Shown here in pieces: positions 1 to 64,000 of a stretch of 64,000 bases of DNA. The position numbers were made by a program, and so were the translations under genes. The notes below the pieces were generated by a model. That model did no database searches, had not been told where the DNA came from, and was given only the letters and a program-made list of their open reading frames with translations. Source of the stretch: Phycicoccus sp. CSK15P-2 (lineage in GTDB: Bacteria; Actinomycetota; Actinomycetes; Actinomycetales; Dermatophilaceae); NCBI RefSeq assembly GCF_016888005.1, contig NZ_JAFDVE010000008.1, forward strand, positions 124,001 through 188,000, in the 5' to 3' direction. Within the stretch, counting starts at the first letter, position 1; every line of letters begins with the position of its first letter.

Positions 1-1
1 G

Positions 2-538
2 ACCATGGGGCGGGCCCAAGGTCTCTCGACGGCCGTGCGCGCCGCCGCGCTGGCCCAGCAGCGCGGTGTCCACATGATCTTGCGCCTCGTCGGATCCGGG
101 GCCGACCGGCCGTCCCTGCAACGGCTGGCGCGAGAGACCGGTGGGCCGGTGGAGATCCTGGACCCCGTCCCGCGGCAGCGGATGGCCGAACAGTACGCCT
201 GGGCCGACACCGCGCTGGTCTCGTTGCGTCCGTGGCCGGCCCTGGAATGGACGGTCCCCTCGAAGCTCTACGAGATCATGGGCCTCGGCCTGCACGTGAC
301 GGCCGTCGTGGCCGGAGAGGCACGCGAGATCGTCGAAGGACGCGGCGCCGGTGACGTCTCGGCCCCTGGGGACGTCCCGGGGTTGGCCTCGTTGTGGGAG
401 TCGCTCGCCGCGGACCGGGACCGACTGACCGTGCGTGCGAGCGCACGTGAGTGGGTCGAGGAGCACGCGCACGCGGAAGCCCTGGGGGCACACTACGCGG
501 ATCTCCTCACGTGGGCGGTGGCGTCGCATGGCCGGTGA
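2..538 (+). CDS. GT4-family glycosyltransferase, C-terminal part (5' end outside window)
   Basis: The visible 178 or so residues are the nucleotide-sugar-binding C-lobe of a GT-B glycosyltransferase. A GTMGRAQGL-like opening is followed by a Rossmann segment (LRLVGSG), then VPSKLYEIMGLGL, where the Glu of the E-x7-E type motif usually sits. The frame is open to the left edge, so the N-lobe lies outside the window and the internal ATG at 5 is not a credible start. The stop overlaps the next glycosyltransferase start by 11 bp, so the two are translationally coupled. Its place at the head of an exporter and sugar-nucleotide gene run suggests a cytoplasmic enzyme that extends a surface polysaccharide. 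The donor and acceptor cannot be read from the sequence. Confidence 0.85.
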   Translation, partial: TMGRAQGLSTAVRAAALAQQRGVHMILRLVGSGADRPSLQRLARETGGPVEILDPVPRQRMAEQYAWADTALVSLRPWPALEWTVPSKLYEIMGLGLHVTAVVAGEAREIVEGRGAGDVSAPGDVPGLASLWESLAADRDRLTVRASAREWVEEHAHAEALGAHYADLLTWAVASHGR

Positions 539-2300
539 CCCACGACCGGCCACGCGGCGCGTCGCGGCCCTGGCTCGCAACGTCGGGATGCTCGCCGCCA
601 CGGCCGGCGCGCGTCTCGAGGACGACCCGGTGCGTCTGGCGGTCCTCGCTGTCCGCCGGCTCCCCCTGCGGGCTCGCCGCCCCGTCGCCGCAGCCCTGGT
701 GAGGGGCGGCCGGCGGAGCGGCCGCCCGGTCCTGCACGGGCTGGGCCTGGTGCTCGCCGACCGCCCGGACGAGGCGCGGAGCCTGCTCGGCAGCCGGGTG
801 CCTCCCGGCCGGCTCGCCGGGGAGATCGCCGTCGAGCTGGGTCTCACCCTGCCCACAGATGCTTCGGCCGCGGTGCGGGCCCGTCGGACGTGGCAGCGCG
901 GTGACCTCGCCGGCGCCGTCGAGGTGCTGCGGTCCTCCGATGCCCGGGGCGCACGCCGACAGGCGGCACGACTGGAGTCCGAGCGGCGGACGTACCTGCC
1001 GGGACAGCGTCTTGCCGGGCCTCCGCCCGGGCGGCATCGGCGTCCCGCCGCGTCCGGACGCACCGGCGGCGTCTCGGTGCTCCATCTGCTGACGAACTCG
1101 CTGCCGTGGACCCAGTCCGGCTACGCCCTCCGCTCGCACGGCATCCTGCGTGCGCAGCGGGCCGCCGGAGCGCGGGCGGAGGCCGTGACCCGGGTCGGGT
1201 ACCCGGTCGTCGTGGGTCTGCCCTGGGCTGCGGAGACCGACGTCGTCGACGGCGTGCCCTACCACCGGCTGATCCCGCGTCGGCTCGGGGCGACGCCCGA
1301 GGCGCGCCTCGAGCAGGCGGCGACCCTGCTCGCCGGCCACGTCGACCGCGCTGGTGCCGACGTGCTCCACACGACCACCCACTACGTCAACGGGCTCGTC
1401 GCGGAGGCCGTGGCCCGGTCCCGCGGCGTGCCCTGGGTCTACGAGATGCGCGGGCAGCTGGAGAAGACGTGGCTGGCGACCTTCCCCGCCGGCGAGCGCG
1501 AGACCGTCCGTGCCAGTGAGCGCTACCGGCTCTGGCGTGCCAAGGAGGTCGAGACGGCGCGCGCGGCCGACCACGTCGTCGCGCTGTCGCAGGTGCTCCG
1601 CCGCGAGCTCTGCGCTGCCGGTGTCGACCCGGCACGGGTGTCGGTCGTCCCCAACGCCGTCGACGCCGCACTCGTCGAGGCGGGCCGGACCTCCCCAGCG
1701 CCCCCGGACGCCCGACGTTCGGTGGGGCTCCCGGAGGAGGGCATGTGGGTCGGTACCGTCTCCTCTCTCGTCACGTACGAGGGGCTGGACATCCTGCTCC
1801 ACGCCGTGGCGCGGCTGCGTCGCGAAGGCCTCGACGTGCGCTGTGCGATCGTCGGCGACGGGTCCGCCCGTGCCGGGCTCGTCCGGCTCGCCGGGACGCT
1901 GGGACTCGACGGTGCCGCGGTTCTTCCCGGTCGGGTGGACCGCAGCGCCGCGACCGCCTGGGTCTGGGCACTCGACCTCGTGGCCACCCCGCGGCGGGAC
2001 ACCGAGGTGACCCGGAGCGTGACCCCGCTCAAGCCGGTGGAGGCGATGGCGCTCGGACGCCCCGTCGTCGTGAGCGACCTGCCGGCGCTCGCGGAGGTCG
2101 TCGGCGACGAGGGCGCCGGTCTACTCGTGACCCCGGAGGATCCGGACGCCCTGGCGGATACGATTCGAGAGCTGTACGCCGACCCCCTGCGCAGGTCGGA
2201 GATCGCTGGTCGAGGGCGCGAGGTCGCCGCGACGCGGACCTGGCAGGAGATGGCCCGGCGGTACCTGTCCGTCTACCAGACCCTCGGGAGCGCCCGGTGA
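528..2300 (+). CDS. GT4-family glycosyltransferase with N-terminal helical extension
   Basis: A 590-residue protein. The ATG at 528 overlaps the previous stop; upstream in-frame starts would run deep into that gene. The first 180 or so residues are Arg/Ala-rich and helical without a transmembrane segment. A GT-B N-lobe follows (VLHLLTNSLPWTQSGYALR, then YEMRGQLEKTW), and a C-lobe with EGLDILLHAVARL and KPVEAMALGRPVVVSD. Its N-lobe clearly resembles those of the genes at 13283-16060 and 18609-20927, so the three form a local paralogous set. It probably transfers a sugar to a lipid-linked intermediate on the cytoplasmic face. The stop overlaps the ABC permease start (GTGA), which indicates one operon. 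Confidence 0.88.
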   Translation: MAGDPRPATRRVAALARNVGMLAATAGARLEDDPVRLAVLAVRRLPLRARRPVAAALVRGGRRSGRPVLHGLGLVLADRPDEARSLLGSRVPPGRLAGEIAVELGLTLPTDASAAVRARRTWQRGDLAGAVEVLRSSDARGARRQAARLESERRTYLPGQRLAGPPPGRHRRPAASGRTGGVSVLHLLTNSLPWTQSGYALRSHGILRAQRAAGARAEAVTRVGYPVVVGLPWAAETDVVDGVPYHRLIPRRLGATPEARLEQAATLLAGHVDRAGADVLHTTTHYVNGLVAEAVARSRGVPWVYEMRGQLEKTWLATFPAGERETVRASERYRLWRAKEVETARAADHVVALSQVLRRELCAAGVDPARVSVVPNAVDAALVEAGRTSPAPPDARRSVGLPEEGMWVGTVSSLVTYEGLDILLHAVARLRREGLDVRCAIVGDGSARAGLVRLAGTLGLDGAAVLPGRVDRSAATAWVWALDLVATPRRDTEVTRSVTPLKPVEAMALGRPVVVSDLPALAEVVGDEGAGLLVTPEDPDALADTIRELYADPLRRSEIAGRGREVAATRTWQEMARRYLSVYQTLGSAR

Positions 2301-3175
2301 GCCCATCCACCTCCGCAGGCGTCCCCCTCGTCGTCGAGGACGTCGACGTCAGCCGCCTGCGCCCCGTCGGCCGGCGCCCCAACATCGCCCGGTACATCGC
2401 GAACCTCTGGGGCCGCCGGCACTTCATCGTCGCCGACTCGCGGGTCCGTGCCCTCTCCGGTGAACGCGACACCATCCTCGGCAGGTTCTGGCTCGTCGGC
2501 AGGCCCCTCCTCGACGGCGTCACCTTCTTCCTGATCTTCGGGGTGCTTCTCAACGCCTCCCGGGGCATCGACAACTACATCGGCTTCCTCCTCATCGGTG
2601 TGTTCCTCTTCACCTGGACCTCGCAGTCACTGACGCAAGGCGCAGCCTCCCTCAACTCGGGGCGCAACCTCATCCGTGGTTTCGCGTTCCCGCGGGCGTC
2701 CATCCCTCTCGCGCTCGCGCTCCGGGAGGCCATCGCGATGGGCCCCCGACTGCTCACCCTCGTGGCGATGATCCTCGTCATCCCGCCGCACGCGCAGATC
2801 TCCTGGTACTGGGTGCTCTTTCCCGGGGTCCTCGTCCTCCAGGGGATGTTCAACGTGGGGGTCGTCCTCTACGCGGCCCGCCTCGTGCACGCGGTTCCCG
2901 ACCTGCGTCTCCTGCTCGGCTTCTCGTCCCGGCTCTGGATGTACGGCTCGGGCGTCATGTACTCGATCGACCGGTTCGTCGAGCATCCCCAGGCGCTCGC
3001 GGTGATGCAGCTCAACCCGGCCTACTGCGTGCTCGAGATCAGCCGTGACCTCCTGCTCTACGCGACGCTTCCCGAGCCGCGGCTGTGGCTGACCCTCGCC
3101 GCGTGGGCGGCCGCCACCCCCGTGCTCGGCTTCCTCTACTTCTGGCAGGGCGAGGAGGAGTACGGCCGTGAGTGA
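2297..3175 (+). CDS. ABC-2 type polysaccharide exporter permease (Wzm/TagG-like)
   Basis: A 292-residue membrane protein. The GTG at 2297 overlaps the preceding TGA, and longer in-frame starts fall inside the glycosyltransferase gene. A cytoplasmic N-terminus of about 65 residues is followed by six hydrophobic segments typical of ABC2_membrane permeases, such as LLDGVTFFLIFGVLL, IGFLLIGVFLFTW and LTLAAWAAATPVLGFLYFW. The loop with NLIRGFAFPRASIPLA is the usual coupling region of Wzm/TagG/RfbD proteins. With the ATPase that overlaps its 3' end it should export a completed or lipid-linked polysaccharide across the membrane. No Wzx/Wzy is present, so an ABC-dependent route is favoured. Confidence 0.9.
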   Translation: MSPSTSAGVPLVVEDVDVSRLRPVGRRPNIARYIANLWGRRHFIVADSRVRALSGERDTILGRFWLVGRPLLDGVTFFLIFGVLLNASRGIDNYIGFLLIGVFLFTWTSQSLTQGAASLNSGRNLIRGFAFPRASIPLALALREAIAMGPRLLTLVAMILVIPPHAQISWYWVLFPGVLVLQGMFNVGVVLYAARLVHAVPDLRLLLGFSSRLWMYGSGVMYSIDRFVEHPQALAVMQLNPAYCVLEISRDLLLYATLPEPRLWLTLAAWAAATPVLGFLYFWQGEEEYGRE

Positions 3176-4076
3176 GCTGTCCTCGCCGGTCCCCCGCGAC
3201 GGCATCCCCCTCGGTGAGCCCACGGTCAGCGTGCGCCGGCTGTCCGTGCACTACCGCGTCGCCAGCACCGAGCTGGGTGCCACGCTCACCCGCCGCGACC
3301 GGGTCCGTCGCCGGGTCGGTCTGCCCCGGACGGTCACGGTCAGGGCGTTGGACGACGTGTCCTTCGTCGCCCGGGCGGGGGAGTCGATCGGTGTCGTGGG
3401 CCAGAACGGCTCCGGCAAGAGCACCTTGCTGCGCATCGTCGCCGGCCTCGAGACACCGACGAGTGGCGAGGTGCTCGCGACCTCGACCCCGACGTTCCTC
3501 AGCGTCAACGCGGCCCTCGTCCCGGAGGTCTCCGGGCTGCAGAACATCCGTCTCGGGCTGCTGGCCATGGGCCGCTCGCCGGCGGAGGTGGACGAGCTGG
3601 TCCCGGACGTCATCAAGCTCGCCGGGATCGGCAACGCCGTGCACCGCCCGATGCGCTCGTACTCCTCGGGGATGGGCGCCCGCCTGCGGTTCGCCATCGC
3701 CGCGGCGGCCCGCCCGGAGATCCTCTTGATCGACGAGGCCCTTGCCACCGGCGACGCCGCGTCGAAGGAGCGGAGCGAGAAGCGGATGGCGGAGATCAGG
3801 TCGACCGCCGGCACGATCTTCCTCGTCTCGCACGCCGCCCAGACCATCGAGGAGATGTGCACGCGGGCGATCTGGCTGCACGACGGCGAGCTCGTCCTCG
3901 ACGGCCCGGCCGAGGAGACCGCACGCTCCTACCGGTGGTGGGCGTGGAACGTCGCCAAGGGCGAGGACGACGTCGCCGCCGACGTCCTGGAGAAGTGCCG
4001 GGCCCGGCTCCGTGCGACGCTGGTCCGGCACGAGGACCCGAAGCAGCACATCCCCCGTCATTCCCCTGCCTCCTGA
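3168..4076 (+). CDS. ABC transporter ATPase for polysaccharide export (Wzt/TagH-like)
   Basis: A 302-residue ATPase starting at GTG 3168, 8 bp inside the permease gene. Walker A (GQNGSGKST, about residue 78), the YSSGM signature (about 165), Walker B (ILLIDEA, about 186) and the H-loop (VSHAA, about 220) are all intact, so it should hydrolyse ATP. Only about 45 basic residues follow the nucleotide-binding domain. The beta-sandwich O-antigen-binding domain of E. coli O8/O9-type Wzt is therefore absent, and export is probably not tied to a terminal cap in that way. It resembles TagH/KpsT-type partners. The wecB ribosome-binding site overlaps its stop. Confidence 0.9.
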   Translation: MSELSSPVPRDGIPLGEPTVSVRRLSVHYRVASTELGATLTRRDRVRRRVGLPRTVTVRALDDVSFVARAGESIGVVGQNGSGKSTLLRIVAGLETPTSGEVLATSTPTFLSVNAALVPEVSGLQNIRLGLLAMGRSPAEVDELVPDVIKLAGIGNAVHRPMRSYSSGMGARLRFAIAAAARPEILLIDEALATGDAASKERSEKRMAEIRSTAGTIFLVSHAAQTIEEMCTRAIWLHDGELVLDGPAEETARSYRWWAWNVAKGEDDVAADVLEKCRARLRATLVRHEDPKQHIPRHSPAS

Positions 4077-4088
4077 GGAGTACCACGC

Positions 4089-5234
4089 ATGTCCCGCCGC
4101 GTCATGACGGTCTACGGCACCAGGCCCGAGGCCATCAAGGTGGCCCCCGTCGTCCGGGCGCTCGAGAAACACTCCGAGCTCGAGTCGGTCACCGTCGTCA
4201 CGGGCCAGCACCGCGAGATGTTGGACCAGGTCAACGCCATCTTCGGGATCACGCCCGACCACGACCTCGACGTCTTCGCCCACGGACAGACCCTCAACGG
4301 CCTCATGGCCAAGGTCTTCGGCCGGCTCGACCCGGTGCTCGTCGACGAGCAGCCCGACGCCGTCCTCGTGCAGGGTGACACCTCGACCGTGGCGGCCGCC
4401 TCGATCGCCGCGTTCTACCGGGGGATCCCGGTCGTCCACCTCGAGGCCGGGCTGCGCAGCGGCGACATCCACTCGCCGTTCCCCGAGGAGGCCAACCGCC
4501 GGCTGACGAGCCAGGTGACGGCGCTGCACCTGGCGCCGACCCCGACCTCCCGCGAGAACCTCCTGCGCGAGGCCACCGACCCGGGGACGGTCGTGGTCAC
4601 GGGCAACACCGTGATCGACGCGCTGCTGCACACGGTCGAGCAGGACATCCCGTTCACCGACGACCGCCTGGCACGGCTGGAGAAGGAAGGCCGCCCGCTC
4701 CTGCTCGTCACGACCCACCGGCGGGAGAGCTGGGGCGGGGCGATGGAAGGGGTCGGGCGGGCGCTCGGCCGCCTGGCCGCCGCCTACCCGGACACCACGG
4801 TCGTCCTGCCGGCACACCGCAACCCCATCGTCCGCGAGGCGATCCTGCCGCACGTCAAGAGCTACGAGAACGTGCTGGTCACCGAACCGATGGCCTACGG
4901 CGAGTTCACCCGCCTCATGGCACTGGCCACGGTGGTCCTCACGGACTCCGGCGGAGTGCAGGAGGAGGCTCCCTCGCTCGGTAAGCCGGTGCTCGTCATG
5001 CGGGAGAACACCGAGCGCCCGGAGGCGGTCGACGCCGGCACGGTCCGGCTCATCGGGACCGACGAGGAACGGGTCGTCGAGGAGGTGTCCCGGCTGTTCG
5101 ACGTCGAGAGCGCCCATCGGGCGATGGCGAACGCCGTGAACCCCTACGGCGACGGGAAGGCGGCTGCGCGCTCCGTGGCCGCGATCGCCGCGACGTTCGG
5201 GCTCGGGGAGCGACTGCCCGACTTCGGGTCGTGA
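4089..5234 (+). CDS. wecB: UDP-N-acetylglucosamine 2-epimerase (non-hydrolysing)
   Basis: A 381-residue full-length Epimerase_2 protein. The ATG at 4089 follows a GAGGAG ribosome-binding site 8 nt upstream. Family motifs are present in order: GTRPEAIKVAPV, VQGDTSTVAAAS, HLEAGLRSGD, PEEANRR, THRRES and DSGGVQEEAPSLGKPVL. These carry the expected catalytic Asp, two Glu and His. The enzyme interconverts UDP-GlcNAc and UDP-ManNAc in the cytoplasm. Its partner dehydrogenase (wecC, 20933-22177) lies in the converging operon, so together they supply UDP-ManNAcA for the polymer exported by the adjacent ABC transporter. The stop overlaps the next start. Confidence 0.95.
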   Translation: MSRRVMTVYGTRPEAIKVAPVVRALEKHSELESVTVVTGQHREMLDQVNAIFGITPDHDLDVFAHGQTLNGLMAKVFGRLDPVLVDEQPDAVLVQGDTSTVAAASIAAFYRGIPVVHLEAGLRSGDIHSPFPEEANRRLTSQVTALHLAPTPTSRENLLREATDPGTVVVTGNTVIDALLHTVEQDIPFTDDRLARLEKEGRPLLLVTTHRRESWGGAMEGVGRALGRLAAAYPDTTVVLPAHRNPIVREAILPHVKSYENVLVTEPMAYGEFTRLMALATVVLTDSGGVQEEAPSLGKPVLVMRENTERPEAVDAGTVRLIGTDEERVVEEVSRLFDVESAHRAMANAVNPYGDGKAAARSVAAIAATFGLGERLPDFGS

Positions 5235-6034
5235 CCGCTCCGGAACGGCCCCACGCCCCAGCGCGGACGGTCCTCATCTACGGCAGCTGCGTCTCGCGTG
5301 ACACTTTCGAGTACCTGCAGCCGCTCGGCTACCGCCTCGTCGACTACGTCGCGCGCCAGAGCCTGGTCAGCGCCTTCAGCGCGGTGGACACCGCGCTGCT
5401 CGTCCCGTTCGAGGCCGACTCGGCCTTCCAGCGCAGGATGCTCGAGAACGACTGGCGTGCGAGCCTCGTCCCCACTCTGGAAGCCAAGGGCGGCCGGGCG
5501 GACGTGCTGCTTTGGGATCTCTGTGACGAGCGCCTCGGCATCCGTGAGCTCTCCGATGGGGGCTTCGTCACGAGGTCGGTCGACCTCATCTCGACCGGGG
5601 TGGACGCCCGCATGACGGGGCTCAGCGCCCTCGTCGACCTCGGCAGCCCCCGTCATCTCGAGCTCTGGACGGAGGCGCTGAGCTCCTGGCGCTCGTTGCT
5701 CTCCCGGGCAGGGCTGCTCGAGCGGCTCGTGCTGCTCGCCCCGCCCTGGGCCGAGAAGACACGGGACGGGGCGGCGTCTCCGACGAGCTTCGGACGCACC
5801 GCCCGGCAGGCGAACGCGCTCTTCGACATCTACCACGAGCGCGCCGCGAACCTGCTCGGCTGCCCTGTGGTCTCGCTCGACCGGGGCGAGGCGCGCAGCG
5901 ACTCCGACCACCGCTGGGGCCTCGCGCCGTTCCACTACACCGAACAGAACTACGTCTCACTCGCCGCCGGGATCGACTCCGCGGTCTCTGCGCTGCTCCA
6001 GGACGGCGTGGCCGACACGAGGCCGGGCGGATGA
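5231..6034 (+). CDS. DUF6270-type protein of polysaccharide loci
   Basis: A 267-residue protein starting at GTG 5231, overlapping the wecB stop. Its opening beta-strand ends in GSCVSRD (residues 18-24), characteristic of a family found in capsule and glycan loci and annotated as DUF6270. The family resembles SGNH-type or acyl-transfer folds but has no proven reaction that I can name. Other conserved-looking parts are LLWDLCDERLG and, near the C-terminus, APFHYTEQNYVSLA. No signal peptide or transmembrane segment is seen, so it is probably cytoplasmic. Translational coupling on both sides puts it in the polymer operon. A role in adding or removing a non-sugar substituent is an inference only. 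Confidence 0.7.
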   Translation: MTAPERPHAPARTVLIYGSCVSRDTFEYLQPLGYRLVDYVARQSLVSAFSAVDTALLVPFEADSAFQRRMLENDWRASLVPTLEAKGGRADVLLWDLCDERLGIRELSDGGFVTRSVDLISTGVDARMTGLSALVDLGSPRHLELWTEALSSWRSLLSRAGLLERLVLLAPPWAEKTRDGAASPTSFGRTARQANALFDIYHERAANLLGCPVVSLDRGEARSDSDHRWGLAPFHYTEQNYVSLAAGIDSAVSALLQDGVADTRPGG

Positions 6035-7515
6035 GCCGCCACATCGAGCCGGGAACGACCGGAACACCCGCTGACGCGGCGCCGCCACTCCCGCAGGGGA
6101 GCGGCAGGTCCCCTAGGCTGTCCGGGGATGGGCGGGACAGTGTGGACGACGCGGACCGACTCCGCCCGCAGCTCGACGTCGCCGGGTCTGCACAACCCGG
6201 CGACGTCCACCCCTCCGACCCTGTGACGACGACCATGACCGACATCTTCGACACGACGACCACGGCCGCAGAGACCGACGAGTCGGACACCGAGGACGCC
6301 GTGTCCGAGTTCGCCTCGGTCACGACGGACGAGCAGGAGGAGTGGCGGGGACCTGTGTCGGACCGGCGGGCCCAGGTCCTGCTCGTGGCCAACACCTACC
6401 CGAGCGACCAGGCCCTGTACCGCAACGCCTTCATCCACCGCCGGGTCCTCGCCTACCTCGAGGCAGGCATCGACGTCGAGGTCTACTACCTCCATCCACC
6501 GGTCGAGGAGAGCTACGGCTATCTGTTCGACGGTGTCCAGGTCACGGTCGGGGGGCCGGCGGACTACGAGCAGCGCATCGCTGCGCACCGATACCGGACG
6601 ATCCTGGTGCACTTCGCGAACGAGCACATGATCCGGCCCGTCGTGGAACACCAGCCGGAGACGCCCGTCATCGTGTGGGTGCACGGGTTCGAGGCCGAGG
6701 CCTGGCACCGCCGATGGTTCAACTTCACCGACAGCGCGACCCAGATCCGGCAGGCCCTCGCGAAGCGGGACGACTACCACGTCGACCAGCTCCGCCTCAT
6801 GGGCCGGCTCATGTCAGCCACCGACCTCGACGTGCGCATCGTCCATGTCTCGGACTGGTTCCGGCGGAACATCGTCGAGCCGGACACCGGAGTGTCGACC
6901 CGTCATCCGTACGTGATCCCGAACATCGTCGACGGCGACTTCTTCCCCTACCGCGAGAAGGAACCCGAGCATCGCCTGCGAGTCCTGTCGATCCGCCCGT
7001 TCGCCTCGCACAAGTACGCCAACGACCAGACGGTGGCAGCCATCCTCGAGCTCTCGACCCGCCCGTTCTTCGACCGCCTGAGCTTCACCATCCGGGGCGA
7101 GGGGCCGATGTTCGCCGAGACAGTCTCTCCACTGCGGGACCTACCCTCGGTCTCCGTCCAGGAGGGTTTCCTCCGTCAGGAGGAGATCGCCGAGCTCCAC
7201 GTGGAGCACGGCGTCTTCCTGGCTCCCACCCGGTTCGACTCGCAGGGCGTCTCGATGTGCGAGGCGATGGCGAGTGGGCTCGTCCCTGTGTCGACCGCCA
7301 TCGCGGCGATCCCGGAGTTCGTGGAAGACCGTGTCACGGGCCTGCTGACGGCTCCTGAGGACCCTGCGGGCCTGGCCGACCGGATCGAGATGCTCTACTA
7401 CAACCCGGAGCTGTTCCAGCGGCTGTCCGAGAGTGCTGCGCGACGCGTCCGTGAGCAGTGTGGTCACGAGGCAACCGTCAGCCGGGAGATCGAGATGATC
7501 GGACGAGACCTGTGA
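6031..7515 (+). CDS. GT4-family glycosyltransferase with acidic, disordered N-terminus
   Basis: Up to 494 residues from the ATG at 6031, which overlaps the previous stop. The first 115 or so residues are Pro/Asp/Thr-rich and look disordered. The folded part begins near QVLLVANTYPSDQALYRNAFIHRR, the GT-B N-lobe. The C-lobe carries VLSIRPFASHKYAN, FDSQGVSMCEAMASGLVPVSTA and a final helix. The start is uncertain: a -10-like TAGGCT at 6114-6119 and the in-frame ATG at 6235 permit a shorter 426-residue product with its own promoter. It is predicted to be a cytoplasmic glycosyltransferase for the same surface polymer; the donor is unknown. The next gene overlaps its stop. Confidence 0.82.
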   Translation: MSRHIEPGTTGTPADAAPPLPQGSGRSPRLSGDGRDSVDDADRLRPQLDVAGSAQPGDVHPSDPVTTTMTDIFDTTTTAAETDESDTEDAVSEFASVTTDEQEEWRGPVSDRRAQVLLVANTYPSDQALYRNAFIHRRVLAYLEAGIDVEVYYLHPPVEESYGYLFDGVQVTVGGPADYEQRIAAHRYRTILVHFANEHMIRPVVEHQPETPVIVWVHGFEAEAWHRRWFNFTDSATQIRQALAKRDDYHVDQLRLMGRLMSATDLDVRIVHVSDWFRRNIVEPDTGVSTRHPYVIPNIVDGDFFPYREKEPEHRLRVLSIRPFASHKYANDQTVAAILELSTRPFFDRLSFTIRGEGPMFAETVSPLRDLPSVSVQEGFLRQEEIAELHVEHGVFLAPTRFDSQGVSMCEAMASGLVPVSTAIAAIPEFVEDRVTGLLTAPEDPAGLADRIEMLYYNPELFQRLSESAARRVREQCGHEATVSREIEMIGRDL

Positions 7516-7913
7516 CGGGCCTGGAGCCGGTCGACTGGAAGTCGGCGTACGCCTACCTCGAGCTCGAGCTGGAGTCGGTACTTCTCCGCGTCGCCGAGCG
7601 CCTGGAGCAGCTGGAGGCCGGAGCAGGTGGGGTCGGTTTCGCCCACGTGCGAGCCGTCACGCTGTGGCAGCAGGAGTCGGGAGACCTCGAGAGCGTCGTC
7701 GTGGCGGACGGTGCCTCCCTGTCCTACGAGTTCGCCGTGTACCGCGACGAGGTGCTCGTGCGCGAGCAGACCAACGGCCCCTCCAACACCCTGCGCTGGA
7801 CCCCGAGCCGGTCGGGGACCTACCGCGTTCACGGCGTCGCCACGAGCGCCTCCGGGGGAGAAGCTGACAGCGCGTCCTCCGTGGACCTGACCGTCACGGT
7901 GGCGGAGAGGTGA
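7512..7913 (+). CDS. small coiled-helix plus beta-sandwich protein, function unknown
   Basis: 133 residues from GTG 7512, overlapping the upstream stop. Residues 5-38 form an acidic amphipathic helix (YAYLELELESVLLRVAERLE). The remainder looks like a small Ig/three-Y type beta-sandwich (LSYEFAVYRDEVLV, then TLRWTPSRSGTYRVHGVA). No signal peptide is visible, which is unusual for an Ig-like module, so it may be an intracellular accessory or assembly factor. It sits between two glycosyltransferases with tight spacing and is therefore co-expressed with them. I do not recognise a named family. Confidence 0.65.
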   Translation: MTGLEPVDWKSAYAYLELELESVLLRVAERLEQLEAGAGGVGFAHVRAVTLWQQESGDLESVVVADGASLSYEFAVYRDEVLVREQTNGPSNTLRWTPSRSGTYRVHGVATSASGGEADSASSVDLTVTVAER

Positions 7914-7918
7914 CGACC

Positions 7919-9649
7919 ATGTCCAGCAGGCCCTTTCGCGTCCTGGTCTCCGCCTATGTCGACCTCAACGTCATCGACGGGTCGGCCTTCTTCGTCTCCG
8001 GTGTCGCCTCCCTCCTCACGAGCGCGCCGGGCATGGCCGTCCACGTGGTGACGGCGACTCCGATCAGACGACCGGTGGTCATCCAGGAGATGCTGCTCAA
8101 CAACCGCGTCACCGTCACCGACCCCTTCCGGGACGTGACGTTGACAGCGAGGTTGCCGGAGCTCGCGGACGCGAGCTGGATGGACGAGCAGACGTCGGCG
8201 CGGGTCCTGAGCCACTACCTCGACCAGGGCCACTACGACGTCATCATCGTCCGGAGCACCGAGGTCGCCCACACGCTCGCGGAGCTGCACCCGGACCTCG
8301 GTCGGAGACTGTGCGTGTATGTGACGGGCGTCGTCGCCTCCGACGCCGACCTCGACCCCGTCGTGAGCCACCGGCTCGGCGCTCTCCTCGACCGGGGCGC
8401 CACCTTGCTCTGCCAGACGCCCGAGATGCGTGAGCACCTGCTGGGTGCGCTGGCCCAGGAAAGCCGGGCGGAGGCGGTCGCTCTGCTGAGCCCCGCGGTG
8501 CCGTCGGAGCACGACGTCGTCCTCCCGCAGTCACAGGGTCCGTTGCTGCTCACCTACACCGGGAAGTTCGCCCCCGCATGGCACACCGTCGAGATGCTGG
8601 CCGCCTTCAAGGAGGCGTCCTCGGCGGGTGCGGACCTGCGTCTCGTCGTGGCCGGGGACCACTTCAAGCGGCCGCCCGAGTGGCCCTCCTTCGTCGCCGA
8701 GGTCCGTTACCTCCTCGGCTCTCACCCGGGAGTCTCGTGGGTGGGTGCGGTGACGCGAGCGGACGCGCGAGCTCTCGTGGCAGGGTCGGACGTGGGTATC
8801 GGATGGCGCAACACATCGCTCGACTCCAGCCTCGAGCTCTCGACCAAGCTCCTCGAGCACGGTGTCCTGGGACGGCCGTGCGTCATCAACCCGACGCCCA
8901 TGCACCGCCGGCTGTTCGGCGACGACTACCCGCTCTTCGCCGCGTCCACCACTCAGTTTGTCGACCTCCTCCAGCGAATGGACCGGGACCGGGCGATGGT
9001 GCGCGACGCAGCCCGGACCGCGCAGGTGGTCTCTGCTGACTACACCTACGAGACCGTCTTCCGTGACCTGTTCCCGACCCTGCTCACCGCGTCCGGTCTG
9101 CCCGACGACCCCTCGAGTGGGTTGGCGGACGACATCTCCGCGTTGTGTGCCACCTCCGACCGTCTCGTCCGCCGGGGCGACCAATGGGTCGGATGGCTCA
9201 CCGACAGCACTGACGGCGCACGGATCTTGCACCGACTGGTCTCGGGCGGGCCGGTCGTCGACGTCGAGCGCCTGGGTCCCTTCGTGCGCTTCACCCAGGG
9301 GCCCGGAGACGGTTCGCCTCAGAGCGAGGCCGACCAGGCGGCCTGCCTCGCTCTCGCCGAGGGGGCTCTCTTCGATGGTGGCGGGGCTCCGGCTGACGTG
9401 CCGATGTCTGCCGAGGTGACGGTCGCGCACGACGCGGGCGGCCGGGTCAGGCTGGCCCAGCCCGTCGCCACTGTGCCCGCTCCCGGTGGGGAGGACGGAG
9501 GGACCGGCGCGGTGACACGTGCCCATGAGCAGGAGCTGGCCACGATGACGGCCCGTTACGAGGCACTCGCGGGCACGGTGCTCGGGCGCCTCCAGCGGGC
9601 GTACTGGCGCCTTCGGCGGCGTGTGCGACGGCGCGGAGCGCACCGGTGA
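7919..9649 (+). CDS. glycosyltransferase (GT-B fold) with basic C-terminal tail
   Basis: 576 residues from the ATG at 7919, with a GGAGAGG ribosome-binding site at 7904-7910. An overlapping GTG at 7910 is in frame but sits on the ribosome-binding site. The N-lobe begins RPFRVLVSAYVDLNVIDG. The C-lobe contains LLLTYTGKFAPAWHTVEML, LVVAGDHF, VSWVGAVTRADARALV and STKLLEHGVLGRPCVINPTP, a recognisable variant of the GT1/GT4 sugar-nucleotide site. About 190 further residues are less conserved and end in a strongly basic helix (RLRRRVRRRGAHR), which could hold the enzyme on the membrane. This is the last gene of the tightly coupled run; a new promoter follows. Confidence 0.75.
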   Translation: MSSRPFRVLVSAYVDLNVIDGSAFFVSGVASLLTSAPGMAVHVVTATPIRRPVVIQEMLLNNRVTVTDPFRDVTLTARLPELADASWMDEQTSARVLSHYLDQGHYDVIIVRSTEVAHTLAELHPDLGRRLCVYVTGVVASDADLDPVVSHRLGALLDRGATLLCQTPEMREHLLGALAQESRAEAVALLSPAVPSEHDVVLPQSQGPLLLTYTGKFAPAWHTVEMLAAFKEASSAGADLRLVVAGDHFKRPPEWPSFVAEVRYLLGSHPGVSWVGAVTRADARALVAGSDVGIGWRNTSLDSSLELSTKLLEHGVLGRPCVINPTPMHRRLFGDDYPLFAASTTQFVDLLQRMDRDRAMVRDAARTAQVVSADYTYETVFRDLFPTLLTASGLPDDPSSGLADDISALCATSDRLVRRGDQWVGWLTDSTDGARILHRLVSGGPVVDVERLGPFVRFTQGPGDGSPQSEADQAACLALAEGALFDGGGAPADVPMSAEVTVAHDAGGRVRLAQPVATVPAPGGEDGGTGAVTRAHEQELATMTARYEALAGTVLGRLQRAYWRLRRRVRRRGAHR

Positions 9650-9728
9650 GGCGACCCCAGGCAGACGCGCTCCCGGGTTTTTCGGAGCCGGCGGGGTCGT
9701 CCGAACGTCCGTCTCGTGCCCCTTCGCC

Positions 9729-9757
9729 TTCGTCCGTGGCGGGACGGTTCTTACCCT
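9729..9757 (+). promoter_or_regulatory. promoter of the propeller/Ig-like secreted protein gene
   Basis: TTCGTC at 9729-9734, a 17-bp spacer and TACCCT at 9752-9757 form a plausible housekeeping-type promoter. It lies 60 bp before the chosen GTG at 9818, in the 168-bp gap after the glycosyltransferase operon. Confidence 0.45.
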
Positions 9758-9817
9758 GGGAGGGATCGTGTCGGGACCCGGCGCCCGCACGAGCGGAGTT
9801 CTAAGGAGCGATCGACG

Positions 9818-12800
9818 GTGGTCCCTGCACGGCGCGTCTTCTCATCGGTGATCTCGGTGCTGCTGGCCGCAGCACTGGCAATGTCGATCGCGGTGACGGC
9901 GCGTGCCGCGTCCCCGGAGGTCAGCGGTTCGGAACGCGACCTGGGTGCCCAGATTCCCGGGAAGCCCGAGGGGTTGCGCTCGGAGGACTCAGACCAAGGG
10001 CTCGTCGGTGGGCGCTACCTCACCTTCTTCGTCAACAACGGGGGTTCGGGCCGCTTGGCGCGCTTCTTCGCCATGGACCTCGACGGCACGAAGGTTGCCG
10101 AGGTCGACGTTCCACAGGGGACGGACATCAAGGGTCTTGTCTACGTTCCGGCATCCAAGACCGTGTTCTTCGCCGCGAACAGCGCGACGTACGCGTTCGT
10201 CTATCGATGGGACGGGTCGACCTTGCGCAAGGTCGCCAGCATCGCGAACCAGGCCGTCATGCGCCTGGCGGCCGCACCCGACGGCGCCGTCTATCTCGGC
10301 ACCTTCGCCCCCTCGAACGGGCGGCTCTACGTCTACGAGAGTGGCGGGCTGAAGGACCTGGGACAGCCGATGTCCGGCGAGTCCTACGTCCGCTCGCTCG
10401 CTGTCGATGCGGGCTCCGTCTGGGTCTCGAACTACCGATCCGCCGCGGCCAAGCTCGTTCGCGTGAACCGTAGCACCGGGGCGGGCACGACGATCGCGAC
10501 GCCATCCGCCTTCTCGTCGCAGTGGTCGGCCTTCCACATGACCTTGGCGGGCGACTACCTCTTCATGCGTACGGTCAACGACCCACGGCTTTTCGCCTAC
10601 AACACACGCACCGGGAAGTTCGCCACCTTCGACGACCAGGTCGCCAGAGACCGGTCGGTCCCGGAGACCCCGAACGTCGTCCCGTACATCGACGGCATCT
10701 CCCCCTACGGCATCTCTCCGCTCATCGAGGGCAGGTACGTCTACTTCCAGCGTTCCGGGGCGGGCATCATGCGGGTCGACCTCACGAACAACCTCAAGAC
10801 GATCAGGGTCGACAAGTGGAACGGTACGGACAACCCGGAGTCGTGGCCGGCCGCGTCCGTTCCAGGGCCGGTGTCTTACGCGTGGCTCTCCGGGGTCGGC
10901 GGCCGGCCCGGACCGTCCCTCGTGACGACCACGATCGACGCCAAGGTGTATGTCAACACGGCCAATCAGAGCGAGCCGCTCGTGCTGACGCTCCCGGCGA
11001 GGGGCACGCCGTCGACGATAAACAGTCTCGGAACCACCCCGACGGGGACGGTCCTGTCCGGCGGCTTCGACCTCCCGGAGGGCATCGGCACCTACACCCC
11101 GGGCACGGGAGACACCGGGCTGCTCGACGGACCGCAGATCGAGGGCTTCGGCACCTTCGACTCCTCGACGGTCATGGGCGGCTACACGGGCAACTCCTCG
11201 ACGTCGGCGCCGTTGTACCTCTACTCCGGGTCCGGGCAGCCGACCCTGAAGAGGTACATCAACAACAGCCAGGAGCGGCCGGTCGCCATCGCGCAGGTCG
11301 GCCGCCGGGTGGCCGTCGGAACAGTCCCGATCAAGAACCAGCTGGGTGGGGCCCTGAGCATCTGGGACCCCGCGACCAACGCGATCACCGTCAAGCGCAA
11401 CCTCATCCCGAACCACAGCGTCGTCTCGCTGGCGGCCCAGGGCAAGTTCGTCGTGGGTGGTTCCTCGAACACGGGCGGAACGGGCTCGACCCCGACGGCG
11501 ACCGACGGCAAGATCTTCACCTACGACACCACGAGCGGAGCACTCAAGACCTTCACCCCTCCGCGGGCGTCGTCGGCCACCTACTCCTGGGTGGCGGCCA
11601 TCACCCCGGACCCGAGCCAGGCGAACCACTACTGGGCTCTCTCGACCGGCTACCTCATCCAGTTCAAGGTCTCGTCCACCGGGACGATCAGCCTGACTCG
11701 CGATCTCGGCGCCTTTCCCAACACCTCCTCGCCCACCGGCAAGGAGCTCGGGATCGCGTTCGTCGGCGAGACCATGTTCGCGACCGTCGGCCAAGGGCTC
11801 TCGGCGATCAACCCGGTCACGGGTGAGCAGACGGTCGTCGCAGCGAAGACCAGCGCCGGGGCCGTCACCGGTCTGGTGAGGTCCGGGTCGTCCGATCTCT
11901 ACTTCGCCCGCGGGGCCAGGCTGTACCGGTACAGCGTCGACAGCGCGTCGACCTCGACGTCGCTCCTGGCGCCGGTCGTGACCTCGCCCGACATCAAGAG
12001 CACCGTGGCTCCGGGCGCGATCTCCTTCTCGGGAACCGGGACGAAGAACTCGACCGTCGAGGTCAGCGACGGGTCACGGACCCGGTCCGCGCTCGTGCGG
12101 GACGACGGGACCTGGGAGCTGGCCCCGATGGACTTCGACACCGGGACCTTCGACCTGACCTTCACGGCGTCGATGGACGGGTTCTCGTCGAGGACGACCC
12201 GGGTCTCGCTGTCCGTCGCGCCCACCACCGACGACCGGTGCGCGATCGAGAAGCCGGTCCCGACGAACATCGCCGTCGGCGGCTACAACAAGCCCAACAC
12301 CAACTACGCCTTCGAGGGGACCGGGACCCCGGGCTCGGTGGTCACGATGGTGAGCGGCAGCCGGACGCGCACGGCGACGGTGCGCGAGGACGGCACCTGG
12401 TCGATGAACCCCGTGTGGTTCGGATGGTGGTCCGGGATGGTGCCGTTCACCGCGTCCCGCGAGGGCTGCCCGAGCGTGACGAACGAGGTCACGGCCTGGT
12501 TCGTCGAGCGGGGGACCTACCACGTCCCGACTCTGCTCATCAGCCACACCGAGACCCACTGGTACCCCGGAGGTGAGATCGCGTTCAAGGGCAAGGGCAC
12601 GCCGGGTGCGCTGGTCACCTTCCTCATCGGCAACCAGACACGGTTCGCGGCCGTCAGCAGTACCGGTCGGTGGACGATGCGAGCGGTGGCCGTCTCGGAC
12701 GCCCCGGTGTCCTTCAGCCTGTTGTCCGAGCTGCCCGACTACCCGGACCAGAACGCCGCGTTCGACGTGCACTTCGGGACCGCACCGACGTCGGTCGTGG

Positions 12801-13057
12801 CGCCGCTCGTGTCGAGCCACACCGCGGGCTCGACCGTCGCTGCGGGTGACACCGTGTTCAGCGGCAAGGGCGCGCCACGGAGCAAGATCTCGCTCGCCGT
12901 GGGCGGCACCACGGTCAGCGCCTACGTCCGCTCGAGCGGCCGGTGGGACCTGCCGCCGGTCTCCGTGCCGGCAGGCAGGCAGACTCTGCGCTTCACGGCG
13001 TCCTCCCCGGGCCTGTCACCCCAGTCCACCTCGGTGACGATGTCGTTCTCCGGCTGA
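9818..13057 (+). CDS. secreted beta-propeller protein with four C-terminal Ig-like repeats
   Basis: 1079 residues from GTG 9818, with AAGGAG at 9803-9808. In-frame starts further upstream would cross the promoter. A basic N-terminus, a hydrophobic stretch (SVISVLLAAALAMSIAV) and TARA/AS near residue 29 form a Sec signal peptide. Residues of about 60-690 contain recurring strand patterns (YLTFFVNNGG, VYLGTFAPSNGRLYVYESGG, KIFTYDTTSGALKTF) typical of a WD/YVTN-like propeller. The last 360 residues hold four related modules of about 90 residues, each with an F-x-G-x-G-(T/A) strand, then T-A-x-V and DGTW/GRW. No transmembrane anchor or sorting signal follows. The position inside the polysaccharide locus suggests an extracellular glycan-binding or surface-layer role; this is inferred from context. 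Confidence 0.8.
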   Translation: MVPARRVFSSVISVLLAAALAMSIAVTARAASPEVSGSERDLGAQIPGKPEGLRSEDSDQGLVGGRYLTFFVNNGGSGRLARFFAMDLDGTKVAEVDVPQGTDIKGLVYVPASKTVFFAANSATYAFVYRWDGSTLRKVASIANQAVMRLAAAPDGAVYLGTFAPSNGRLYVYESGGLKDLGQPMSGESYVRSLAVDAGSVWVSNYRSAAAKLVRVNRSTGAGTTIATPSAFSSQWSAFHMTLAGDYLFMRTVNDPRLFAYNTRTGKFATFDDQVARDRSVPETPNVVPYIDGISPYGISPLIEGRYVYFQRSGAGIMRVDLTNNLKTIRVDKWNGTDNPESWPAASVPGPVSYAWLSGVGGRPGPSLVTTTIDAKVYVNTANQSEPLVLTLPARGTPSTINSLGTTPTGTVLSGGFDLPEGIGTYTPGTGDTGLLDGPQIEGFGTFDSSTVMGGYTGNSSTSAPLYLYSGSGQPTLKRYINNSQERPVAIAQVGRRVAVGTVPIKNQLGGALSIWDPATNAITVKRNLIPNHSVVSLAAQGKFVVGGSSNTGGTGSTPTATDGKIFTYDTTSGALKTFTPPRASSATYSWVAAITPDPSQANHYWALSTGYLIQFKVSSTGTISLTRDLGAFPNTSSPTGKELGIAFVGETMFATVGQGLSAINPVTGEQTVVAAKTSAGAVTGLVRSGSSDLYFARGARLYRYSVDSASTSTSLLAPVVTSPDIKSTVAPGAISFSGTGTKNSTVEVSDGSRTRSALVRDDGTWELAPMDFDTGTFDLTFTASMDGFSSRTTRVSLSVAPTTDDRCAIEKPVPTNIAVGGYNKPNTNYAFEGTGTPGSVVTMVSGSRTRTATVREDGTWSMNPVWFGWWSGMVPFTASREGCPSVTNEVTAWFVERGTYHVPTLLISHTETHWYPGGEIAFKGKGTPGALVTFLIGNQTRFAAVSSTGRWTMRAVAVSDAPVSFSLLSELPDYPDQNAAFDVHFGTAPTSVVAPLVSSHTAGSTVAAGDTVFSGKGAPRSKISLAVGGTTVSAYVRSSGRWDLPPVSVPAGRQTLRFTASSPGLSPQSTSVTMSFSG

Positions 13058-13214
13058 GCTCTGCACGTCTCCGGCGAGGAGCGCACCGGAACACGTCACG
13101 GTACGTCGCCCGGGGAGCGAGAGAGGGGCAGCCTCGATGGCCCGTGCACGAGCCCGGCAGCGCCGGCCGGCGTGGGCCCGTCCAGGTTGGACTCGGCACC
13201 TCGAGGGGCGCAGG

Positions 13215-13242
13215 TTGCGGCCTCGCAGCCAGGCGCTATCTT
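13215..13242 (+). promoter_or_regulatory. promoter of the glycosyltransferase/heparinase chimera gene
   Basis: TTGCGG at 13215-13220, a 16-bp spacer and TATCTT at 13237-13242 lie 40 bp before the GTG start at 13283. The 225-bp gap holds no gene that I can support. Confidence 0.5.
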
Positions 13243-13282
13243 GAGCCCTTGGTCGGCACATCCGGGCGAGCGAGGAGGACAC

Positions 13283-16060
13283 GTGACGCAAGGGGGTCGC
13301 GATGTGTCATCCGCGGACGGTGTCGAGGACCCCGGCATCGACCGGTGGCTGCCCGATGCCGTGGACGGATTGCTGAACAGCGGCCTGGTGGTCCCTGCCT
13401 TCGAGATGGTTCGGAGCGTCGAGGCGTGGGAGGTCCTCTCTGCTCCGGTCCTGCGCCGACTGTGCGTGGCCCTTCGTGGGCAGGGCTTCCTCGACCGGGC
13501 GCTGCGCGCCGCGGACGCGCTGGAGGTGAGGGACGGAGGCCCCGCCGAGCTGGGAGCGTCCCTACGTGGTGAGCTGGCGGTGCTCGGCGGGAGCTTCTCG
13601 GCCGAGGTCCCCGAGCCGGAGTCGCCTTTCGTCGCCCGGGCCGGTCGAGTGCTCAACGTCGTCGGAACCTCCCTTCCCGAGGTCGACTCGACCTTCACCC
13701 GACGCACTCAGGCGACAGCTCGCAGAATGTCCAGACTCGGGCTCGAGGTCTCCGTCGTGACCCAGATGGGCATCGGGGAGACCGACGGGTACGCCGTCGA
13801 GGAGGTCGACGGCGTCGAGTACCACCGGATCCCCGGTCCGCCCCGGCGCGAGATCCCGATGGACGAGTGGCTCATGGTGTTCGCCAACCGACTCTCCGCG
13901 GTTGTCCGCAAGGTGCGCCCCGGTGTGGTGGTGGCGTCGTCGGACTTCGTCAACGGGCTCGCCGCGCAGGCTGTGTGCAGGCCCTACGGGATCCCGCTGG
14001 TCTACGACGTCCGCGGACTGTGGGAGGACTCTTGGCTCGACCGGCAACGGGCGAGCAACTCGTGGACCGAGGAGCAGGTTCCGGAGCGGTGGGGGATGCC
14101 GGAGGCCTGGTCGATGCGCCGCGAGCGCGAGCTGCAGCTGGTCGAGACGGCCGATGCCGTCGTGACCGCCGGCGCACAGACGACACAGAAGCTGGTGGAG
14201 CTCGGCACGGCTGCCGAGAGGGTCACCGAGATCGGCGATGTCGAGAGCGACGCCGAGCGGTGGCTGGGTGTCTATGAAGACCTCGGCGCCCTCGAGCCGG
14301 GCGCTCGGGAGATCGCCCGGCTCGGCGACGGCCCTCCCGACCCGGCCGACGTCCGTCGCCGCGTGCGTGGGAGCGAGCGCATGCCCCTGGACCGCATCGC
14401 CGGTTTCGGTGGTTTCGGGACCACTCGGAGCATCAGGGAGGGGGGGTGGCGGCACAGCAGCCTGGAGCCCGTGCATATCACCAGTCCTTTCGACTGGGCC
14501 GGTGCCTGCCTCGACAACCGGTCGCAGGGCTTCCATCTCCATGCCTGGGACTTCATGGTTCCTTTCCTGAAGAGCTGGAACCGCAAGGGCGACCGGGAGT
14601 CCCTGACTTGGTGTCTCGAGCGCGCGAGCGACTGGGCGGCCACGTTCACCGTGGGGGACGCGCAGGGAACGATGGCCTGGTACGACATGGCCATCGGCCT
14701 GCGCGCGCCGCGCCTCGCGTACCTGCTGCAGGAGGCCGTGCACGAGGACGAGCCGGACGAGGTCGTGCAGCGGCTGGCACACGCCGTGGTCCGCCACCAG
14801 CACGAGCTGTTCCGCGACGAGGCGTTCAACCCGCGGACCAACCACGGCTTCTACAGCGCCGTCGGTCAGCTGAGCTTCGCGCGCCGGTTGTCGGCGCTCG
14901 ACGCCATGGACGTGATGACCCGGCAGGGTGAGCAGCGTCTCAAGGTGGTCGTCGCGACCCAGTTCGCCGAGGACGGGGGGCACCTCGAGCACTCGCCCGA
15001 CTACCACCGCATGCTCCTCGCGTCCTTCCGGGACGCGATGGAGGACGGTCTGCTGACCGACCCCGAGGTCGCCGCCCGCCTGTCGCGCGCCGAGGAGGTC
15101 ATGGGGTGGTTCATCCAGCCCGACCGGAGGATCGTGCAGATCGGGGACTCACCCGCTCGGCTGGTGTCACCCGAGGACCGGGCGGCACAGGAGCCACACA
15201 CGCAGTTCATCGCGAGTGTCGGTCGCGAAGGGAGTCGGAACGAGTCCGATCTCCTCGTGCTGCGCCAGTCGGGCTACGGCATCGTGCGCTCTCCCCAGCC
15301 GCACAGACGGGAAGACCACCTCCGGGCGGGCTACCTGACTCTCGTCGCGGGCTTCCACTCGCGGGCCCACAAGCACTGCGACGACCTCTCTCTGACGTGG
15401 TTCGACCAGGAGCAGGAGATCCTCGTCGACTCCGGACGGTTCGGGTATCTGGATCCCCTCCCACCGGACTCACCGGATCGTGCCCGGGGCTTCTTCTACG
15501 GTCGGCCCGAGCGTCAGTACGTGGAGAGCACACCGGCGCACAACACCGTGCAGGCCGGCGACGCCGACCACGAGCGGCGGGACCGTGAGCCGTACGGCTC
15601 CGGGATCGTCTCCGGCGAGGAGCGGGACGGCCACTTCCGCCTCGTGGGTCGGGTCGGGCACCTCGGGTGGGACCACGAGCGCACGGTGACCTACCGGCCA
15701 GGGACGTGGCTACTCGTCGAGGACCGGGTGAGCTCCCCGGATCCACAGGACTTCACGGTCTGGTGGAACCTGGCCGAGACATTGACCGACCCGAAGGCCA
15801 CCGGCTCCGAGGTGTCGTTCGGGCTGACGGGCTCGGACCGGCACCTTCGGGTCGTCTCCCTGTCGGGTGAGGAGCAGGTACCCGTCGTGAAGGGTCAGGA
15901 CGACCCTCTTCGGGGATGGCGGGCGGCGGTCGACTACGAGTTCACCCCGGTGTGGTCGCTCGCCCACCGTGCCGCCGGAGTGACCGAGCACGTCATGGTC
16001 ACGCTGCTCACCTTCGACGAGTCGCAGACCTCCCGACCTCGGTCCCCCTTCGATGAGTGA
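13283..16060 (+). CDS. chimera: GT4 N-lobe lacking its C-lobe, fused to a heparinase II/III-like lyase
   Basis: 925 residues from GTG 13283, preceded by GAGGAGG. Residues of about 10-110 are helical. Residues of about 122-316 match the N-lobes of the GT4 genes at 528 and 18609 (NVVGTSLPEVDST, SDFVNGLAAQAV, YDVRGLWEDSWLDRQ, then ELGTAAERVTEIGD). Where the paralogues continue into the sugar-nucleotide lobe, this protein goes straight to ESDAERWLGVYEDLGAL, which resembles the paralogues' last helix (RRYLSVYQTLGSA). From about residue 374 it is a heparinase II/III-type protein: an alpha/alpha helical domain with TNHGFYSAVGQLSF (about 519), then a beta-domain with HSRAHKHCDDLS (about 692), LVDSGRFGYL and AHNTV. 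No signal peptide is seen. It may cleave uronate-containing polymer in the cytoplasm, or be exported by an unrecognised route. Confidence 0.82.
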   Translation: MTQGGRDVSSADGVEDPGIDRWLPDAVDGLLNSGLVVPAFEMVRSVEAWEVLSAPVLRRLCVALRGQGFLDRALRAADALEVRDGGPAELGASLRGELAVLGGSFSAEVPEPESPFVARAGRVLNVVGTSLPEVDSTFTRRTQATARRMSRLGLEVSVVTQMGIGETDGYAVEEVDGVEYHRIPGPPRREIPMDEWLMVFANRLSAVVRKVRPGVVVASSDFVNGLAAQAVCRPYGIPLVYDVRGLWEDSWLDRQRASNSWTEEQVPERWGMPEAWSMRRERELQLVETADAVVTAGAQTTQKLVELGTAAERVTEIGDVESDAERWLGVYEDLGALEPGAREIARLGDGPPDPADVRRRVRGSERMPLDRIAGFGGFGTTRSIREGGWRHSSLEPVHITSPFDWAGACLDNRSQGFHLHAWDFMVPFLKSWNRKGDRESLTWCLERASDWAATFTVGDAQGTMAWYDMAIGLRAPRLAYLLQEAVHEDEPDEVVQRLAHAVVRHQHELFRDEAFNPRTNHGFYSAVGQLSFARRLSALDAMDVMTRQGEQRLKVVVATQFAEDGGHLEHSPDYHRMLLASFRDAMEDGLLTDPEVAARLSRAEEVMGWFIQPDRRIVQIGDSPARLVSPEDRAAQEPHTQFIASVGREGSRNESDLLVLRQSGYGIVRSPQPHRREDHLRAGYLTLVAGFHSRAHKHCDDLSLTWFDQEQEILVDSGRFGYLDPLPPDSPDRARGFFYGRPERQYVESTPAHNTVQAGDADHERRDREPYGSGIVSGEERDGHFRLVGRVGHLGWDHERTVTYRPGTWLLVEDRVSSPDPQDFTVWWNLAETLTDPKATGSEVSFGLTGSDRHLRVVSLSGEEQVPVVKGQDDPLRGWRAAVDYEFTPVWSLAHRAAGVTEHVMVTLLTFDESQTSRPRSPFDE

Positions 16061-16078
16061 CCGTGCCGGCGGCGACGG

Positions 16079-17737
16079 ATGAGTACACGCATCGGGCGCT
16101 TCTTCGTCCTCGACCTCGGGGCCGACGAGCTCGTCGTCCTGCCCACGCTCGCCGACGCCGAGGGTCCGAGCCGTGTCGTGGTCCGTGACCAGGAGACCTC
16201 GCAGCTCGTCATGAGCGAGGTCATCGCCCGTGGAGGACATCTGCGCGTCCCGCTGGCGAAGGTCTGGCCACTCGCGTCCCACTCCGTCAAGCTCCAGCGA
16301 CAGCAGGACGACGCCTGGGTCGACCACGTGCCCTTCACCCCCCTCCAGTCCGTCGCCGAGCTGGACAGGGACCGCATCACCCCCGGTGACTGGGGAGTGC
16401 CCGAGCGGTGCGTCGCCGTGCTCCGGGAGCCGGGCACCCGTCGGGTCCTGATGCGCCGGGCCGTCCCGGCGGGAGGCTCGACGACCTGGACCTACCCGGC
16501 GGACGCCGAGTCGGAGCTGCTGCTGGAGTTCAACCACCCCTCGGACGACGGCGTCGGGCTCGGAGCCAGGGTCGGACCGACGCTCCGATGGTCGCCGGTC
16601 GCGTTCCGTGGCGTCGTACCGGCCGAGGTCTCACACCACGAGGACGAGCTCGCGCACACCATCCGCCACGACGTCACGCTTGCGCCGCGGGTCCTCGCGA
16701 AGGCGGGTCGGCCCCTCCTCGTCACCGAGGGCTACATCGGTGCGTGGGACGACGGCGAGCCGGTGGTGGAGGCGATGGACTTCGTCCTGGGGCGCCAGGA
16801 GATGCTCTTCCAGCCGACGGTGCCCGACGCCTCACGGCGCTCGGGTCGGGTCGTCTACCTGGGTCGGCCGCACAGCTCGTGGGGCCACTTCCTGACCCAA
16901 GGTCTGGCTCGGGTCTGGTACGCCCTCGAGCACCCCGACACACCGGTGGTGTGGGACAGCCCCGCTCCGCTGCCGGCGCATCAGCAGGTCGTGCTGGACC
17001 TGCTCGGGATGCGAAACCCGCAGCATCTGCTCACCGAGCCGGTCCGTTGGGAGGAGGTCGTGTTCCCCTTTCCCGGGGTCTGCATCGGGGACTACGTGCT
17101 GCCCGGGTACGTGCGTAGTGTCGGAGTGGTCCCGCCGTCGCCCGTCGTCCCCGGGAAGCGGGTGTTCCTCACCAGGACCGGGGTGAGCGACTTTCCCGGC
17201 GGCCCGGAGAAGGAGATCGACCGCATCGCCGAGAGCCACGGCTTCACCGTCCTGCACCCGCAGCGACTCTCGGTCGAGGCCCAGCTCGCCGAGATCTCCT
17301 CCGCGGAGACCGTGCTCGCCGTGGAGGGGTCGTCGTTGCACACTCCTCTGCTGCTGGGTGGTCCCCTGACAACGAGGTTCTGGGCCCTGACCCGCCACCG
17401 CCGCGGCGGCGGCCTGTTCGAGCACATCCGGCGGCACAAGCGGCTCCGCTACGAGACGCTCGACTTCCTGCGGACCCGGGCGCGCCGGGCCCGAGAAGTC
17501 ATCGACATCGACCTCGAGCGGCTCGACGAGGCCCTGACCGAGACGGACGGCTTCACGCGGGACCTACACCTCCTCGAGCCCCACCGCGAGCATCCGTCGT
17601 CCGCCGAGACGTCGTACCTGTCCCACCTACGGATGACGCAGGTCCGCTCCGGCCGCGCGGAGACCGCGCTCAGCGACCTCCGAACGGCCGTGCTGGCAGG
17701 TGACCACGACCGGGCCCGGGCCTTGTCGCGGCGCTGA
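16079..17737 (+). CDS. GT61-family glycosyltransferase (DUF563)
   Basis: 552 residues from ATG 16079, 18 bp after the chimera gene. The first 180 or so residues form a beta-rich domain without clear family. The GT61 core follows, with VYLGRPHSSWGHFLTQGLARVWY, the middle section RVFLTRTGVSDF, then FTVLHPQRLSVEAQLAEISSAETVLAVEGSSLHTPLLL, which is typical of the DUF563 family. The enzyme is predicted cytoplasmic and inverting; the donor is unknown. It is the last plus-strand gene of the locus and converges on the minus-strand operon, with an inverted repeat between them. Confidence 0.82.
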   Translation: MSTRIGRFFVLDLGADELVVLPTLADAEGPSRVVVRDQETSQLVMSEVIARGGHLRVPLAKVWPLASHSVKLQRQQDDAWVDHVPFTPLQSVAELDRDRITPGDWGVPERCVAVLREPGTRRVLMRRAVPAGGSTTWTYPADAESELLLEFNHPSDDGVGLGARVGPTLRWSPVAFRGVVPAEVSHHEDELAHTIRHDVTLAPRVLAKAGRPLLVTEGYIGAWDDGEPVVEAMDFVLGRQEMLFQPTVPDASRRSGRVVYLGRPHSSWGHFLTQGLARVWYALEHPDTPVVWDSPAPLPAHQQVVLDLLGMRNPQHLLTEPVRWEEVVFPFPGVCIGDYVLPGYVRSVGVVPPSPVVPGKRVFLTRTGVSDFPGGPEKEIDRIAESHGFTVLHPQRLSVEAQLAEISSAETVLAVEGSSLHTPLLLGGPLTTRFWALTRHRRGGGLFEHIRRHKRLRYETLDFLRTRARRAREVIDIDLERLDEALTETDGFTRDLHLLEPHREHPSSAETSYLSHLRMTQVRSGRAETALSDLRTAVLAGDHDRARALSRR

Positions 17738-17755
17738 CGGCCGGATCACGCGTGC

Positions 17756-17782
17756 CAGCGGGTGGTGCGAGGTCACCCGCTG
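17756..17782. terminator. inverted repeat between convergent genes
   Basis: Arms CAGCGGGTG (17756-17764) and CACCCGCTG (17774-17782) pair perfectly around a 9-nt loop and overlap the stop codon of the minus-strand gene. No T-run follows. It may terminate transcription from both sides. Confidence 0.5.
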
Positions 17783-18609
17783 TGCGTTGGGCCCCGCCTG
17801 AGGTCGGCGAAAACCTCCGAGACCACCCCGGCGATCAGGTCCCTGGGCGGTCGCGTATGGTCAGGACCCCAGTCTCCTTCGACGAGCCGAAGTCTCCGGC
17901 CGTTCACGGCCTCGCGGAAGGGCTGGAGGTGGTGGGTGACATGGTGTTCGTCGGCGCGGTTCTGCAGGTAGACGACATCGACGTCCGGTCGGGTTCGGCC
18001 GTACACCTCCGCGAGGTCACAGGTGACCCGGCTCCGGAGCAGGCGCGCGACCTCGGCCTCGTCCCCCTGCGCTCCCCAGCACCGCTCGGCGTACGGCATC
18101 CACCACCGGGTGTGGAAGTTCAGGATGTTCGTCTGCGGGTTGGCGACGACGGCGGTGCTCGCGGGGACGTGCCGGGCGATGTCCAAAGACGCGAAACCCC
18201 CTCCCGAGCCGCCGAAGAACACGACGTGGCGCGCTCCCGACAGCTCGACGAGGCGTAGGACGAACTCATGGATCCGCGTCTGGCTCACCGCTGTGGACCC
18301 GGCGAACCACGCGAGCAGGACGCCCTCGGCCAGGCACGGGTCCGACACGAGGATCCGGTTGGCCTCCTTGGCGGCGAGGGTCGCTCCCGTGAAGTGGGGC
18401 ACCGTGGTGCCGTCACGGCTGACCGCAGCATGGAACGACACGAAGGTGACGTCGGCGCCGATGAGGTCAACGAGGGCGTCCAGGGGCGGTGCGTCGTCGT
18501 GCTGGACGGAGACGACGTGTTCGCCGGGGCGTGGACAGATGTCCGCGATGTCACGGTAGATGTGTTCGGGACGTCTCCACCGGGCGACATCGCGGACCGG
18601 AGCGGACAC
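17773..18609 (-). CDS. alpha/beta-hydrolase-like protein of the polysaccharide locus
   Basis: 278 residues. The GTG start (complement 18607-18609) overlaps the stop codon of the upstream glycosyltransferase; longer in-frame reading would lie inside that gene. The core strand and nucleophile elbow read HVVFFGGSGGGFASLDIA, a G-x-S-x-G-G motif of alpha/beta hydrolases, with Asp and His candidates near the C-terminus (EGDWGPDHTRPPRDL). No signal peptide or transmembrane segment is visible. Proteins of this kind occur in capsule and Sec-accessory glycan loci as acyl-transfer or esterase candidates. A role in adding or removing acetyl or other ester groups on the polymer is plausible but inferred. 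It is the last gene of a four-gene operon. Confidence 0.7.
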   Translation of the reverse strand: MSAPVRDVARWRRPEHIYRDIADICPRPGEHVVSVQHDDAPPLDALVDLIGADVTFVSFHAAVSRDGTTVPHFTGATLAAKEANRILVSDPCLAEGVLLAWFAGSTAVSQTRIHEFVLRLVELSGARHVVFFGGSGGGFASLDIARHVPASTAVVANPQTNILNFHTRWWMPYAERCWGAQGDEAEVARLLRSRVTCDLAEVYGRTRPDVDVVYLQNRADEHHVTHHLQPFREAVNGRRLRLVEGDWGPDHTRPPRDLIAGVVSEVFADLRRGPTHSG

Positions 18610-20927
18610 TAGGCGCCGCTCGGTCGCGTCGTCGGCACGTCCGCCATGTCGCCCACGTCCATCCCCAGGGAACGGTAGACGTCGAGGTACACCCGGGCGT
18701 TGAGGTCCCAGGTGCGCTCGCTGCGCGTCCACGAGGCGCCTGTGCTCGCCATCGTGGCCATCCGGTCGGGGTCGGCGAGCAGGGCGGCCACGGTCGTCGC
18801 GAGGTCGAGGACGTCTCCCGCTCGGAACAGCGTCGCGGCCCCGCTGTCCTCCGCGATCTCCGCGAGGGCTCCGACGTCCGAGAAGACGCACGGTCTCCCC
18901 GTGGACATCGCCTCGTACGGCTTCAGAGGGGTGACCAGCTCGGTGACCGCTGCACGCTTGCGCGGGACCACGAAGAGGTCGATCGCCCCGTAGTACTCGA
19001 GGACGCTGTCGTGGGGGACCCGGCCGGTGAAGACCGCGCCCCGCATCCCCAGACTCTCGGCGAGCAGACGGAGCGTCTCGAGCTCGGCACCGTCACCGAC
19101 GACGAGGAGCTGCACCGGCCCGCCCGAGATCCGGCCGACCTGGAGGGCCAGCTCGCAGGAGTAGGCGTCGAGGGACTCCGGGTCCAGCGACGGGTGGCGC
19201 GGGCGCAGGCGCTCGGACAGCACCTCCGTGCGCGTGGGGCTGTCCTCGACGGGGACGTCCTGCGAGCGCAGCGTGTCCAGTGCGACCTCGACGTCGGACA
19301 TGGCCCGCACGAGCGTGTCGATGCCTTCGTACTCGACGATGGACGAGATGTAGCCGACGACCATGGTGTCGGGCGAGAACCCCAGCTGCTCGCGCAGTGC
19401 GTGGCTTCGTCCCACCACCGGGAAGTCCTCGACCGCGACGGCGTTGGGTGCGATGCTGACGGGTGGGGCAGGCAGGTCCAGGGAGGTCGCGACCTCGCCG
19501 ATGTGTGACTGCATCACGCGGGCGAGGGTCACGACGGCGGAGGCGGAGCTGCGCATCTGCGCCTCCCGCTCGACGCGGAGGCGGTAGACCTCGGGCAGGC
19601 CTACCCGTGCCTCGAGCTCGGCGAGGTCCTGCCACCCCTCCGCGTTGGCGGTCCGGGACAGCCAGCTCTCCTCCCAGAAGCCGCGGGTCTCGTTGACCAC
19701 TGGGATGCCGTACTGGGTCGCGACGGGGTGGGCGATCACCGCGTTGATGAAGTCGGAGTGCACGTGCAGGGCGGCGGGGCGCACCATCGACACGGTCTCC
19801 GCAAGAGCGCGGACGTTGGCCTCGACCCACTCGTCCCACGGGACCGCTCCACGCTGGGGGCCACCGAGCAGGAAGTAGCGGACCCCGCCGTGGACGTAGG
19901 TCTCCGTCAGCTCGTGTGCACGTGCCGTTGCTCCCGACTGCGTGACGACCACCGGGGTGATGCCCGCCCTGGCCTGCGCCTCGACCGTGTACTGCGTCCG
20001 AAGGGTGTAGCCGGACTGCCTCTCCGGAAGGGCGCTGCCGACGACGTGGACGACCGTGTCGGCGTTGGGCGGGCCCTCCAGCGGGGGCAGCGGGACGTCC
20101 CCGGTGACCCGCCCCTCGTACAGGTCCAGCTCCGATGCCAGGAGCGCCGCGGCACGCATGTCCTCCGGCTTGCCGAAGCGGGTCGCGATGCTACCCATCA
20201 GGTGCGCCGCGTTGCCCAGGAAGCCGAGCTGACGGAGCCGCCTCATGAGCCGTCGGGTCTCGGTGAGGCCCAGGCTCTCCACGATGTCGGGTCGTGCCTC
20301 CAGGAGGCGGATCGAGTCCAGGGGCCGGTCTCGGGCAACAGCGGCGCGGACCTGGTTCGTCGCCTGTCGGAGGCTCAGCACCTCCTCGAGCGGGACTCCC
20401 CGGGAATGCGCCAGGGTCGTGAGCGACTGGACCGTCTCGTACATGTCCTCGGCCAGTCCCGGGTGAGGGTCACGGGCAGCCCGCTCCTGCTCGTCGAGCC
20501 GCGCACCGAGGCTGTCGACGCGGGGATCCGCGACGGGGCGCTGCTCGAGCTCGACGACGCGCGCGTCCGTCTCGGCGAGGCGGCTGTCGAGCAGGGCGAC
20601 GCGAGGGTCCTCCGTGCGACGCTTCTCTACCTCGTCGAGGCGACTGCCGAGGAGTGCCAGTGACTCGGGCGAGACCGCTGCCGCGAGGCGCTTCTCCAGG
20701 TTGGCGATCCGCGTGGCCTGGATGTTTGCCCGTCTGCGGTAGGCCTGCGCGCCGACGACGACGATCGTCGCCGTGGAGACGGACGCGAGCAGCCCGATGG
20801 CGCCGAGCATCGCGAGGAGCCCACCGTCCGTCCACCCGACGACCAGGAGCAGCACGACGGACGCGACGACGCCCAGCATCAGCACCACTCCGGCGACGAC
20901 GAGCACGGTTCGCTGTACGGACGTCAT
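18609..20927 (-). CDS. membrane-anchored coiled-coil GT4 glycosyltransferase
   Basis: 772 residues from ATG 20927, 5 bp after wecC. Two N-terminal transmembrane segments (about residues 8-32 and 36-60) are followed by a coiled coil to about 150, which contains three spaced DPRVxxLxxRL units. A helical region and a complete GT-B domain from about residue 250 come next: HVVGSALPERQSGYTLR, NETRGFWEESWL, IVEYEGIDTLVRAM, VVGDGAELETL and TPLKPYEAMSTGRPCVFSD. An insertion of about 45 residues between the IVEYEGIDTLVRAM and VVGDGAEL regions is unusual. The anchor and coil would hold the enzyme at the exporter or in an oligomer, a length-control type arrangement that I infer rather than see. Confidence 0.85.
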   Translation of the reverse strand: MTSVQRTVLVVAGVVLMLGVVASVVLLLVVGWTDGGLLAMLGAIGLLASVSTATIVVVGAQAYRRRANIQATRIANLEKRLAAAVSPESLALLGSRLDEVEKRRTEDPRVALLDSRLAETDARVVELEQRPVADPRVDSLGARLDEQERAARDPHPGLAEDMYETVQSLTTLAHSRGVPLEEVLSLRQATNQVRAAVARDRPLDSIRLLEARPDIVESLGLTETRRLMRRLRQLGFLGNAAHLMGSIATRFGKPEDMRAAALLASELDLYEGRVTGDVPLPPLEGPPNADTVVHVVGSALPERQSGYTLRTQYTVEAQARAGITPVVVTQSGATARAHELTETYVHGGVRYFLLGGPQRGAVPWDEWVEANVRALAETVSMVRPAALHVHSDFINAVIAHPVATQYGIPVVNETRGFWEESWLSRTANAEGWQDLAELEARVGLPEVYRLRVEREAQMRSSASAVVTLARVMQSHIGEVATSLDLPAPPVSIAPNAVAVEDFPVVGRSHALREQLGFSPDTMVVGYISSIVEYEGIDTLVRAMSDVEVALDTLRSQDVPVEDSPTRTEVLSERLRPRHPSLDPESLDAYSCELALQVGRISGGPVQLLVVGDGAELETLRLLAESLGMRGAVFTGRVPHDSVLEYYGAIDLFVVPRKRAAVTELVTPLKPYEAMSTGRPCVFSDVGALAEIAEDSGAATLFRAGDVLDLATTVAALLADPDRMATMASTGASWTRSERTWDLNARVYLDVYRSLGMDVGDMADVPTTRPSGA

Positions 20928-20932
20928 CGGAC

Positions 20933-22177
20933 TCAGCGCCAGACGCCTCGGGTGTCGATGAGCACCTTCTCCATGAGTCGCTCGCGTGGCACGTTCTTGA
21001 ACTCCTTGTGATCGACGAGGAGGACGACGACGTCGGCCTTCTCCAAGGCGTCGTCCACCGGGGTGAGCGACACGTTCGACCGGTCGGCGAGCGCGTCGGG
21101 AAGGGTGTCGATGTTCGGCTCCACCGCGAGGATGCTCGCCTCCGGCAGCCGCTCGGCGAGGGCGGTCGTGATGCCGAGCGCCGGCGACTCGCGCAGGTCG
21201 TCGATGTCGGGCTTGAAGGCGAGACCCAGGGCGGCCACCACGGGGTCCTTGAACCTCTCCGCCCGCTCCTGCACCTGACGGAGCACGACCTCCGGCTTCC
21301 CGTCGTTGACCTCGCGGGCGGTGCGGATGAGCCGCGCCTCCTCCGGCACGGCGCTGACGATGAACCAGGGGTCGACCGCGATGCAGTGGCCACCGACGCC
21401 GGGGCCGGGCTGGAGGATGTTGACCCGGGGGTGCTTGTTCGCCAGCTCGATGAGCTCGAAGACGTCGATGCCCAGCCGGTCGGCGATGACGGACAGCTCG
21501 TTGGCGAAGGCGATGTTCACGTCGCGGAACGAGTTCTCGGTGAGCTTGGCCATCTCGGCCGTCGTGGCGTCGGTGAGGTGCAGCTGCGCACCGCAGAACA
21601 CCTGGTACACGTCGCGCGCCCGGGTGGCGGCCTCCGGGGTGAGGCCACCGATGATCCGGTCGTTCGTCACGAGCTCGATCATCACCCGGCCGGGCAGCAC
21701 GCGCTCCGGGCAGTGCGCCACGTGCACGACCGGCCGGCTCCGGGACCCGTCGAGGGACAGGTCCTCGCGGGCCGCCATCACCCGCCGGGCCATGTGCTCG
21801 GTCGTCCCCGGGGGGGAGGTCGACTCGAGGATGAGCAGCTCGCCGCCCCGCAGCTGCGGCGCGATCGCGTCGGTGGCCGCGTCGATGTAGGACAGGTCGG
21901 CCTCGTAGCCGTCCTTGAACGGCGTCGGGACGGCGACGATGTACACGTCCGCCTGGGGGGTGTCCTTCTGGGCCCGTAGCCGGCCCTGGCTCACCGCGCC
22001 CGCGACGTGGGTCGCGAGGTCCGGTTCCACGAACGGCACCTCACCACGGTTCACCGCGTCGACGTGGCGGTCGCTGACGTCGACCCCGACGACGTCGACC
22101 CCGTTCGTGGCGAGGATGGCTGCGGTCGGCAACCCGATGTAGCCGAGGCCGATGACGGCGACGGTCAGGCTCTCCAC
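20933..22177 (-). CDS. wecC: UDP-N-acetyl-D-mannosamine dehydrogenase
   Basis: 414 residues from GTG (complement 22175-22177) with GGAGG upstream. The N-terminal Rossmann motif GLGYIGLPTAAILA binds NAD. ESTSPPGTTE, the helix with LTENSFRDVNIAFANEL, and GGHCIAVDPWF with the catalytic Cys in GxGGHCIAVDP match the UDP-glucose/GDP-mannose dehydrogenase family, and the WecC branch in particular. The C-terminal domain has LGLAFKPDIDDLRESPAL. It oxidises UDP-ManNAc to UDP-ManNAcA in two steps. WecB is encoded 16 kb away on the other strand of the same locus. Related UDP-N-acetylhexosamine dehydrogenases are the main alternative. Confidence 0.9.
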   Translation of the reverse strand: MESLTVAVIGLGYIGLPTAAILATNGVDVVGVDVSDRHVDAVNRGEVPFVEPDLATHVAGAVSQGRLRAQKDTPQADVYIVAVPTPFKDGYEADLSYIDAATDAIAPQLRGGELLILESTSPPGTTEHMARRVMAAREDLSLDGSRSRPVVHVAHCPERVLPGRVMIELVTNDRIIGGLTPEAATRARDVYQVFCGAQLHLTDATTAEMAKLTENSFRDVNIAFANELSVIADRLGIDVFELIELANKHPRVNILQPGPGVGGHCIAVDPWFIVSAVPEEARLIRTAREVNDGKPEVVLRQVQERAERFKDPVVAALGLAFKPDIDDLRESPALGITTALAERLPEASILAVEPNIDTLPDALADRSNVSLTPVDDALEKADVVVLLVDHKEFKNVPRERLMEKVLIDTRGVWR

Positions 22178-22191
22178 AAGGGCCTCCAGAC

Positions 22192-24081
22192 TCAGACAAG
22201 GACGTGGGACTCGAGACGGCCGTAGCCGACCATCCGGGAGCTCGCCAGCAGCTCGGCTGTCGTCGCCCCCCAGGTGTGGCCCCCTGCGCAGCGCCTGACC
22301 TGGACGAATCCGAAGCGGTCAGCAGAATACACGCGGCCGCCCTCGGCCACGATTCGGCGAAGGAACCCGGTGTCCTCACCCCGGGTCACCTCGGCGAACG
22401 GGCTGGCCAGGGCGACGGCGCGCGGGGTGACGATGGTCGGCCCCATGACGAGGTCGGTGTAGCGGTGCTCGCGCTCGGGGAAGCGCAGGATCGTCGCGCC
22501 CAGCGACTCCAGGTACATGTGGTGCGCCTGCTTCCCCACGACCTCCGCCCCGGAGTAGTCGAGTGCGTACAGCTGGTCGGAGAGGTACTGCGGGCCGTAG
22601 AGGTCGTCGTCGTCGATCTTGGCGACGACCTCGCCGTCGGCGGCGTCGACGAGCGCGTTGAGGCACGTCCCGAGCGGGTCCGAGGCGGCGGCGTGCAGCC
22701 GGACGAGGTCAGCGATGCCCAGCTCCGCGGCCAGGGCAGGTACGCCGTCGTCCAGCTCGAAGCCGTGGCCCAGCACGAGCACCTGGAGGTCGACCTCCTG
22801 CTGCGCCGCCAGCTGCCTCAGGACGTGCTCCACCTGGTGCGGACGGTTCGTGGACACGAGCGCGCTCACGGAGGGCCGGCGTCCCGGAGCGGCGGCCAGC
22901 CCGGCCGCCGACAGCACCGCGTCGACCCGGTGGCCGTACGTGTGCTCGCCCCAGATCCGCCGCTGGGCGAGGTGCACCGTCCGGTCCCGCAGCTCGGGGC
23001 TGTTGACGAGCGCCCGGATGGTCCACTCCGCGTCCCGGGCCGCACCGACCTGGAGCACCTCGTCGTCCGCGAAGAACCGGCCGATGGCTTCGCTCGGGGT
23101 CGAGACGACCGGGGTGCCGGACGCGCTGGCCTCGAAGATCCGGCGAGCGCACATGCTCGGGCTGTCGACGACGGAGTTGACGTTGAGGACGACCTTGTAC
23201 GCACGGGTCGCGGTGAGCATCCGCTGGTAGTCCAGGCTGCCCACGACGCGCGAGTCGAAGGGTGGGGGGAACTGGTAGCGATCGTCGTGGCCGAGGTAGC
23301 GGGAGTAGATCTCCAGACCGGTGTCCATCCGCGACGAGACGCGGTCGGCGGCTCCGAGCAGCAGGTCCATCTGCTCGCGTCGCTCGGGGTGGCGGTGCGC
23401 GAAGTACATCCCGGCGAACACGACGTCCCGGCTCTGGTGCTCGGCGGAGGCCAGCCGGACCGGGTTGTGCACCGCGGGCTGCGCGGCGAAGGGCAGCACC
23501 CCGACGCGGTCGTGGCCGAGGTCCCGGCGGTAGTCCTCGAGCCGCCGCTCGTCCGTGGTGAAGACGTGGTCGAACAGCCGTGCGGTGTCGAGGAAGTCGC
23601 CGTAGTGTGCGGGGTCCTCCTTGTTCCAGAAGACGGTGGGCACGCCCTGGTCACGGCACCACTCCACGAGCTCGACGACCGCCGGCCGGGGCGCCGACGG
23701 GCCGGTGAGGTGGTACTGCCAGGCGTCGCCGTTGCCGTGCCAGGCGGACTCGACGAAGAGCAGGTCGATCATCCGCGGCTCGCGCACCTGCGTCGGCCAC
23801 TCGTCCGGGGTGAGGAGGACCTGGTCCCACTCGTACCGGTACGCCAGGGCGGAGAAGTCGTCGAGGACGGCACCGACACGTAGCCCGGCCCGGACGGGTG
23901 GCCGGTCGGGCAGCTGCCACGGACGGACCTCGACGCCGTGACGTCCCACGTGCACCGCCCCGATGGGCGCGCCGCCGGCGCCTCGCCGCGCGAGATGTCT
24001 CCGCAGCTGGTCGACGCCGCCGTGTCTCAGGTGCCAGAACGCCCGGCGTAGGTCTGCGACCCGGGGCCCCCGTGCAGGCAT
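22192..24081 (-). CDS. two-domain glycosyltransferase (CgeB-like GT-B plus GT2)
   Basis: 629 residues from ATG 24081 with GAGGGGAG about 7 nt upstream. Residues of about 60-390 resemble CgeB/Glyco_trans_1_2 proteins: DLLFVESAWHGNGDAWQ, PTVFWNKEDPAHY, VVFAGMYFAHRHPER and RIFEASASGTPVVSTPSEAIG. Residues of about 400-629 form a GT-A, GT2-like domain with SVSALVSTNRP, a DxD-type metal site (KIDDDDLYG) and RGEDTGFLRRI. Fusions of this type can add two successive sugars. No membrane segment is present. It is the first gene of the minus-strand operon, 14 bp ahead of wecC. A TACGCT -10 box (complement of 24148-24153) lies upstream. Confidence 0.82.
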   Translation of the reverse strand: MPARGPRVADLRRAFWHLRHGGVDQLRRHLARRGAGGAPIGAVHVGRHGVEVRPWQLPDRPPVRAGLRVGAVLDDFSALAYRYEWDQVLLTPDEWPTQVREPRMIDLLFVESAWHGNGDAWQYHLTGPSAPRPAVVELVEWCRDQGVPTVFWNKEDPAHYGDFLDTARLFDHVFTTDERRLEDYRRDLGHDRVGVLPFAAQPAVHNPVRLASAEHQSRDVVFAGMYFAHRHPERREQMDLLLGAADRVSSRMDTGLEIYSRYLGHDDRYQFPPPFDSRVVGSLDYQRMLTATRAYKVVLNVNSVVDSPSMCARRIFEASASGTPVVSTPSEAIGRFFADDEVLQVGAARDAEWTIRALVNSPELRDRTVHLAQRRIWGEHTYGHRVDAVLSAAGLAAAPGRRPSVSALVSTNRPHQVEHVLRQLAAQQEVDLQVLVLGHGFELDDGVPALAAELGIADLVRLHAAASDPLGTCLNALVDAADGEVVAKIDDDDLYGPQYLSDQLYALDYSGAEVVGKQAHHMYLESLGATILRFPEREHRYTDLVMGPTIVTPRAVALASPFAEVTRGEDTGFLRRIVAEGGRVYSADRFGFVQVRRCAGGHTWGATTAELLASSRMVGYGRLESHVLV

Positions 24082-24147
24082 GGAGTCTCCCCTCGTTCAC
24101 GGGTTCACGGGCCTGGCGGGCGCACCATGCGTGCGGCCTCGCACGCC

Positions 24148-24153
24148 AGCGTA
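24148..24153 (-). promoter_or_regulatory. -10 box of the minus-strand polysaccharide operon
   Basis: The complement reads TACGCT, about 67 bp before the ATG of the two-domain glycosyltransferase. No convincing -35 was found. Confidence 0.4.
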
Positions 24154-24200
24154 CGTGAAGGGCCTGGCGCACCTCGCAGGTCACATCCCGCTCGTTTTGT

Positions 24201-24206
24201 CACAAT
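24201..24206 (+). promoter_or_regulatory. -10 box suggesting a leaderless transcript
   Basis: CACAAT lies 6 nt before the ATG at 24213, the spacing typical of leaderless actinobacterial genes. No ribosome-binding site precedes the start. Confidence 0.4.
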
Positions 24207-24212
24207 GGGGTG

Positions 24213-25337
24213 ATGCAGCGCTTTCGAGGAACCGACGTGGGCCTGGGCCTCGTCGTCCTCGCCGTCAACGTCGGGCTGGTCGTCGGGGTCGTCCAGCTCA
24301 CGAGTCGCACAGCGGAGACACAGGCAGCTCCTACGCCTTCGATCTCCGCTTCCCCCAGCCCGACTCCCTCGCCGACGCCGACGCCCTCACCGAGCTCCCA
24401 GGAGCCCGCACTGAGCGCGATCCTGGCCTCGGGCGACCCCGTCGACATCACGGTCCTGGGGGACCAGACCGGAGACGGGTCGGGGGAGTGGGTCGGCGTT
24501 CTCGCCGGTCTGGTCGCGCAGGACCGCGAGGTCGAGCTCTCCACCCTGTCCGAGAGCGACCCGACCGTGTACGACGAGCCCGAGACCATCGGCAGCAGTG
24601 GTGCGAAGGTGTCCATCCACAACGGCAGCCGGGCCGGGACCAAGGCCCGGTACGCCGCGAGCCGGATCGCGTTCCTGGTCCCGGAGGACAGCGACCTCGT
24701 CATCTTCAGCTACGGCCGCAACGACACCGCGAAGTCGGTGCGCTCGGGGCTGAGGCAGACGGCCGACGCCGTGCGTGAGCAGGCTCCCGACGCGCGGCTC
24801 GCCCTGGTCCTCCAGCCGCCGGTCGCCGGCGACGACGACCGTGCCGTGCGCGAGGCCGTCGCGGACGTCGGCCGGTCCGACGGGTACGACGTGCTCGACG
24901 TCGCCGAGGTCTTCATCGGGTCCGGGGAGCCGGACGCCTACGTCTCGAGTCGTGACCCGTCGGTGATGTCCACGGTCGGAGACGACGTCTGGGGGAGCAC
25001 CGTCCACGCGCTGCTGACGGGGGAGAGCCCGCCCGATCTCCAGCAGACAGCCACCGAAACCCCGGGGACCGGGACGGGCACCACCGACGGGGGGTCGACC
25101 GGCACCGGCTCGGGGGGCGGTAGCGGCAGTGGCGGCGGCGGGACCGGGGGTGGCGGTGGCGATACCGGTGGCGGCGGGACCGGCGGAGGAGGGGGAGGTG
25201 GCGGCGGTGGCGGCACCGACCCGGACCCGGATCCGACTCCCACCGTGGAACCCACCGAGGACGAGCCGAGACCCACGCAGACGCCGACCCTCCCACGTCC
25301 CACGCAGACCTTCACCCCGAGGCGGCTCGACGGCTGA
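24213..25337 (+). CDS. membrane-anchored SGNH-hydrolase-fold protein with altered nucleophile
   Basis: 374 residues from ATG 24213 (GTG at 24210 is also in frame). A short N-terminus and one transmembrane segment (GLGLVVLAVNVGLVVGVVQL) are followed by a Pro/Ser/Thr linker. The SGNH-like domain (about residues 65-275) starts ITVLGDQTGDG, where SGNH enzymes have GDS; the Ser position is Gln. The block III YGRNDT and a D-x5-H pair (DDVWGSTVH) remain. After about residue 285 the chain is almost pure Gly/Ser/Thr, then Pro/Glu/Thr-rich: a cell-wall-spanning low-complexity tail. The fold points to an acyl esterase or transferase relative, but the missing Ser suggests loss of hydrolysis or a binding role. 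Confidence 0.7.
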   Translation: MQRFRGTDVGLGLVVLAVNVGLVVGVVQLTSRTAETQAAPTPSISASPSPTPSPTPTPSPSSQEPALSAILASGDPVDITVLGDQTGDGSGEWVGVLAGLVAQDREVELSTLSESDPTVYDEPETIGSSGAKVSIHNGSRAGTKARYAASRIAFLVPEDSDLVIFSYGRNDTAKSVRSGLRQTADAVREQAPDARLALVLQPPVAGDDDRAVREAVADVGRSDGYDVLDVAEVFIGSGEPDAYVSSRDPSVMSTVGDDVWGSTVHALLTGESPPDLQQTATETPGTGTGTTDGGSTGTGSGGGSGSGGGGTGGGGGDTGGGGTGGGGGGGGGGGTDPDPDPTPTVEPTEDEPRPTQTPTLPRPTQTFTPRRLDG

Positions 25338-25407
25338 TCCGGCACGCGACGGCGTGGCCGCGTGCCCGTGGGGAGTGCTCCCCGTCGTGGGTACCGCGTT
25401 ACGGGTC

Positions 25408-25413
25408 TAGGCT
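25408..25413 (+). promoter_or_regulatory. -10 box of the PP2C gene pair
   Basis: TAGGCT lies 41 bp before the ATG at 25454; the -35 region is weak. Confidence 0.4.
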
Positions 25414-25453
25414 TCCCGGGACATCCGCCGACCGCACAGGGAAAGATGCCGAC

Positions 25454-25927
25454 ATGACCGCGCTCGCCCACCCGGGTCCGGCCTCGCCGGCACCGCCCGG
25501 CGTCCGCCTCGAGGTCCCGGACGCCTGGGAGGCCGTGCCGTCCGGCGCGGCGCTGCTGCGAGCACGCGCCGCGGGGTCCCGCGGTGACACCGTCGAGGTC
25601 ACCGTCCGCCAGCACGTCGCTGCGACCGGCCTCGGCTCGGAGGCCCTCGTCGCCACCCTCGCGGCCGACGCCGGCCCCGGCGGCGCCGAGGTCGAGGACC
25701 CCTTCGTCGTCGAGCTCGAGGGGCGCGAGTGGCACGCCCGCAACGTGTCGTGGGACGAGGGCGACACCCCGGTCGTCGAGGTGCACCTCGCCACCACCGT
25801 GGCCGACGCCGACCCCGTGAGCACCCATGTCGTCGCCGTCGGCCGGGTCCGGGGCGCGGGCCTGGACGACGACTACGACCTCCTCCAGACGGTGCTGGAG
25901 ACCCTCGTCGTCGAGGGTGCCCCGTGA
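25454..25927 (+). CDS. conserved-type small acidic protein upstream of PP2C, function unknown
   Basis: 157 residues from ATG 25454. It is acidic and alternates beta-strands with short loops (VRLEVPDAWEAVP, DTVEVTVRQHVAA, HVVAVGRVRGAG, LLQTVLETLVV). No signal peptide or transmembrane segment is seen. The pattern resembles small PspA/EspG-unrelated single-domain proteins that accompany FHA/PP2C clusters, but I do not recognise a family. The next gene starts inside its stop codon (GTGA), so it is co-translated with the phosphatase. Confidence 0.65.
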   Translation: MTALAHPGPASPAPPGVRLEVPDAWEAVPSGAALLRARAAGSRGDTVEVTVRQHVAATGLGSEALVATLAADAGPGGAEVEDPFVVELEGREWHARNVSWDEGDTPVVEVHLATTVADADPVSTHVVAVGRVRGAGLDDDYDLLQTVLETLVVEGAP

Positions 25928-26733
25928 CACCGGCCGGGCGCGTGCTGCGCGGGTCCTCGATGCTCGTCCGCGCCGCCGGAGCGACACACGTCGGCCGGGT
26001 CCGCGACCACAACGAGGACAGCATCGTCGCCGGTGCCCGCGTGTTCGCCGTGGCCGACGGGATGGGCGGCCACGCCGGGGGAGAGGTCGCGTCCCGGATC
26101 GCCGTCGAGGCGCTCGGCGCGCTCGAGGAGACCCCCGCCTCCCGCCCCGAGGACGTCACCGCGGTGCTGAAGGCCGCGAACACCCGCATCCTCGAGGCCC
26201 AGCAGGACGACCCCGGCCTGCGCGGCATGGGGACGACCGTCACCGGCGTCACCGTCGTCGACGCCGGCGGCCGCGAGCACTGGCTCGTCTTCAACATCGG
26301 CGACTCGCGCGTCTACCGCCTCGCCGACAACCGCATGCACCAGGTGACCCGGGACCACTCCGAGGTCCGCGAGCTCGTCGACGCCGGCCTCCTCGACCCC
26401 TCCGACGTCGCCACCCACCCGCTGCGCAACGTGATCACCCGGTCCCTCGGCACCGAGCCCACCCCCGACCCGGACGTCTGGGTGCTCGCCCCGACGCCGG
26501 GCGAGCGGTTCGTCGTGTGCAGCGACGGCCTCTCCAACGAGCTCGACGACCGCGACATCATGCTGCTCGCCCGGCAGCACGCCGACCCGCAGACCGCCGC
26601 CGACGAGCTCGTCGGCGCCGCCGTCCGGTCCGGCGGCCGGGACAACGTCTCCGTCGTCGTCGTCGCCGTCGACCCCGGCGAGGACGACGACGACGCGGAC
26701 ACCGCACCCCGCTCCGGGCTCAGCCGCGGCTGA
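25924..26733 (+). CDS. PP2C-family Ser/Thr protein phosphatase
   Basis: 269 residues from GTG 25924, overlapping the previous stop. The PPM motifs are complete: RDHNEDS (Asp32), VADGMGGHAGGEVAS, GMGTTVTGV, IGDSRVYRL, SDGLSNELDDRDI and GGRDNVSVVVV. These supply the metal-binding Asp residues. No transmembrane segment is present, unlike mycobacterial PstP, so it is cytosolic. It should reverse phosphorylation by the kinase at 28953-30407, and the FHA proteins in the cluster are likely phospho-Thr readers. It converges on the next gene with 12 bp between stops. Confidence 0.92.
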   Translation: MTPAGRVLRGSSMLVRAAGATHVGRVRDHNEDSIVAGARVFAVADGMGGHAGGEVASRIAVEALGALEETPASRPEDVTAVLKAANTRILEAQQDDPGLRGMGTTVTGVTVVDAGGREHWLVFNIGDSRVYRLADNRMHQVTRDHSEVRELVDAGLLDPSDVATHPLRNVITRSLGTEPTPDPDVWVLAPTPGERFVVCSDGLSNELDDRDIMLLARQHADPQTAADELVGAAVRSGGRDNVSVVVVAVDPGEDDDDADTAPRSGLSRG

Positions 26734-26745
26734 GGGACGAGCGCG

Positions 26746-27297
26746 TCACTCCGCGGTCGTCGGGAGCGACGCGACGACCTCCAGGCGGGTGCCACCGATG
26801 ACCTGGTGCACCTCGACCGTCGCGATCGTCCACGTCGGGCTCCGGTAGCGCTCGAGGGCGGCGACGAGCGCCTCCAGGACCGGCAGCGTCGTGGCGTCGG
26901 TGACCCGCGCGACCACCATCCGTGGCGCGAACAGGCGGCGGTCGACGTAGAGGCCGAGGTCCTCGACCATCTGGGGAAGCCCCTTCGCGAGGCCGACCGC
27001 GGTGTCGACGTCGCCCTCGAGGTGCAGCGCGATGCCGGGGTCGCCGTCCTCGAGGGCCCAGACGCCTGCGAGCCGCACCCGGGGGGCCGTGTCCCTCTCC
27101 ACCAGCTTCCGCGCGAGCACGTTGCACACGGTGGAGGTGTCCGGCCGGGTGAGGTTGCCCAGGCCCATGACCGGGAGCCGCATGAGGTGCGCGGGGACGA
27201 GCTCGAGCTCGCGCGCGGCACCGGGAACGGCCTCCAGCAGGGCGGAGATCTCGTCCGAGACGCCCTCCGGAGGCACGATTGCCACGGATACCTGCAC
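26746..27297 (-). CDS. degenerate 2H-phosphoesterase / 2'-5' RNA ligase-like protein
   Basis: 183 residues. GTG (complement 27295-27297) has GAGGAGG 6 nt upstream; an in-frame GTG farther up lacks such a site. The layout resembles LigT/ThpR: SVAIVPPEGVSDEISALL, ELVPAHLMRLPVMGLGNL, LAGVWALEDGDPGIALHLEG, FAPRMVVARV and VEVHQVIGG. In active 2H enzymes the second and fourth positions carry H-x-(T/S). Here the first is HLM and the second is RMV, so catalysis is doubtful. It is the only minus-strand gene in the phosphorylation cluster, and its function is unknown. Confidence 0.6.
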   Translation of the reverse strand: MQVSVAIVPPEGVSDEISALLEAVPGAARELELVPAHLMRLPVMGLGNLTRPDTSTVCNVLARKLVERDTAPRVRLAGVWALEDGDPGIALHLEGDVDTAVGLAKGLPQMVEDLGLYVDRRLFAPRMVVARVTDATTLPVLEALVAALERYRSPTWTIATVEVHQVIGGTRLEVVASLPTTAE

Positions 27298-27455
27298 GGA
27301 ACGCCTCCTCGCCTCACGGGTCGACACATTGTGGCGTGACGCGGTGCCGGATGCGACGTGCGACGCGGCCGGTCCGGCGAGTCGCCGCCACCCGGCCGCC
27401 ACCGGGCGTTGGTCGGGGAGGTCGGCACCGCCGCACGGACCGTGCCGGTCGTGGG

Positions 27456-27461
27456 TACGCT
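27456..27461 (+). promoter_or_regulatory. -10 box of the FHA-kinase operon
   Basis: TACGCT lies 46 bp before the GTG at 27508, within the 210-bp divergent gap. Confidence 0.4.
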
Positions 27462-27507
27462 GATGGTCGTCCCTGCCCGCCCGTGCCCGCCGATCGAGGA
27501 GCCGCCC

Positions 27508-28956
27508 GTGACCACGGTCCGCTCCAGGACGCAGCCCGGCTTCGTGGAGGTCACCGCGCCGGGCGTCACCGCCGTTCTCGAGGTGGCGGAGCGGCACGTC
27601 GAGGCGCTGACCGGCGCCGCCGAGGACGGGCTGGTCGGGCTGCTCGACCTCCTGTGCTCCCGCGGCCTGCACGTCGTCCCGTCCTTCGCGATCGTCGCCG
27701 AGGAGGACGGACGGGTGCGTGCGCTCGTCCGCGGTAGCGGCACCGTCGTCGTCGAGGGTGGCGAGGAGCTGGCCGCCGAGGGGCGGCTGCCCTGGCGCGA
27801 CGTCGACCTCGACGTCGCCGAGGACGCCGTCGTCGTCGCGGCCGCGCCCGAGCCGCAGACCCCCCGCGGATGGCGCCGCCCGGCCCGGCTGGGTGGTTCC
27901 GCCGCGGCGGCCGCCGTCCCGGTGCCCGATGTGGAGGCGGGCGACGAGCCGGACGCGACCTCCGAACCGGACCCGGACGACGAACCGGACGAGGATGCCC
28001 AGAGGGACGAGGCGCCCGAGGTCGAGCCGGAGGCCGAGCACGCACCGGCACCACAGCCCGACCTCACACTGCCCCCGCCCGAGGACGCCCCCGGCGCCCC
28101 ACCCGTGGAGCGGGTCCCCCCGGCCCCGTCGCCGGAGCGCTCGATCATCGACTCCGTCCCGTGGCGCCGCGCGGCCGATGCGGGCGCCGCGGCCACCTCC
28201 ACCGCGGCGCTCCCGGCCGTGGCTGCGTCATCCCCGGCCGCCCCGACTCCGCCGCCGGCCCCCGTGCCCTCCTCGGCGTCGCCCACCGCCGAGCACACCG
28301 CGGTGCCCGACCCCGAGCCGAAGCCCGAGCCCGACCCCGAGCCTGACCCCGAGCCGAAGCCCGACCCGGCACCGCCTGCCCCGGACGCCACCCAGCCCCC
28401 GGACCCGCCGTCCGAGGACGCCCACGCCGAGGCCACCCCGGACGTCACGACGGCCCGCTCCGCCCTGCCTCGCTCCGACGAGGACCTCGACCGGCCGGTC
28501 GTCCTCGCGGTGCTGTGCCCGGCCGGGCACCACTCGCCGCCGCACGCCGGCCGCTGCCGTACGTGCCAGCGGGAGATCCCGCCGCAGCAGCCCGCGCCCA
28601 TCCCGCGTCCCAGCCTCGGCGTGCTGCGGATCAGCACCGGGGGCGTCGTGCCGCTCGACCGCGGCGTGCTCCTCGGCCGCAGCCCGCGGGTCAACGAGGA
28701 GCTCCCCCCGAACCAGCGACCGCACCTCATCCGGGTCGGTGGCGCGGACCGCGACATCAGCCGCAACCATGCCGAGGTCGCCATCGAGGGATGGCACGTC
28801 CTCGTCCGCGACCTCGGGTCCACGAACGGCACGACCATCGCGCTCCCCGGTGAGGACCCGGTCCGGCTGCGGCCCACCGAGGACCACGGCATCGAGCCCG
28901 GCACCGTCATCACCCTCGCGGACGAGGTGTCGCTCACCTACGAGGTCGACGGGTGA
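27508..28956 (+). CDS. FHA-domain protein with Pro/Glu-rich linker
   Basis: 482 residues from GTG 27508, with GAGGAG at 27496-27501. An N-terminal globular region (about 1-115) is followed by a Pro/Glu/Asp/Ala-rich disordered linker (about 120-330) with repeated PEP/PDP steps. A C-x4-H ... C-x2-C pattern near residues 336-355 suggests a small zinc ribbon. The FHA domain (about 370-475) has GVLLGRSP, the phospho-Thr-binding RDISRNHAEV and LGSTNGTTI. FHA domains bind phospho-Thr, so it is probably a target or adaptor of the adjacent kinase. The next gene starts inside its stop codon. Confidence 0.85.
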   Translation: MTTVRSRTQPGFVEVTAPGVTAVLEVAERHVEALTGAAEDGLVGLLDLLCSRGLHVVPSFAIVAEEDGRVRALVRGSGTVVVEGGEELAAEGRLPWRDVDLDVAEDAVVVAAAPEPQTPRGWRRPARLGGSAAAAAVPVPDVEAGDEPDATSEPDPDDEPDEDAQRDEAPEVEPEAEHAPAPQPDLTLPPPEDAPGAPPVERVPPAPSPERSIIDSVPWRRAADAGAAATSTAALPAVAASSPAAPTPPPAPVPSSASPTAEHTAVPDPEPKPEPDPEPDPEPKPDPAPPAPDATQPPDPPSEDAHAEATPDVTTARSALPRSDEDLDRPVVLAVLCPAGHHSPPHAGRCRTCQREIPPQQPAPIPRPSLGVLRISTGGVVPLDRGVLLGRSPRVNEELPPNQRPHLIRVGGADRDISRNHAEVAIEGWHVLVRDLGSTNGTTIALPGEDPVRLRPTEDHGIEPGTVITLADEVSLTYEVDG

Positions 28957-30407
28957 GCACCGGCGGCGCGCCGGAGATCCCGGGCCTCACCTTCGTGCGG
29001 CCGCTCGGCTCCGGTGGGTACGCGGACGTCTTCCTCTACGAGCAGCAGTCGCCGCGGATGAACGTCGCGGTCAAGGTGCTCAAGCGGCAGGGCCTGACCG
29101 CCGCGATCCGCCGGCAGTTCGTCGACGAGGCGAACACGATGGCGCAGCTCGCCGACCACCCGTTCATCGTCCAGGTCTTCCGCTCCGAGCAGACCGCGGA
29201 CGGCGGGGCGTACCTCGTCATGAAGTACTACCCGCCGCCGAACCTCGCGCAGCGCGCCAAGGACGAGCGGCTCTCCGTCGAGGAGGTGCTGCGCTCGGGC
29301 ATCCAGCTCGCGAGCGCGGTCGAGACCGCGCACCGCGCCGGCATCGTCCACCGCGACATCAAGCCCGCGAACGTCCTGCTCAGCCAGTACGGCCAGCCGG
29401 GGCTCACCGACTTCGGCATCGCCGGTCGCGGCGGCCACACCGAGGACGTCGACGAGGACGTCGGCGTCTCCGTCCCCTGGTCCGCGCCGGAGGTCCTCTA
29501 CGGGATGAGCAACGGCGACCCCCGCAGCGACGTCTACTCGCTCGCGGCCACGCTGTGGCACCTGCTCGTCGGGCGCTCGCCGTTCGAGCAGCCGGGGGGC
29601 GACAACTCGGCCTACGCGCTGATGCCGCGGATCCGGGCCACGCCGGTGCCGACCACCGGACGCGCGGACGTGCCGACCTCCCTCGAGCGCCTCCTCGGCC
29701 ACGCGATGGCGAAGAACCCCGACGCCCGCCCGCAGACCGCGCTCGAGCTCGCCCGCGGGCTGCAGGCGGTCGAGCAGGAGCAGCGGTTCCCGCGCACCTC
29801 GGTGGTCGTCCTCGACGAGGAGGGCAACACGGCCGTCGCCGAGCTGCCGCAGGCCCGCGGCGGCGCCGACGACCACGACCGCACGAGCGTGCGGGCCGTG
29901 GCGGTCCCGGCCCAGACGCCCCTGCTGCCGCCGAGCCGCCCGGAGGCCGAGCAGGACGAGGAGGAGGCGCCGGCGACCATCGGTGGCGGCGTCGTCCTCT
30001 CGGTGCTCGCCGGGCTCGTCGCCGTCACCGTCGGGGTCGTGGTCTGGGCGCTGTCCGGCGACGACGATCCCGAGCCGCCGGTCGCCAACCCCACGCTGAC
30101 CCGCACCGGCGCCCCGAGCCGGGCCGTCGACTACCCCGAGCAGCCGGCCATCGACGCCCGTCCGGGCACGGGGGCCGTGACGTTCTCGTGGAACTACGTG
30201 GGCGCCGAGGAGGGCGACTTCTTCCAGCTGCGGGTCGCGGACTCCGAGGGTGCGGTCGTGGAGGCTCCTGTCGTCACGGTGAACGACGCGAGCACGTACA
30301 CCGCCGAGGCCCCGGCCGGTGCGACGGTGTGCGCGCAGGTCGCGGTGTCGCGTGAGTCCGGGCTGACGTCACCGCGCTCGCCGATCCGCTGCGAGGCCGC
30401 CGGATGA
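28953..30407 (+). CDS. receptor-type Ser/Thr protein kinase
   Basis: 484 residues from GTG 28953. The kinase domain (about 5-270) has the glycine loop LGSGGYADVF, the catalytic Lys in VAVKVLK, HRDIKPANVLL, TDFGIAG and SAPEVLYG, all intact. The activation segment is short and lacks the usual TxTxxY tract. A transmembrane helix (about 342-366, VLSVLAGLVAVTVGVVVWAL) precedes an extracellular FN3-like domain (TFSWNYVGAEEGDFFQLRVAD). It is thus a sensor kinase without PASTA repeats. It is coupled to the FHA gene and opposed by the PP2C phosphatase; a phospho-relay controlling envelope functions is inferred. Confidence 0.92.
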   Translation: MSTGGAPEIPGLTFVRPLGSGGYADVFLYEQQSPRMNVAVKVLKRQGLTAAIRRQFVDEANTMAQLADHPFIVQVFRSEQTADGGAYLVMKYYPPPNLAQRAKDERLSVEEVLRSGIQLASAVETAHRAGIVHRDIKPANVLLSQYGQPGLTDFGIAGRGGHTEDVDEDVGVSVPWSAPEVLYGMSNGDPRSDVYSLAATLWHLLVGRSPFEQPGGDNSAYALMPRIRATPVPTTGRADVPTSLERLLGHAMAKNPDARPQTALELARGLQAVEQEQRFPRTSVVVLDEEGNTAVAELPQARGGADDHDRTSVRAVAVPAQTPLLPPSRPEAEQDEEEAPATIGGGVVLSVLAGLVAVTVGVVVWALSGDDDPEPPVANPTLTRTGAPSRAVDYPEQPAIDARPGTGAVTFSWNYVGAEEGDFFQLRVADSEGAVVEAPVVTVNDASTYTAEAPAGATVCAQVAVSRESGLTSPRSPIRCEAAG

Positions 30408-30436
30408 CCTCCACATCCTCGCCTCATGCCGGAAGG

Positions 30437-30475
30437 TTCGGTCACGCATCCCGGAGCTCGGAGTGCGTGACCGAA
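30437..30475. repeat. 12-bp inverted repeat between kinase and FHA-wHTH genes
   Basis: TTCGGTCACGCA (30437-30448) and TGCGTGACCGAA (30464-30475) are perfect arms around a 15-nt loop that contains GAGCTC. There is no T-run. It could be a weak terminator or a regulator site. Confidence 0.55.
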
Positions 30476-30540
30476 GGTTCCGGTGCGAGGATGCTTCGCC
30501 GTCACCGGAGCCGACCGACCAGCCACCTGAGGGGGAGACC

Positions 30541-31257
30541 GTGGGCGTGACCGTGCAGTTCGTCGGCGAGGAGTTCAGCGCACCGGAGGACCGGCCGCTG
30601 ACGATCGGCCGGGTCGCGGACGTCGAGATCGACGACAACCCCTACCTGCACCGGGTCTTCCTGCAGGTGCACCACGAGCACGGGCTGTGGTGGCTGACCA
30701 ACGTCGGGTCGACGCTCACGGCGACGGTCGCCGACAAGAAGGGCCTCTTCCAGGCGTGGCTCTCGCCCGGCGCCCGCATCCCGCTCGCGCTCGAGGCCTT
30801 CACCGTGTGGTTCACCGCCGGACCGACGACGTACGACTTCGACCTCGTCGTCGACGACACCCCGTTCGTCTCCGTCGAGACCGCGGCCGAGCTCGAGCCG
30901 GAGGACTCCAGCGCGCAGACGACGGTCGGCCGGGTGTCGATGACCCCGGACCAGAAGCTCCTCGTCGTCGCCCTCTGCGAGAGCTTCCTGCGCACGACCT
31001 ACGCGGGCGGCGGGCAGGTGCCGTCCTCGGCGGATGCGGCGGCCCGGCTGGGCTGGACCGTGACGAAGTTCAACCGAAAGCTCGACAACGTCTGCCAGAA
31101 GCTCGCCGACGCCGGCACTCGCGGGCTGCACGGTGGGCCGGGCAAGCTCGCGAGCAACCGCAAGTCCCGGCTCGTCGAGCACGCGCTGTCCACCCGGATG
31201 GTCACCGAGCACGACCTCGCGCTGCTCCCCGAACCGGAGGAACCCGCGCAGGCCTGA
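30541..31257 (+). CDS. FHA-domain protein with C-terminal winged HTH
   Basis: 238 residues from GTG 30541 after GAGGGGGAG. A longer in-frame reading would pass through the upstream inverted repeat. Residues of about 1-105 form an FHA-like domain (PLTIGRVADVEIDDNPYLHRVFLQVHHEHGLWWLTNVGS), with the canonical Ser-x-x-His site written as HRVFLQVH. Residues of about 120-210 form a helix-turn-helix region (LVVALCESFLRTTY, SSADAAARLGWTVTKFNRKLDNVCQKLA). It is probably a DNA-binding protein gated by phospho-Thr binding, which would make it a transcriptional output of the kinase. It is the last gene before the inserted island. Confidence 0.78.
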   Translation: MGVTVQFVGEEFSAPEDRPLTIGRVADVEIDDNPYLHRVFLQVHHEHGLWWLTNVGSTLTATVADKKGLFQAWLSPGARIPLALEAFTVWFTAGPTTYDFDLVVDDTPFVSVETAAELEPEDSSAQTTVGRVSMTPDQKLLVVALCESFLRTTYAGGGQVPSSADAAARLGWTVTKFNRKLDNVCQKLADAGTRGLHGGPGKLASNRKSRLVEHALSTRMVTEHDLALLPEPEEPAQA

Positions 31258-31430
31258 CCGCGAGCGGGACCGGGCGACTCCCGCGGTGCGAGGGGGAGGG
31301 GATGTCTGCCGCGGCGCGACTGGATACCCGCGTGCGAGTGGATGCGGACGCGTGTCGCGGTGCGAGGGGGAGGAGCGGCCGCCGCGACGCGAGGAGTGCG
31401 GACGGCTGCCGCGGTGTGTGCGCCGCCGAC

Positions 31431-31467
31431 CCTGTGCTCTGCTTCTCCTGACGAAGCAGAGCACAGG
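31431..31467. terminator. strong 15-bp hairpin
   Basis: CCTGTGCTCTGCTTC (31431-31445) and its exact complement (31453-31467) enclose a 7-nt loop. No T-run follows. It lies about 175 bp after the FHA-wHTH stop and could end that transcript or be a dispersed repeat element. Confidence 0.5.
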
Positions 31468-31624
31468 CGCGGGAAAGAGTGGGTCTGTGCAGAAGCCCTA
31501 TCGCGGGTGAAGGGTTTCGTTCCGCCGCGGCAGCAGCTCTGCCGACCTCCTGGTCCGGCGCCGGAGTCCGGGCGGGTCGGGTGGCTCCGTCGGCACCGGA
31601 CAGGGGGGAGGCCCGCCGCTCCGC

Positions 31625-31720
31625 GGTGGGCAGACCCCCTCCCGGGTGCTCGCCGCGTCGTGCTGAGCCAGGTACTCGCCGCGCTGTGGTGGGCAGACCC
31701 CCTCCCGGGTGCTCGCCGCG
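31625..31720. repeat. duplicated 33-bp sequence
   Basis: The same 33 bp occur at 31625-31657 and 31688-31720, 63 bp apart, each ending GTGCTCGCCGCG. A partial third copy, GGTACTCGCCGCGCTG, sits between them. Confidence 0.7.
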
Positions 31721-31736
31721 CTGCGGAGCTTCTGGG

Positions 31737-31751
31737 ACGCTATTCCAACCT
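31737..31751 (+). repeat. left edge sequence of the island
   Basis: ACGCTATTCCAACCT. TATTCCAACCT recurs in inverted orientation at 43530-43540, just outside the decayed glycosylase. Confidence 0.35.
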
Positions 31752-31817
31752 CGGTGCGACAGGGGTGACCGCACGGCCCGCGTGGGATCGGGCGCTGCGG
31801 GAGGTTCGGACTGTGCC

Positions 31818-32156
31818 GTGGAAGGCCCAGCACTGACCGGGGCGAGCCGTACGCGGCAGGTCCTCGCAGGACGTGAAGCCGAGGTTCGGGCGGACTACGA
31901 GGCGGGCATGGGGTGCGTCGTGTTGGCTCGGAAGTACGGGCTGCCGGAGAACACCATGCTGGACTGGCTTCATCGACAAGGGATCGAGGTCCGCACCCAT
32001 GGCAAGCTCGCACCCGACGACGTGGTCGAGATCAGGCGGCTTCAGGAGGAGGGCTGGACCCAGCAGCGGATCGCGGATCGCTTCGGGGTGACAAGGGCGG
32101 CGGTGTCATTGCGGTTGAAGCGCCAGCCCGCGGGTGATCTCAAGCGACGCGAATGA
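31818..32156 (+). CDS. small double helix-turn-helix protein
   Basis: 112 residues from GTG 31818; upstream frame content in the repeats does not look coding. Two helix-turn-helix units follow each other: REAEVRADYEAGMGCVVLARKYGLPENTMLDWL (about 17-50) and DVVEIRRLQEEGWTQQRIADRFGVTRAAVSLRLKR (about 65-100). The second is typical of resolvase and homeodomain-like HTHs. No catalytic domain is attached, so it is either a small regulator or the DNA-binding remnant of a recombinase. Its place next to the island edge fits both. Confidence 0.6.
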   Translation: MEGPALTGASRTRQVLAGREAEVRADYEAGMGCVVLARKYGLPENTMLDWLHRQGIEVRTHGKLAPDDVVEIRRLQEEGWTQQRIADRFGVTRAAVSLRLKRQPAGDLKRRE

Positions 32157-32263
32157 CTCCTTCGCGCGATTCACTGCGCCGAGACATTCAATGTTCGAGG
32201 AGCGCACCGCGAGGAAGAGGGACCCGCCGAAGGCTGTCCTTCCTCCGGTGCACATCTGAAACG

Positions 32264-32479
32264 ATGTTCCACGTGAACCTTCGTTCGGTGCGTTCGCTGG
32301 GAACGTTCCACGCCCGCCTGACGCGGGACAGCGAGGCGCACCGTCGGGATGGTCAGGTGTACGTCCTACTGAACGACGTGGGCGAGGACGACCGGGGCGG
32401 CCGCCTCGTGGAGATCATGTTCGAGGACGGCATCTGGATGTTGGCTACCACCGCCGACCTCGAGCCGCGTGGCACCTGA
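32264..32479 (+). CDS. small hypothetical protein ahead of the restriction gene
   Basis: 71 residues from ATG 32264. It begins MFHVNLRSVRSLGTFHARLTRDSEAHR and has a strand-rich second half (YVLLNDVG, RLVEIMFEDGIWMLA). No motif is recognised. It lies 41 bp before the EcoRV-like gene and may be co-transcribed; a control role is possible but unsupported. Confidence 0.45.
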   Translation: MFHVNLRSVRSLGTFHARLTRDSEAHRRDGQVYVLLNDVGEDDRGGRLVEIMFEDGIWMLATTADLEPRGT

Positions 32480-32520
32480 CATCTTGTGCCAGATGTCAGC
32501 AGCCACGTTGTTGATCTGCC

Positions 32521-33300
32521 ATGCTCCGCACCGTGGAGCATCGACTGGATCTCGAACCGTGGCTGCGCACGACATGTGGCGTCTACGGCCTTGACGTCCG
32601 AGGCATCTTCCAGACGCGCGGCAGCCTTGAGTGGCCTATGACGTTCCAGAACGAGTACGAGCTCGACGCCGCGCTCATGGTGGGTGGCCACCTGCTTCCG
32701 CTGCCCAAGGAACCGGCTTCCCTGGCGAACGTCCTCGAGGTGGGCATCGTCGACTACTTGCTCGATGAGGTAGCGGAGCTGGACGGGCTCGAGGCACGAC
32801 GCGGCACGGAACGCGGCTACCCCGATCTTGAACTCACGGGCGAGGCTCTCGGCGGCGAGTTTCACGCCGTCGACATCAAGGTCGCACGTCGCAAGAAGAT
32901 CAAGGGTGGGGTAAGCAAGAACACCCAGAGTCGGATCACTCTGTACACGGGCAACACCTACTTCCGGTATCCGCAGCTCCACTGGCCGGGCACGCCCCGC
33001 CCGTTCAACGACTACGCGAGTCACCTCGACGTCATCGGCATCTACACGCTCGACGAGAATTCGGCCGCGCGGGTGACGGACCTCGAGCTGATCGTTCAGC
33101 AGCCCTGGAAGATCGCCAGCAAGCAGCGCTCCTCCACGACGCGCGAGTACATCGGCGCAGTGGTGGACATCGAGGATCTCCGGGCGGGCAGGGGCGAGTT
33201 CGAGACACCCGAGGCGTTCTACTCGTACTGGCGCAAGTTCCCCTTCAAGATCGGTCGAGTGGTCCAGCAGCAGCTCGACAAGCTGCTCCGTGAGCAGTGA
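32521..33300 (+). CDS. EcoRV-like type II restriction endonuclease
   Basis: 259 residues from ATG 32521. Similarity to EcoRV runs through the whole chain. YGLDVRGIFQTRG matches EcoRV KYDVCGIISAEG. The active site is YPDLEL ... VDIK, with Asp102, Asp118 and Lys120 (EcoRV Asp74, Asp90 and Lys92), and the spacing is identical. NTYFRYP and PFNDYASHLDVIGIYT match the PFDQYIAHWIIGYVYT region, and the C-terminal RGEFETPEAFYSYWRKF matches KGIFDSEDEFLDYWRNY. It should cut double-stranded DNA at a specific site. The next gene is a C5-cytosine methyltransferase, not the N6-adenine type that protects EcoRV sites, so the recognition or protection strategy may differ. Third positions are visibly less GC-rich than in the flanks. 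Confidence 0.85.
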   Translation: MLRTVEHRLDLEPWLRTTCGVYGLDVRGIFQTRGSLEWPMTFQNEYELDAALMVGGHLLPLPKEPASLANVLEVGIVDYLLDEVAELDGLEARRGTERGYPDLELTGEALGGEFHAVDIKVARRKKIKGGVSKNTQSRITLYTGNTYFRYPQLHWPGTPRPFNDYASHLDVIGIYTLDENSAARVTDLELIVQQPWKIASKQRSSTTREYIGAVVDIEDLRAGRGEFETPEAFYSYWRKFPFKIGRVVQQQLDKLLREQ

Positions 33301-33361
33301 GCTCGACCACGATCCGGCGCGCGTTCGAGCGACTGTCGGTGCCGGCTGGCAGAGTGACGCC

Positions 33362-34423
33362 ATGACCGAAGCAAAGGGTGTCGCCGTCTCGCTTTTCTCG
33401 GGCGCTGGCGGCCTGGACCTGGGCGCCGAGCGCGCCGGGTTCCACGTGCGCGCGGCCGTTGAGTATGACCGTGACGCGGCCCTGACGATGGAGAAGAACT
33501 TCCCAGGTCTCGCGTCGCCAGTCATCCAGGCGGACATCCTCGACACCCCAACCCGAGACATTCTCCGCGCAGCCGGACTCAGCTCGCGCGAGCGCCCAGA
33601 ACTGCTTATTGGGGGTCCGCCCTGCACTCCGTTCTCGAAGAGCGGCTTCTGGCTGGAGTGGAAGCGTCAGGGACTCGATCCGGATGCCTCGCTCCTGCAG
33701 GCCTACACACGGGTTCTCGCTGAGGCGAAGCCGCGTGCCTTCGTGCTGGAGAATGTCTACGCGCTGACGTACAACAACAAGGCCAGCCGGCCGGCTTTCA
33801 CGCGGCTCCTGAAGGAGCTGCACGAAGCTGGCTATGAGTTCAACTACAAAGTCCTCAATGCCGCCGACTACGGCGTCCCCCAGGCGCGGCCGAGGCTGTT
33901 CATCGTCGGCGTCCGCAAGGGCGGCGAGGTGCCCGTACTGCCGGAGCCGACTCACGGCGGCAGCTGGGAGCGCCGGGCCACGGGAAACGTCGAGCGACCA
34001 CACGTCACGGCTGGCGAGGCACTTGCGGGCTTGGTCACTGATCCTGAGCCGTCTGAAGTCATCCGCGGTAGCTGGGGACATCTGCTCCCGGCGATTCCTC
34101 CCGGCGACAATTACCTTCACTACACGGCCGAGCGCGGTCACCCGGACCCTCAGTTCAAGTACCGCAGCCGGTACTGGTCGTTCTTGCTTAAGCTCGACCC
34201 AAACAAGCCGGCCCCGACCATTCAGGCGCAGCCTGGCCCCAATGTGGGACCGTTCCACTGGGAGAGCCGGCGGCTACGCGTGGCTGAGGTCAAGCGGCTG
34301 TTCACGTTCCCCGACGAGTTCGAGCTGGTGGGAACGCGCGCCCGGGTGCAGGCACAGCTCGGCAACTCGGTGCCTCCGCTGTTGGCGCAGCGGGTGATCG
34401 AGCAGGTCGCCAGGGTGAGCTGA
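33362..34423 (+). CDS. C5-cytosine DNA methyltransferase (restriction partner)
   Basis: 353 residues from ATG 33362; an in-frame reading from 33290 would overlap the endonuclease gene. Motif I VSLFSGAGGLDLGAERAGF, motif IV GGPPCTPFSKSGFW (catalytic Cys), motif VI ENVYAL, motif VIII QARPRLFIVGV and motif X GNSVPPLLAQ are in the usual order. The variable target-recognition region lies between VIII and X. It methylates C5 of cytosine using S-adenosylmethionine and probably protects host DNA from the adjacent EcoRV-like enzyme. The next gene starts immediately after its stop. Confidence 0.92.
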   Translation: MTEAKGVAVSLFSGAGGLDLGAERAGFHVRAAVEYDRDAALTMEKNFPGLASPVIQADILDTPTRDILRAAGLSSRERPELLIGGPPCTPFSKSGFWLEWKRQGLDPDASLLQAYTRVLAEAKPRAFVLENVYALTYNNKASRPAFTRLLKELHEAGYEFNYKVLNAADYGVPQARPRLFIVGVRKGGEVPVLPEPTHGGSWERRATGNVERPHVTAGEALAGLVTDPEPSEVIRGSWGHLLPAIPPGDNYLHYTAERGHPDPQFKYRSRYWSFLLKLDPNKPAPTIQAQPGPNVGPFHWESRRLRVAEVKRLFTFPDEFELVGTRARVQAQLGNSVPPLLAQRVIEQVARVS

Positions 34424-35218
34424 GTGCCGCTGATCTTTGGCACCGAGGCGCCGACACTGTGGGACAGCGACTACGCCGACATCACGGGGGTGCAGTACGA
34501 ATTCCCAGATCGATACCGAGCTAGTGTCCGGCCCGGAGAGCGGTTCATCTACTACCGCGGGTCACGCAGTGGGGCGAACGGATACTTCGGCGAGGGCGTC
34601 GTGGGTCAGATCCGCTCGAGCGCCAAGCCCGAACACCTGATCGCTGCTGTCCACGATGTCGTGCTGTTCGAGGAGTTGGTGCCGATCAAGGACGACCGCG
34701 GGTCATACCTGGAGACGGGCTCGACCAAGGGCACGAACTGGGCCAACGGCGTGCGCCGCATCAGCGACGAGACCTTCGAGCGCATCGTGGAGAGTGCCTC
34801 CCCGACACCACCCGACGATGCCCCAACCAGCTCGGTCGGCTGGGCCTCTCCTGAACATGCCCAGAAGGTCGAGCGCTACTCGGTCGAGGTGGTCATGGGT
34901 CTGCTGGCTGCGGAGTTCGGCAACAAGGCCGTGCGCGAGATGCCTCCAGGCAACCCGGGCTACGACATCGAAGTGCTAGGACACGATGGCACCCTGCATG
35001 TTGAGGTCAAAGGAACGGTGCTCCCTGGGCCCGTGTTCCATCTCTCCGCAGGCCAGCGGCGGCATGCCGAGCTGCTCGGTGATGACTTCCGTCTCGTCGT
35101 TGTCTACGCCATCAACGTCGCGGCGAAGACCCATGCGGTGACATCCTGCCGCGGCGACGAGCTCGCGCTGCAGGCGCGCCTCGAGCCGGCATCTTGGAGC
35201 GGCGTCCTGCTCGCGTGA
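34424..35218 (+). CDS. DUF3883 nuclease-fold protein with PUA-like N-terminal domain
   Basis: 264 residues from GTG 34424, directly abutting the methyltransferase stop. The N-terminal half (about 1-125) reads like a PUA/SRA-type base-sensing domain (YRASVRPGERFIYYRGSR, GYFGEGVVGQI). The C-terminal half is DUF3883, a PD-(D/E)xK relative, with NPGYDIEVLGHDG and LHVEVKGT supplying Asp and Glu-x-Lys. The combination suggests a nuclease that senses modified DNA, but it could equally be an accessory of the upstream restriction pair. It converges on the DUF262 gene with 10 bp between stops. Confidence 0.65.
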   Translation: MPLIFGTEAPTLWDSDYADITGVQYEFPDRYRASVRPGERFIYYRGSRSGANGYFGEGVVGQIRSSAKPEHLIAAVHDVVLFEELVPIKDDRGSYLETGSTKGTNWANGVRRISDETFERIVESASPTPPDDAPTSSVGWASPEHAQKVERYSVEVVMGLLAAEFGNKAVREMPPGNPGYDIEVLGHDGTLHVEVKGTVLPGPVFHLSAGQRRHAELLGDDFRLVVVYAINVAAKTHAVTSCRGDELALQARLEPASWSGVLLA

Positions 35219-35228
35219 TGGATGCGCG

Positions 35229-36932
35229 TCAGACGGGCAGCTTCCAGACCTTGTCGTAGGCGGTTTCCGCCAGCAGCTGACAGCGGGCCTCGATCTCTGC
35301 AACGGACCAGGCCGACTGATCGAGGACGCCGCCGATGTCGTAGGGCAAGCCTTCCTTGTCGAGAATCTTCTTCTTCTTGGCGAAGTTCTGGTTGTCGAGC
35401 TTGCTGTTGACCTTCTCGCTCACCAGGAGCAGGTTGCCGATCGAGCCCACCGTCTCGATGTCGACGCCGGCGGCAATCTGGTCCTGCGACATCAGGTGCT
35501 CGATCGTCAGGTCATCCAGTCCCGTCGTCGGATTGGCGTGCCGCAGTAGCCGCTTCAGAACGTACTGAACGATCTTCTTGTCTCGGGTGTAGTCGTTGGT
35601 GAAAACAAAGCGCTCTTGGAAGGCGAGGATGAACTGGTCGCGGTCGGGACGGCGCTTGTTGAGCTTGTCCCGGATGTCCTTGAGCACGTCAGCCCGGGTC
35701 TGCTGGTTGGCCCCCGCGGCGTAGAGGTCCCGGGCCGCCTTCGCATACATCTGCGAAACGCCGCCACTGCTACTGAGCTGGCTCACCACGGTGTGCTGGA
35801 AGTGGTAACGCTCAACCGACTGCAGCGTCTTCTTGAACTGTGCGGCACTGAGTTTGGGCGAGGCCATCCGCGCGCGCATCAGCGCCAACAGCAAGGGCGC
35901 GGGCTGGACGACGCCGAACAGCGCCAGCGCCTCCAGGCTGTCGCGGGCGGCGGCCTCCTCGATAGGCCAGGTGCGTGAGGCCGGCTCGATAACCGCGCGG
36001 TACAGGGGTCCGTCGACCGTCAACTGGGTGAGGCACTCCTGAGCGGCCGTCTTCGACTGGATGGTCTTCTTGATCTGAGAGAACAGCTTGCGCTGCGCGA
36101 CGTACTCGGCCCGTGACTGCCACCAATGCAGGATGAATCGGTTGGCGTCGATCCTGGCCCGCCCATCTGATGCCTCCAGCTGGTCGCGCATCTTGTCCCA
36201 CTTCAGGCGGTAGGTGTCCGCCTTGGCGTTCCTGGTGCCGCGGAGACGGTTCAGCAGATGGTTCTTGAGGAGGTCGACGACCTCCAGGTCCTTTCCTCGG
36301 CTGTTGAGCGTCTCGAAGATGATGTAGGCGTCGTCCTCGTTGCCGTGCTCGACCCAGATCACCTTCAGGCCGAGCAGGCGATCGCGGAGTTCGAGTAGCC
36401 ACTTCTGGGGATTCTGGCGCTTCGCGACCTCCGCCTCGATCAGTCGTTGCACCTGCTGCAGCGCACCCGACAGCGCGACTTCCTCCTCGGTCGAGGGCTC
36501 GATGGTGGGGTCAGGCGGCGACTTGAGGATGGCGTTACTCAGGAACGCAGAGCTCGTCTCGGTCTGCAGGGTGAACTGCAGTTCGTTGTTGCGGTCCGCC
36601 TTCTCTAGGTACCGGTGGACGCCATCGGCGAGCCTGGTTTCGCCGAGGCTCTCGAGCTGGTCGCGGAGAACCGCGAACATGATGGCGATGGTCGTGAGCC
36701 GCTGCTGACCGTCCACGATGCGCCGGATCGGGTTCTTGGCGTCCCGCCAGGCGACCATGGGGCCGATGAAGTAGCCGATCGCGTTGTCGAAGACGACATC
36801 GGTCCAGAAGTCCTCAAGGTTGGCGGCCTCCCAGCTGTAAGGCCGCTGGAAGCGCGGGATGACGTAGTAGTCCGCACCGACCAGCAGGTCCTCGATGGAC
36901 TTCTTCTCAGGATTGAAGTCGATCACAGACAC
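35229..36932 (-). CDS. GmrSD-like type IV restriction protein (DUF262 + DUF1524)
   Basis: 567 residues. GTG (complement 36930-36932) with GGAG upstream is preferred over farther starts whose residues do not fit the family. DUF262 begins IEDLLVGADYYVIPRFQRPYSW and has IVDGQQRLTTIAIMFAVLRDQL (DGQQR at 74-78), the ParB-like nucleotide motif. The C-terminal DUF1524 part has DDLTIEHLMSQ and IGNLLLVSEKVNSKLDN, the His-Asn-Asn nuclease core. In the GmrSD family such proteins use NTP to cut DNA with sugar-modified cytosines, including some phage genomes. GmrS and GmrD halves are fused here in one chain. Expression is opposite to the EcoRV-like operon. Confidence 0.82.
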   Translation of the reverse strand: MSVIDFNPEKKSIEDLLVGADYYVIPRFQRPYSWEAANLEDFWTDVVFDNAIGYFIGPMVAWRDAKNPIRRIVDGQQRLTTIAIMFAVLRDQLESLGETRLADGVHRYLEKADRNNELQFTLQTETSSAFLSNAILKSPPDPTIEPSTEEEVALSGALQQVQRLIEAEVAKRQNPQKWLLELRDRLLGLKVIWVEHGNEDDAYIIFETLNSRGKDLEVVDLLKNHLLNRLRGTRNAKADTYRLKWDKMRDQLEASDGRARIDANRFILHWWQSRAEYVAQRKLFSQIKKTIQSKTAAQECLTQLTVDGPLYRAVIEPASRTWPIEEAAARDSLEALALFGVVQPAPLLLALMRARMASPKLSAAQFKKTLQSVERYHFQHTVVSQLSSSGGVSQMYAKAARDLYAAGANQQTRADVLKDIRDKLNKRRPDRDQFILAFQERFVFTNDYTRDKKIVQYVLKRLLRHANPTTGLDDLTIEHLMSQDQIAAGVDIETVGSIGNLLLVSEKVNSKLDNQNFAKKKKILDKEGLPYDIGGVLDQSAWSVAEIEARCQLLAETAYDKVWKLPV

Positions 36933-37046
36933 CCGAGTGCTCCGCTCATGTCGCCGCCACTGCCGGCTCGATGCTAGTGAGTTCTGCTCGATGACGTGTG
37001 AGGAGTCGGGAAGCTCACGCCCGTCGGGCATGGCTCGCGGCGGCCT

Positions 37047-37496
37047 CTACCGGGCCTGGGCCTTCCGGACCACGCGCACGATGGCCTCTGCGACGTCCTG
37101 GGGCGGCTCGTGTTCCCAGAACCGGAGCACGCGCCAGCCAGCATTCTCCAGGCGGCTCGTCGTATCGATGTCCCGCTCGACGTTCCGCGCCAGCTTCCGC
37201 CGCCAGTAGTCGGCGTTCGCTTGGGACGGCACGCGGGCGTGCTGGGCGCAACCGTGCCAGTAGCAACCGTCGATGAAAACAGCGATGCGCTGCTTCGTGA
37301 ACACAATGTCGGCTCGGCGCGGGAGGGCGGGATCGGGACGCGTGTCGACTCGATACCGCAGTCCTGCGGCGTGGATGAGCCGACGTACGGCCAGCTCGGG
37401 CTTGGTGTCACGCGAGCGGTTTCCCTGCATGGCCTTGCGCGCGGCCGGTGACGATGCCCAGGGCTCATACGGGACGGCAAGGACGTCTCCTGTCAT
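37047..37496 (-). CDS. vsr: very short patch repair endonuclease
   Basis: 149 residues from ATG 37496, overlapping the upstream small gene by 4 bp. Vsr signatures are present: GNRSRDTKPELAVRRLIHAAGLRYRV, ALPRRADIVFTKQRIAVFIDGCYWHGC (with catalytic Asp, metal Cys and His), then NVERDIDTTSRLENAGWRVLRFWEHE. Vsr nicks T:G mismatches created by deamination of 5-methylcytosine. Pairing with the two C5-methyltransferases of the island is therefore functional. The 114-bp gap to the DUF262 gene shows nothing notable. Confidence 0.93.
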   Translation of the reverse strand: MTGDVLAVPYEPWASSPAARKAMQGNRSRDTKPELAVRRLIHAAGLRYRVDTRPDPALPRRADIVFTKQRIAVFIDGCYWHGCAQHARVPSQANADYWRRKLARNVERDIDTTSRLENAGWRVLRFWEHEPPQDVAEAIVRVVRKAQAR

Positions 37497-37795
37497 GGCT
37501 TGGCTCGAGTGCGGGGGCGACCCCGGCTCGGTGCCGGCGCGCCGCCCTTGGCGTTTGTCTCCCGGTCGATGTCAGCCAGCTCAACACCTCGGTATCGGTT
37601 AATCGAGCCTGCCAGCGCGTCTGGCTCCAGCGTCTGTTCGCAGATGAGTGCGGCGAGGAGCTCGTTTGCGCTCGAAGTCCCATCCAGGGTGGACGACCGG
37701 CCGGCCAGATCGACAAGAAGCCGAAGGCGGTCATCGACCTCGGTCGGCCACTCGATGCTGGTCCTGCGCTTCCGTGCGACCACGCGGACACTCAC
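37493..37795 (-). CDS. small basic protein upstream of vsr
   Basis: 100 residues from GTG 37795. It begins MSVRVVARKRRTSIEWPTEVDDRLRLLVDLAG, a short strand and helices that could form a ribbon-helix-helix-like DNA-binding fold, and ends in a basic Pro/Arg tail. Its stop overlaps the vsr start, so the two are coupled. A divergent promoter shared with the second methyltransferase gene lies upstream. Function is unknown; autoregulation or a Vsr partner role is a guess from context. Confidence 0.6.
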   Translation of the reverse strand: MSVRVVARKRRTSIEWPTEVDDRLRLLVDLAGRSSTLDGTSSANELLAALICEQTLEPDALAGSINRYRGVELADIDRETNAKGGAPAPSRGRPRTRAKP

Positions 37796-37814
37796 TCTCG
37801 GAGAGACTGGCGAA

Positions 37815-37836
37815 TTATATATATCGACGGTAGGTT
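37815..37836. promoter_or_regulatory. AT-rich divergent promoter region
   Basis: TTATATATAT (37815-37824) and TAGGTT (37831-37836) lie in the 80-bp gap between the vsr operon and the second methyltransferase. Such AT tracts are rare in this window and offer -10 boxes in both directions. Confidence 0.5.
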
Positions 37837-37875
37837 AGCGCCACGGACCCTGCAAGTCGTCGAAAGGTCTTCAGG

Positions 37876-39108
37876 ATGGGGCGGAGCGCACAGCGCCCGT
37901 GGAGCAAGCCTTGGGCGGTGGCAGAGCTCTTCGCTGGGGTGGGATCGGTTGCCGAGGGTTTCCGGCGGGGAGCCGGCTTCGACGTCGCCTACTTGAATGA
38001 TGTTGACCCAGCTGCTCGTGACACGTACCAGGAGAACTACGGCAAGGACGTGCCGTACGACCTGATCGATGTGCAGGGCGTAACTGCGGATCGCATCCGG
38101 GAGAAGGTCGACGGCAAGCCCATCGCCGGCCTGCTCGGGTGTCCGCCGTGCCAGGGTTGGTCGACGGCGGGGCCGCGCCGAGAAGGGGACGTCAGGAATG
38201 CGCTCCTGGGTGACTTCTTCCGACTCATCACAGACTTACGGCCCATGTTCTTCGTCATGGAGAACGTGCCAGCGGTGTCTGATCGAGTCGAACTCTCCAG
38301 GGCATTGCAAGAGCTATCGCCGCACTACCGCACGTGGGTAGGCGTCCTGAATGCCGCTTCATTCGGTTTGCCGCAGTCGCGACAGCGCACGCTCGTCATT
38401 GGCTACGACGTCCGCACGGGCGTGCAACCGCTGCCGCCTGCCCCGACGCACGCGGGAGTCCGACGCGTCTGGGACTACCGAAGCGAGCAGCTCGTCAAGC
38501 CATCGGCCGACACCATCGACACCATTCTGGGTGCTGCTCCGCGACTCGGATCGACTGTCAGTTCGGCCTACTCCATGGCTGCTCACTATCGCGGTGGCGT
38601 CGAGCCGCTCAAGAATTTCGTGACGGTGGGCGAGGCGTTGCGGGACCTCGACCCGGAGTCGGGGCAGAAGCCCTCGGACTACGTGCGGGGACTCGGAGGC
38701 GGTTGGCTGCCCCCAGAGAACCATCGGCCGTGGGGCCATGGCCCAGACCTGGTGGCGAGGCTGAGCAAGGTCGCCGAGGGCGGCCGCCCGTCGTCGGACG
38801 TTACGGCGGGCAAGCGGTACTACTCCCAGGCATACGCTCGGCTGCATCGGCGGGGCTTGGCGCGGACCATCACGACAAACTTCCACAACCCTGGCTCTGG
38901 AAGGTTCCTGCACTACTCCCAACCTCGGTCCCTCACCGTCCGGGAAGCTGCCCGCCTCCAGGGCTTCCGGGACGACTTCCGGTTCATCCACCACCCGAGC
39001 TGGCAGGAGCGGCTCGTGGGCAACGCATTCCCGCCTCTCTGGGCCGAGGTGATCGCGCGACACGTGGGGCAGCAGCTCGGCGAGTCACTTGCGCTGTCGG
39101 ACTTCTGA
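37876..39108 (+). CDS. C5-cytosine DNA methyltransferase, second copy
   Basis: 410 residues from ATG 37876. Motif I AELFAGVGSVAEGF, motif IV GCPPCQGWSTAGPRR (catalytic Cys), motif VI MENVPAV, motif VIII QSRQRTLVIGY and motif X GNAFPPLWAEV are present. It is only distantly similar to the copy at 33362 and has a longer target-recognition region. No matching endonuclease is adjacent, so it is either an orphan paired with Vsr or part of the HerA-NurA module, which starts 44 bp downstream on the same strand. Confidence 0.92.
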   Translation: MGRSAQRPWSKPWAVAELFAGVGSVAEGFRRGAGFDVAYLNDVDPAARDTYQENYGKDVPYDLIDVQGVTADRIREKVDGKPIAGLLGCPPCQGWSTAGPRREGDVRNALLGDFFRLITDLRPMFFVMENVPAVSDRVELSRALQELSPHYRTWVGVLNAASFGLPQSRQRTLVIGYDVRTGVQPLPPAPTHAGVRRVWDYRSEQLVKPSADTIDTILGAAPRLGSTVSSAYSMAAHYRGGVEPLKNFVTVGEALRDLDPESGQKPSDYVRGLGGGWLPPENHRPWGHGPDLVARLSKVAEGGRPSSDVTAGKRYYSQAYARLHRRGLARTITTNFHNPGSGRFLHYSQPRSLTVREAARLQGFRDDFRFIHHPSWQERLVGNAFPPLWAEVIARHVGQQLGESLALSDF

Positions 39109-39110
39109 TG

Positions 39111-39142
39111 TACCGTTAACCACATCAGGTTTACCGGTTAAT
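39111..39142 (+). promoter_or_regulatory. direct repeats before herA
   Basis: TACCGTTAAC (39111-39120) and TACCGGTTAAT (39132-39142) start 21 bp apart, two helical turns, in the 44-bp gap before herA. AGGAG at 39143-39147 is the herA ribosome-binding site. Confidence 0.4.
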
Positions 39143-39152
39143 AGGAGACGGC

Positions 39153-40796
39153 ATGTCGGAGCTTGCAGCCATCACTGCGGACGACAGCCAGTTCGTCGAG
39201 GCGGAGCTGCTGCCGCCCGACGATCAGACTGCCCACCGCATCCTCGGCACGGTCATCAGCGACCAGTCGTCACCCACCTTCGAGGAGGTGCGGTTCCGGC
39301 TGCACCCCAGTGCGGCGGTGAGCCCCGGGGAATTCGTCTCCATCGAGGCCGTCCGCCCTGATGCGGCGGACCGCTCGTGGGTGCTCGCGCGCGTCCTCGA
39401 CGTCCACGAGATCAACCCGCACGAGGACCCGCAGAGCGCGACCGTGCGCGACGTCCTGCCGTTCGACAGTGACTACGCGCACGAGGGCGAGTCGACCGTC
39501 ATCTACCGAATCGCTCGTACCGAGCCGGTCGAGGAGCTGCCGGCGAACGGCCAGGCCGGGACGACGGAGGTCCGGACGCTGCCGCCCGCGGGTGCGATCG
39601 TCATCCGGCCATCCGCCGAGCAGATCAGCGTCGCGATGGGCTTCCCGTCGGATCCGAATGAGGGCATCCATGTCGGGAACCTGCACAACGACGAGCGCGT
39701 GCAGGTCACGTTGAGCCCCGGCGCCGTCCAGCGCCACATCCTCATCGTCGGTGGCATCGGCAGCGGAAAGAGCTACACCCGAGGGGTGATCGGGGAGGAG
39801 CTGCACTGCCTCGGGGTTCCCCAGGTGAACCTGGACGTCAACGGCGAGATGGTGAATGCCGCCGTGGAGCTCGGCGGCGTCAACCTGGAGCCGGGGAGGG
39901 GAGGGTTCACACTCCCCCTGGGCTCACTCACCCGCGAGGATCTGATCGACGCGGTGGCCGGGGTCAACCGCGGCACCAACATCGAGACCCTCATCGGCTA
40001 CTCGTTCGACGTCTTGCGCCGGGAGATCCAGCGGGGAAGCCGTTCCGCCTTCAGCGTGGACGACCTCGTGACGGAGATCGAGAACCAGGCGCCGAACCTG
40101 AACATGCAGGCGGCGAACACCCTCCGGCCGGCCCAGCAGCGTGTGAAGGCGTTGGAGCGACTCAAGTACATCGGTCCGCGATTCGACTGGGTCAGTGCGC
40201 TTCAGCCCGGCGCCTTCGTCAACATCGACTGCCGCGGGCTCCTGCTCAGCGACCTGAGGATCATCGCGGCGGCAGTCGCTCGTGATCTGCAGGACCTGGC
40301 CCGTGAGAAGAAGATCCCGTTCACGGTGCTGTCCATCGATGAGTTCCACCTGGTGGCGCCGAGCGACGACAAGCAGGTGTCGACGCAGGTGCTGCGCGAG
40401 ATCGCCCGTATCGGCCGTCACTACCGCCTGGGCCTGATCCTCACGACCCAGAGTCCGGCCGACGTCGATCGGTCCATCCTCAAGCGGTTGCTCACGCGGT
40501 TCGTCCACTCGATCGAACCGGACCAGCTCGACTCGCTGCGGGGCATCTTCGCGGACGCACCCGCCGAGATGGTTCGCGGCCTGCCCAAGCTGCCCCAGGG
40601 CACCTGCGCGCTGACCGGGGTGGCGGAGACCGTGCGTCACGCGACGATCGTCGACGTCCGCCGGCGTGTGACGCACCACGGCGGCGCAACGCCCGACGTC
40701 TGGGCCGACTTCCGTGCTCGCGGGTGGGCCGGCAAGCGCTCCGTCAGCGACATCAAGGCGGATCGACCGGAGCCGACGGTGCAGTCCGATGTCTGA
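39153..40796 (+). CDS. herA: HerA-type DNA translocase/helicase
   Basis: 547 residues from ATG 39153. An N-terminal HAS-barrel-like region (about 1-190) precedes the RecA-like ATPase. Walker A is GGIGSGKSYTRG (about residue 200) and Walker B is VLSIDEFHLV (about 392). The arginine-finger region is preceded by TTQSPADVDRSILKRL. These are the FtsK/HerA features of DUF87 proteins. HerA forms a hexameric DNA pump that works with NurA in end resection in archaea, and HerA-nuclease pairs act as anti-phage systems in bacteria. The NurA gene overlaps its 3' end by 8 bp. Confidence 0.88.
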   Translation: MSELAAITADDSQFVEAELLPPDDQTAHRILGTVISDQSSPTFEEVRFRLHPSAAVSPGEFVSIEAVRPDAADRSWVLARVLDVHEINPHEDPQSATVRDVLPFDSDYAHEGESTVIYRIARTEPVEELPANGQAGTTEVRTLPPAGAIVIRPSAEQISVAMGFPSDPNEGIHVGNLHNDERVQVTLSPGAVQRHILIVGGIGSGKSYTRGVIGEELHCLGVPQVNLDVNGEMVNAAVELGGVNLEPGRGGFTLPLGSLTREDLIDAVAGVNRGTNIETLIGYSFDVLRREIQRGSRSAFSVDDLVTEIENQAPNLNMQAANTLRPAQQRVKALERLKYIGPRFDWVSALQPGAFVNIDCRGLLLSDLRIIAAAVARDLQDLAREKKIPFTVLSIDEFHLVAPSDDKQVSTQVLREIARIGRHYRLGLILTTQSPADVDRSILKRLLTRFVHSIEPDQLDSLRGIFADAPAEMVRGLPKLPQGTCALTGVAETVRHATIVDVRRRVTHHGGATPDVWADFRARGWAGKRSVSDIKADRPEPTVQSDV

Positions 40797-42969
40797 CGGC
40801 CGCAAGCTCGACGTCGCCGAGCGGGAACAGGCGATCATCAAGTTTCTCCGGACAATTGACCCGGCTGTCGGGGCAACGATCGCGCAGGTCCACGAAAGGC
40901 TCACGGGGGAGGGCATCCCGCTCGTGGCGGACGGCGCTCCCATCAAGGACAGCGTGACGGTTCAGGCGTACCACAAGCTTGTTGCGCGCATGGTGCTCGA
41001 TCACCGGCTCGTCGAGGTCACCGGGCAGGAGGCCGGTCCGACCCGCTACACCCTTGCGCCGACCCTGCACGCCGACACGGCTGTCCGGCTGGACGACATC
41101 CGGGACGCACTGGCGGACATGACGCCCACCGAGGCACTGGCGGAGCTCACCTATGCCCGCGAGTCGGTTCGCGGGGAGAAGCGTAAGCGGCTGTTGCATC
41201 GCACCGCGCAGCAGCTGCAGAAGCTAGCGCCGCGGCCGTTTATCAAGGACCTCATCCTAGCCAAGGTCGCCACTTACAACGCGGACGTCGACATCTGGGA
41301 GGACCACGGCGACACCGATGACCGCCACCGCAGCCGGGTCAAGAACGCCCGGATGGAGCTCGAGAACCTCTGCTACCGGTGGTTGGGGCTCAGTCACGAG
41401 GCGGTCGACGTGCCACCGGCATCTTCAGTCGCCACCGGCTCATTCAGGACGATGCGCACCGGTATCAACGAGCAGCGCCTCGATGCTGAACTGACGAAGC
41501 GCGTGTACGGAGAGTCGTTCATCGAGTTCGTCCCGTTCGAGAACCCCTCGGCCCCGAAAGACTGGACCAATGTGGTCGTAGCCGGCAGCGACGGCTCGAC
41601 GTACTCCAGCGTCATGCAGATCGACACGGCCTCGAACTTCGTCGATGCCGGTGGCAGCGAGGTCGTGACGTTCAACAACTCGATCGTCTACCTGCACATG
41701 GAGGGCGCCAACCGGGAGCAGCATCCCACGCCGATGTACAGCGTCCCCATCACAAGGAGTGCGATCGACAGCCCGCACAACTCGGGCATGGTGATGGCGC
41801 CGTTCATGTTCCGAAACGCCGGGCTCTCAGACAGCGAGTACGAGCACATGGCCAAGTGCGCAACGGACGTCGTGCAGTGGCGTGCGGACGAGCGTGTCTT
41901 TCTCGGGTCGGCGCCGGCGCTGGGCGGCGATGGGCGGATGCTGCCGTCCCCGCGAGTGCACTTGCGAGATGGCACCGTGACGCTCCAGGAGCGCGAGCTC
42001 AACCACTACCAGCGAAACGACCCGTACGGCGACATGGTGCGTCAAGGCGTCCGCCTGTGCGAGAGCATCCTGCGGCACATCATGTCGAGCCGGCAGCCCC
42101 CGATCCTGGCTGGCGCCGTCAAGAGCAGCCAGCTCCGCCTGTTCGCGACGCTCATCAGCACCTTGATCGCCCAGGGCCACGCTGCGTCCGGTATCGAACC
42201 GATCGACCCGACATGGGACGCCTCGCGTGGTGCCATGCTGACCGACAACGAGATCGTCACGGCCGTGCTGAGCACGCTGGCTAACGAATCGTCGGATGGC
42301 TACTTCTGCACCTGTGTTGTCGTGCGCCCGTTTCACGCCACCACGGACCTGCACCGGCAGTACGAGTACGAGGTTACCGACTTCTGGACCGAGCGCATTC
42401 GGCAACGTCAAGAGGCACACCTGGCCGATCCGGATTCCGACACGTACTGGGTAACCGTCGACGCCATCGAGGATGACCCGTTCGTGAGGATGTGCGAGTA
42501 CGCCGACTACGCGCTCTTCTACGTCGGGCACACTGCGGGTGACCCGGCGCCGCTGGCGCCGCGCTACGAGTTCCTGGAGTCGATCCGTGACCGCCGTCCA
42601 GAGGAGGCGAGTGCCCGCGTTCGGCGCAATGTCGAGCTGATCGTGGCGTCGCTTCAGCACACCAAGTTCACGCCCGATCTGGACCATAACTTCCTCACAG
42701 GGAAGCGGCTCGTGAAGATCGTGCCGCGTGTCATCTACACGGCGCACGAGTACTGCAAGGCGCTCGGGCGTCGACTTGAATCGGAGCTCAAGTCGATGGT
42801 TGTCGCCCAGCTCGTCCGCGTAGGACGGGCTCGTCGGCCCGAAGACGTCACGGTCAAGACCTATCCGCTCGACAGCAAGTACTACCTGCAGAGGCAGCGG
42901 GAGACTGAAACAACACCGATCGAGGCGAGCGACGGCGAGGAGGGCTCCCCAGCGTCGGGTGACGACTGA
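40789..42969 (+). CDS. nurA: NurA-domain nuclease with N-terminal winged helix
   Basis: 726 residues from ATG 40789. Residues of about 1-95 form a winged-helix-like domain (EQAIIKFLRTIDPAVGATIAQVHERL, YHKLVARMVLDHRLVEV). A helical middle part follows. The NurA nuclease region carries VVVAGSDGSTYSS (about 264-276, the metal-binding Asp-Gly-Ser), PILAGAVKSSQLRLF and a C-terminal VIYTAHEYCKALGRRLE segment. NurA is a 5'-to-3' nuclease activated by HerA. At 726 residues it is much longer than archaeal NurA, and the added N-terminal DNA-binding unit is typical of bacterial defence versions. Confidence 0.82.
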   Translation: MSDGRKLDVAEREQAIIKFLRTIDPAVGATIAQVHERLTGEGIPLVADGAPIKDSVTVQAYHKLVARMVLDHRLVEVTGQEAGPTRYTLAPTLHADTAVRLDDIRDALADMTPTEALAELTYARESVRGEKRKRLLHRTAQQLQKLAPRPFIKDLILAKVATYNADVDIWEDHGDTDDRHRSRVKNARMELENLCYRWLGLSHEAVDVPPASSVATGSFRTMRTGINEQRLDAELTKRVYGESFIEFVPFENPSAPKDWTNVVVAGSDGSTYSSVMQIDTASNFVDAGGSEVVTFNNSIVYLHMEGANREQHPTPMYSVPITRSAIDSPHNSGMVMAPFMFRNAGLSDSEYEHMAKCATDVVQWRADERVFLGSAPALGGDGRMLPSPRVHLRDGTVTLQERELNHYQRNDPYGDMVRQGVRLCESILRHIMSSRQPPILAGAVKSSQLRLFATLISTLIAQGHAASGIEPIDPTWDASRGAMLTDNEIVTAVLSTLANESSDGYFCTCVVVRPFHATTDLHRQYEYEVTDFWTERIRQRQEAHLADPDSDTYWVTVDAIEDDPFVRMCEYADYALFYVGHTAGDPAPLAPRYEFLESIRDRRPEEASARVRRNVELIVASLQHTKFTPDLDHNFLTGKRLVKIVPRVIYTAHEYCKALGRRLESELKSMVVAQLVRVGRARRPEDVTVKTYPLDSKYYLQRQRETETTPIEASDGEEGSPASGDD

Positions 42970-43007
42970 GCGCCGAGTACCGGAATCCAGCTCAGCCCCT
43001 CCACCAA

Positions 43008-43526
43008 TCAGACCGCCGAGCTGACGCTCTCGAGTAGTGGCGACGCGGGGCTGTCGACGTAATCTTCTTCGACCATGTACAGGCCGGCCAGTCCCTCCCA
43101 ACCGGGGAACAGTCGCGTCAGCTCGGCTCGAACCGATTCAACCTAGGCGTCGTTGAGCCCGAGCAGTTCTCGCGCCAGGATTTTTCGGTTCCAGACGTCG
43201 AATCCAATCGCGGAGTGATCGCGCACAGCGTGGCTAGCGATGACTGCGGCGGTATAGGGTCCCACGCCCTTGATTGTCTGGAACTTCTCCATCAGCGACT
43301 CTTTGTCGGTGGTGTCGAGGGTGTCGGGGTCATGCTCGATGAAGAACTCTGCGAAGCGTCCGATGTACTTGGCGCGGTAGCCGAGTCGATCAACTTCGCG
43401 AAGCTGTTCCTCGGTGATCGACACGATGTCCTTCGGCGTGAAGAAGGCGCGCAGGCTGACACCGTCGAAGGACACGACGTGCCCATAGTGGTCGAGGAGG
43501 TTCCGGCTCCCTGGGGGTAAGGACCC
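43008..43526 (-). pseudogene. decayed HhH-GPD DNA glycosylase
   Basis: The open frame 43475-43143 (110 residues) has the hairpin and catalytic region of HhH-GPD glycosylases (IKGVGPYTAAVIASHAV, then IGFDVWNRKIL, with the GPD Asp). Coding-like sequence continues upstream of its GTG (GSRNLLDHYGHVV) until a stop at about 43527, with no start and no N-terminal domain. Downstream, the frame is interrupted by TAG (complement of 43143-43145). After it, in the same frame, comes LTRLFPGWEGLAGLYMVEED and further family-like tail to a TGA at 43008-43010. Thus both a 5' truncation and a nonsense codon are present. Base-excision repair function is probably lost. Confidence 0.7.
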
Positions 43527-43529
43527 TCA

Positions 43530-43544
43530 AGGTTGGAATAAGCG
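43530..43544 (-). repeat. right edge sequence of the island
   Basis: AGGTTGGAATAAGCG. AGGTTGGAATA is the exact reverse complement of TATTCCAACCT at 31741-31751; the next CGC also matches if one base is skipped. Confidence 0.35.
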
Positions 43545-43660
43545 CCGCATGGCGGTGGGGGGGGGGTGATCGAGGTTCCGGAGTGGGCGGGCCCAGGGTC
43601 GGTCCCCGACGGAGGTGGGAGCCGCCAGGCGCGGCCCGTGTCGTCTCCGAGGAAGGTGGC

Positions 43661-43688
43661 GATCGATGGGGAGTCCTCCCCATCGATC
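43661..43688. promoter_or_regulatory. 28-bp palindrome upstream of the surface-protein operon
   Basis: GATCGATGGGGAG (43661-43673) and CTCCCCATCGATC (43676-43688) are perfect 13-bp arms around TC. The palindrome lies 28 bp before the TACCAT -10 box, so it is a candidate operator or a terminator of upstream transcription. Confidence 0.55.
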
Positions 43689-43715
43689 CCGCTCCGATAA
43701 CGCCCGGGCCTCGCC

Positions 43716-43721
43716 TACCAT
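43716..43721 (+). promoter_or_regulatory. -10 box of the surface-protein/MoxR operon
   Basis: TACCAT lies 66 bp before the GTG at 43787; the -35 candidate TCCGAT (43693-43698, 17-bp spacer) is weak. Confidence 0.4.
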
Positions 43722-43786
43722 TGCCGCTGAGGGCGCGCAAGCTGGGGCCGCTCGCAGGGGCACCACCGGACGAGGAGCCAGTTGTC

Positions 43787-46700
43787 GTGAGCCGTGGAGC
43801 AGTCGCGCGCACCCGGGGTCGTGCCCGGCGCCGCACCGCGAGCCTGGTCACGGTCGTCCTCGTGGCCTCGGGGCTCGGGTACGCCGCGATGGCCAGCGAC
43901 GGCACGACGGTCCACGAGGCCGACCTCAACGACGCCGGCGTCTGGGTCAGCTCCGGCGTCCAGGCGAAGTTCGCCAAGGCCAACGTGCCGATCGGCCAGC
44001 TCGACACCGGCGTCGCCACGGACGTCCCGACGGGCAGCGGCCTCGATGTCCTCCAGGACGGCGCCGCGGTCCTCGGCCTCTCCACGGGCACCGGCGAGCT
44101 CTTCACCATCGACCCGCGGACGTCCACCGCCGGCGACGCCGTCTCCACGGTCGCCGCACCCAAGGCGCCCGAGGGCCGCTTCTCGCCCCGCCCCGCCGAC
44201 CTCCGCGGCGGCACCGTCGCGGTCCTCGATCCCTCGACCGGCAAGGTCTACGCCGACCGGGTCGACTCCCGGAGCCCCATCAGCAGCCTGCCGGGCATCG
44301 CGGTGGGTGCCGAGCCGGTCGCGACGATCGGCAAGGAGGGAGCGATCGCCGTCGGCGTCGACGGCACGATCCACGCCGTGTCCGGTGCGAACGGCAAGGT
44401 CGTCACCGTTCCGGTGGCGCCCCGCGGCTTCGGGACACCGACCGTGGTCGAGACCGCGCTGCGCGGGCAGAGTCCGGACATCACGGCGGTCGGTGCCCGC
44501 TGGGTCACGTACGACGCCGCCACCGACACGGTGTACACGGCGGAGACACCGGAGGGCCGGGACGCCCAGCTCACCCTGGCCGACGGCTCCCGGCTCGTGG
44601 CCCTGCAGCAGCCCGGCCCGGAGTCGGACTTCGTGGCCGTCCAGTCCGTCGACCGCGCGGCCCAGGTGGCGCTCGACGGCGGAGAGCCGACCGGTGGGGT
44701 GGTCGTCGGCGAGCTCGTCGACCGCGTGCCCGGCGCCACGACCGTCGCCCGGCCGGTCGTCCTCGACGGCTGCCTGCACGCCGCGTGGGCCGAGCGCTCG
44801 CGGGTCTTCTACGGCGCCAACTGCGGGCGGGTCGACGACGAGCCCACCGCGACGCTCCCCGCGGACGGCGAGCAGCCCACGAGGGACGGTGTGGCGTTCC
44901 GGGTCAACCGGGGCCTGGTCGTCCTCAACGACCTCGACAACGGCGGCGTCTGGGACCTCGACGACAAGCCGACCAAGATCGACAACTGGGACGCGCTGAC
45001 GCCGCCCACCCGCCGGGACGACAAGAACGACAAGAAGGACGAGAACCTCCTCGACGAGGCCGTCCTCCAGCAGCCGCCGAAGGCCGTCCCCGACAACACC
45101 ACGGTGCGTGCCGGCCTGACGAGCAAGCTGCACGTCCTGGACAACGACACCGACGTCGCGGGCTCGGTCCTGGCGATCGACCCCCGCGACCTCACCGAGC
45201 CGAGCCTGGACGGCGTGACGGCCACCGTCTCGGCCGACGGGCAGGCCGTCGACGTCTCGGTCCCGGACGGCTTCGAGAACCGCCAGTTCTCCCTCACGTA
45301 CAAGGTCAACAACGGCAAGGCGGTCTCCAAGGAGGCCGCGGAGGTCTCGGTGCGGATCGTGCCGGACACCGTGAACGGCCCGCCCGTGCTGCGCCCGGGT
45401 GCCGAGCTGACCACGGCGAAGTACCCGGTCATCGCCGGCCACCGGCTCTCCGTGCCGGTCCTCGCGGACTGGCGCGACCCCGAGAACGACATCCTCGCCG
45501 CGCGCGCCGACCGCGAGGGCAGCGTCGTCGACGGCGCGGGCCGGATCACCCTCACCGCCCCGACCAAGAAGGGCACCCAGCCCGTCGGCTACCTCGTGAG
45601 CGACGGCCGGGGTGGCGAGACCGACGGCACCGTGAGCGCCCAGGTCCTCGACACCTCGGGTGACACGAAGTTCGTCGCCCCCAAGACCCAGCCGGACGCC
45701 GTGCGCGGCGTCGTCGGCAAGCCGCTGCAGGTCGACCCGCTCGGGAACGACATCGCGGGCGCCGACCCGGGCGAGCCGGACGCCGTCCTCAAGCTGCGCT
45801 CCGAGGTGCGCCCCGTCGGCCCGCTCCAGGTCGACACGGACCTCGCCACCGGCACCGTCACGGTCACGGGCAGCGCAGCCGGCACCTATGAGCTCTCGTA
45901 CTCCGCCGTCACCGGCGCCGGCGCCGCGCCCGGGCGCATCCGCGTCGACCTCGTCGTCCCGCCGGAGGGTGCCCCGCCGGTCTCGGTGCCGGACACCGCG
46001 ACCCTCCACGACCAGGCCCCGGCGATGGTCGACGTCCTTGCCAACGACTACTCACCGCGGGGCGACGTGCTCGTCACGGCGTCGGTGTCGGCGTCCGGTG
46101 ACTCCTCGTGGCTCCAGCCGTCGATCTACCAGGGCCGGTGGGTCCGCCTCGAGGCGCTCGAGCCCGCTCCCACAGAGGCCGCCGGGCGCCGCGGGGTCGT
46201 CACGTACACCGTGAGCGACGGCACCCAGCGGGTGTCGGGGCAGGTGGCCGTGCTCCAGCAGGGGGCCATCGAGGACACCCTCCCGATCGTCCAGGACGAC
46301 AAGGCCACGGTGCGTGAGGGCGACACCGTGACCATCCCGGTCCTCGACAACGACACGATGGCCGACGGCATCCCGCTGCGCCTCGACCCGAGCAGCGTCA
46401 AGGTCGTGAGCAAGGGCGACGGACCGCGCGCCTTCGCCAGCGGGAACGTCATCCGGTACGTCCCCGAGGCCACCGGGCTCACCGCGTCGAGGTTCGTCAC
46501 CCTCGAGTACGCCGCGTACGCCGAGGGCAACAAGGAGCGGGCCCAGTCCGCCCGGGTCCGGGTCGAGGTCACCCCGCTGCCGAACCAGCAGCGGGTCAAC
46601 CAGGCGCCGGTCGCCCGCAGCTTCTCGGCCACGGTCACGGCCGGCGACCCGCTGACCATGACGATCCCGACCTTCGGCGTCGACGCCGACGGCGACTCGG

Positions 46701-49700
46701 TCACCGTCACCGGTGTCGTCGGCGACGAGGGTGGCCCGGTCGACCTCACCTTCGGCCGCGTCGTCGGCATCGGCCCGACGACCATCAAGTACGAGGCCTA
46801 CCCTCTCGCGGCCGGCACCGAGGTCATCACCTACGAGGTGCAGGACCGCTTCGGCGCGACGAGCCGGGCCTTCGTGCGGGTCGGCGTCGTCCAGCCGGGA
46901 GACCCGCAGCCGCCGGTCGCCGTCCCGGACGAGGTCTTCGCCGCGCCGGGCAAGACCGTCACCGTCAAGCCACTCGTCAACGACCTCATCGCCCGTGGCG
47001 ACGTCGTCGAGGTCGAGACCGAGACCCTCAACGACGACGCGACGATGAAGCAGTGGCGGGTCGACGAGGACCACACGGTGACCACGAAGGTCCCCGACGA
47101 CACGACCGCGCTGCACCAGATGGTCTACGGCATCAGCGACGGCCTCTTCGACCCGTCCCGCGCGAGCATCCTCGTGCGGCCGGTGCCGGGGTACGAGAAC
47201 CCGCCCGTGGCCAACGACGACGTCGCGGCACCTAAGCCCGGGGAGTCCTCGACCCTCGTCGACGTCCTCGCCAACGACACCGACGTCGACTCCGACCCCG
47301 CCACGCTCGAGGTCGTCGACGTCCTCTCCGCGGACGCGGCGATCGACCCGTCCGGCAAGGTCCGCGTCCAGGTGCTCGACCACGCCTACTCCGTCCCGTA
47401 CGTCATCCAGGACGAGGACGGCCTGCAGGCGATGGCCCTCGTCCACGTCCCGACCGGCGCGAACGGCCAGCCGTTCGTCGTCGCGGGGACGCTCGTCGAG
47501 ATGGACCCGGACTCCTCGAAGACCGTGCCGCTCGCCGACCACGTCAAGTCCCCGCGGGACCGCGTCGTCTCGGTGACGACCGCCGACACGCTGTCGGCGT
47601 CGCCGGCCGAGAACCTCGAGGTCTCGCTCACCGACAACCGCACGCTCCAGCTCACGTCGAGCAACGGCTACGTCGGCCCGGCCGCGGTCATGCTCGAGGT
47701 CACCGACCAGACCGAGGTCGACCAGGCCGACTACGGGACGGCGTACGTCTCGATCCCCGTGCAGATCGGTCCGAAGGTCCCGCTCATGCGCTGTCCCGAC
47801 GGCGCCGTCACGGTCAACGCCGGCGGTCTCGAGCGGTTCGTCGACATCCCGACGTTCTGCCACGCCTGGCTGCCGGTCGGGATGACGCTCGACGACGTCG
47901 AGTTCAGGACCTCCTGGGCGACCGAGGCGGACGCCGAGATGCGCGTCGACGGTCCGGGCAACCGGCGGATCACGCTGCGCGCGGACTCCGGCGCGAAGAC
48001 CTCGCAGGGTGCGCTCGAGGTCACCTCCGCGGGTCTCGACCAGCCCTCGACGATCAACGTGCAGGTGGTGGGACGGCCCGCGGACGGTGCGCAGGACGCC
48101 GGCCGGGAGGACGACGACCCCCTGCCCCCGGCCCGGGTCCGGCCGATCAGCGTCACCGGGCTCGAGGAGGGCCAGTCCCGCACGGTCGACGTCCGGCCCT
48201 ACCTCGACTCGCCCCTGCCGGAGCCGCGGTGCTCGGTCACCCAGGCGGTCGTGTCGTCCGGCTCCGGCCTCACCGCGCGGGCGAGCGGCTGCGAGGTGAC
48301 CCTCCAGGTCGGCGCCGCGCCGTCCCTCGAGGCGTCCGTGGACATCCAGGTCGTCGACGGCCCGGACCGCGAGGCCTCCCCCGGCCGGATCTCGGTGACG
48401 ATGCTCGGCAAGCCCTCGGTGCCGCGCCAGGTCGGCGCGGTCGCCGACCGGGACGCCGGCGGCCAGGCGCGGGTGTCCTGGCTGCCGCCGGAGTACGACG
48501 GCGGCTCGGTCGTCACGAGGTACGTCGTCCGGTGGACCGGCGGCTCCACCGGCAGCACCGAGTGCTCGGCGTCCCCGTGCACCGTCACCGGGCTGACGAA
48601 CGGCGAGGACTACCGCTTCACCGTCGCCGCCGTGAACGGCGTGGGCGAGGGCGAGCAGTCCGCGCCCACCCCGCCGGTGCGGCCGGACCGCCTGCCCGAG
48701 CAGGTCACCGGCGTCCGGATGGTCTCCCGCGGCGACGGCAGGCTGGTGATCGCGTGGAACGAGCCCGTCAACGAGGGCAGCGCCATCCGCAAGTACGTCG
48801 TGCGGCTCATCTCCTCGGGTGGCAAGACCAAGACCCAGGACGTCCCTGCCCCCACGCTCCGGACGACCGTCGGCGGTCTGGACAACATGGAGGAGCAGTC
48901 CGTCCAGGTGCAGGCCTGGAACGAGCTCGGCGCCGGTCCGTTCGGCCCGGAGGTGACGATGCAGTCGGCCGGCACCCCGCCGGCGCTGCCGAAGCCGGAC
49001 ATCGCGGCGAGCGGCCCCGGCCCGGCCCAGGACTCGGCGACACTGACGATCTCGTGGAAGCAGGGCAGCCCGAACGGCCCGCCGACGACGCGGTACAGCC
49101 TCTACCAGCGGGTCGGCGGCGGCGCCTGGGCGAAGGTCAAGGACACCGCCCCGGATGTCCGCTCGGCCAAGGTCGTCATCCCCTACGACGGGCGGACGTA
49201 CGAGTACACCGCCACGCTGACCAACGGCGCCGGCATCGAGGGCCCGAAGAGCAACTCGACGTCCTTCACCTCCAACGGCATCCCCTCGAACCCGACCGTC
49301 AAGACGACCACTCCGGGCAGCGACCGGAAGATCGAGGTCACCGTCGGCGTCGGCCAGCCACGCGCCGGCTCGTTCGACTCCATCCGCTGGAGCAGCAGCG
49401 ACGGCCGCAACGGCAGCGTCTCGTGCGGGTGTGCCGCGGGCTCGCAGAAGGTCTTCACGATCGGCAACTACGACACGAGCCCCACGAAGAACTACACGGT
49501 CACCGTCTGGACCGTGAACTCCGGCGGCAACGAGAGCAACCGTGCCCAGGACGGCGCGACCCCCTACGGCAACACCATCACACCCTCCGGTCTCAAGGGC
49601 TCACGCAACGGCGACCAGGTGACCTGGACGTGGAACCTGCCGACGAACGGCCGCAAGATCGACCAGGTGCAGCTCCAGGGCGCGGTCGACGGGACCTTCG

Positions 49701-50152
49701 GGGGCAACAAGACCCAGGAGTCGATCAACCGGGGTCCGGGTACGTACCGGCTGCGGGTCCGTTCCCAGTCCGCTGCCGGCTGGTCGGACTGGACGGCCTA
49801 CGAGTCGGTCACCGTGCCGAACCCGCCGCCCCCGGACCCCCAGGTCTACAACGTCCGCAAGTCCGGCCAGCGCTACGTCGACCCGAACGGCCAGGGGTCC
49901 TGCAGCCGCAGTCCGGGGTGCCCCGAGGTGCTGTTCGACATCCGCGACTTCCCGCCCAACTCGACCTGGAACGTGCGCTGCCGCAGCGACAACGCCGGTG
50001 GCTTCGTGTCCAGCTCCCAGCTCCGGGTCGGAGGCGGCGGCAACGGCTACTCGTGGGGCGGGCGGTGCCTCTTCGGCAACAACGTCGGCCGGGTGTACAT
50101 CGACCTGTTCAACGGCTCCGGGACCCACACCGGCAGCGTCTTCTGGTCCTAG
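43787..50152 (+). CDS. giant surface protein: propeller, Ig/cadherin-like repeats and FN3 domains
   Basis: 2121 residues from GTG 43787, with GAGGAG at 43772-43777. A basic cytoplasmic start and one transmembrane segment (about 19-35, ASLVTVVLVASGLGYAAMA) anchor it. A propeller-like region follows to about residue 400. Then come repeated Ig/cadherin-type modules marked by VLDNDTDVAGS (about 450), VDPLGNDIAG, VDVLANDYSP, VLDNDTMADG, VKPLVNDLIA and VDVLANDTDVDSD (about 1158). FN3 domains begin near residue 1545 (VPRQVGAVADRD, PEQVTGVRMVSRG). A Cys-containing end domain follows. Proteins like this head MoxR-DUF58-TgpA operons in actinobacteria. It is probably cell-wall-spanning and tied to envelope assembly; the ligand is unknown. 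Confidence 0.85.
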   Translation: MSRGAVARTRGRARRRTASLVTVVLVASGLGYAAMASDGTTVHEADLNDAGVWVSSGVQAKFAKANVPIGQLDTGVATDVPTGSGLDVLQDGAAVLGLSTGTGELFTIDPRTSTAGDAVSTVAAPKAPEGRFSPRPADLRGGTVAVLDPSTGKVYADRVDSRSPISSLPGIAVGAEPVATIGKEGAIAVGVDGTIHAVSGANGKVVTVPVAPRGFGTPTVVETALRGQSPDITAVGARWVTYDAATDTVYTAETPEGRDAQLTLADGSRLVALQQPGPESDFVAVQSVDRAAQVALDGGEPTGGVVVGELVDRVPGATTVARPVVLDGCLHAAWAERSRVFYGANCGRVDDEPTATLPADGEQPTRDGVAFRVNRGLVVLNDLDNGGVWDLDDKPTKIDNWDALTPPTRRDDKNDKKDENLLDEAVLQQPPKAVPDNTTVRAGLTSKLHVLDNDTDVAGSVLAIDPRDLTEPSLDGVTATVSADGQAVDVSVPDGFENRQFSLTYKVNNGKAVSKEAAEVSVRIVPDTVNGPPVLRPGAELTTAKYPVIAGHRLSVPVLADWRDPENDILAARADREGSVVDGAGRITLTAPTKKGTQPVGYLVSDGRGGETDGTVSAQVLDTSGDTKFVAPKTQPDAVRGVVGKPLQVDPLGNDIAGADPGEPDAVLKLRSEVRPVGPLQVDTDLATGTVTVTGSAAGTYELSYSAVTGAGAAPGRIRVDLVVPPEGAPPVSVPDTATLHDQAPAMVDVLANDYSPRGDVLVTASVSASGDSSWLQPSIYQGRWVRLEALEPAPTEAAGRRGVVTYTVSDGTQRVSGQVAVLQQGAIEDTLPIVQDDKATVREGDTVTIPVLDNDTMADGIPLRLDPSSVKVVSKGDGPRAFASGNVIRYVPEATGLTASRFVTLEYAAYAEGNKERAQSARVRVEVTPLPNQQRVNQAPVARSFSATVTAGDPLTMTIPTFGVDADGDSVTVTGVVGDEGGPVDLTFGRVVGIGPTTIKYEAYPLAAGTEVITYEVQDRFGATSRAFVRVGVVQPGDPQPPVAVPDEVFAAPGKTVTVKPLVNDLIARGDVVEVETETLNDDATMKQWRVDEDHTVTTKVPDDTTALHQMVYGISDGLFDPSRASILVRPVPGYENPPVANDDVAAPKPGESSTLVDVLANDTDVDSDPATLEVVDVLSADAAIDPSGKVRVQVLDHAYSVPYVIQDEDGLQAMALVHVPTGANGQPFVVAGTLVEMDPDSSKTVPLADHVKSPRDRVVSVTTADTLSASPAENLEVSLTDNRTLQLTSSNGYVGPAAVMLEVTDQTEVDQADYGTAYVSIPVQIGPKVPLMRCPDGAVTVNAGGLERFVDIPTFCHAWLPVGMTLDDVEFRTSWATEADAEMRVDGPGNRRITLRADSGAKTSQGALEVTSAGLDQPSTINVQVVGRPADGAQDAGREDDDPLPPARVRPISVTGLEEGQSRTVDVRPYLDSPLPEPRCSVTQAVVSSGSGLTARASGCEVTLQVGAAPSLEASVDIQVVDGPDREASPGRISVTMLGKPSVPRQVGAVADRDAGGQARVSWLPPEYDGGSVVTRYVVRWTGGSTGSTECSASPCTVTGLTNGEDYRFTVAAVNGVGEGEQSAPTPPVRPDRLPEQVTGVRMVSRGDGRLVIAWNEPVNEGSAIRKYVVRLISSGGKTKTQDVPAPTLRTTVGGLDNMEEQSVQVQAWNELGAGPFGPEVTMQSAGTPPALPKPDIAASGPGPAQDSATLTISWKQGSPNGPPTTRYSLYQRVGGGAWAKVKDTAPDVRSAKVVIPYDGRTYEYTATLTNGAGIEGPKSNSTSFTSNGIPSNPTVKTTTPGSDRKIEVTVGVGQPRAGSFDSIRWSSSDGRNGSVSCGCAAGSQKVFTIGNYDTSPTKNYTVTVWTVNSGGNESNRAQDGATPYGNTITPSGLKGSRNGDQVTWTWNLPTNGRKIDQVQLQGAVDGTFGGNKTQESINRGPGTYRLRVRSQSAAGWSDWTAYESVTVPNPPPPDPQVYNVRKSGQRYVDPNGQGSCSRSPGCPEVLFDIRDFPPNSTWNVRCRSDNAGGFVSSSQLRVGGGGNGYSWGGRCLFGNNVGRVYIDLFNGSGTHTGSVFWS

Positions 50153-50188
50153 CGGACCGCATCCGTGCATGAGAGGAACTCACCGCCC

Positions 50189-51160
50189 ATGACCGTCACG
50201 ACCGACCAGGCCGCCTGGTTCGCCCAGACGTTCGGCGCGATGGTCGCCAACATCGACAAGGCGGTGCTCGGCAAGGAGCACGTCGTCCGGCTCGCCCTGA
50301 CCTGCATGCTCTCCGAGGGCCACCTCCTCCTCGAGGACTTCCCCGGCACCGGCAAGACCCAGCTCGCGCGGGCCATGGCCGGCACGGTCAAGGGCAGCAA
50401 CTCGCGCATCCAGTTCACCCCCGACCTGCTCCCCAGCGACGTCACCGGTGTGACGATCTACGACCCCAACAGCAAGGAGTTCGAGTTCCACGAGGGCCCG
50501 ATCTTCGCGACCATCGTCCTCGCCGACGAGATCAACCGCGCCTCGCCGAAGACCCAGTCGGCGCTGCTCGAGGTGATGGAGGAGGGGCACGTCACCGTCG
50601 ACAAGGTGCGCCACCCCGTGGGCGAGCCGTTCATGGTCATCGCCACCCAGAACCCGATCGAGCAGGCCGGCACCTACCGGCTGCCCGAGGCCCAGCTCGA
50701 CCGCTTCCTCATGAAGACGACGCTCGGCTACCCCGACCACGAGGCCACCGTCCGGGTGCTGCGCGACGCCAAGGTCCGCGACCGCACCCGGGCGCTCGAG
50801 CCGGTCGTCACCGCCCAGGTCGTCGGCGACATGGCCGACCTCGCCGACGAGGTGCACGTCGACGACGCCATCCTCGACTACGTCTCCCGGATCGCCGAGG
50901 AGACCCGGCGGCACGTGAGCATCCGGCTCGGCCTGTCCGTGCGCGGCTGCCTCGCGTACGTCCGCTGCGCGAAGACCTGGGCGATCAGCCAGGGCCGCGA
51001 CCACGTCGTCCCGGACGACGTCAAGCTCCTCGCCCAGCCGGTGCTCAACCACCGTCTGCTCGTCACGGCCGAGGCCCAGTTCGCGGGCATCACCACCCCG
51101 CAGGTCATCGACCAGATCCTCGCCGAGGTCTCGCCGCCCACGGAGCGCGTGCCTGCATGA
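50189..51160 (+). CDS. MoxR-family AAA+ ATPase
   Basis: 323 residues from ATG 50189, with GAGAGGA upstream; a farther GTG at 50165 would include an unrelated MHERNSPP start. AAA_3 features are intact: Walker A LEDFPGTGKTQLARAMAG, TPDLLPSDVTGV, Walker B IVLADEINRASPKTQSALLEVMEE, and TQNPIEQAGTYRLPEAQLDRF. MoxR proteins are chaperone-like ATPases that work with von Willebrand-type or DUF58 partners. The DUF58 gene overlaps its stop by 4 bp, so the pair is translated together. Confidence 0.93.
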   Translation: MTVTTDQAAWFAQTFGAMVANIDKAVLGKEHVVRLALTCMLSEGHLLLEDFPGTGKTQLARAMAGTVKGSNSRIQFTPDLLPSDVTGVTIYDPNSKEFEFHEGPIFATIVLADEINRASPKTQSALLEVMEEGHVTVDKVRHPVGEPFMVIATQNPIEQAGTYRLPEAQLDRFLMKTTLGYPDHEATVRVLRDAKVRDRTRALEPVVTAQVVGDMADLADEVHVDDAILDYVSRIAEETRRHVSIRLGLSVRGCLAYVRCAKTWAISQGRDHVVPDDVKLLAQPVLNHRLLVTAEAQFAGITTPQVIDQILAEVSPPTERVPA

Positions 51161-52752
51161 GCGACCCGTCCCGCCTCCCCGACGACGCCGACTCCACCGT
51201 CCGGCGCTCGGACCTCACGCCGCCGCCCGCCGCCCGCGGTGCGGACGCCCCGGCGCGCCCGGACGACGGCGTGGCCTCGGAGGAGCAGCGTGGCCGGGCC
51301 TCGGTGGGGCGTGGACCGGCACGCACTCGCGATGCGGCGGCCGGGAAGCGGCGCCTGCGGGTGAGGCTGCCCCGGATCGGGCGTCCGGGACGTGGCGGGA
51401 CATCCCGGACGATGCCGGTCGGCGGGTCGGGCACCGGTTCCCGTGGTGGTGCCGCGGCCGGCAACACCCGGACGATCACACTGCCCCGGGTGCAGGTGCC
51501 GAGCGCGATCACCGACACCGGTGCGCGCATCCTCGTCCTCACCGGTGATCGCATCAGGCCCCTCGCGCAGCAGACCCGGCCGGTGTGGCATCCCGTCCTC
51601 GAGGTCCTGCGCTGGGTCTCGCCGCTCGGCTGGACCGTCCTCGGCGTGGGCCTCGTCTCGTGGTGGCTCGCGGCCCGGTTCACCTGGGCCGAGCTCGCCA
51701 TGGTCGCGGCGGGATGCCTCGTCCTCGTCCTCGCCTGCGTGGTCCTCGCCGTGGGGCGGGCACGGCTGACCATCCGCGCCGACGTCGAGCCGAGCCGGGT
51801 CACGGTGGGCGACCCCGCGACCGGCCGCGTGGTCGCGACGAACGTCTCCAGGCGCGTCCTCCTCCCACTCCTCCTCGAGCTGCCGATCGGCCGGACCGCC
51901 GCGCGGTTCACCCTCCCGACCCTGGCGGCCGGCCGGGCACACGAGGAGCTCTTCGTCGTCCCCACCCACCAGCGGGGTGTCGTGCCGGTCGGGCCGGCCA
52001 CCACCGTCCACGGCGACCCGTTCGGGCTCGTCCGGCGCACCGTGGCCTGGACCGAGCGCACCGAGCTCGTCGTCCACCCGCGGACCGTCTCGCTCGAGAG
52101 CCTCGGCGCCGGGCTGCTGCGTGACCTCGAGGGTGAGGTCACGCCGGACCTCTCGATGTCCGACCTCGCCTTCCACGCGCTGCGCGAGTACCAGGCCGGC
52201 GACGACCGGCGGTACGTGCACTGGCGCTCGTCCGCCAAGCACGGGCGGCTCCTCGTCCGCCAGTTCCTCGACACCCGGCGCTCGCACCTCGCCGTCGTCG
52301 TCGACACGAGCACCGAGGTCTACACGCGCGCCGAGGAGGACGTCGAGCTCGGTATCTCCTGCGCGGCGTCGCTCGCGGTGCGCTCCATCCTCGACGAGCA
52401 GGACACCACGGTCGTCTGTAACGGCGAGACCGCCTCGCGCACCACCGCCCCGCTCACCCTCGACGCCCTCGCCCGGGCGGTGGTGGCGCCGCTCGACCTC
52501 TACGCCTCGGTGGGCGAGGCCGCCGCGCTGGCGCCCGACGCCAGCGTCGCCGTCCTCGTCACCGGGGTCGAACGGCCCTTCATCCAGGTGCAGCGCGTCC
52601 TCGACCAGTTCGAGCCGGAGGTCGTGCGGGTCGCGCTCGTCGTCGACCCCGAGGTCCAGGTCGGGGTGCGGCGCCTCGGCTCGATCGTCATCCTCCACGT
52701 CCGCGAGCTCGCCGACCTGCGGCGGGTGCTCTTCGCCGGAGCCCTGACATGA
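51157..52752 (+). CDS. DUF58-domain membrane protein
   Basis: 531 residues from ATG 51157, overlapping the MoxR stop. The first 130 or so residues are Arg/Pro/Gly-rich and disordered. Two transmembrane helices (about 148-190, GWTVLGVGLVSWWLAA and LAMVAAGCLVLVLACVVLAV) are followed by a soluble part with the DUF58 signature LREYQAGDDRRYVHWRSSAKHGRLLVRQF, and then a vWA-like fold (AVVVDTSTEVYTRAEEDVELGIS). DUF58 proteins are MoxR partners. The next gene overlaps by 4 bp. Confidence 0.9.
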   Translation: MSDPSRLPDDADSTVRRSDLTPPPAARGADAPARPDDGVASEEQRGRASVGRGPARTRDAAAGKRRLRVRLPRIGRPGRGGTSRTMPVGGSGTGSRGGAAAGNTRTITLPRVQVPSAITDTGARILVLTGDRIRPLAQQTRPVWHPVLEVLRWVSPLGWTVLGVGLVSWWLAARFTWAELAMVAAGCLVLVLACVVLAVGRARLTIRADVEPSRVTVGDPATGRVVATNVSRRVLLPLLLELPIGRTAARFTLPTLAAGRAHEELFVVPTHQRGVVPVGPATTVHGDPFGLVRRTVAWTERTELVVHPRTVSLESLGAGLLRDLEGEVTPDLSMSDLAFHALREYQAGDDRRYVHWRSSAKHGRLLVRQFLDTRRSHLAVVVDTSTEVYTRAEEDVELGISCAASLAVRSILDEQDTTVVCNGETASRTTAPLTLDALARAVVAPLDLYASVGEAAALAPDASVAVLVTGVERPFIQVQRVLDQFEPEVVRVALVVDPEVQVGVRRLGSIVILHVRELADLRRVLFAGALT

Positions 52753-55289
52753 GCGCCGTCGACCCCACGCCGGCCGGCGGGTCCACGGGGGCCTCGCCGA
52801 GTCTCGCCACCGCGCTGCGCGGCGGCGGGAAGCGTGCCCGGCGCGTGCGCGACCCGGAGGCGCCCGGCGTCCTCGCGCAGGCGCTGCCCGGCCGCGACGC
52901 GCTCGTGGACCTCGCGTTCGGCGCCGTGCTCGTGAGCATCGCCCTCGTCGGGATGCGCACCGGCTTCCTCGGCGTCGAGTGGGTGGTCGCGGCCTGGTCC
53001 GGCCTCGTCCTGGGCCTGGTCGTCGGGCACCTCGCCGGCGCCTTCCGGTGGATGGCGGTCACCTCGCTGCTCGTGCTCGCCGCGGTGTACTTCCTCCTCG
53101 GCGGCCCGCTCGCGGTGCGCGACCACCTCGTCGCCGGGGTCCTCCCCACCCCGCAGACCGTCACCGACCTCGCCGAGTGGTCGGTCCTCGGCTGGAAGCG
53201 CTGGCTCACGCTGCTGCCTCCGGTCGACGCCCGCGGTCCGGTGCTCGCGCTGCCCTGGCTGGCCGGCCTCCTCGGCGGCGCGCTGACCCTCGGGGTCGCC
53301 CGGCGCTGGGCCTCCGTGCCGCTCACCGCGGTCGCGCCGCTCGTGCTGCTCGGCGGGTCCATCGCGTTCGGCACGCTGCAGCCGGCCGGGGTGCTCGTCC
53401 AGGGCGTCGGCTTCGCCACCGTCCTCGTCGCGTGGCTCGCGGTGCGGGCGCACCGGTCCCGCCCGCCCGTCCAGAACGGCGCCGGCCGCAGCGCCCGGGT
53501 CGCCACCGGCGCCGGGCTCGCCGTGGTGGCCGTGGCCGCGGCGGCGCTCGCCGGCCCGGCGCTGCCCGGGTTCGCGTCGCCCGACCGCCGTGAGGTCGTG
53601 CGCACCGCGCTCGTCCCACCGCTCGACGTCTCGCAGTTCCCGAGTCCGTTGCCCGGGTTCCGGCAGTACACCGAACCCAACGAGGCGGAGCTCTACGAGG
53701 AGGAGGTGCTGCGCGTCTCCGGGCTGCCCGCGGGCGCCACCATGCGGTTCGCCACCCTCGACCGCTACGACGGGCTCGTCTGGGGCGCCGCCGACCGCAC
53801 CGCCGACGGCGTCCCGTTCCAGCAGGTCGGCTCGCGCATCGCCCCGACGTCCGACGGCACGCCCGTCGACGTCGAGGTCACCGTCCCGGACGGCGGGTAC
53901 CGCGGCACCTGGCTGCCGACCGTCGGTGCGCCCACGCGCGTCGAGTTCTCCGGGCCGCGCGCGGACGACCTCGCCGACGCCCTGTGGCTCAACGTCGACA
54001 CCGAGACCGCCCTCGTCCCGGCCGGGCTCGGTGGCGGCGAGACCTACCGGATGAGCGCCCTCCTGCCCGACCCGCCCGCGACCGAGCTCCCCGAGGAGCT
54101 CGACGTCGCCGGTGGCGGCTCCGTCGGCGTGGACGCCGACTGGCTGGACGCCCGCATCGACGCCTGGACCGGCCGGGCCGAGGGCGGGGCGTGGTCGAAG
54201 CTGCGGGCCTACGCGGCGGCGATGTCCTCCGAGGGCACGTACACCGACGGCGGCACCCCGAACAGCTTCGAGAAGGTCTACCTGCCGGGCCACGCGGTGT
54301 CCCGGCTCACCCGGTTCGTCGGGTCCTCGAAGCTCGCCGGCAACGACGAGCAGTACGCGGCGACGCTCGCCCTCGTCGGCCGCCGGCTCGGCATCCCGAC
54401 CCGGGTCGTCATGGGGGCCGTGCCACCCGCCGACGGCGTCGTCCGGGGCAAGGACGTCCACGCGTGGGTCGAGGTGCAGCTCGACGACGGCTCGTGGTTC
54501 CCGCTCGGGTGGGACACGTTCGTCCCGAGCCGCGACAAGACCCCGAGCGAGCAGCAGCTGAAGACCGAGGAGCAGCAGGTGGGCGCCCAGGTCCCGCCGC
54601 CGGCCGGGGTCAGCCCGCCGTCGGTGCTCCAGGGTCCCGACCAGGCCCAGAACGCCACCGACGTCACGAAGCGCAAGAGGAACCCGTTCGACGTCACGGC
54701 GTGGCCGCTGTGGCTCAAGATCCTCACCGGAGCGCTCCTGCTCGCGCTGCTCGGAGTCGGGTACGTCCTCGTCGTCCGTCTGCTCAAGACCCGGCGTCGG
54801 CGCCGGCACGCGACCCTCGGGCCGGTGCCCGGGCGCGCGGCCTGGGTGTGGCGCGACCTCGTCGCCGAGGCCCGCTCCCTCGGCGTGGCGGTCCCGCGCG
54901 GGGTCACCCGGCTCGAGCAGGCGTGGGCCGTCGACGCCGCGGTCGCGCTCGCCGGGCAACGGACCGCCGAGGCGACCGGTGCCGGCGCCGAGTACCTCGG
55001 GCTGCCCGAGGACGCGGTGTCCGCCGCGCACGTCGCCGCCGCGGTGGACGCGGTCGTCTTCGGTCCGGGCGACGGCGACCCCGAGGCGACGAGCGCCGCC
55101 TTCGCCGAGGCCGAGCGGGCCCGGGACGGTATCCGTGGTGGCCTCGGGCGATGGTCACGGCTCCGCTCGGACGCCGACCCCCGTCCGCTGTTCGCCCATC
55201 GCGAGCGCACCGGCCCGCCCACCCCGTGGTGGCGCCGGGTGCGGCTGCCGAGCCTGCCCCGCCGCGGCAGCACCCCCACCCCCGCCTGA
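52749..55289 (+). CDS. TgpA-like membrane protein with transglutaminase fold, catalytic Cys replaced
   Basis: 846 residues from ATG 52749. About six transmembrane helices (residues of about 55-275) precede an extracytoplasmic region and a transglutaminase-core segment, with one more helix near 660 (LWLKILTGALLLALLGVGYVLVV) and a cytoplasmic DUF4129-like tail. In active transglutaminase-fold enzymes the helix begins G-x-C-x-x-(F/Y)-A; here it reads AGNDEQYAATLALVGRRLGI, with Asp in the Cys position. The downstream KDVHAWVEVQLDDGSW keeps the His, and PLGWDTF follows. Loss of the nucleophile suggests a binding or scaffolding role. It is the last gene of the operon. Confidence 0.85.
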   Translation: MSAVDPTPAGGSTGASPSLATALRGGGKRARRVRDPEAPGVLAQALPGRDALVDLAFGAVLVSIALVGMRTGFLGVEWVVAAWSGLVLGLVVGHLAGAFRWMAVTSLLVLAAVYFLLGGPLAVRDHLVAGVLPTPQTVTDLAEWSVLGWKRWLTLLPPVDARGPVLALPWLAGLLGGALTLGVARRWASVPLTAVAPLVLLGGSIAFGTLQPAGVLVQGVGFATVLVAWLAVRAHRSRPPVQNGAGRSARVATGAGLAVVAVAAAALAGPALPGFASPDRREVVRTALVPPLDVSQFPSPLPGFRQYTEPNEAELYEEEVLRVSGLPAGATMRFATLDRYDGLVWGAADRTADGVPFQQVGSRIAPTSDGTPVDVEVTVPDGGYRGTWLPTVGAPTRVEFSGPRADDLADALWLNVDTETALVPAGLGGGETYRMSALLPDPPATELPEELDVAGGGSVGVDADWLDARIDAWTGRAEGGAWSKLRAYAAAMSSEGTYTDGGTPNSFEKVYLPGHAVSRLTRFVGSSKLAGNDEQYAATLALVGRRLGIPTRVVMGAVPPADGVVRGKDVHAWVEVQLDDGSWFPLGWDTFVPSRDKTPSEQQLKTEEQQVGAQVPPPAGVSPPSVLQGPDQAQNATDVTKRKRNPFDVTAWPLWLKILTGALLLALLGVGYVLVVRLLKTRRRRRHATLGPVPGRAAWVWRDLVAEARSLGVAVPRGVTRLEQAWAVDAAVALAGQRTAEATGAGAEYLGLPEDAVSAAHVAAAVDAVVFGPGDGDPEATSAAFAEAERARDGIRGGLGRWSRLRSDADPRPLFAHRERTGPPTPWWRRVRLPSLPRRGSTPTPA

Positions 55290-55320
55290 CTCGGACCGGC
55301 GGTTTCGGTGCGGGATGCGA

Positions 55321-55385
55321 GCAGGCACGGACGCTGTGCGGAGACGGCCGACCTCGACCACCTCCCCGCTCGCGTCCGTGCCTGC
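55321..55385. repeat. 14-bp inverted repeat between convergent genes
   Basis: GCAGGCACGGACGC (55321-55334) and GCGTCCGTGCCTGC (55372-55385) pair perfectly across a 37-nt loop, 31 bp after the TgpA-like stop. It probably helps end both transcripts. Confidence 0.5.
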
Positions 55386-55438
55386 CTCCTGCGACGAAGT
55401 GTCAGGTCACCGCCCCGTCGGCGACCCCGGACCGTGCG

Positions 55439-55912
55439 TCAGGGACATGAGTAGTCCACGCAGACCGGGGGGATCAGGCGGCCCCGGACGCTGATGCTGG
55501 AGAACTGCTTGGACTGGTCGCCGAGGATGCGTCCCGACCAGCGCAGCGTGCCGCCGTAGTCGTTGACGAACCCTGTCAGGTCGGCGCGGGTGTTCGGCCC
55601 TCGGGCGGTCAAGGTGTAGTCGTTGCCCTGGCGTTGGCCGCTGATGGTGGCACCGGGGCTGAGGACGAGCTCCCCTTCGACGTTGTCGATGCCGGGCGTG
55701 CCCGAGGGGGTCACGCGCAGCACCATCGTCGTGGTGGTCTGCCGAGACCGGCCCCGGATCGTGACGGGGTAGCTCGTGGTGGTCGTGTTCGCCTGGGATG
55801 CGGTCTGGCTGGGTGCCGCGGGTGCTGCGTGAGCGGTACCCGCGGTCGCCATACCGGCGGGCGCGAGCGCCACGAGGAGTGCTGTCCTGAGTACGAACTG
55901 TCGAATCCGCAT
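55439..55912 (-). CDS. small secreted protein, function unknown
   Basis: 157 residues from ATG 55912. A Sec signal peptide is clear (MRIRQFVLRTALLVALAPAGMATAGTAHA/AP). The mature part is Thr-rich, then strand-rich (TTTMVLRVTPSGTPGIDNVEGELVLSPG), and ends in a Cys-containing VCVDYSCP with two Cys five residues apart, possibly a disulphide. No family is recognised. It faces the TgpA-like gene across an inverted repeat and is followed by the MFS gene on the same strand after about 130 bp. Confidence 0.65.
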   Translation of the reverse strand: MRIRQFVLRTALLVALAPAGMATAGTAHAAPAAPSQTASQANTTTTSYPVTIRGRSRQTTTTMVLRVTPSGTPGIDNVEGELVLSPGATISGQRQGNDYTLTARGPNTRADLTGFVNDYGGTLRWSGRILGDQSKQFSSISVRGRLIPPVCVDYSCP

Positions 55913-56041
55913 TGTGGGTCCTTCCGGGTCACGTGCGTGGCAGGGTTGCCAGCTCGTCCCTCGTCACGCTAGGTCGGTCACAGGCCGTGACGAACGGTCG
56001 GACTTCTTACGGTCTCGTGACGTGGGCCGGCGGCGCCCCGC

Positions 56042-57562
56042 TCAGACGGCGACCGCCGGCGCCTCCTGGGTCCCGCCGGCCGGTGTCGCTCGGGTCTCGG
56101 GCTCGGCGGCCGGGCGGGTGTGCCGGCGGAAGGCCACGGCGGCCAGGACCGCCCCGGCGGCGAAGAACCCCGCACCCCACCAGTAGGCGGTGGCGTAGCC
56201 GTGGACCGCGGCCTCGGCGGCGGTCCCGGCCGTGACCGGGGCGTGCGTCGTCAGGTAGTCGGTGACCGCGGTGGCGGCGAGAGTGTTGAGCAGGGCCGTC
56301 CCGATGGAGCCGCCCACCTGCTGGCTCGTGTTGACCAGGGCACCGGCGACCCCGGCGTACTCGCGGTCCACACCGAGGGTCGCGGTCTGCATCGACGCAG
56401 GCATGATCGTGCCCATCCCGGCTCCCATGACCATGAGCGGCACGAGGATGTCGGGTGCGTAGGAGCTGTCCACCCCCAGGCGGGTCAGCAGCAGCATCCC
56501 GCTCATCGCCAGGGTCATGCCGACCGGGACCATGACCTTCGGGCCGAACCGTGGCACGAGGACGTTGGTCCCCAGCTGCGCGGCGACCACGAGCATCCCG
56601 ATCATCGGCAGGAAGGCCAGTCCGGTCCCGATCGGCGAGTAGCCGAGCGTGGTCTGGACGTAGTAGGTGACGAAGAGGAACACGCCGAACATGCCGATGG
56701 CGGCGATCATCACCGACGCGTAGGCGGTGGCGCGGTTGCGGTCCGCGAGGATGACCGTCGGCAGCAGCGGGTGGCCCACCCGGCGCTGCGAGGCCGCGAA
56801 GGCGCCGAGCAGCAGGGCGGCCGCGGCGAGGAAGCCCCAGGAGGTGGGCGAGCCCCAGCCGTCGCGCTCGGCGTTCGAGAAGCCGAAGACGAGGCCGAAG
56901 AGGCCGGCCGACACGAGCACGGTGCCCGGGACGTCCAGGCGCGGCCGGCGCCCGGTGCGCTCGAGGGCCGGGACCAGGGCGAGGGCACCGACGAAGGCCA
57001 CCACGGCGATGACGTCGTTGATGTAGAGGTTCCAGCGCCAGTCGAGGTTCTCGGTGAGGACCCCGCCGAGCAGGAGGCCGATGGCGCCGCCGGCCCCGGC
57101 GAGGGCGCCGAACACCCCGAAGGCGCGGGCCCGCTCGCGGGGGATCGTGAAGGTCGTCGTGAGGACGGCGAGGGCGGTGGGCGCCAGGAGGGCGCCGAAG
57201 ACGCCCTGGAGCGCCCGGGCGGCGATGAGCACGCCGAAGGTCGGGGCGGCCCCGCCGAGGGTGCTGGCCAGCGCGAAGCCGACGAGCCCGACGAGGAAGG
57301 TGCGCTTGCGGCCGAGGAGGTCCGAGAGCCGGCCCCCGAGGAGCAGGAGGCTGCCGAAGGTCAGCGAGTAGGCCGTGACGACCCACTGCCGGTCGGCGTC
57401 GGAGAAGCCGAGGTCGGCCTGGGCGGACGGGAGGGCGATGTTCACGACGGTGGCGTCGAGCACGACCATGAGCTGGGCGAGCGCGACGACGGCGAGGGTC
57501 CACCAGCGGCGGGACGAGGGGGGTGCGTCGGCCACGGCGGACGCGGGGGAGGAGGGAGCCAT
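56042..57562 (-). CDS. MFS drug exporter, DHA2 (EmrB/QacA) family
   Basis: 506 residues from ATG 57562 (an in-frame ATG at 57574 adds four residues). Fourteen hydrophobic segments are predicted. Motifs include LDATVVNIALPSAQADLGFSDADRQWVVTAYSL, GGRLSDLLGRKRTFLVG (motif A) and ARALQGVFGALLAPTALAVL (motif C region). It should expel hydrophobic or cationic compounds using the proton gradient. The TetR gene is divergent, with CAGTTCCG repeats between the two, so it is probably repressed by that protein. Confidence 0.9.
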   Translation of the reverse strand: MAPSSPASAVADAPPSSRRWWTLAVVALAQLMVVLDATVVNIALPSAQADLGFSDADRQWVVTAYSLTFGSLLLLGGRLSDLLGRKRTFLVGLVGFALASTLGGAAPTFGVLIAARALQGVFGALLAPTALAVLTTTFTIPRERARAFGVFGALAGAGGAIGLLLGGVLTENLDWRWNLYINDVIAVVAFVGALALVPALERTGRRPRLDVPGTVLVSAGLFGLVFGFSNAERDGWGSPTSWGFLAAAALLLGAFAASQRRVGHPLLPTVILADRNRATAYASVMIAAIGMFGVFLFVTYYVQTTLGYSPIGTGLAFLPMIGMLVVAAQLGTNVLVPRFGPKVMVPVGMTLAMSGMLLLTRLGVDSSYAPDILVPLMVMGAGMGTIMPASMQTATLGVDREYAGVAGALVNTSQQVGGSIGTALLNTLAATAVTDYLTTHAPVTAGTAAEAAVHGYATAYWWGAGFFAAGAVLAAVAFRRHTRPAAEPETRATPAGGTQEAPAVAV

Positions 57563-57587
57563 GACGCCGACCATATACGAAACCCAG

Positions 57588-57633
57588 CAGTTCCGAAAAT
57601 GAACAGTTCCGGAATCAGGCCGTCTCGGAACTG
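57588..57633. promoter_or_regulatory. candidate TetR operator array
   Basis: CAGTTCCG occurs at 57588-57595 and 57604-57611, and its reverse complement CGGAACTG at 57626-57633. The array covers the promoters of both divergent genes (TACCGT at 57637-57642 faces tetR). Confidence 0.6.
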
Positions 57634-57683
57634 AGGTACCGTAGGAGACCGGCAGAACCGGCGGACCAGGAGGCATCGGCGCG

Positions 57684-58337
57684 ATGACGCAGCCCGAGCA
57701 GGTCGTGGAGCCCACGGGCACCGGCGACGAGCAGCAGGGCCGCCCCGGGCGCAAGCGCGACCACAGCCGGGACCCCGAGATCCTCGAGGCGGCGCTCGAC
57801 ATCCTCGCCGAGTGCGGGTACGACGGGATGACCGTCGACATGGTCGCCGCCCGCGCCAAGGCGGGGAAGGCCACGCTCTACCGGCGGTGGCCCTCGAAGG
57901 CGCACCTCGTCATCGACGCCGTGGCCTGCATGAAGCGGGCCCAGCACCAGGCGCCCCCGCCGGACACCGGCACCCTCCGCGGCGACCTCGTCGCGATGAT
58001 CCGGCCACCCGGTATCGCCGACGGCCAGCGCAAGATGCAGGTCATGGGTGGCCTCGTCTCGCTGCTGGCCCGCGAGCCCGAGCTGGTCGAGGCCGTCGAC
58101 GAGGCCATCACCGAGCCACGGGTCCGGCAGAACCGCATCGTCCTGGAGCGTGCGCGGGACCGCGGGGAGATCCGCGCCGACGCCGACCTCGAGCTCGTCG
58201 CGCACATCGGCCCGGCCATGGCGTCCTACCGGACGCTCGTGCAGCGCCGGCAGGTCGACCGCGAGTTCCTCGTCCGGATCATCGACGAGGTCGTCCTCCC
58301 CGCGCTCGGTGTCCCCCCGGGTGACCCCACCGGGTGA
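57684..58337 (+). CDS. TetR/AcrR-family repressor
   Basis: 217 residues from ATG 57684, with AGGAGG upstream. The TetR_N helix-turn-helix reads ILEAALDILAECGYDGMTVDMVAARAKAGKATLYRRW. The C-terminal ligand-binding half is of the TetR_C_11/16 kind (LLAREPELVEAVDEAI, NRIVLERARDRGEI). It is divergent from the MFS exporter and probably controls both genes through the CAGTTCCG array, releasing DNA on drug binding. Confidence 0.9.
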   Translation: MTQPEQVVEPTGTGDEQQGRPGRKRDHSRDPEILEAALDILAECGYDGMTVDMVAARAKAGKATLYRRWPSKAHLVIDAVACMKRAQHQAPPPDTGTLRGDLVAMIRPPGIADGQRKMQVMGGLVSLLAREPELVEAVDEAITEPRVRQNRIVLERARDRGEIRADADLELVAHIGPAMASYRTLVQRRQVDREFLVRIIDEVVLPALGVPPGDPTG

Positions 58338-58341
58338 ACGA

Positions 58342-58378
58342 GGACACGCCGTCCGCACCTGGTGCGGACGGCGTGTCC
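58342..58378. terminator. bidirectional terminator between tetR and ino1
   Basis: GGACACGCCGTCCGCA (58342-58357) and TGCGGACGGCGTGTCC (58363-58378) form a perfect 16-bp stem with a 5-nt loop, directly between convergent genes. Confidence 0.85.
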
Positions 58379-58401
58379 TGTTCGCGTGACGGGGAGGCGG
58401 G

Positions 58402-59493
58402 TCAGCGCTCCTCGTCGCCGCTGATGAAGGCCTCGAGGCGGGCGCGGCCGACGTCGTCCGGGCGCTGCTCCGGGGGGGACTTCATGAGGTAGGACGACGC
58501 CGACAGCAGCGCGCCGCCGACCCCGCGGTCCTTGGCGATCTTCGCTGCACGGATGGCGTCGATGATGATGCCCGCCGAGTTGGGGGAGTCCCACACCTCG
58601 AGCTTGTACTCGAGGTTGAGCGGCACGTCGCCGAAGGCGCGGCCCTCGAGGCGGACGTACGCCCACTTGCGGTCGTCGAGCCACGCGACGTAGTCGGACG
58701 GGCCGATGTGCACGTTGCGGTCCTCGGTCTTGCCGGCGAGCTCGCCGGTGAGGTTCGAGGTGACGGCCTGCGTCTTCGAGATCTTCTTCGACTCCAGGCG
58801 CTCGCGCTCGAGCATGTTCTTGAAGTCCATGTTGCCGCCGACGTTGAGCTGGTAGGTGCGGTCGAGCTGCACGCCGCGGTCCTCGAAGAGCTTCGCCATG
58901 ACGCGGTGCGTGATGGTGGCGCCGACCTGGGACTTGATGTCGTCGCCGATGATCGGCACGCCCGCGGCCTCGAACTTCGCGGCCCACTCCGGGTCGGAGG
59001 CGATGAAGACGGGCAGCGCGTTGACGAAGGCGACACCGGCGTCGATGGCGCACTGGGCGTAGAACTTGTCCGCCTCCTCCGAGCCCACCGGGAGGTAGGA
59101 GACGAGCACGTCGACCTCGGCGTCGCGCAGCGCCGCGACGACGTCGACCGGGTCGGCCGGGGACTCGTCGATCGTCATCGCGTAGTACTTGCCGATGCCG
59201 TCGAGGGTGTGGCCGCGCTGGACGGTGACGCCGGTGGTGGGCACGTCGGCGATCTTGACCGTGTTGTTCTCGGAGGCGTTGATGGCCTCGGCGAGGTCCT
59301 TGCCGACCTTCTTGTCGTCGACATCGAACGCCGCGACGAACTCGACGTCGCGCACGTGGTACTCGCCGAACACGACGTGCATCAGACCCGGCACGGTCGA
59401 GGACGCGTCGGCGTCCCGGTAGTAGTGGACGCCCTGGACGAGCGACGACGCGCAGTTGCCGACGCCGACGACGGCGACGCGGATGGAACCCAT
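58402..59493 (-). CDS. ino1: inositol-3-phosphate synthase
   Basis: 363 residues from ATG (complement 59491-59493), with GGAGGAAA about 7 nt upstream; an in-frame start at 59565 lacks one. The NAD-binding [16 protein letters not shown], the [15 protein letters not shown] segment, [13 protein letters not shown] and [22 protein letters not shown] identify the actinobacterial Ino1 branch. It converts glucose 6-phosphate to myo-inositol 3-phosphate, the first step to phosphatidylinositol, and to mycothiol in actinobacteria. The order with a PadR regulator upstream matches M. tuberculosis Rv0046c/Rv0047c. Confidence 0.96.
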
Positions 59494-59565
59494 GAGCTTT
59501 TCCTCCGAGAGGTCTTGGGGGTGGGCGGGACGGACGGTGGTGGTGCCGGCAAGGGCGCCGGTCAC

Positions 59566-60129
59566 CTACGGCTGGGGGCCGGGGTCGGTGGGGTGACGCC
59601 GTTCGGCGTCGATGAGCTCGGTGAGCCAGCGGACCTCGCGCTCGGCGGTCTCCTCACCGTGGCGCTGGAGAGCCGCGGTGTAGGCGTCCATTCGCTCACG
59701 GCTGCGGGTGGAGCGCTCGCGGACCCGCTCGAGGTTCTCCTCGAGGCGCGAGCGCCGGCCCTCGAGGATGCGCAGCCGCACCTCGTGCTCGGTGCGGGCG
59801 AAGAAGGCGAAGCGGACGTCGAAGCCGTCGTCCTCGTAGGCCGAGGCGTCGATGCGGTCGACGAGCTCGGCGAAGTGCTCCTTGCCGGCCGCGGTGAGCT
59901 CATACACGACGCGGGGGCGCTTGCCACCGGCGGACGGGTCCGCGGCCTCGGCGATGAGCCCGCGGCCGAGCAGCGACTTCAGTGCGGGGTAGAGCGTGCC
60001 GTACGACAGCGCCCGGAAGGGGCCGAGCGCGGTGTTGAGGCGGCGCCGGAGGTCGTAGCCGTGCGTGGGGGCCTCGTGCAGGAGGCCGAGGACGGCGAAC
60101 TCGAGGAGCTGGGCGCGGCGAGAGACCAC
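59566..60129 (-). CDS. PadR-family transcriptional regulator
   Basis: 187 residues. GTG (complement 60127-60129) follows a GGAGAGGAG site 8 nt upstream. The winged-helix PadR domain is clear: LLEFAVLGLLHEAPTHGYDLRRRLN, LSYGTLYPALKSLLGRGLI and RVVYELTAAGKEHF. A helical PadR C-terminal (Vir_act_alpha) segment follows. An inverted repeat at 60200-60220 lies 71 bp upstream, between this gene and the divergent penicillin-binding protein gene. The neighbouring ino1 or the divergent gene are probable targets. Confidence 0.9.
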   Translation of the reverse strand: MVSRRAQLLEFAVLGLLHEAPTHGYDLRRRLNTALGPFRALSYGTLYPALKSLLGRGLIAEAADPSAGGKRPRVVYELTAAGKEHFAELVDRIDASAYEDDGFDVRFAFFARTEHEVRLRILEGRRSRLEENLERVRERSTRSRERMDAYTAALQRHGEETAEREVRWLTELIDAERRHPTDPGPQP

Positions 60130-60199
60130 GGTGGGTGCTCCTCTCCGGCGATCGGCGGGACCTGACATACTCGGTCCATGTCCGTTCGACCGTAGCACA

Positions 60200-60220
60200 G
60201 ATATATCGACGCGATACATC
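60200..60220. promoter_or_regulatory. candidate PadR operator
   Basis: GATATATCG (60200-60208), ACG, CGATACATC (60212-60220): half-sites are inverted with 8 of 9 positions matching. AT-rich palindromes of this kind are common PadR targets. Confidence 0.6.
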
Positions 60221-60392
60221 GTGCCGCAGGTGTTCGTCCCGGACGTCCCGCTGGTCCCGCACGTCACACCGGGGGCCGGACGTCGCGCGCCACCCGCAGG
60301 AGCCTCCTGGGGTTTTCCCAGGCTCGACCGTCATACTGAGCGGTGGACGTGGTCGGACGACCCGTCGCCCCCGCCCCGAACCCCGGAAGTCC

Positions 60393-62612
60393 ATGAGCGA
60401 ACGACAGCCACGTACCCGTGCAGAGGCCAGGAGCCGGCAGGCCGGCCGCGACCGCCAGAACGGCGACGAGCCCTCCGCCCGACGCGTCTGGGTCACGCGA
60501 GGGCTCTGGGCGGCGTTCGGTGCCTTCGTCCTCGGCATCCTCGGGTTCTTCACGGCCTACGCCCTGACCGACGTCCCCCAGCCGAACGAGATGGTCCAGG
60601 CTCAGGCGAGCGTCGTCTACTACTCCGACGGCACGTCAGAGCTCGCGCGGCTGTCCGACGACGGCGGCAACCGGGAGTCCGTCCCGCTGGCCGAGATCAG
60701 CGAGGACATGCAGCACGCGATCCTGGCCGCGGAGGACCGCGACTTCTACGAGAACAGCGGGATCAGCCCCACGGGCATCGCCCGCGCCGTGTGGGTCGCG
60801 GTCAAGGGCGGGCAGGCCACCCAGGGTGGGTCGACGATCACCCAGCAGTACGTCAAGAACTACTTCCTGACCCAGGACCGCACGCTGACCCGCAAGGCCA
60901 AGGAGATCCTCATCTCCTTGAAGATCGACAAGCAGCAGGACAAGGACCAGATCCTCGAGAACTACCTCAACACGATCTACTACGGCCGCGGCGCGTACGG
61001 CATCCAGACCGCCGCGCAGACCTACTTCGGGGTGGACGCCAAGGACCTCGACCCGTCGCAGTCGGCGCTGCTCGCCTCGGTCATCCGCGGCCCGTCGCTC
61101 TACGACCCCCAGCTCGGCGAGGAGCAGCAGGCGAACGCCGAGAGCCGCAGCGGCTACATCCTCGACGCCATGGTCGACCAGGGCTGGCTGTCCGCCGACC
61201 AGCGGGCCGAGGCGGCCTTCCCGGAGGTCAAGGAGTACAAGCCCAAGGCGCTCGGCGGCACGAACGGCTACATCGTCGACCTCGTCAAGCGCGAGCTCGT
61301 CGACAAGCACCAGCTGTCCGAGTCCGACATCCAGCGCGGTGGCCTGCGGATCGTCTCGACGATCGAGAAGCCGAAGCAGGCGGCGGCCGTCGCGGCCGTC
61401 GAGGACGAGCGGCCGGAGAAGCAGGACGACATCCACGAGGGCCTGGTCTCGATCAAGCCCGGCGACGGTGCCGTCGTCGCCCTCTACGGTGGTCGCGACT
61501 TCGCCGACCGAGCGCTCAACGACGCCAGCCAGGCCAAGATGCAGGCCGGCTCGACGTTCAAGATCTTCGCGCTCATCGCCGCGCTGCAGTCCCGCGACGT
61601 CTCGACCCAGACCCGGTTCAACGGCGCGAGCCCGCAGTACTTCGACCAGTTCGCCGACTCCGCGGGCTCGACGGATGCCGCCCGCCGGGGCCGGGTCAAG
61701 AACTTCGGCAACGAGGGGTTCGGCAACATCGACCTCCTCAAGGCCACGAAGAACTCGGTCAACACCGTCTACGCCCAGCTGAACATCGAGGCCGGACCCG
61801 AGAAGACGATGAAGGCCGCGGAGGACGCGGGCGTGCGCTCGGAGCTGCAGCCGAACGTGGCCAACGTCCTCGGCACCGACTCCGTGACGGTCATGGACAT
61901 GGCGACCGCCTACGCGACGATCGCCGCCGAGGGACTGCGCGCCGAGCCCTACCTCGTCCAGCAGATCGCCTTCCTCGACGACCGGCTGCCGACCATCGAG
62001 GCCGAGCCGCAGACGAAGCAGGTGTTCGACAAGGACCTCATGTCCGACGTCATCGAGGCGATGGAACAGCCCGTCAACGGTGGCACCGCCCGCTACGTCG
62101 GCGAGAACCTCGGCCGGCCCGCCGCGGGCAAGACCGGTACGTCCGAGAGCTTCCGGTCGGCCTGGTTCGACGGCTACGTCCCGCAGCTCGCGACGGCGGT
62201 CGGCATGTACCGCTCCGACCCGGACACCGGCGACGAGCTGGAGATGGAGAACCTGCCGACCGCGGGCGACATCACGGGCGGCAGCTTCCCGGCGCGGATC
62301 TGGACGGCCTACATGAAGAAGGCGCTCGAGGGCACCGAGGTCGTGCCGTTCCCGAAGCCCGCCCACATCAACAGGGACGCCGCGCCGCCGCCGCCCCCAG
62401 CGCCGACCCAGGCACCCGAGCCCACGAAGGCTCCGCCGTCGTCGAGCAGCGCGCCGACCACCAGCGCCCCGCCGACCACCAGCGAGCCGCCGGAGCCCAC
62501 GAAGACGGTCGTCCCCTCGCCGTCGGTGTCCAGGACGAGGACGACGGCACCTCCGACACCGTCGCCGACCCCCACCTCCACCGCGGGCGCGCCGGTCCTC
62601 GGGACCGGCTGA
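60393..62612 (+). CDS. bifunctional class A penicillin-binding protein (PonA1-like)
   Basis: 739 residues from ATG 60393; longer in-frame reading would run across the PadR operator region. A basic cytoplasmic N-terminus and one transmembrane helix (about 36-58) are followed by the GT51 glycosyltransferase domain (AAEDRDFYENSGI, GGSTITQQYVKNYFL) and the transpeptidase domain with AGSTFK (Ser about 387), SVN (about 455) and KTGT (about 579). The tail is Pro/Ser/Thr-rich. It polymerises and cross-links peptidoglycan at the outer membrane face. The position between PadR and the membrane protein fits ponA1 of M. tuberculosis. Confidence 0.95.
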   Translation: MSERQPRTRAEARSRQAGRDRQNGDEPSARRVWVTRGLWAAFGAFVLGILGFFTAYALTDVPQPNEMVQAQASVVYYSDGTSELARLSDDGGNRESVPLAEISEDMQHAILAAEDRDFYENSGISPTGIARAVWVAVKGGQATQGGSTITQQYVKNYFLTQDRTLTRKAKEILISLKIDKQQDKDQILENYLNTIYYGRGAYGIQTAAQTYFGVDAKDLDPSQSALLASVIRGPSLYDPQLGEEQQANAESRSGYILDAMVDQGWLSADQRAEAAFPEVKEYKPKALGGTNGYIVDLVKRELVDKHQLSESDIQRGGLRIVSTIEKPKQAAAVAAVEDERPEKQDDIHEGLVSIKPGDGAVVALYGGRDFADRALNDASQAKMQAGSTFKIFALIAALQSRDVSTQTRFNGASPQYFDQFADSAGSTDAARRGRVKNFGNEGFGNIDLLKATKNSVNTVYAQLNIEAGPEKTMKAAEDAGVRSELQPNVANVLGTDSVTVMDMATAYATIAAEGLRAEPYLVQQIAFLDDRLPTIEAEPQTKQVFDKDLMSDVIEAMEQPVNGGTARYVGENLGRPAAGKTGTSESFRSAWFDGYVPQLATAVGMYRSDPDTGDELEMENLPTAGDITGGSFPARIWTAYMKKALEGTEVVPFPKPAHINRDAAPPPPPAPTQAPEPTKAPPSSSSAPTTSAPPTTSEPPEPTKTVVPSPSVSRTRTTAPPTPSPTPTSTAGAPVLGTG

Positions 62613-62622
62613 CCGCTCCTTC

Positions 62623-64000
62623 GTGACCGACCCGGACGCACCGCGCGTCGTGCTCCCCGGGGGCCTCACCACGGCCCTCGGAGGACCGCGCGGTGCGTTC
62701 GGCCGCCCGGGGCCGCGGGGGGTCGCCCGGCTGGCGCCCGTCGTCCTGCTCCTCGGGCTGCCACTGCTCGTGGCCTCCCTGCGGCAGTCGGCGTGCGCGG
62801 CGCAGGGGTACGAGGGGCAGGTGCCGGTGTGGCGGATGTGCGCCTCGCCGATGCTCGCGTCGGTCACCGACGACGGCGCCGGCCGGGGAGTCCTCGCCTA
62901 CCTCTCCGGCGACGCCCCGCTCGACGTGCCGGTGGTCCCGGGCACCGTGACGACCCTCCTCGCGACCCTCGCCCCCGGTGCCGGCCTGGAGCAGCAGCGA
63001 TGGGTGCTCGTGCTGTGGACGCTCACCGTGGCGCTCCTCCTCGCCGGGCTCGTCGTCGCGGTCGGCACGGTCCGCCGCCACCGCGCGGCCGACCCGGTCG
63101 CGCTCGCCCTCTCGCCGGTGCTCGCCCTCACCGTGCTGCTCTCGGCCGAGCTCGTCCCGGTCGCGCTCGCCACCGTCGCGGTCCGGGCGTGGAGCCGTCG
63201 GCGCCCCGGGCTCGCCGGCGCGCTCGCCGGGGTCGCGGTGCTCGGTGCGCGTCCGGCCGTCCTCGTCCTCCTCGCCCTGGCCCTCACCCCGCCCGACGGC
63301 CTGCGGCACGCCCGGCGCCGGCTGCTCGGCTCGGCCGCCGCGACCGTCGTCATCGTCCTGGGCCCGCTCGCTGCGCTCGACCCCGACCTCGTGGTGTACC
63401 CGCTGCGGGAGTGGTGGGCCGCGGGAGCGGGTCCGGGCTCGCCCTGGTTCGTCCCGACCCTGGCGGAGCACCCTCTCGGGCCGTCGCGCGCGGCGGTGCT
63501 CTCGCTGCTCGGGCTGCTCCTCGCGACCGGCCTGGTCCTCCTCCTCGCGGCACGGGGCCGGCGTCCCGCGACCGCCGACCTCGCGCTCGTCGGTCTGCTC
63601 GTCGCACTCGCGACGGGCGTCGCGTACCCGGTCCAGACGGCCGTGTGGCTCGTGCCGTTCGTCGCCCTCGCCGGCGTCCGGTGGCGCGAGCACCTCCTGT
63701 GGGCCGGCGCGGAGGTCGTCCACGCCGTCGCGCTCCACGCCTGGCTCGCCGCCGAGTCCGACCCGGCGCACGGGCTGCCGGCCGGGTGGTACGCCACCGC
63801 ACTGGTCCTGCGGCTGCTCGCCCTGGGCCGGCTGGGCTGGGTCGTGTGGTCCGGAACCGCGTGGTCCGCCGCCGGGTGGGACGCCGACGGCCCGGGAGAG
63901 GGGGCACCGGACGGATTGGGCGATGGCGCAGGGCGACCGGTACCCTGGACCGGTTGCCCTCCGGGGCCTGTGGACAACTCCCGGGCCGTGTGGGCGACGA
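62623..64000 (+). CDS. polytopic membrane protein, GT87/DUF2029-like (3' end outside window)
   Basis: The reading frame from GTG 62623, 10 bp after the penicillin-binding protein stop, stays open to the window end (459 residues or more). Eight or more hydrophobic segments are seen, such as LAPVVLLLGLPLLVASL, WVLVLWTLTVALLLAGLVVAV, LALSPVLALTVLLSAELVPVALA and LVGLLVALATGVAYPV. The layout matches Rv0051-like DUF2029/GT87 proteins, which lie between ponA1 and rpsF and may transfer mannose from a polyprenyl donor. The first 60 or so residues are cytoplasmic. The last 40 residues are Gly/Pro-rich, and a TACCCT at 63941-63946 could be a promoter for the next genes. The family call rests mainly on topology and synteny. 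Confidence 0.72.
   Translation, partial: MTDPDAPRVVLPGGLTTALGGPRGAFGRPGPRGVARLAPVVLLLGLPLLVASLRQSACAAQGYEGQVPVWRMCASPMLASVTDDGAGRGVLAYLSGDAPLDVPVVPGTVTTLLATLAPGAGLEQQRWVLVLWTLTVALLLAGLVVAVGTVRRHRAADPVALALSPVLALTVLLSAELVPVALATVAVRAWSRRRPGLAGALAGVAVLGARPAVLVLLALALTPPDGLRHARRRLLGSAAATVVIVLGPLAALDPDLVVYPLREWWAAGAGPGSPWFVPTLAEHPLGPSRAAVLSLLGLLLATGLVLLLAARGRRPATADLALVGLLVALATGVAYPVQTAVWLVPFVALAGVRWREHLLWAGAEVVHAVALHAWLAAESDPAHGLPAGWYATALVLRLLALGRLGWVVWSGTAWSAAGWDADGPGEGAPDGLGDGAGRPVPWTGCPPGPVDNSRAVWAT

Follow-up and report, generated by a model that had tools for sequence, protein, structure and literature searches.

What would a polysaccharide lyase do with half of a glycosyltransferase? The question is raised by a gene in a stretch of 64,000 nucleotides from Phycicoccus sp. 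CSK15P-2 (contig NZ_JAFDVE010000008.1, positions 124,001 to 188,000 of the forward strand), which we refer to as the window and whose own numbering is used here. ORF analysis and Pfam place the gene at 13283..16060 (+), and its product of 925 amino acids consists, in order, of the N-lobe of a GT4 glycosyltransferase (GT), a terminal GT-fold helix at about residues 320-337, and a lyase of the heparinase II/III type. The start codon is a GTG at 13283, upstream of which the ribosome-binding site AGGAGG can be read at 13273..13278 (+); the reading frame is uninterrupted from 13058 and other in-frame GTG codons are present upstream of 13283. Directly 5' of the gene, 9716-13057 encodes a large protein with a bacterial Ig-like domain that has a 76% counterpart in G001, another genome of the genus. 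A hydropathy scan, which is not a dedicated predictor, gave no transmembrane or signal-like segment in the truncated protein, in keeping with the cytoplasmic location that had been inferred when this DNA was read from its letters alone (the sequence-only reading).

The GT part is preceded by a pre-domain (residues about 15-115; 13325..13627, +) that aligns in part with the other truncated copies described below and with an intact paralogue, B; the window protein lacks the hydrophobic N-terminal hairpin that precedes this region in B and in the complete fusions. The N-lobe (residues 120-316; 13640..14230, +) scored over the Pfam cut-off with Glyco_trans_4_4 at residues 140-315 (E 6e-14) and Glyco_transf_4 at 141-316, and the Pfam scan of the protein returned no match to a GT C-lobe model. 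Both paralogues in the window, at 528..2300 (+) and 18609..20927 (-), match N- and C-lobe models, although the N-lobe match of the second falls under the Pfam cut-off, and the N-lobe of the window protein aligns with them at 30% and 38% identity, respectively, as had been anticipated. Alignment with nine complete fusions and four intact GTs sets the junction at which the C (nucleotide-sugar) lobe is missing at 14231..14239 (+), with some three residues between the end of the N-lobe and the retained last helix (residues 320-337; 14240..14293, +). An HMM of the GT last helix did not find this helix in the truncated proteins; however, in a permutation test its aligned score over six rows was 10.6, against column-permuted maxima with a mean of -4.95 (sd 2.65), and none of 500 permutations reached 10.6. 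Five of the six rows also place it singly, the exception being Isoptericola. In GT-B enzymes the last helix crosses back onto the N-lobe, which can account for its being kept despite the loss of the C-lobe. The earlier description of a GT4 N-lobe and last helix without the nucleotide-sugar lobe is therefore borne out by Pfam, the alignments and the permutation test, and the retained closing helix makes this a clear case of a GT-B enzyme that has lost one lobe and kept the other. Such a half GT is probably unable to build sugar chains.

The lyase that follows in frame is complete, also as previously described, with both of its domains scoring over the Pfam cut-offs: Hepar_II_III_N at residues 404-587 (14492..15043, +; 27.8 bits, cut-off 22) and Hepar_II_III_C at residues 656-844 (15248..15814, +; 71.4 bits, cut-off 24). 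The protein is the sole Hepar_II_III_C match in its own genome (E 0.001). When a profile was built from 22 lyase domains its top match was heparinase III (PL12), with an E value of 4e-15. A paper on PL35 lyases (PMC12088678) gives Asn240, Tyr294 and His424 as catalytic residues of 4MMH, and in our alignment Asn520 (14840..14842, +), Tyr574 (15002..15004, +) and His696 (15368..15370, +) fall on the heparinase III chain residues corresponding to Asn240, the neutraliser, Tyr294 and His424, a correspondence that uses a 24-residue offset inferred from the numbering. The lyase half is a probable sugar-chain-cutting enzyme. The triad is present in 21 of the 22 lyase rows. The exception is a lone lyase in G110 (L066 9054-10817), which lacks the catalytic Tyr, has NK in place of the NH pair and sits on a long branch; it may be an inactive lyase next to an intact GT.

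The same architecture was found elsewhere. Near full-length matches free of stop codons are encoded by G001 (63%), an Agrococcus MAG (58%), Isoptericola chiayiensis (49%; G062, at 50%, was counted as the same assembly) and G178 (44%), and, with the window, the truncated open frame is intact in five genomes, which represent three families in addition to the Agrococcus MAG. A further genome, G295, has the N-lobe and the lyase in two overlapping frames (L058 6030-11288). These breaks could be real frameshifts, or possibly sequence errors in that assembly, since the B-type GT of G295 is likewise split. In the order sample, with no more than two or three places scored per genome, 15 of 396 genomes had a close relative of the lyase (at least 262 bits); four of these carriers have the intact truncated form, one the broken form, nine a complete fusion and one (G110) separate neighbouring genes. 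The distribution is patchy, with two of 12 genomes positive in the genus of the window and, at E 1e-40, 3/186 in its family, 4/221 in that of Isoptericola, 10/47 in that of G046 and 2/24 in that of G178. A plasmid collection gave eight records, each under 60% identity and none covering 80% of the query.

In 12 genomes (G228, G421, G385, G368, G046, G360, G273, G060, G322, G1062, G1092 and G1095) a GT4 with both lobes is followed by the lyase in a single frame, an arrangement that is a new observation relative to the sequence-only reading. Pfam was applied to four of the 12 (G228, G1062, G1092 and G1095), the N-lobe models in G1092 and G1095 and Hepar_II_III_N in G1062 coming just under the cut-off. 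The hydropathy scan gave an N-terminal hydrophobic segment or hairpin in all 12, a feature shared with the GT gene of G110 and with B-type GTs, whereas none was seen in the truncated proteins. In all 12 the stretch between GT and lyase was free of hydrophobic segments. GTs that use nucleotide sugars work on the cytoplasmic side, so the lyase of the complete fusions should be cytoplasmic as well. This arrangement suggests that in some bacteria a single intracellular molecule both makes and trims a surface polymer. We found no report of a polymerase-lyase fusion in the open-licence full-text literature on such fusions, related polymers and lyases, where off-topic papers were judged by title and the start of the abstract and the slash spelling of heparinase II/III was probably missed.

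The lyase tree groups all six truncated copies in a single clade (98/94), which is sister to the complete fusion of G228 with support of 94/97, below the tool's star, and the other complete fusions lie outside. A single clade of all complete fusions together with two nested lone lyases, a grouping that was named after inspection of the tree, was rejected (p-AU 0.0125). The truncated copies were again one clade (98/98) in the N-lobe tree, in which their union with G228 was neither recovered nor rejected (p 0.20 when forced). Because the truncated lyases form one clade beside a complete fusion and the complete-fusion clade is rejected, a single origin of the truncated protein, from a bifunctional synthase-lyase, is most likely. 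In the simplest history a complete fusion lost its C-lobe by one internal deletion, and its N-terminal hairpin as well. It had been proposed that in this protein cleavage replaced synthesis. Complete fusions flank the truncated clade on both sides of the lyase tree, which contradicts that proposal, and synthesis and cleavage were therefore probably in one protein first.

Which polymer might be involved is indicated by the surrounding genes. The window encodes a second intact GT4, of A type (528..2300, +, by Pfam), an ABC-2 type exporter permease (2300..3175, +; Pfam ABC2_membrane) and an exporter ATPase (3168..4076, +; Pfam ABC_tran), both conserved in relatives, and, by profile match, the UDP-GlcNAc 2-epimerase WecB (4089..5234, +) and the UDP-ManNAc dehydrogenase WecC (20933..22177, -), in agreement with the previous assignment to a ManNAcA-type polymer locus. 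A DUF6270 protein (5231-6034; E 5e-65) also lies in this polysaccharide locus and has homologues in several related loci. Matches to the window-type permease, ATPase and wecB were found near the gene in all 18 fusion carriers, truncated or complete and including the window, and the dehydrogenase model NF008286 scored over its cut-off in all 18 (17 and the Agrococcus MAG), as it did in G110, G850 and G860. In the order sample it did so in 51 of 248 genomes, eight of which carry the lyase (8/8 carriers vs 43/240, Fisher p 2e-6, uncorrected for kinship and with the 240 taken as non-carriers). However, a general ManNAcA rule for the whole lyase group is contradicted by four distant lone-lyase genomes (two Nocardiopsis, G490 and G584), none of which exceeds the NF008286 cut-off and which have a general sugar-nucleotide dehydrogenase only; likewise, the surroundings of distant lone lyases (L004, L005, L113 and L114) gave no match to the wecB, wecC or ABC genes of the window. 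The wider lyase group is therefore not bound to ManNAcA, and this family may act on another uronic acid; the ManNAcA link is narrowed to genomes with a fusion and to the lone lyases closely related to these.

A possible working partner for the truncated protein is the intact B-type paralogue (18609..20927, -), identified by Pfam, alignment and its hydrophobic N-terminus in the hydropathy scan. All six truncated carriers have a B-type GT gene in the locus; it occupies a single frame in five of them and two overlapping ORFs in G295. In G001 the gene spans the border of two analysed stretches. In Agrococcus the stop codon of B overlaps a GTG start of the truncated fusion (GTGA). On the other hand, the B-type GTs of these genomes fall into two different GT lineages, which weakens the case for a specific pairing of B with the truncated protein.

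We propose, with about even confidence, that the truncated protein descends from a bifunctional polymerase-lyase by subfunctionalisation and works in the cytoplasm as a lyase, cutting the ManNAcA polymer next to its polymerase as the chain grows; the substrate, activity, docking, trimming and any control of chain length are all inferred. The ancestor would have been a GT4 whose hydrophobic N-terminus probably served as a membrane anchor and whose C-terminus carried a PL12-like lyase, encoded in loci for ABC export of a ManNAcA polymer. In the lineage of the window both the N-terminal hairpin and the sugar-nucleotide lobe would have disappeared from the lyase copy, with synthesis falling to an intact GT encoded separately (B). 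What remains of the GT part, the N-lobe and its closing helix, is most likely a folded docking or spacer domain that would hold the lyase near the GT complex in the cytoplasm, although the strong divergence of the Isoptericola N-lobe, which keeps 10 of 45 invariant positions, makes a conserved docking surface uncertain. ABC systems complete their polymer in the cytoplasm, and chains destined for ABC export have to be halted at some length while still inside the cell. By beta-elimination the lyase may cut the uronic-acid linkages of a chain that is growing or has stalled, so that the chain is trimmed ahead of export.

A bolder form of this proposal, which we put forward tentatively and think less probable, is that one complex both synthesises and ends the chain, the cut of a lipid-linked ManNAcA chain serving as a built-in terminator that sets length before ABC export, and that, in the lineage of the window, the bifunctional enzyme was divided between an intact GT and a lyase docking via a dead GT half. 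According to the PL35 lyase paper (PMC12088678), such cleavage produces a new unsaturated non-reducing end. Here the non-reducing, growing end would become a 4,5-unsaturated uronic acid after the cut; such an end has no O-4 acceptor and would therefore not be extendable, which is how the cut could act as a terminator. A polymerase fused to a lyase would be a length-control or proofreading device. The series of lone lyase, complete fusion and truncated fusion with separate GT makes the length-control idea testable. This series of forms, more than the truncated protein alone, is the main object of interest.

The main rival to trimming or termination is the recycling of failed chains, in which a cytoplasmic lyase would degrade mis-assembled or unexported chains without setting length and the N-lobe would only aid folding or binding. 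We consider this rather unlikely, if seriously to be weighed. Lyase relatives that lack a GT domain stand free in wecB/wecC loci (G860 and G850), with distant ones outside such loci (Nocardiopsis and G490), and several loci (L002, L066, L110, L111 and L112) encode a second, different heparinase-type protein, all of which would suit a clean-up enzyme; however, the 12 genomes in which the lyase is joined to a complete GT speak for a coupling with synthesis. The second heparinase II/III-type protein (L002 3415-6351, L066 5054-8056, L110 13721-16921 and L111 6128-9103) is distant, with about 25% identity to the window lyase, shows NH, YH and HxH motifs in the alignments inspected, and is fused to a domain resembling the window ORF 17773-18891 (-), which has no Pfam match. 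Separately, a second lyase without a GT was observed directly behind the complete fusion in three loci (L057 11647-13422, L062 10301-12853 and L123 10122-11930). Those of G421 and G360 nest within the complete-fusion clade and so look like duplicates minus the GT part; the third was outside the tree sample.

The two remaining functional alternatives turn on the N-lobe, for which 45 invariant columns were defined on 13 intact relatives (nine complete fusions and four intact GTs). The truncated proteins keep 28 (window), 25 (G001), 24 (Agrococcus), 10 (Isoptericola) and 20 (G178) of these, against a leave-one-out control in which the intact members retain from 45/45 down to 45/54; in contrast, of 157 lyase columns invariant in the nine complete fusions the truncated copies retain 134-142. 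Between the window and G001 the N-lobe has a dN of 0.25 and a dS of 1.18 (dN/dS about 0.21) and the lyase a dN of 0.25 and a dS of 1.75, with dS near saturation. On these values the N-lobe is under purifying selection, at least in the window/G001 lineage; with invariant positions lost and dN/dS low, it is no longer a GT half, yet still constrained.

This constraint, together with an RG.WE.SW stretch intact in three of the five truncated copies, is what favours the idea of the sequence-only reading that the N-lobe still recognises the acceptor polymer and presents the chain to the lyase. However, Isoptericola and G178 have it in changed form or not at all, and H125, Q135, G137 and H217 are changed in all five, the loop Gly and two His residues being among the losses. 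We conclude that retained polymer recognition is doubtful and regard it as improbable. We give equally little credence to the N-lobe being a decaying passenger on a lyase that alone matters. Identity between the window and Isoptericola does fall faster in the N-lobe (35%) than in the lyase (61%), and in G295 the halves are in separate overlapping frames, although the split B gene there points to sequence errors; against this, the dN/dS of the N-lobe is low and the open frame has been kept across the five genomes. Finally, that a sequencing or assembly error joined two genes, for which nothing favourable was found, has practically no chance of being right and is ruled out, as the architecture recurs in independent genomes (matches of 63, 58, 49-50 and 44%), intact in four and frame-broken in a fifth.

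Among known systems, the window lyase resembles PL12 heparinase III (4mmh/4mmi, 4fnv and 5jmd) in its profile match and triad. PL12 heparinase III proteins are secreted glycosaminoglycan degraders, whereas the window protein is probably cytoplasmic, is encoded in a biosynthetic locus and is fused to a GT remnant. It is also distinct from the HepC NCBIfam equivalog, with which it scores 13.4 bits against a cut-off of 600. The alginate lyases (8bdd, 4nei and 9irq) belong to the same broad class of toroid plus beta-sheet lyases, PL17 being given that fold class in PMC12088678, and have a similar His region, but their matches are weaker and confined to the C-terminal part. With GT4s of the TIGR04063 kind the window protein shares a homologous N-lobe and last helix; it differs from them in having no nucleotide-sugar lobe and in the loss of the conserved N-lobe loop, and it scores 79 bits against a TIGR04063 cut-off of 442, which the intact paralogues (238 and 239 bits) also fail to reach. 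The complete GT4-lyase fusions, such as that of G228 (L056 7411-10989), have kept the C-lobe and hydrophobic N-terminus that are absent from the window protein, and have in common with it a homologous lyase, N-lobe and last helix and the same type of locus.
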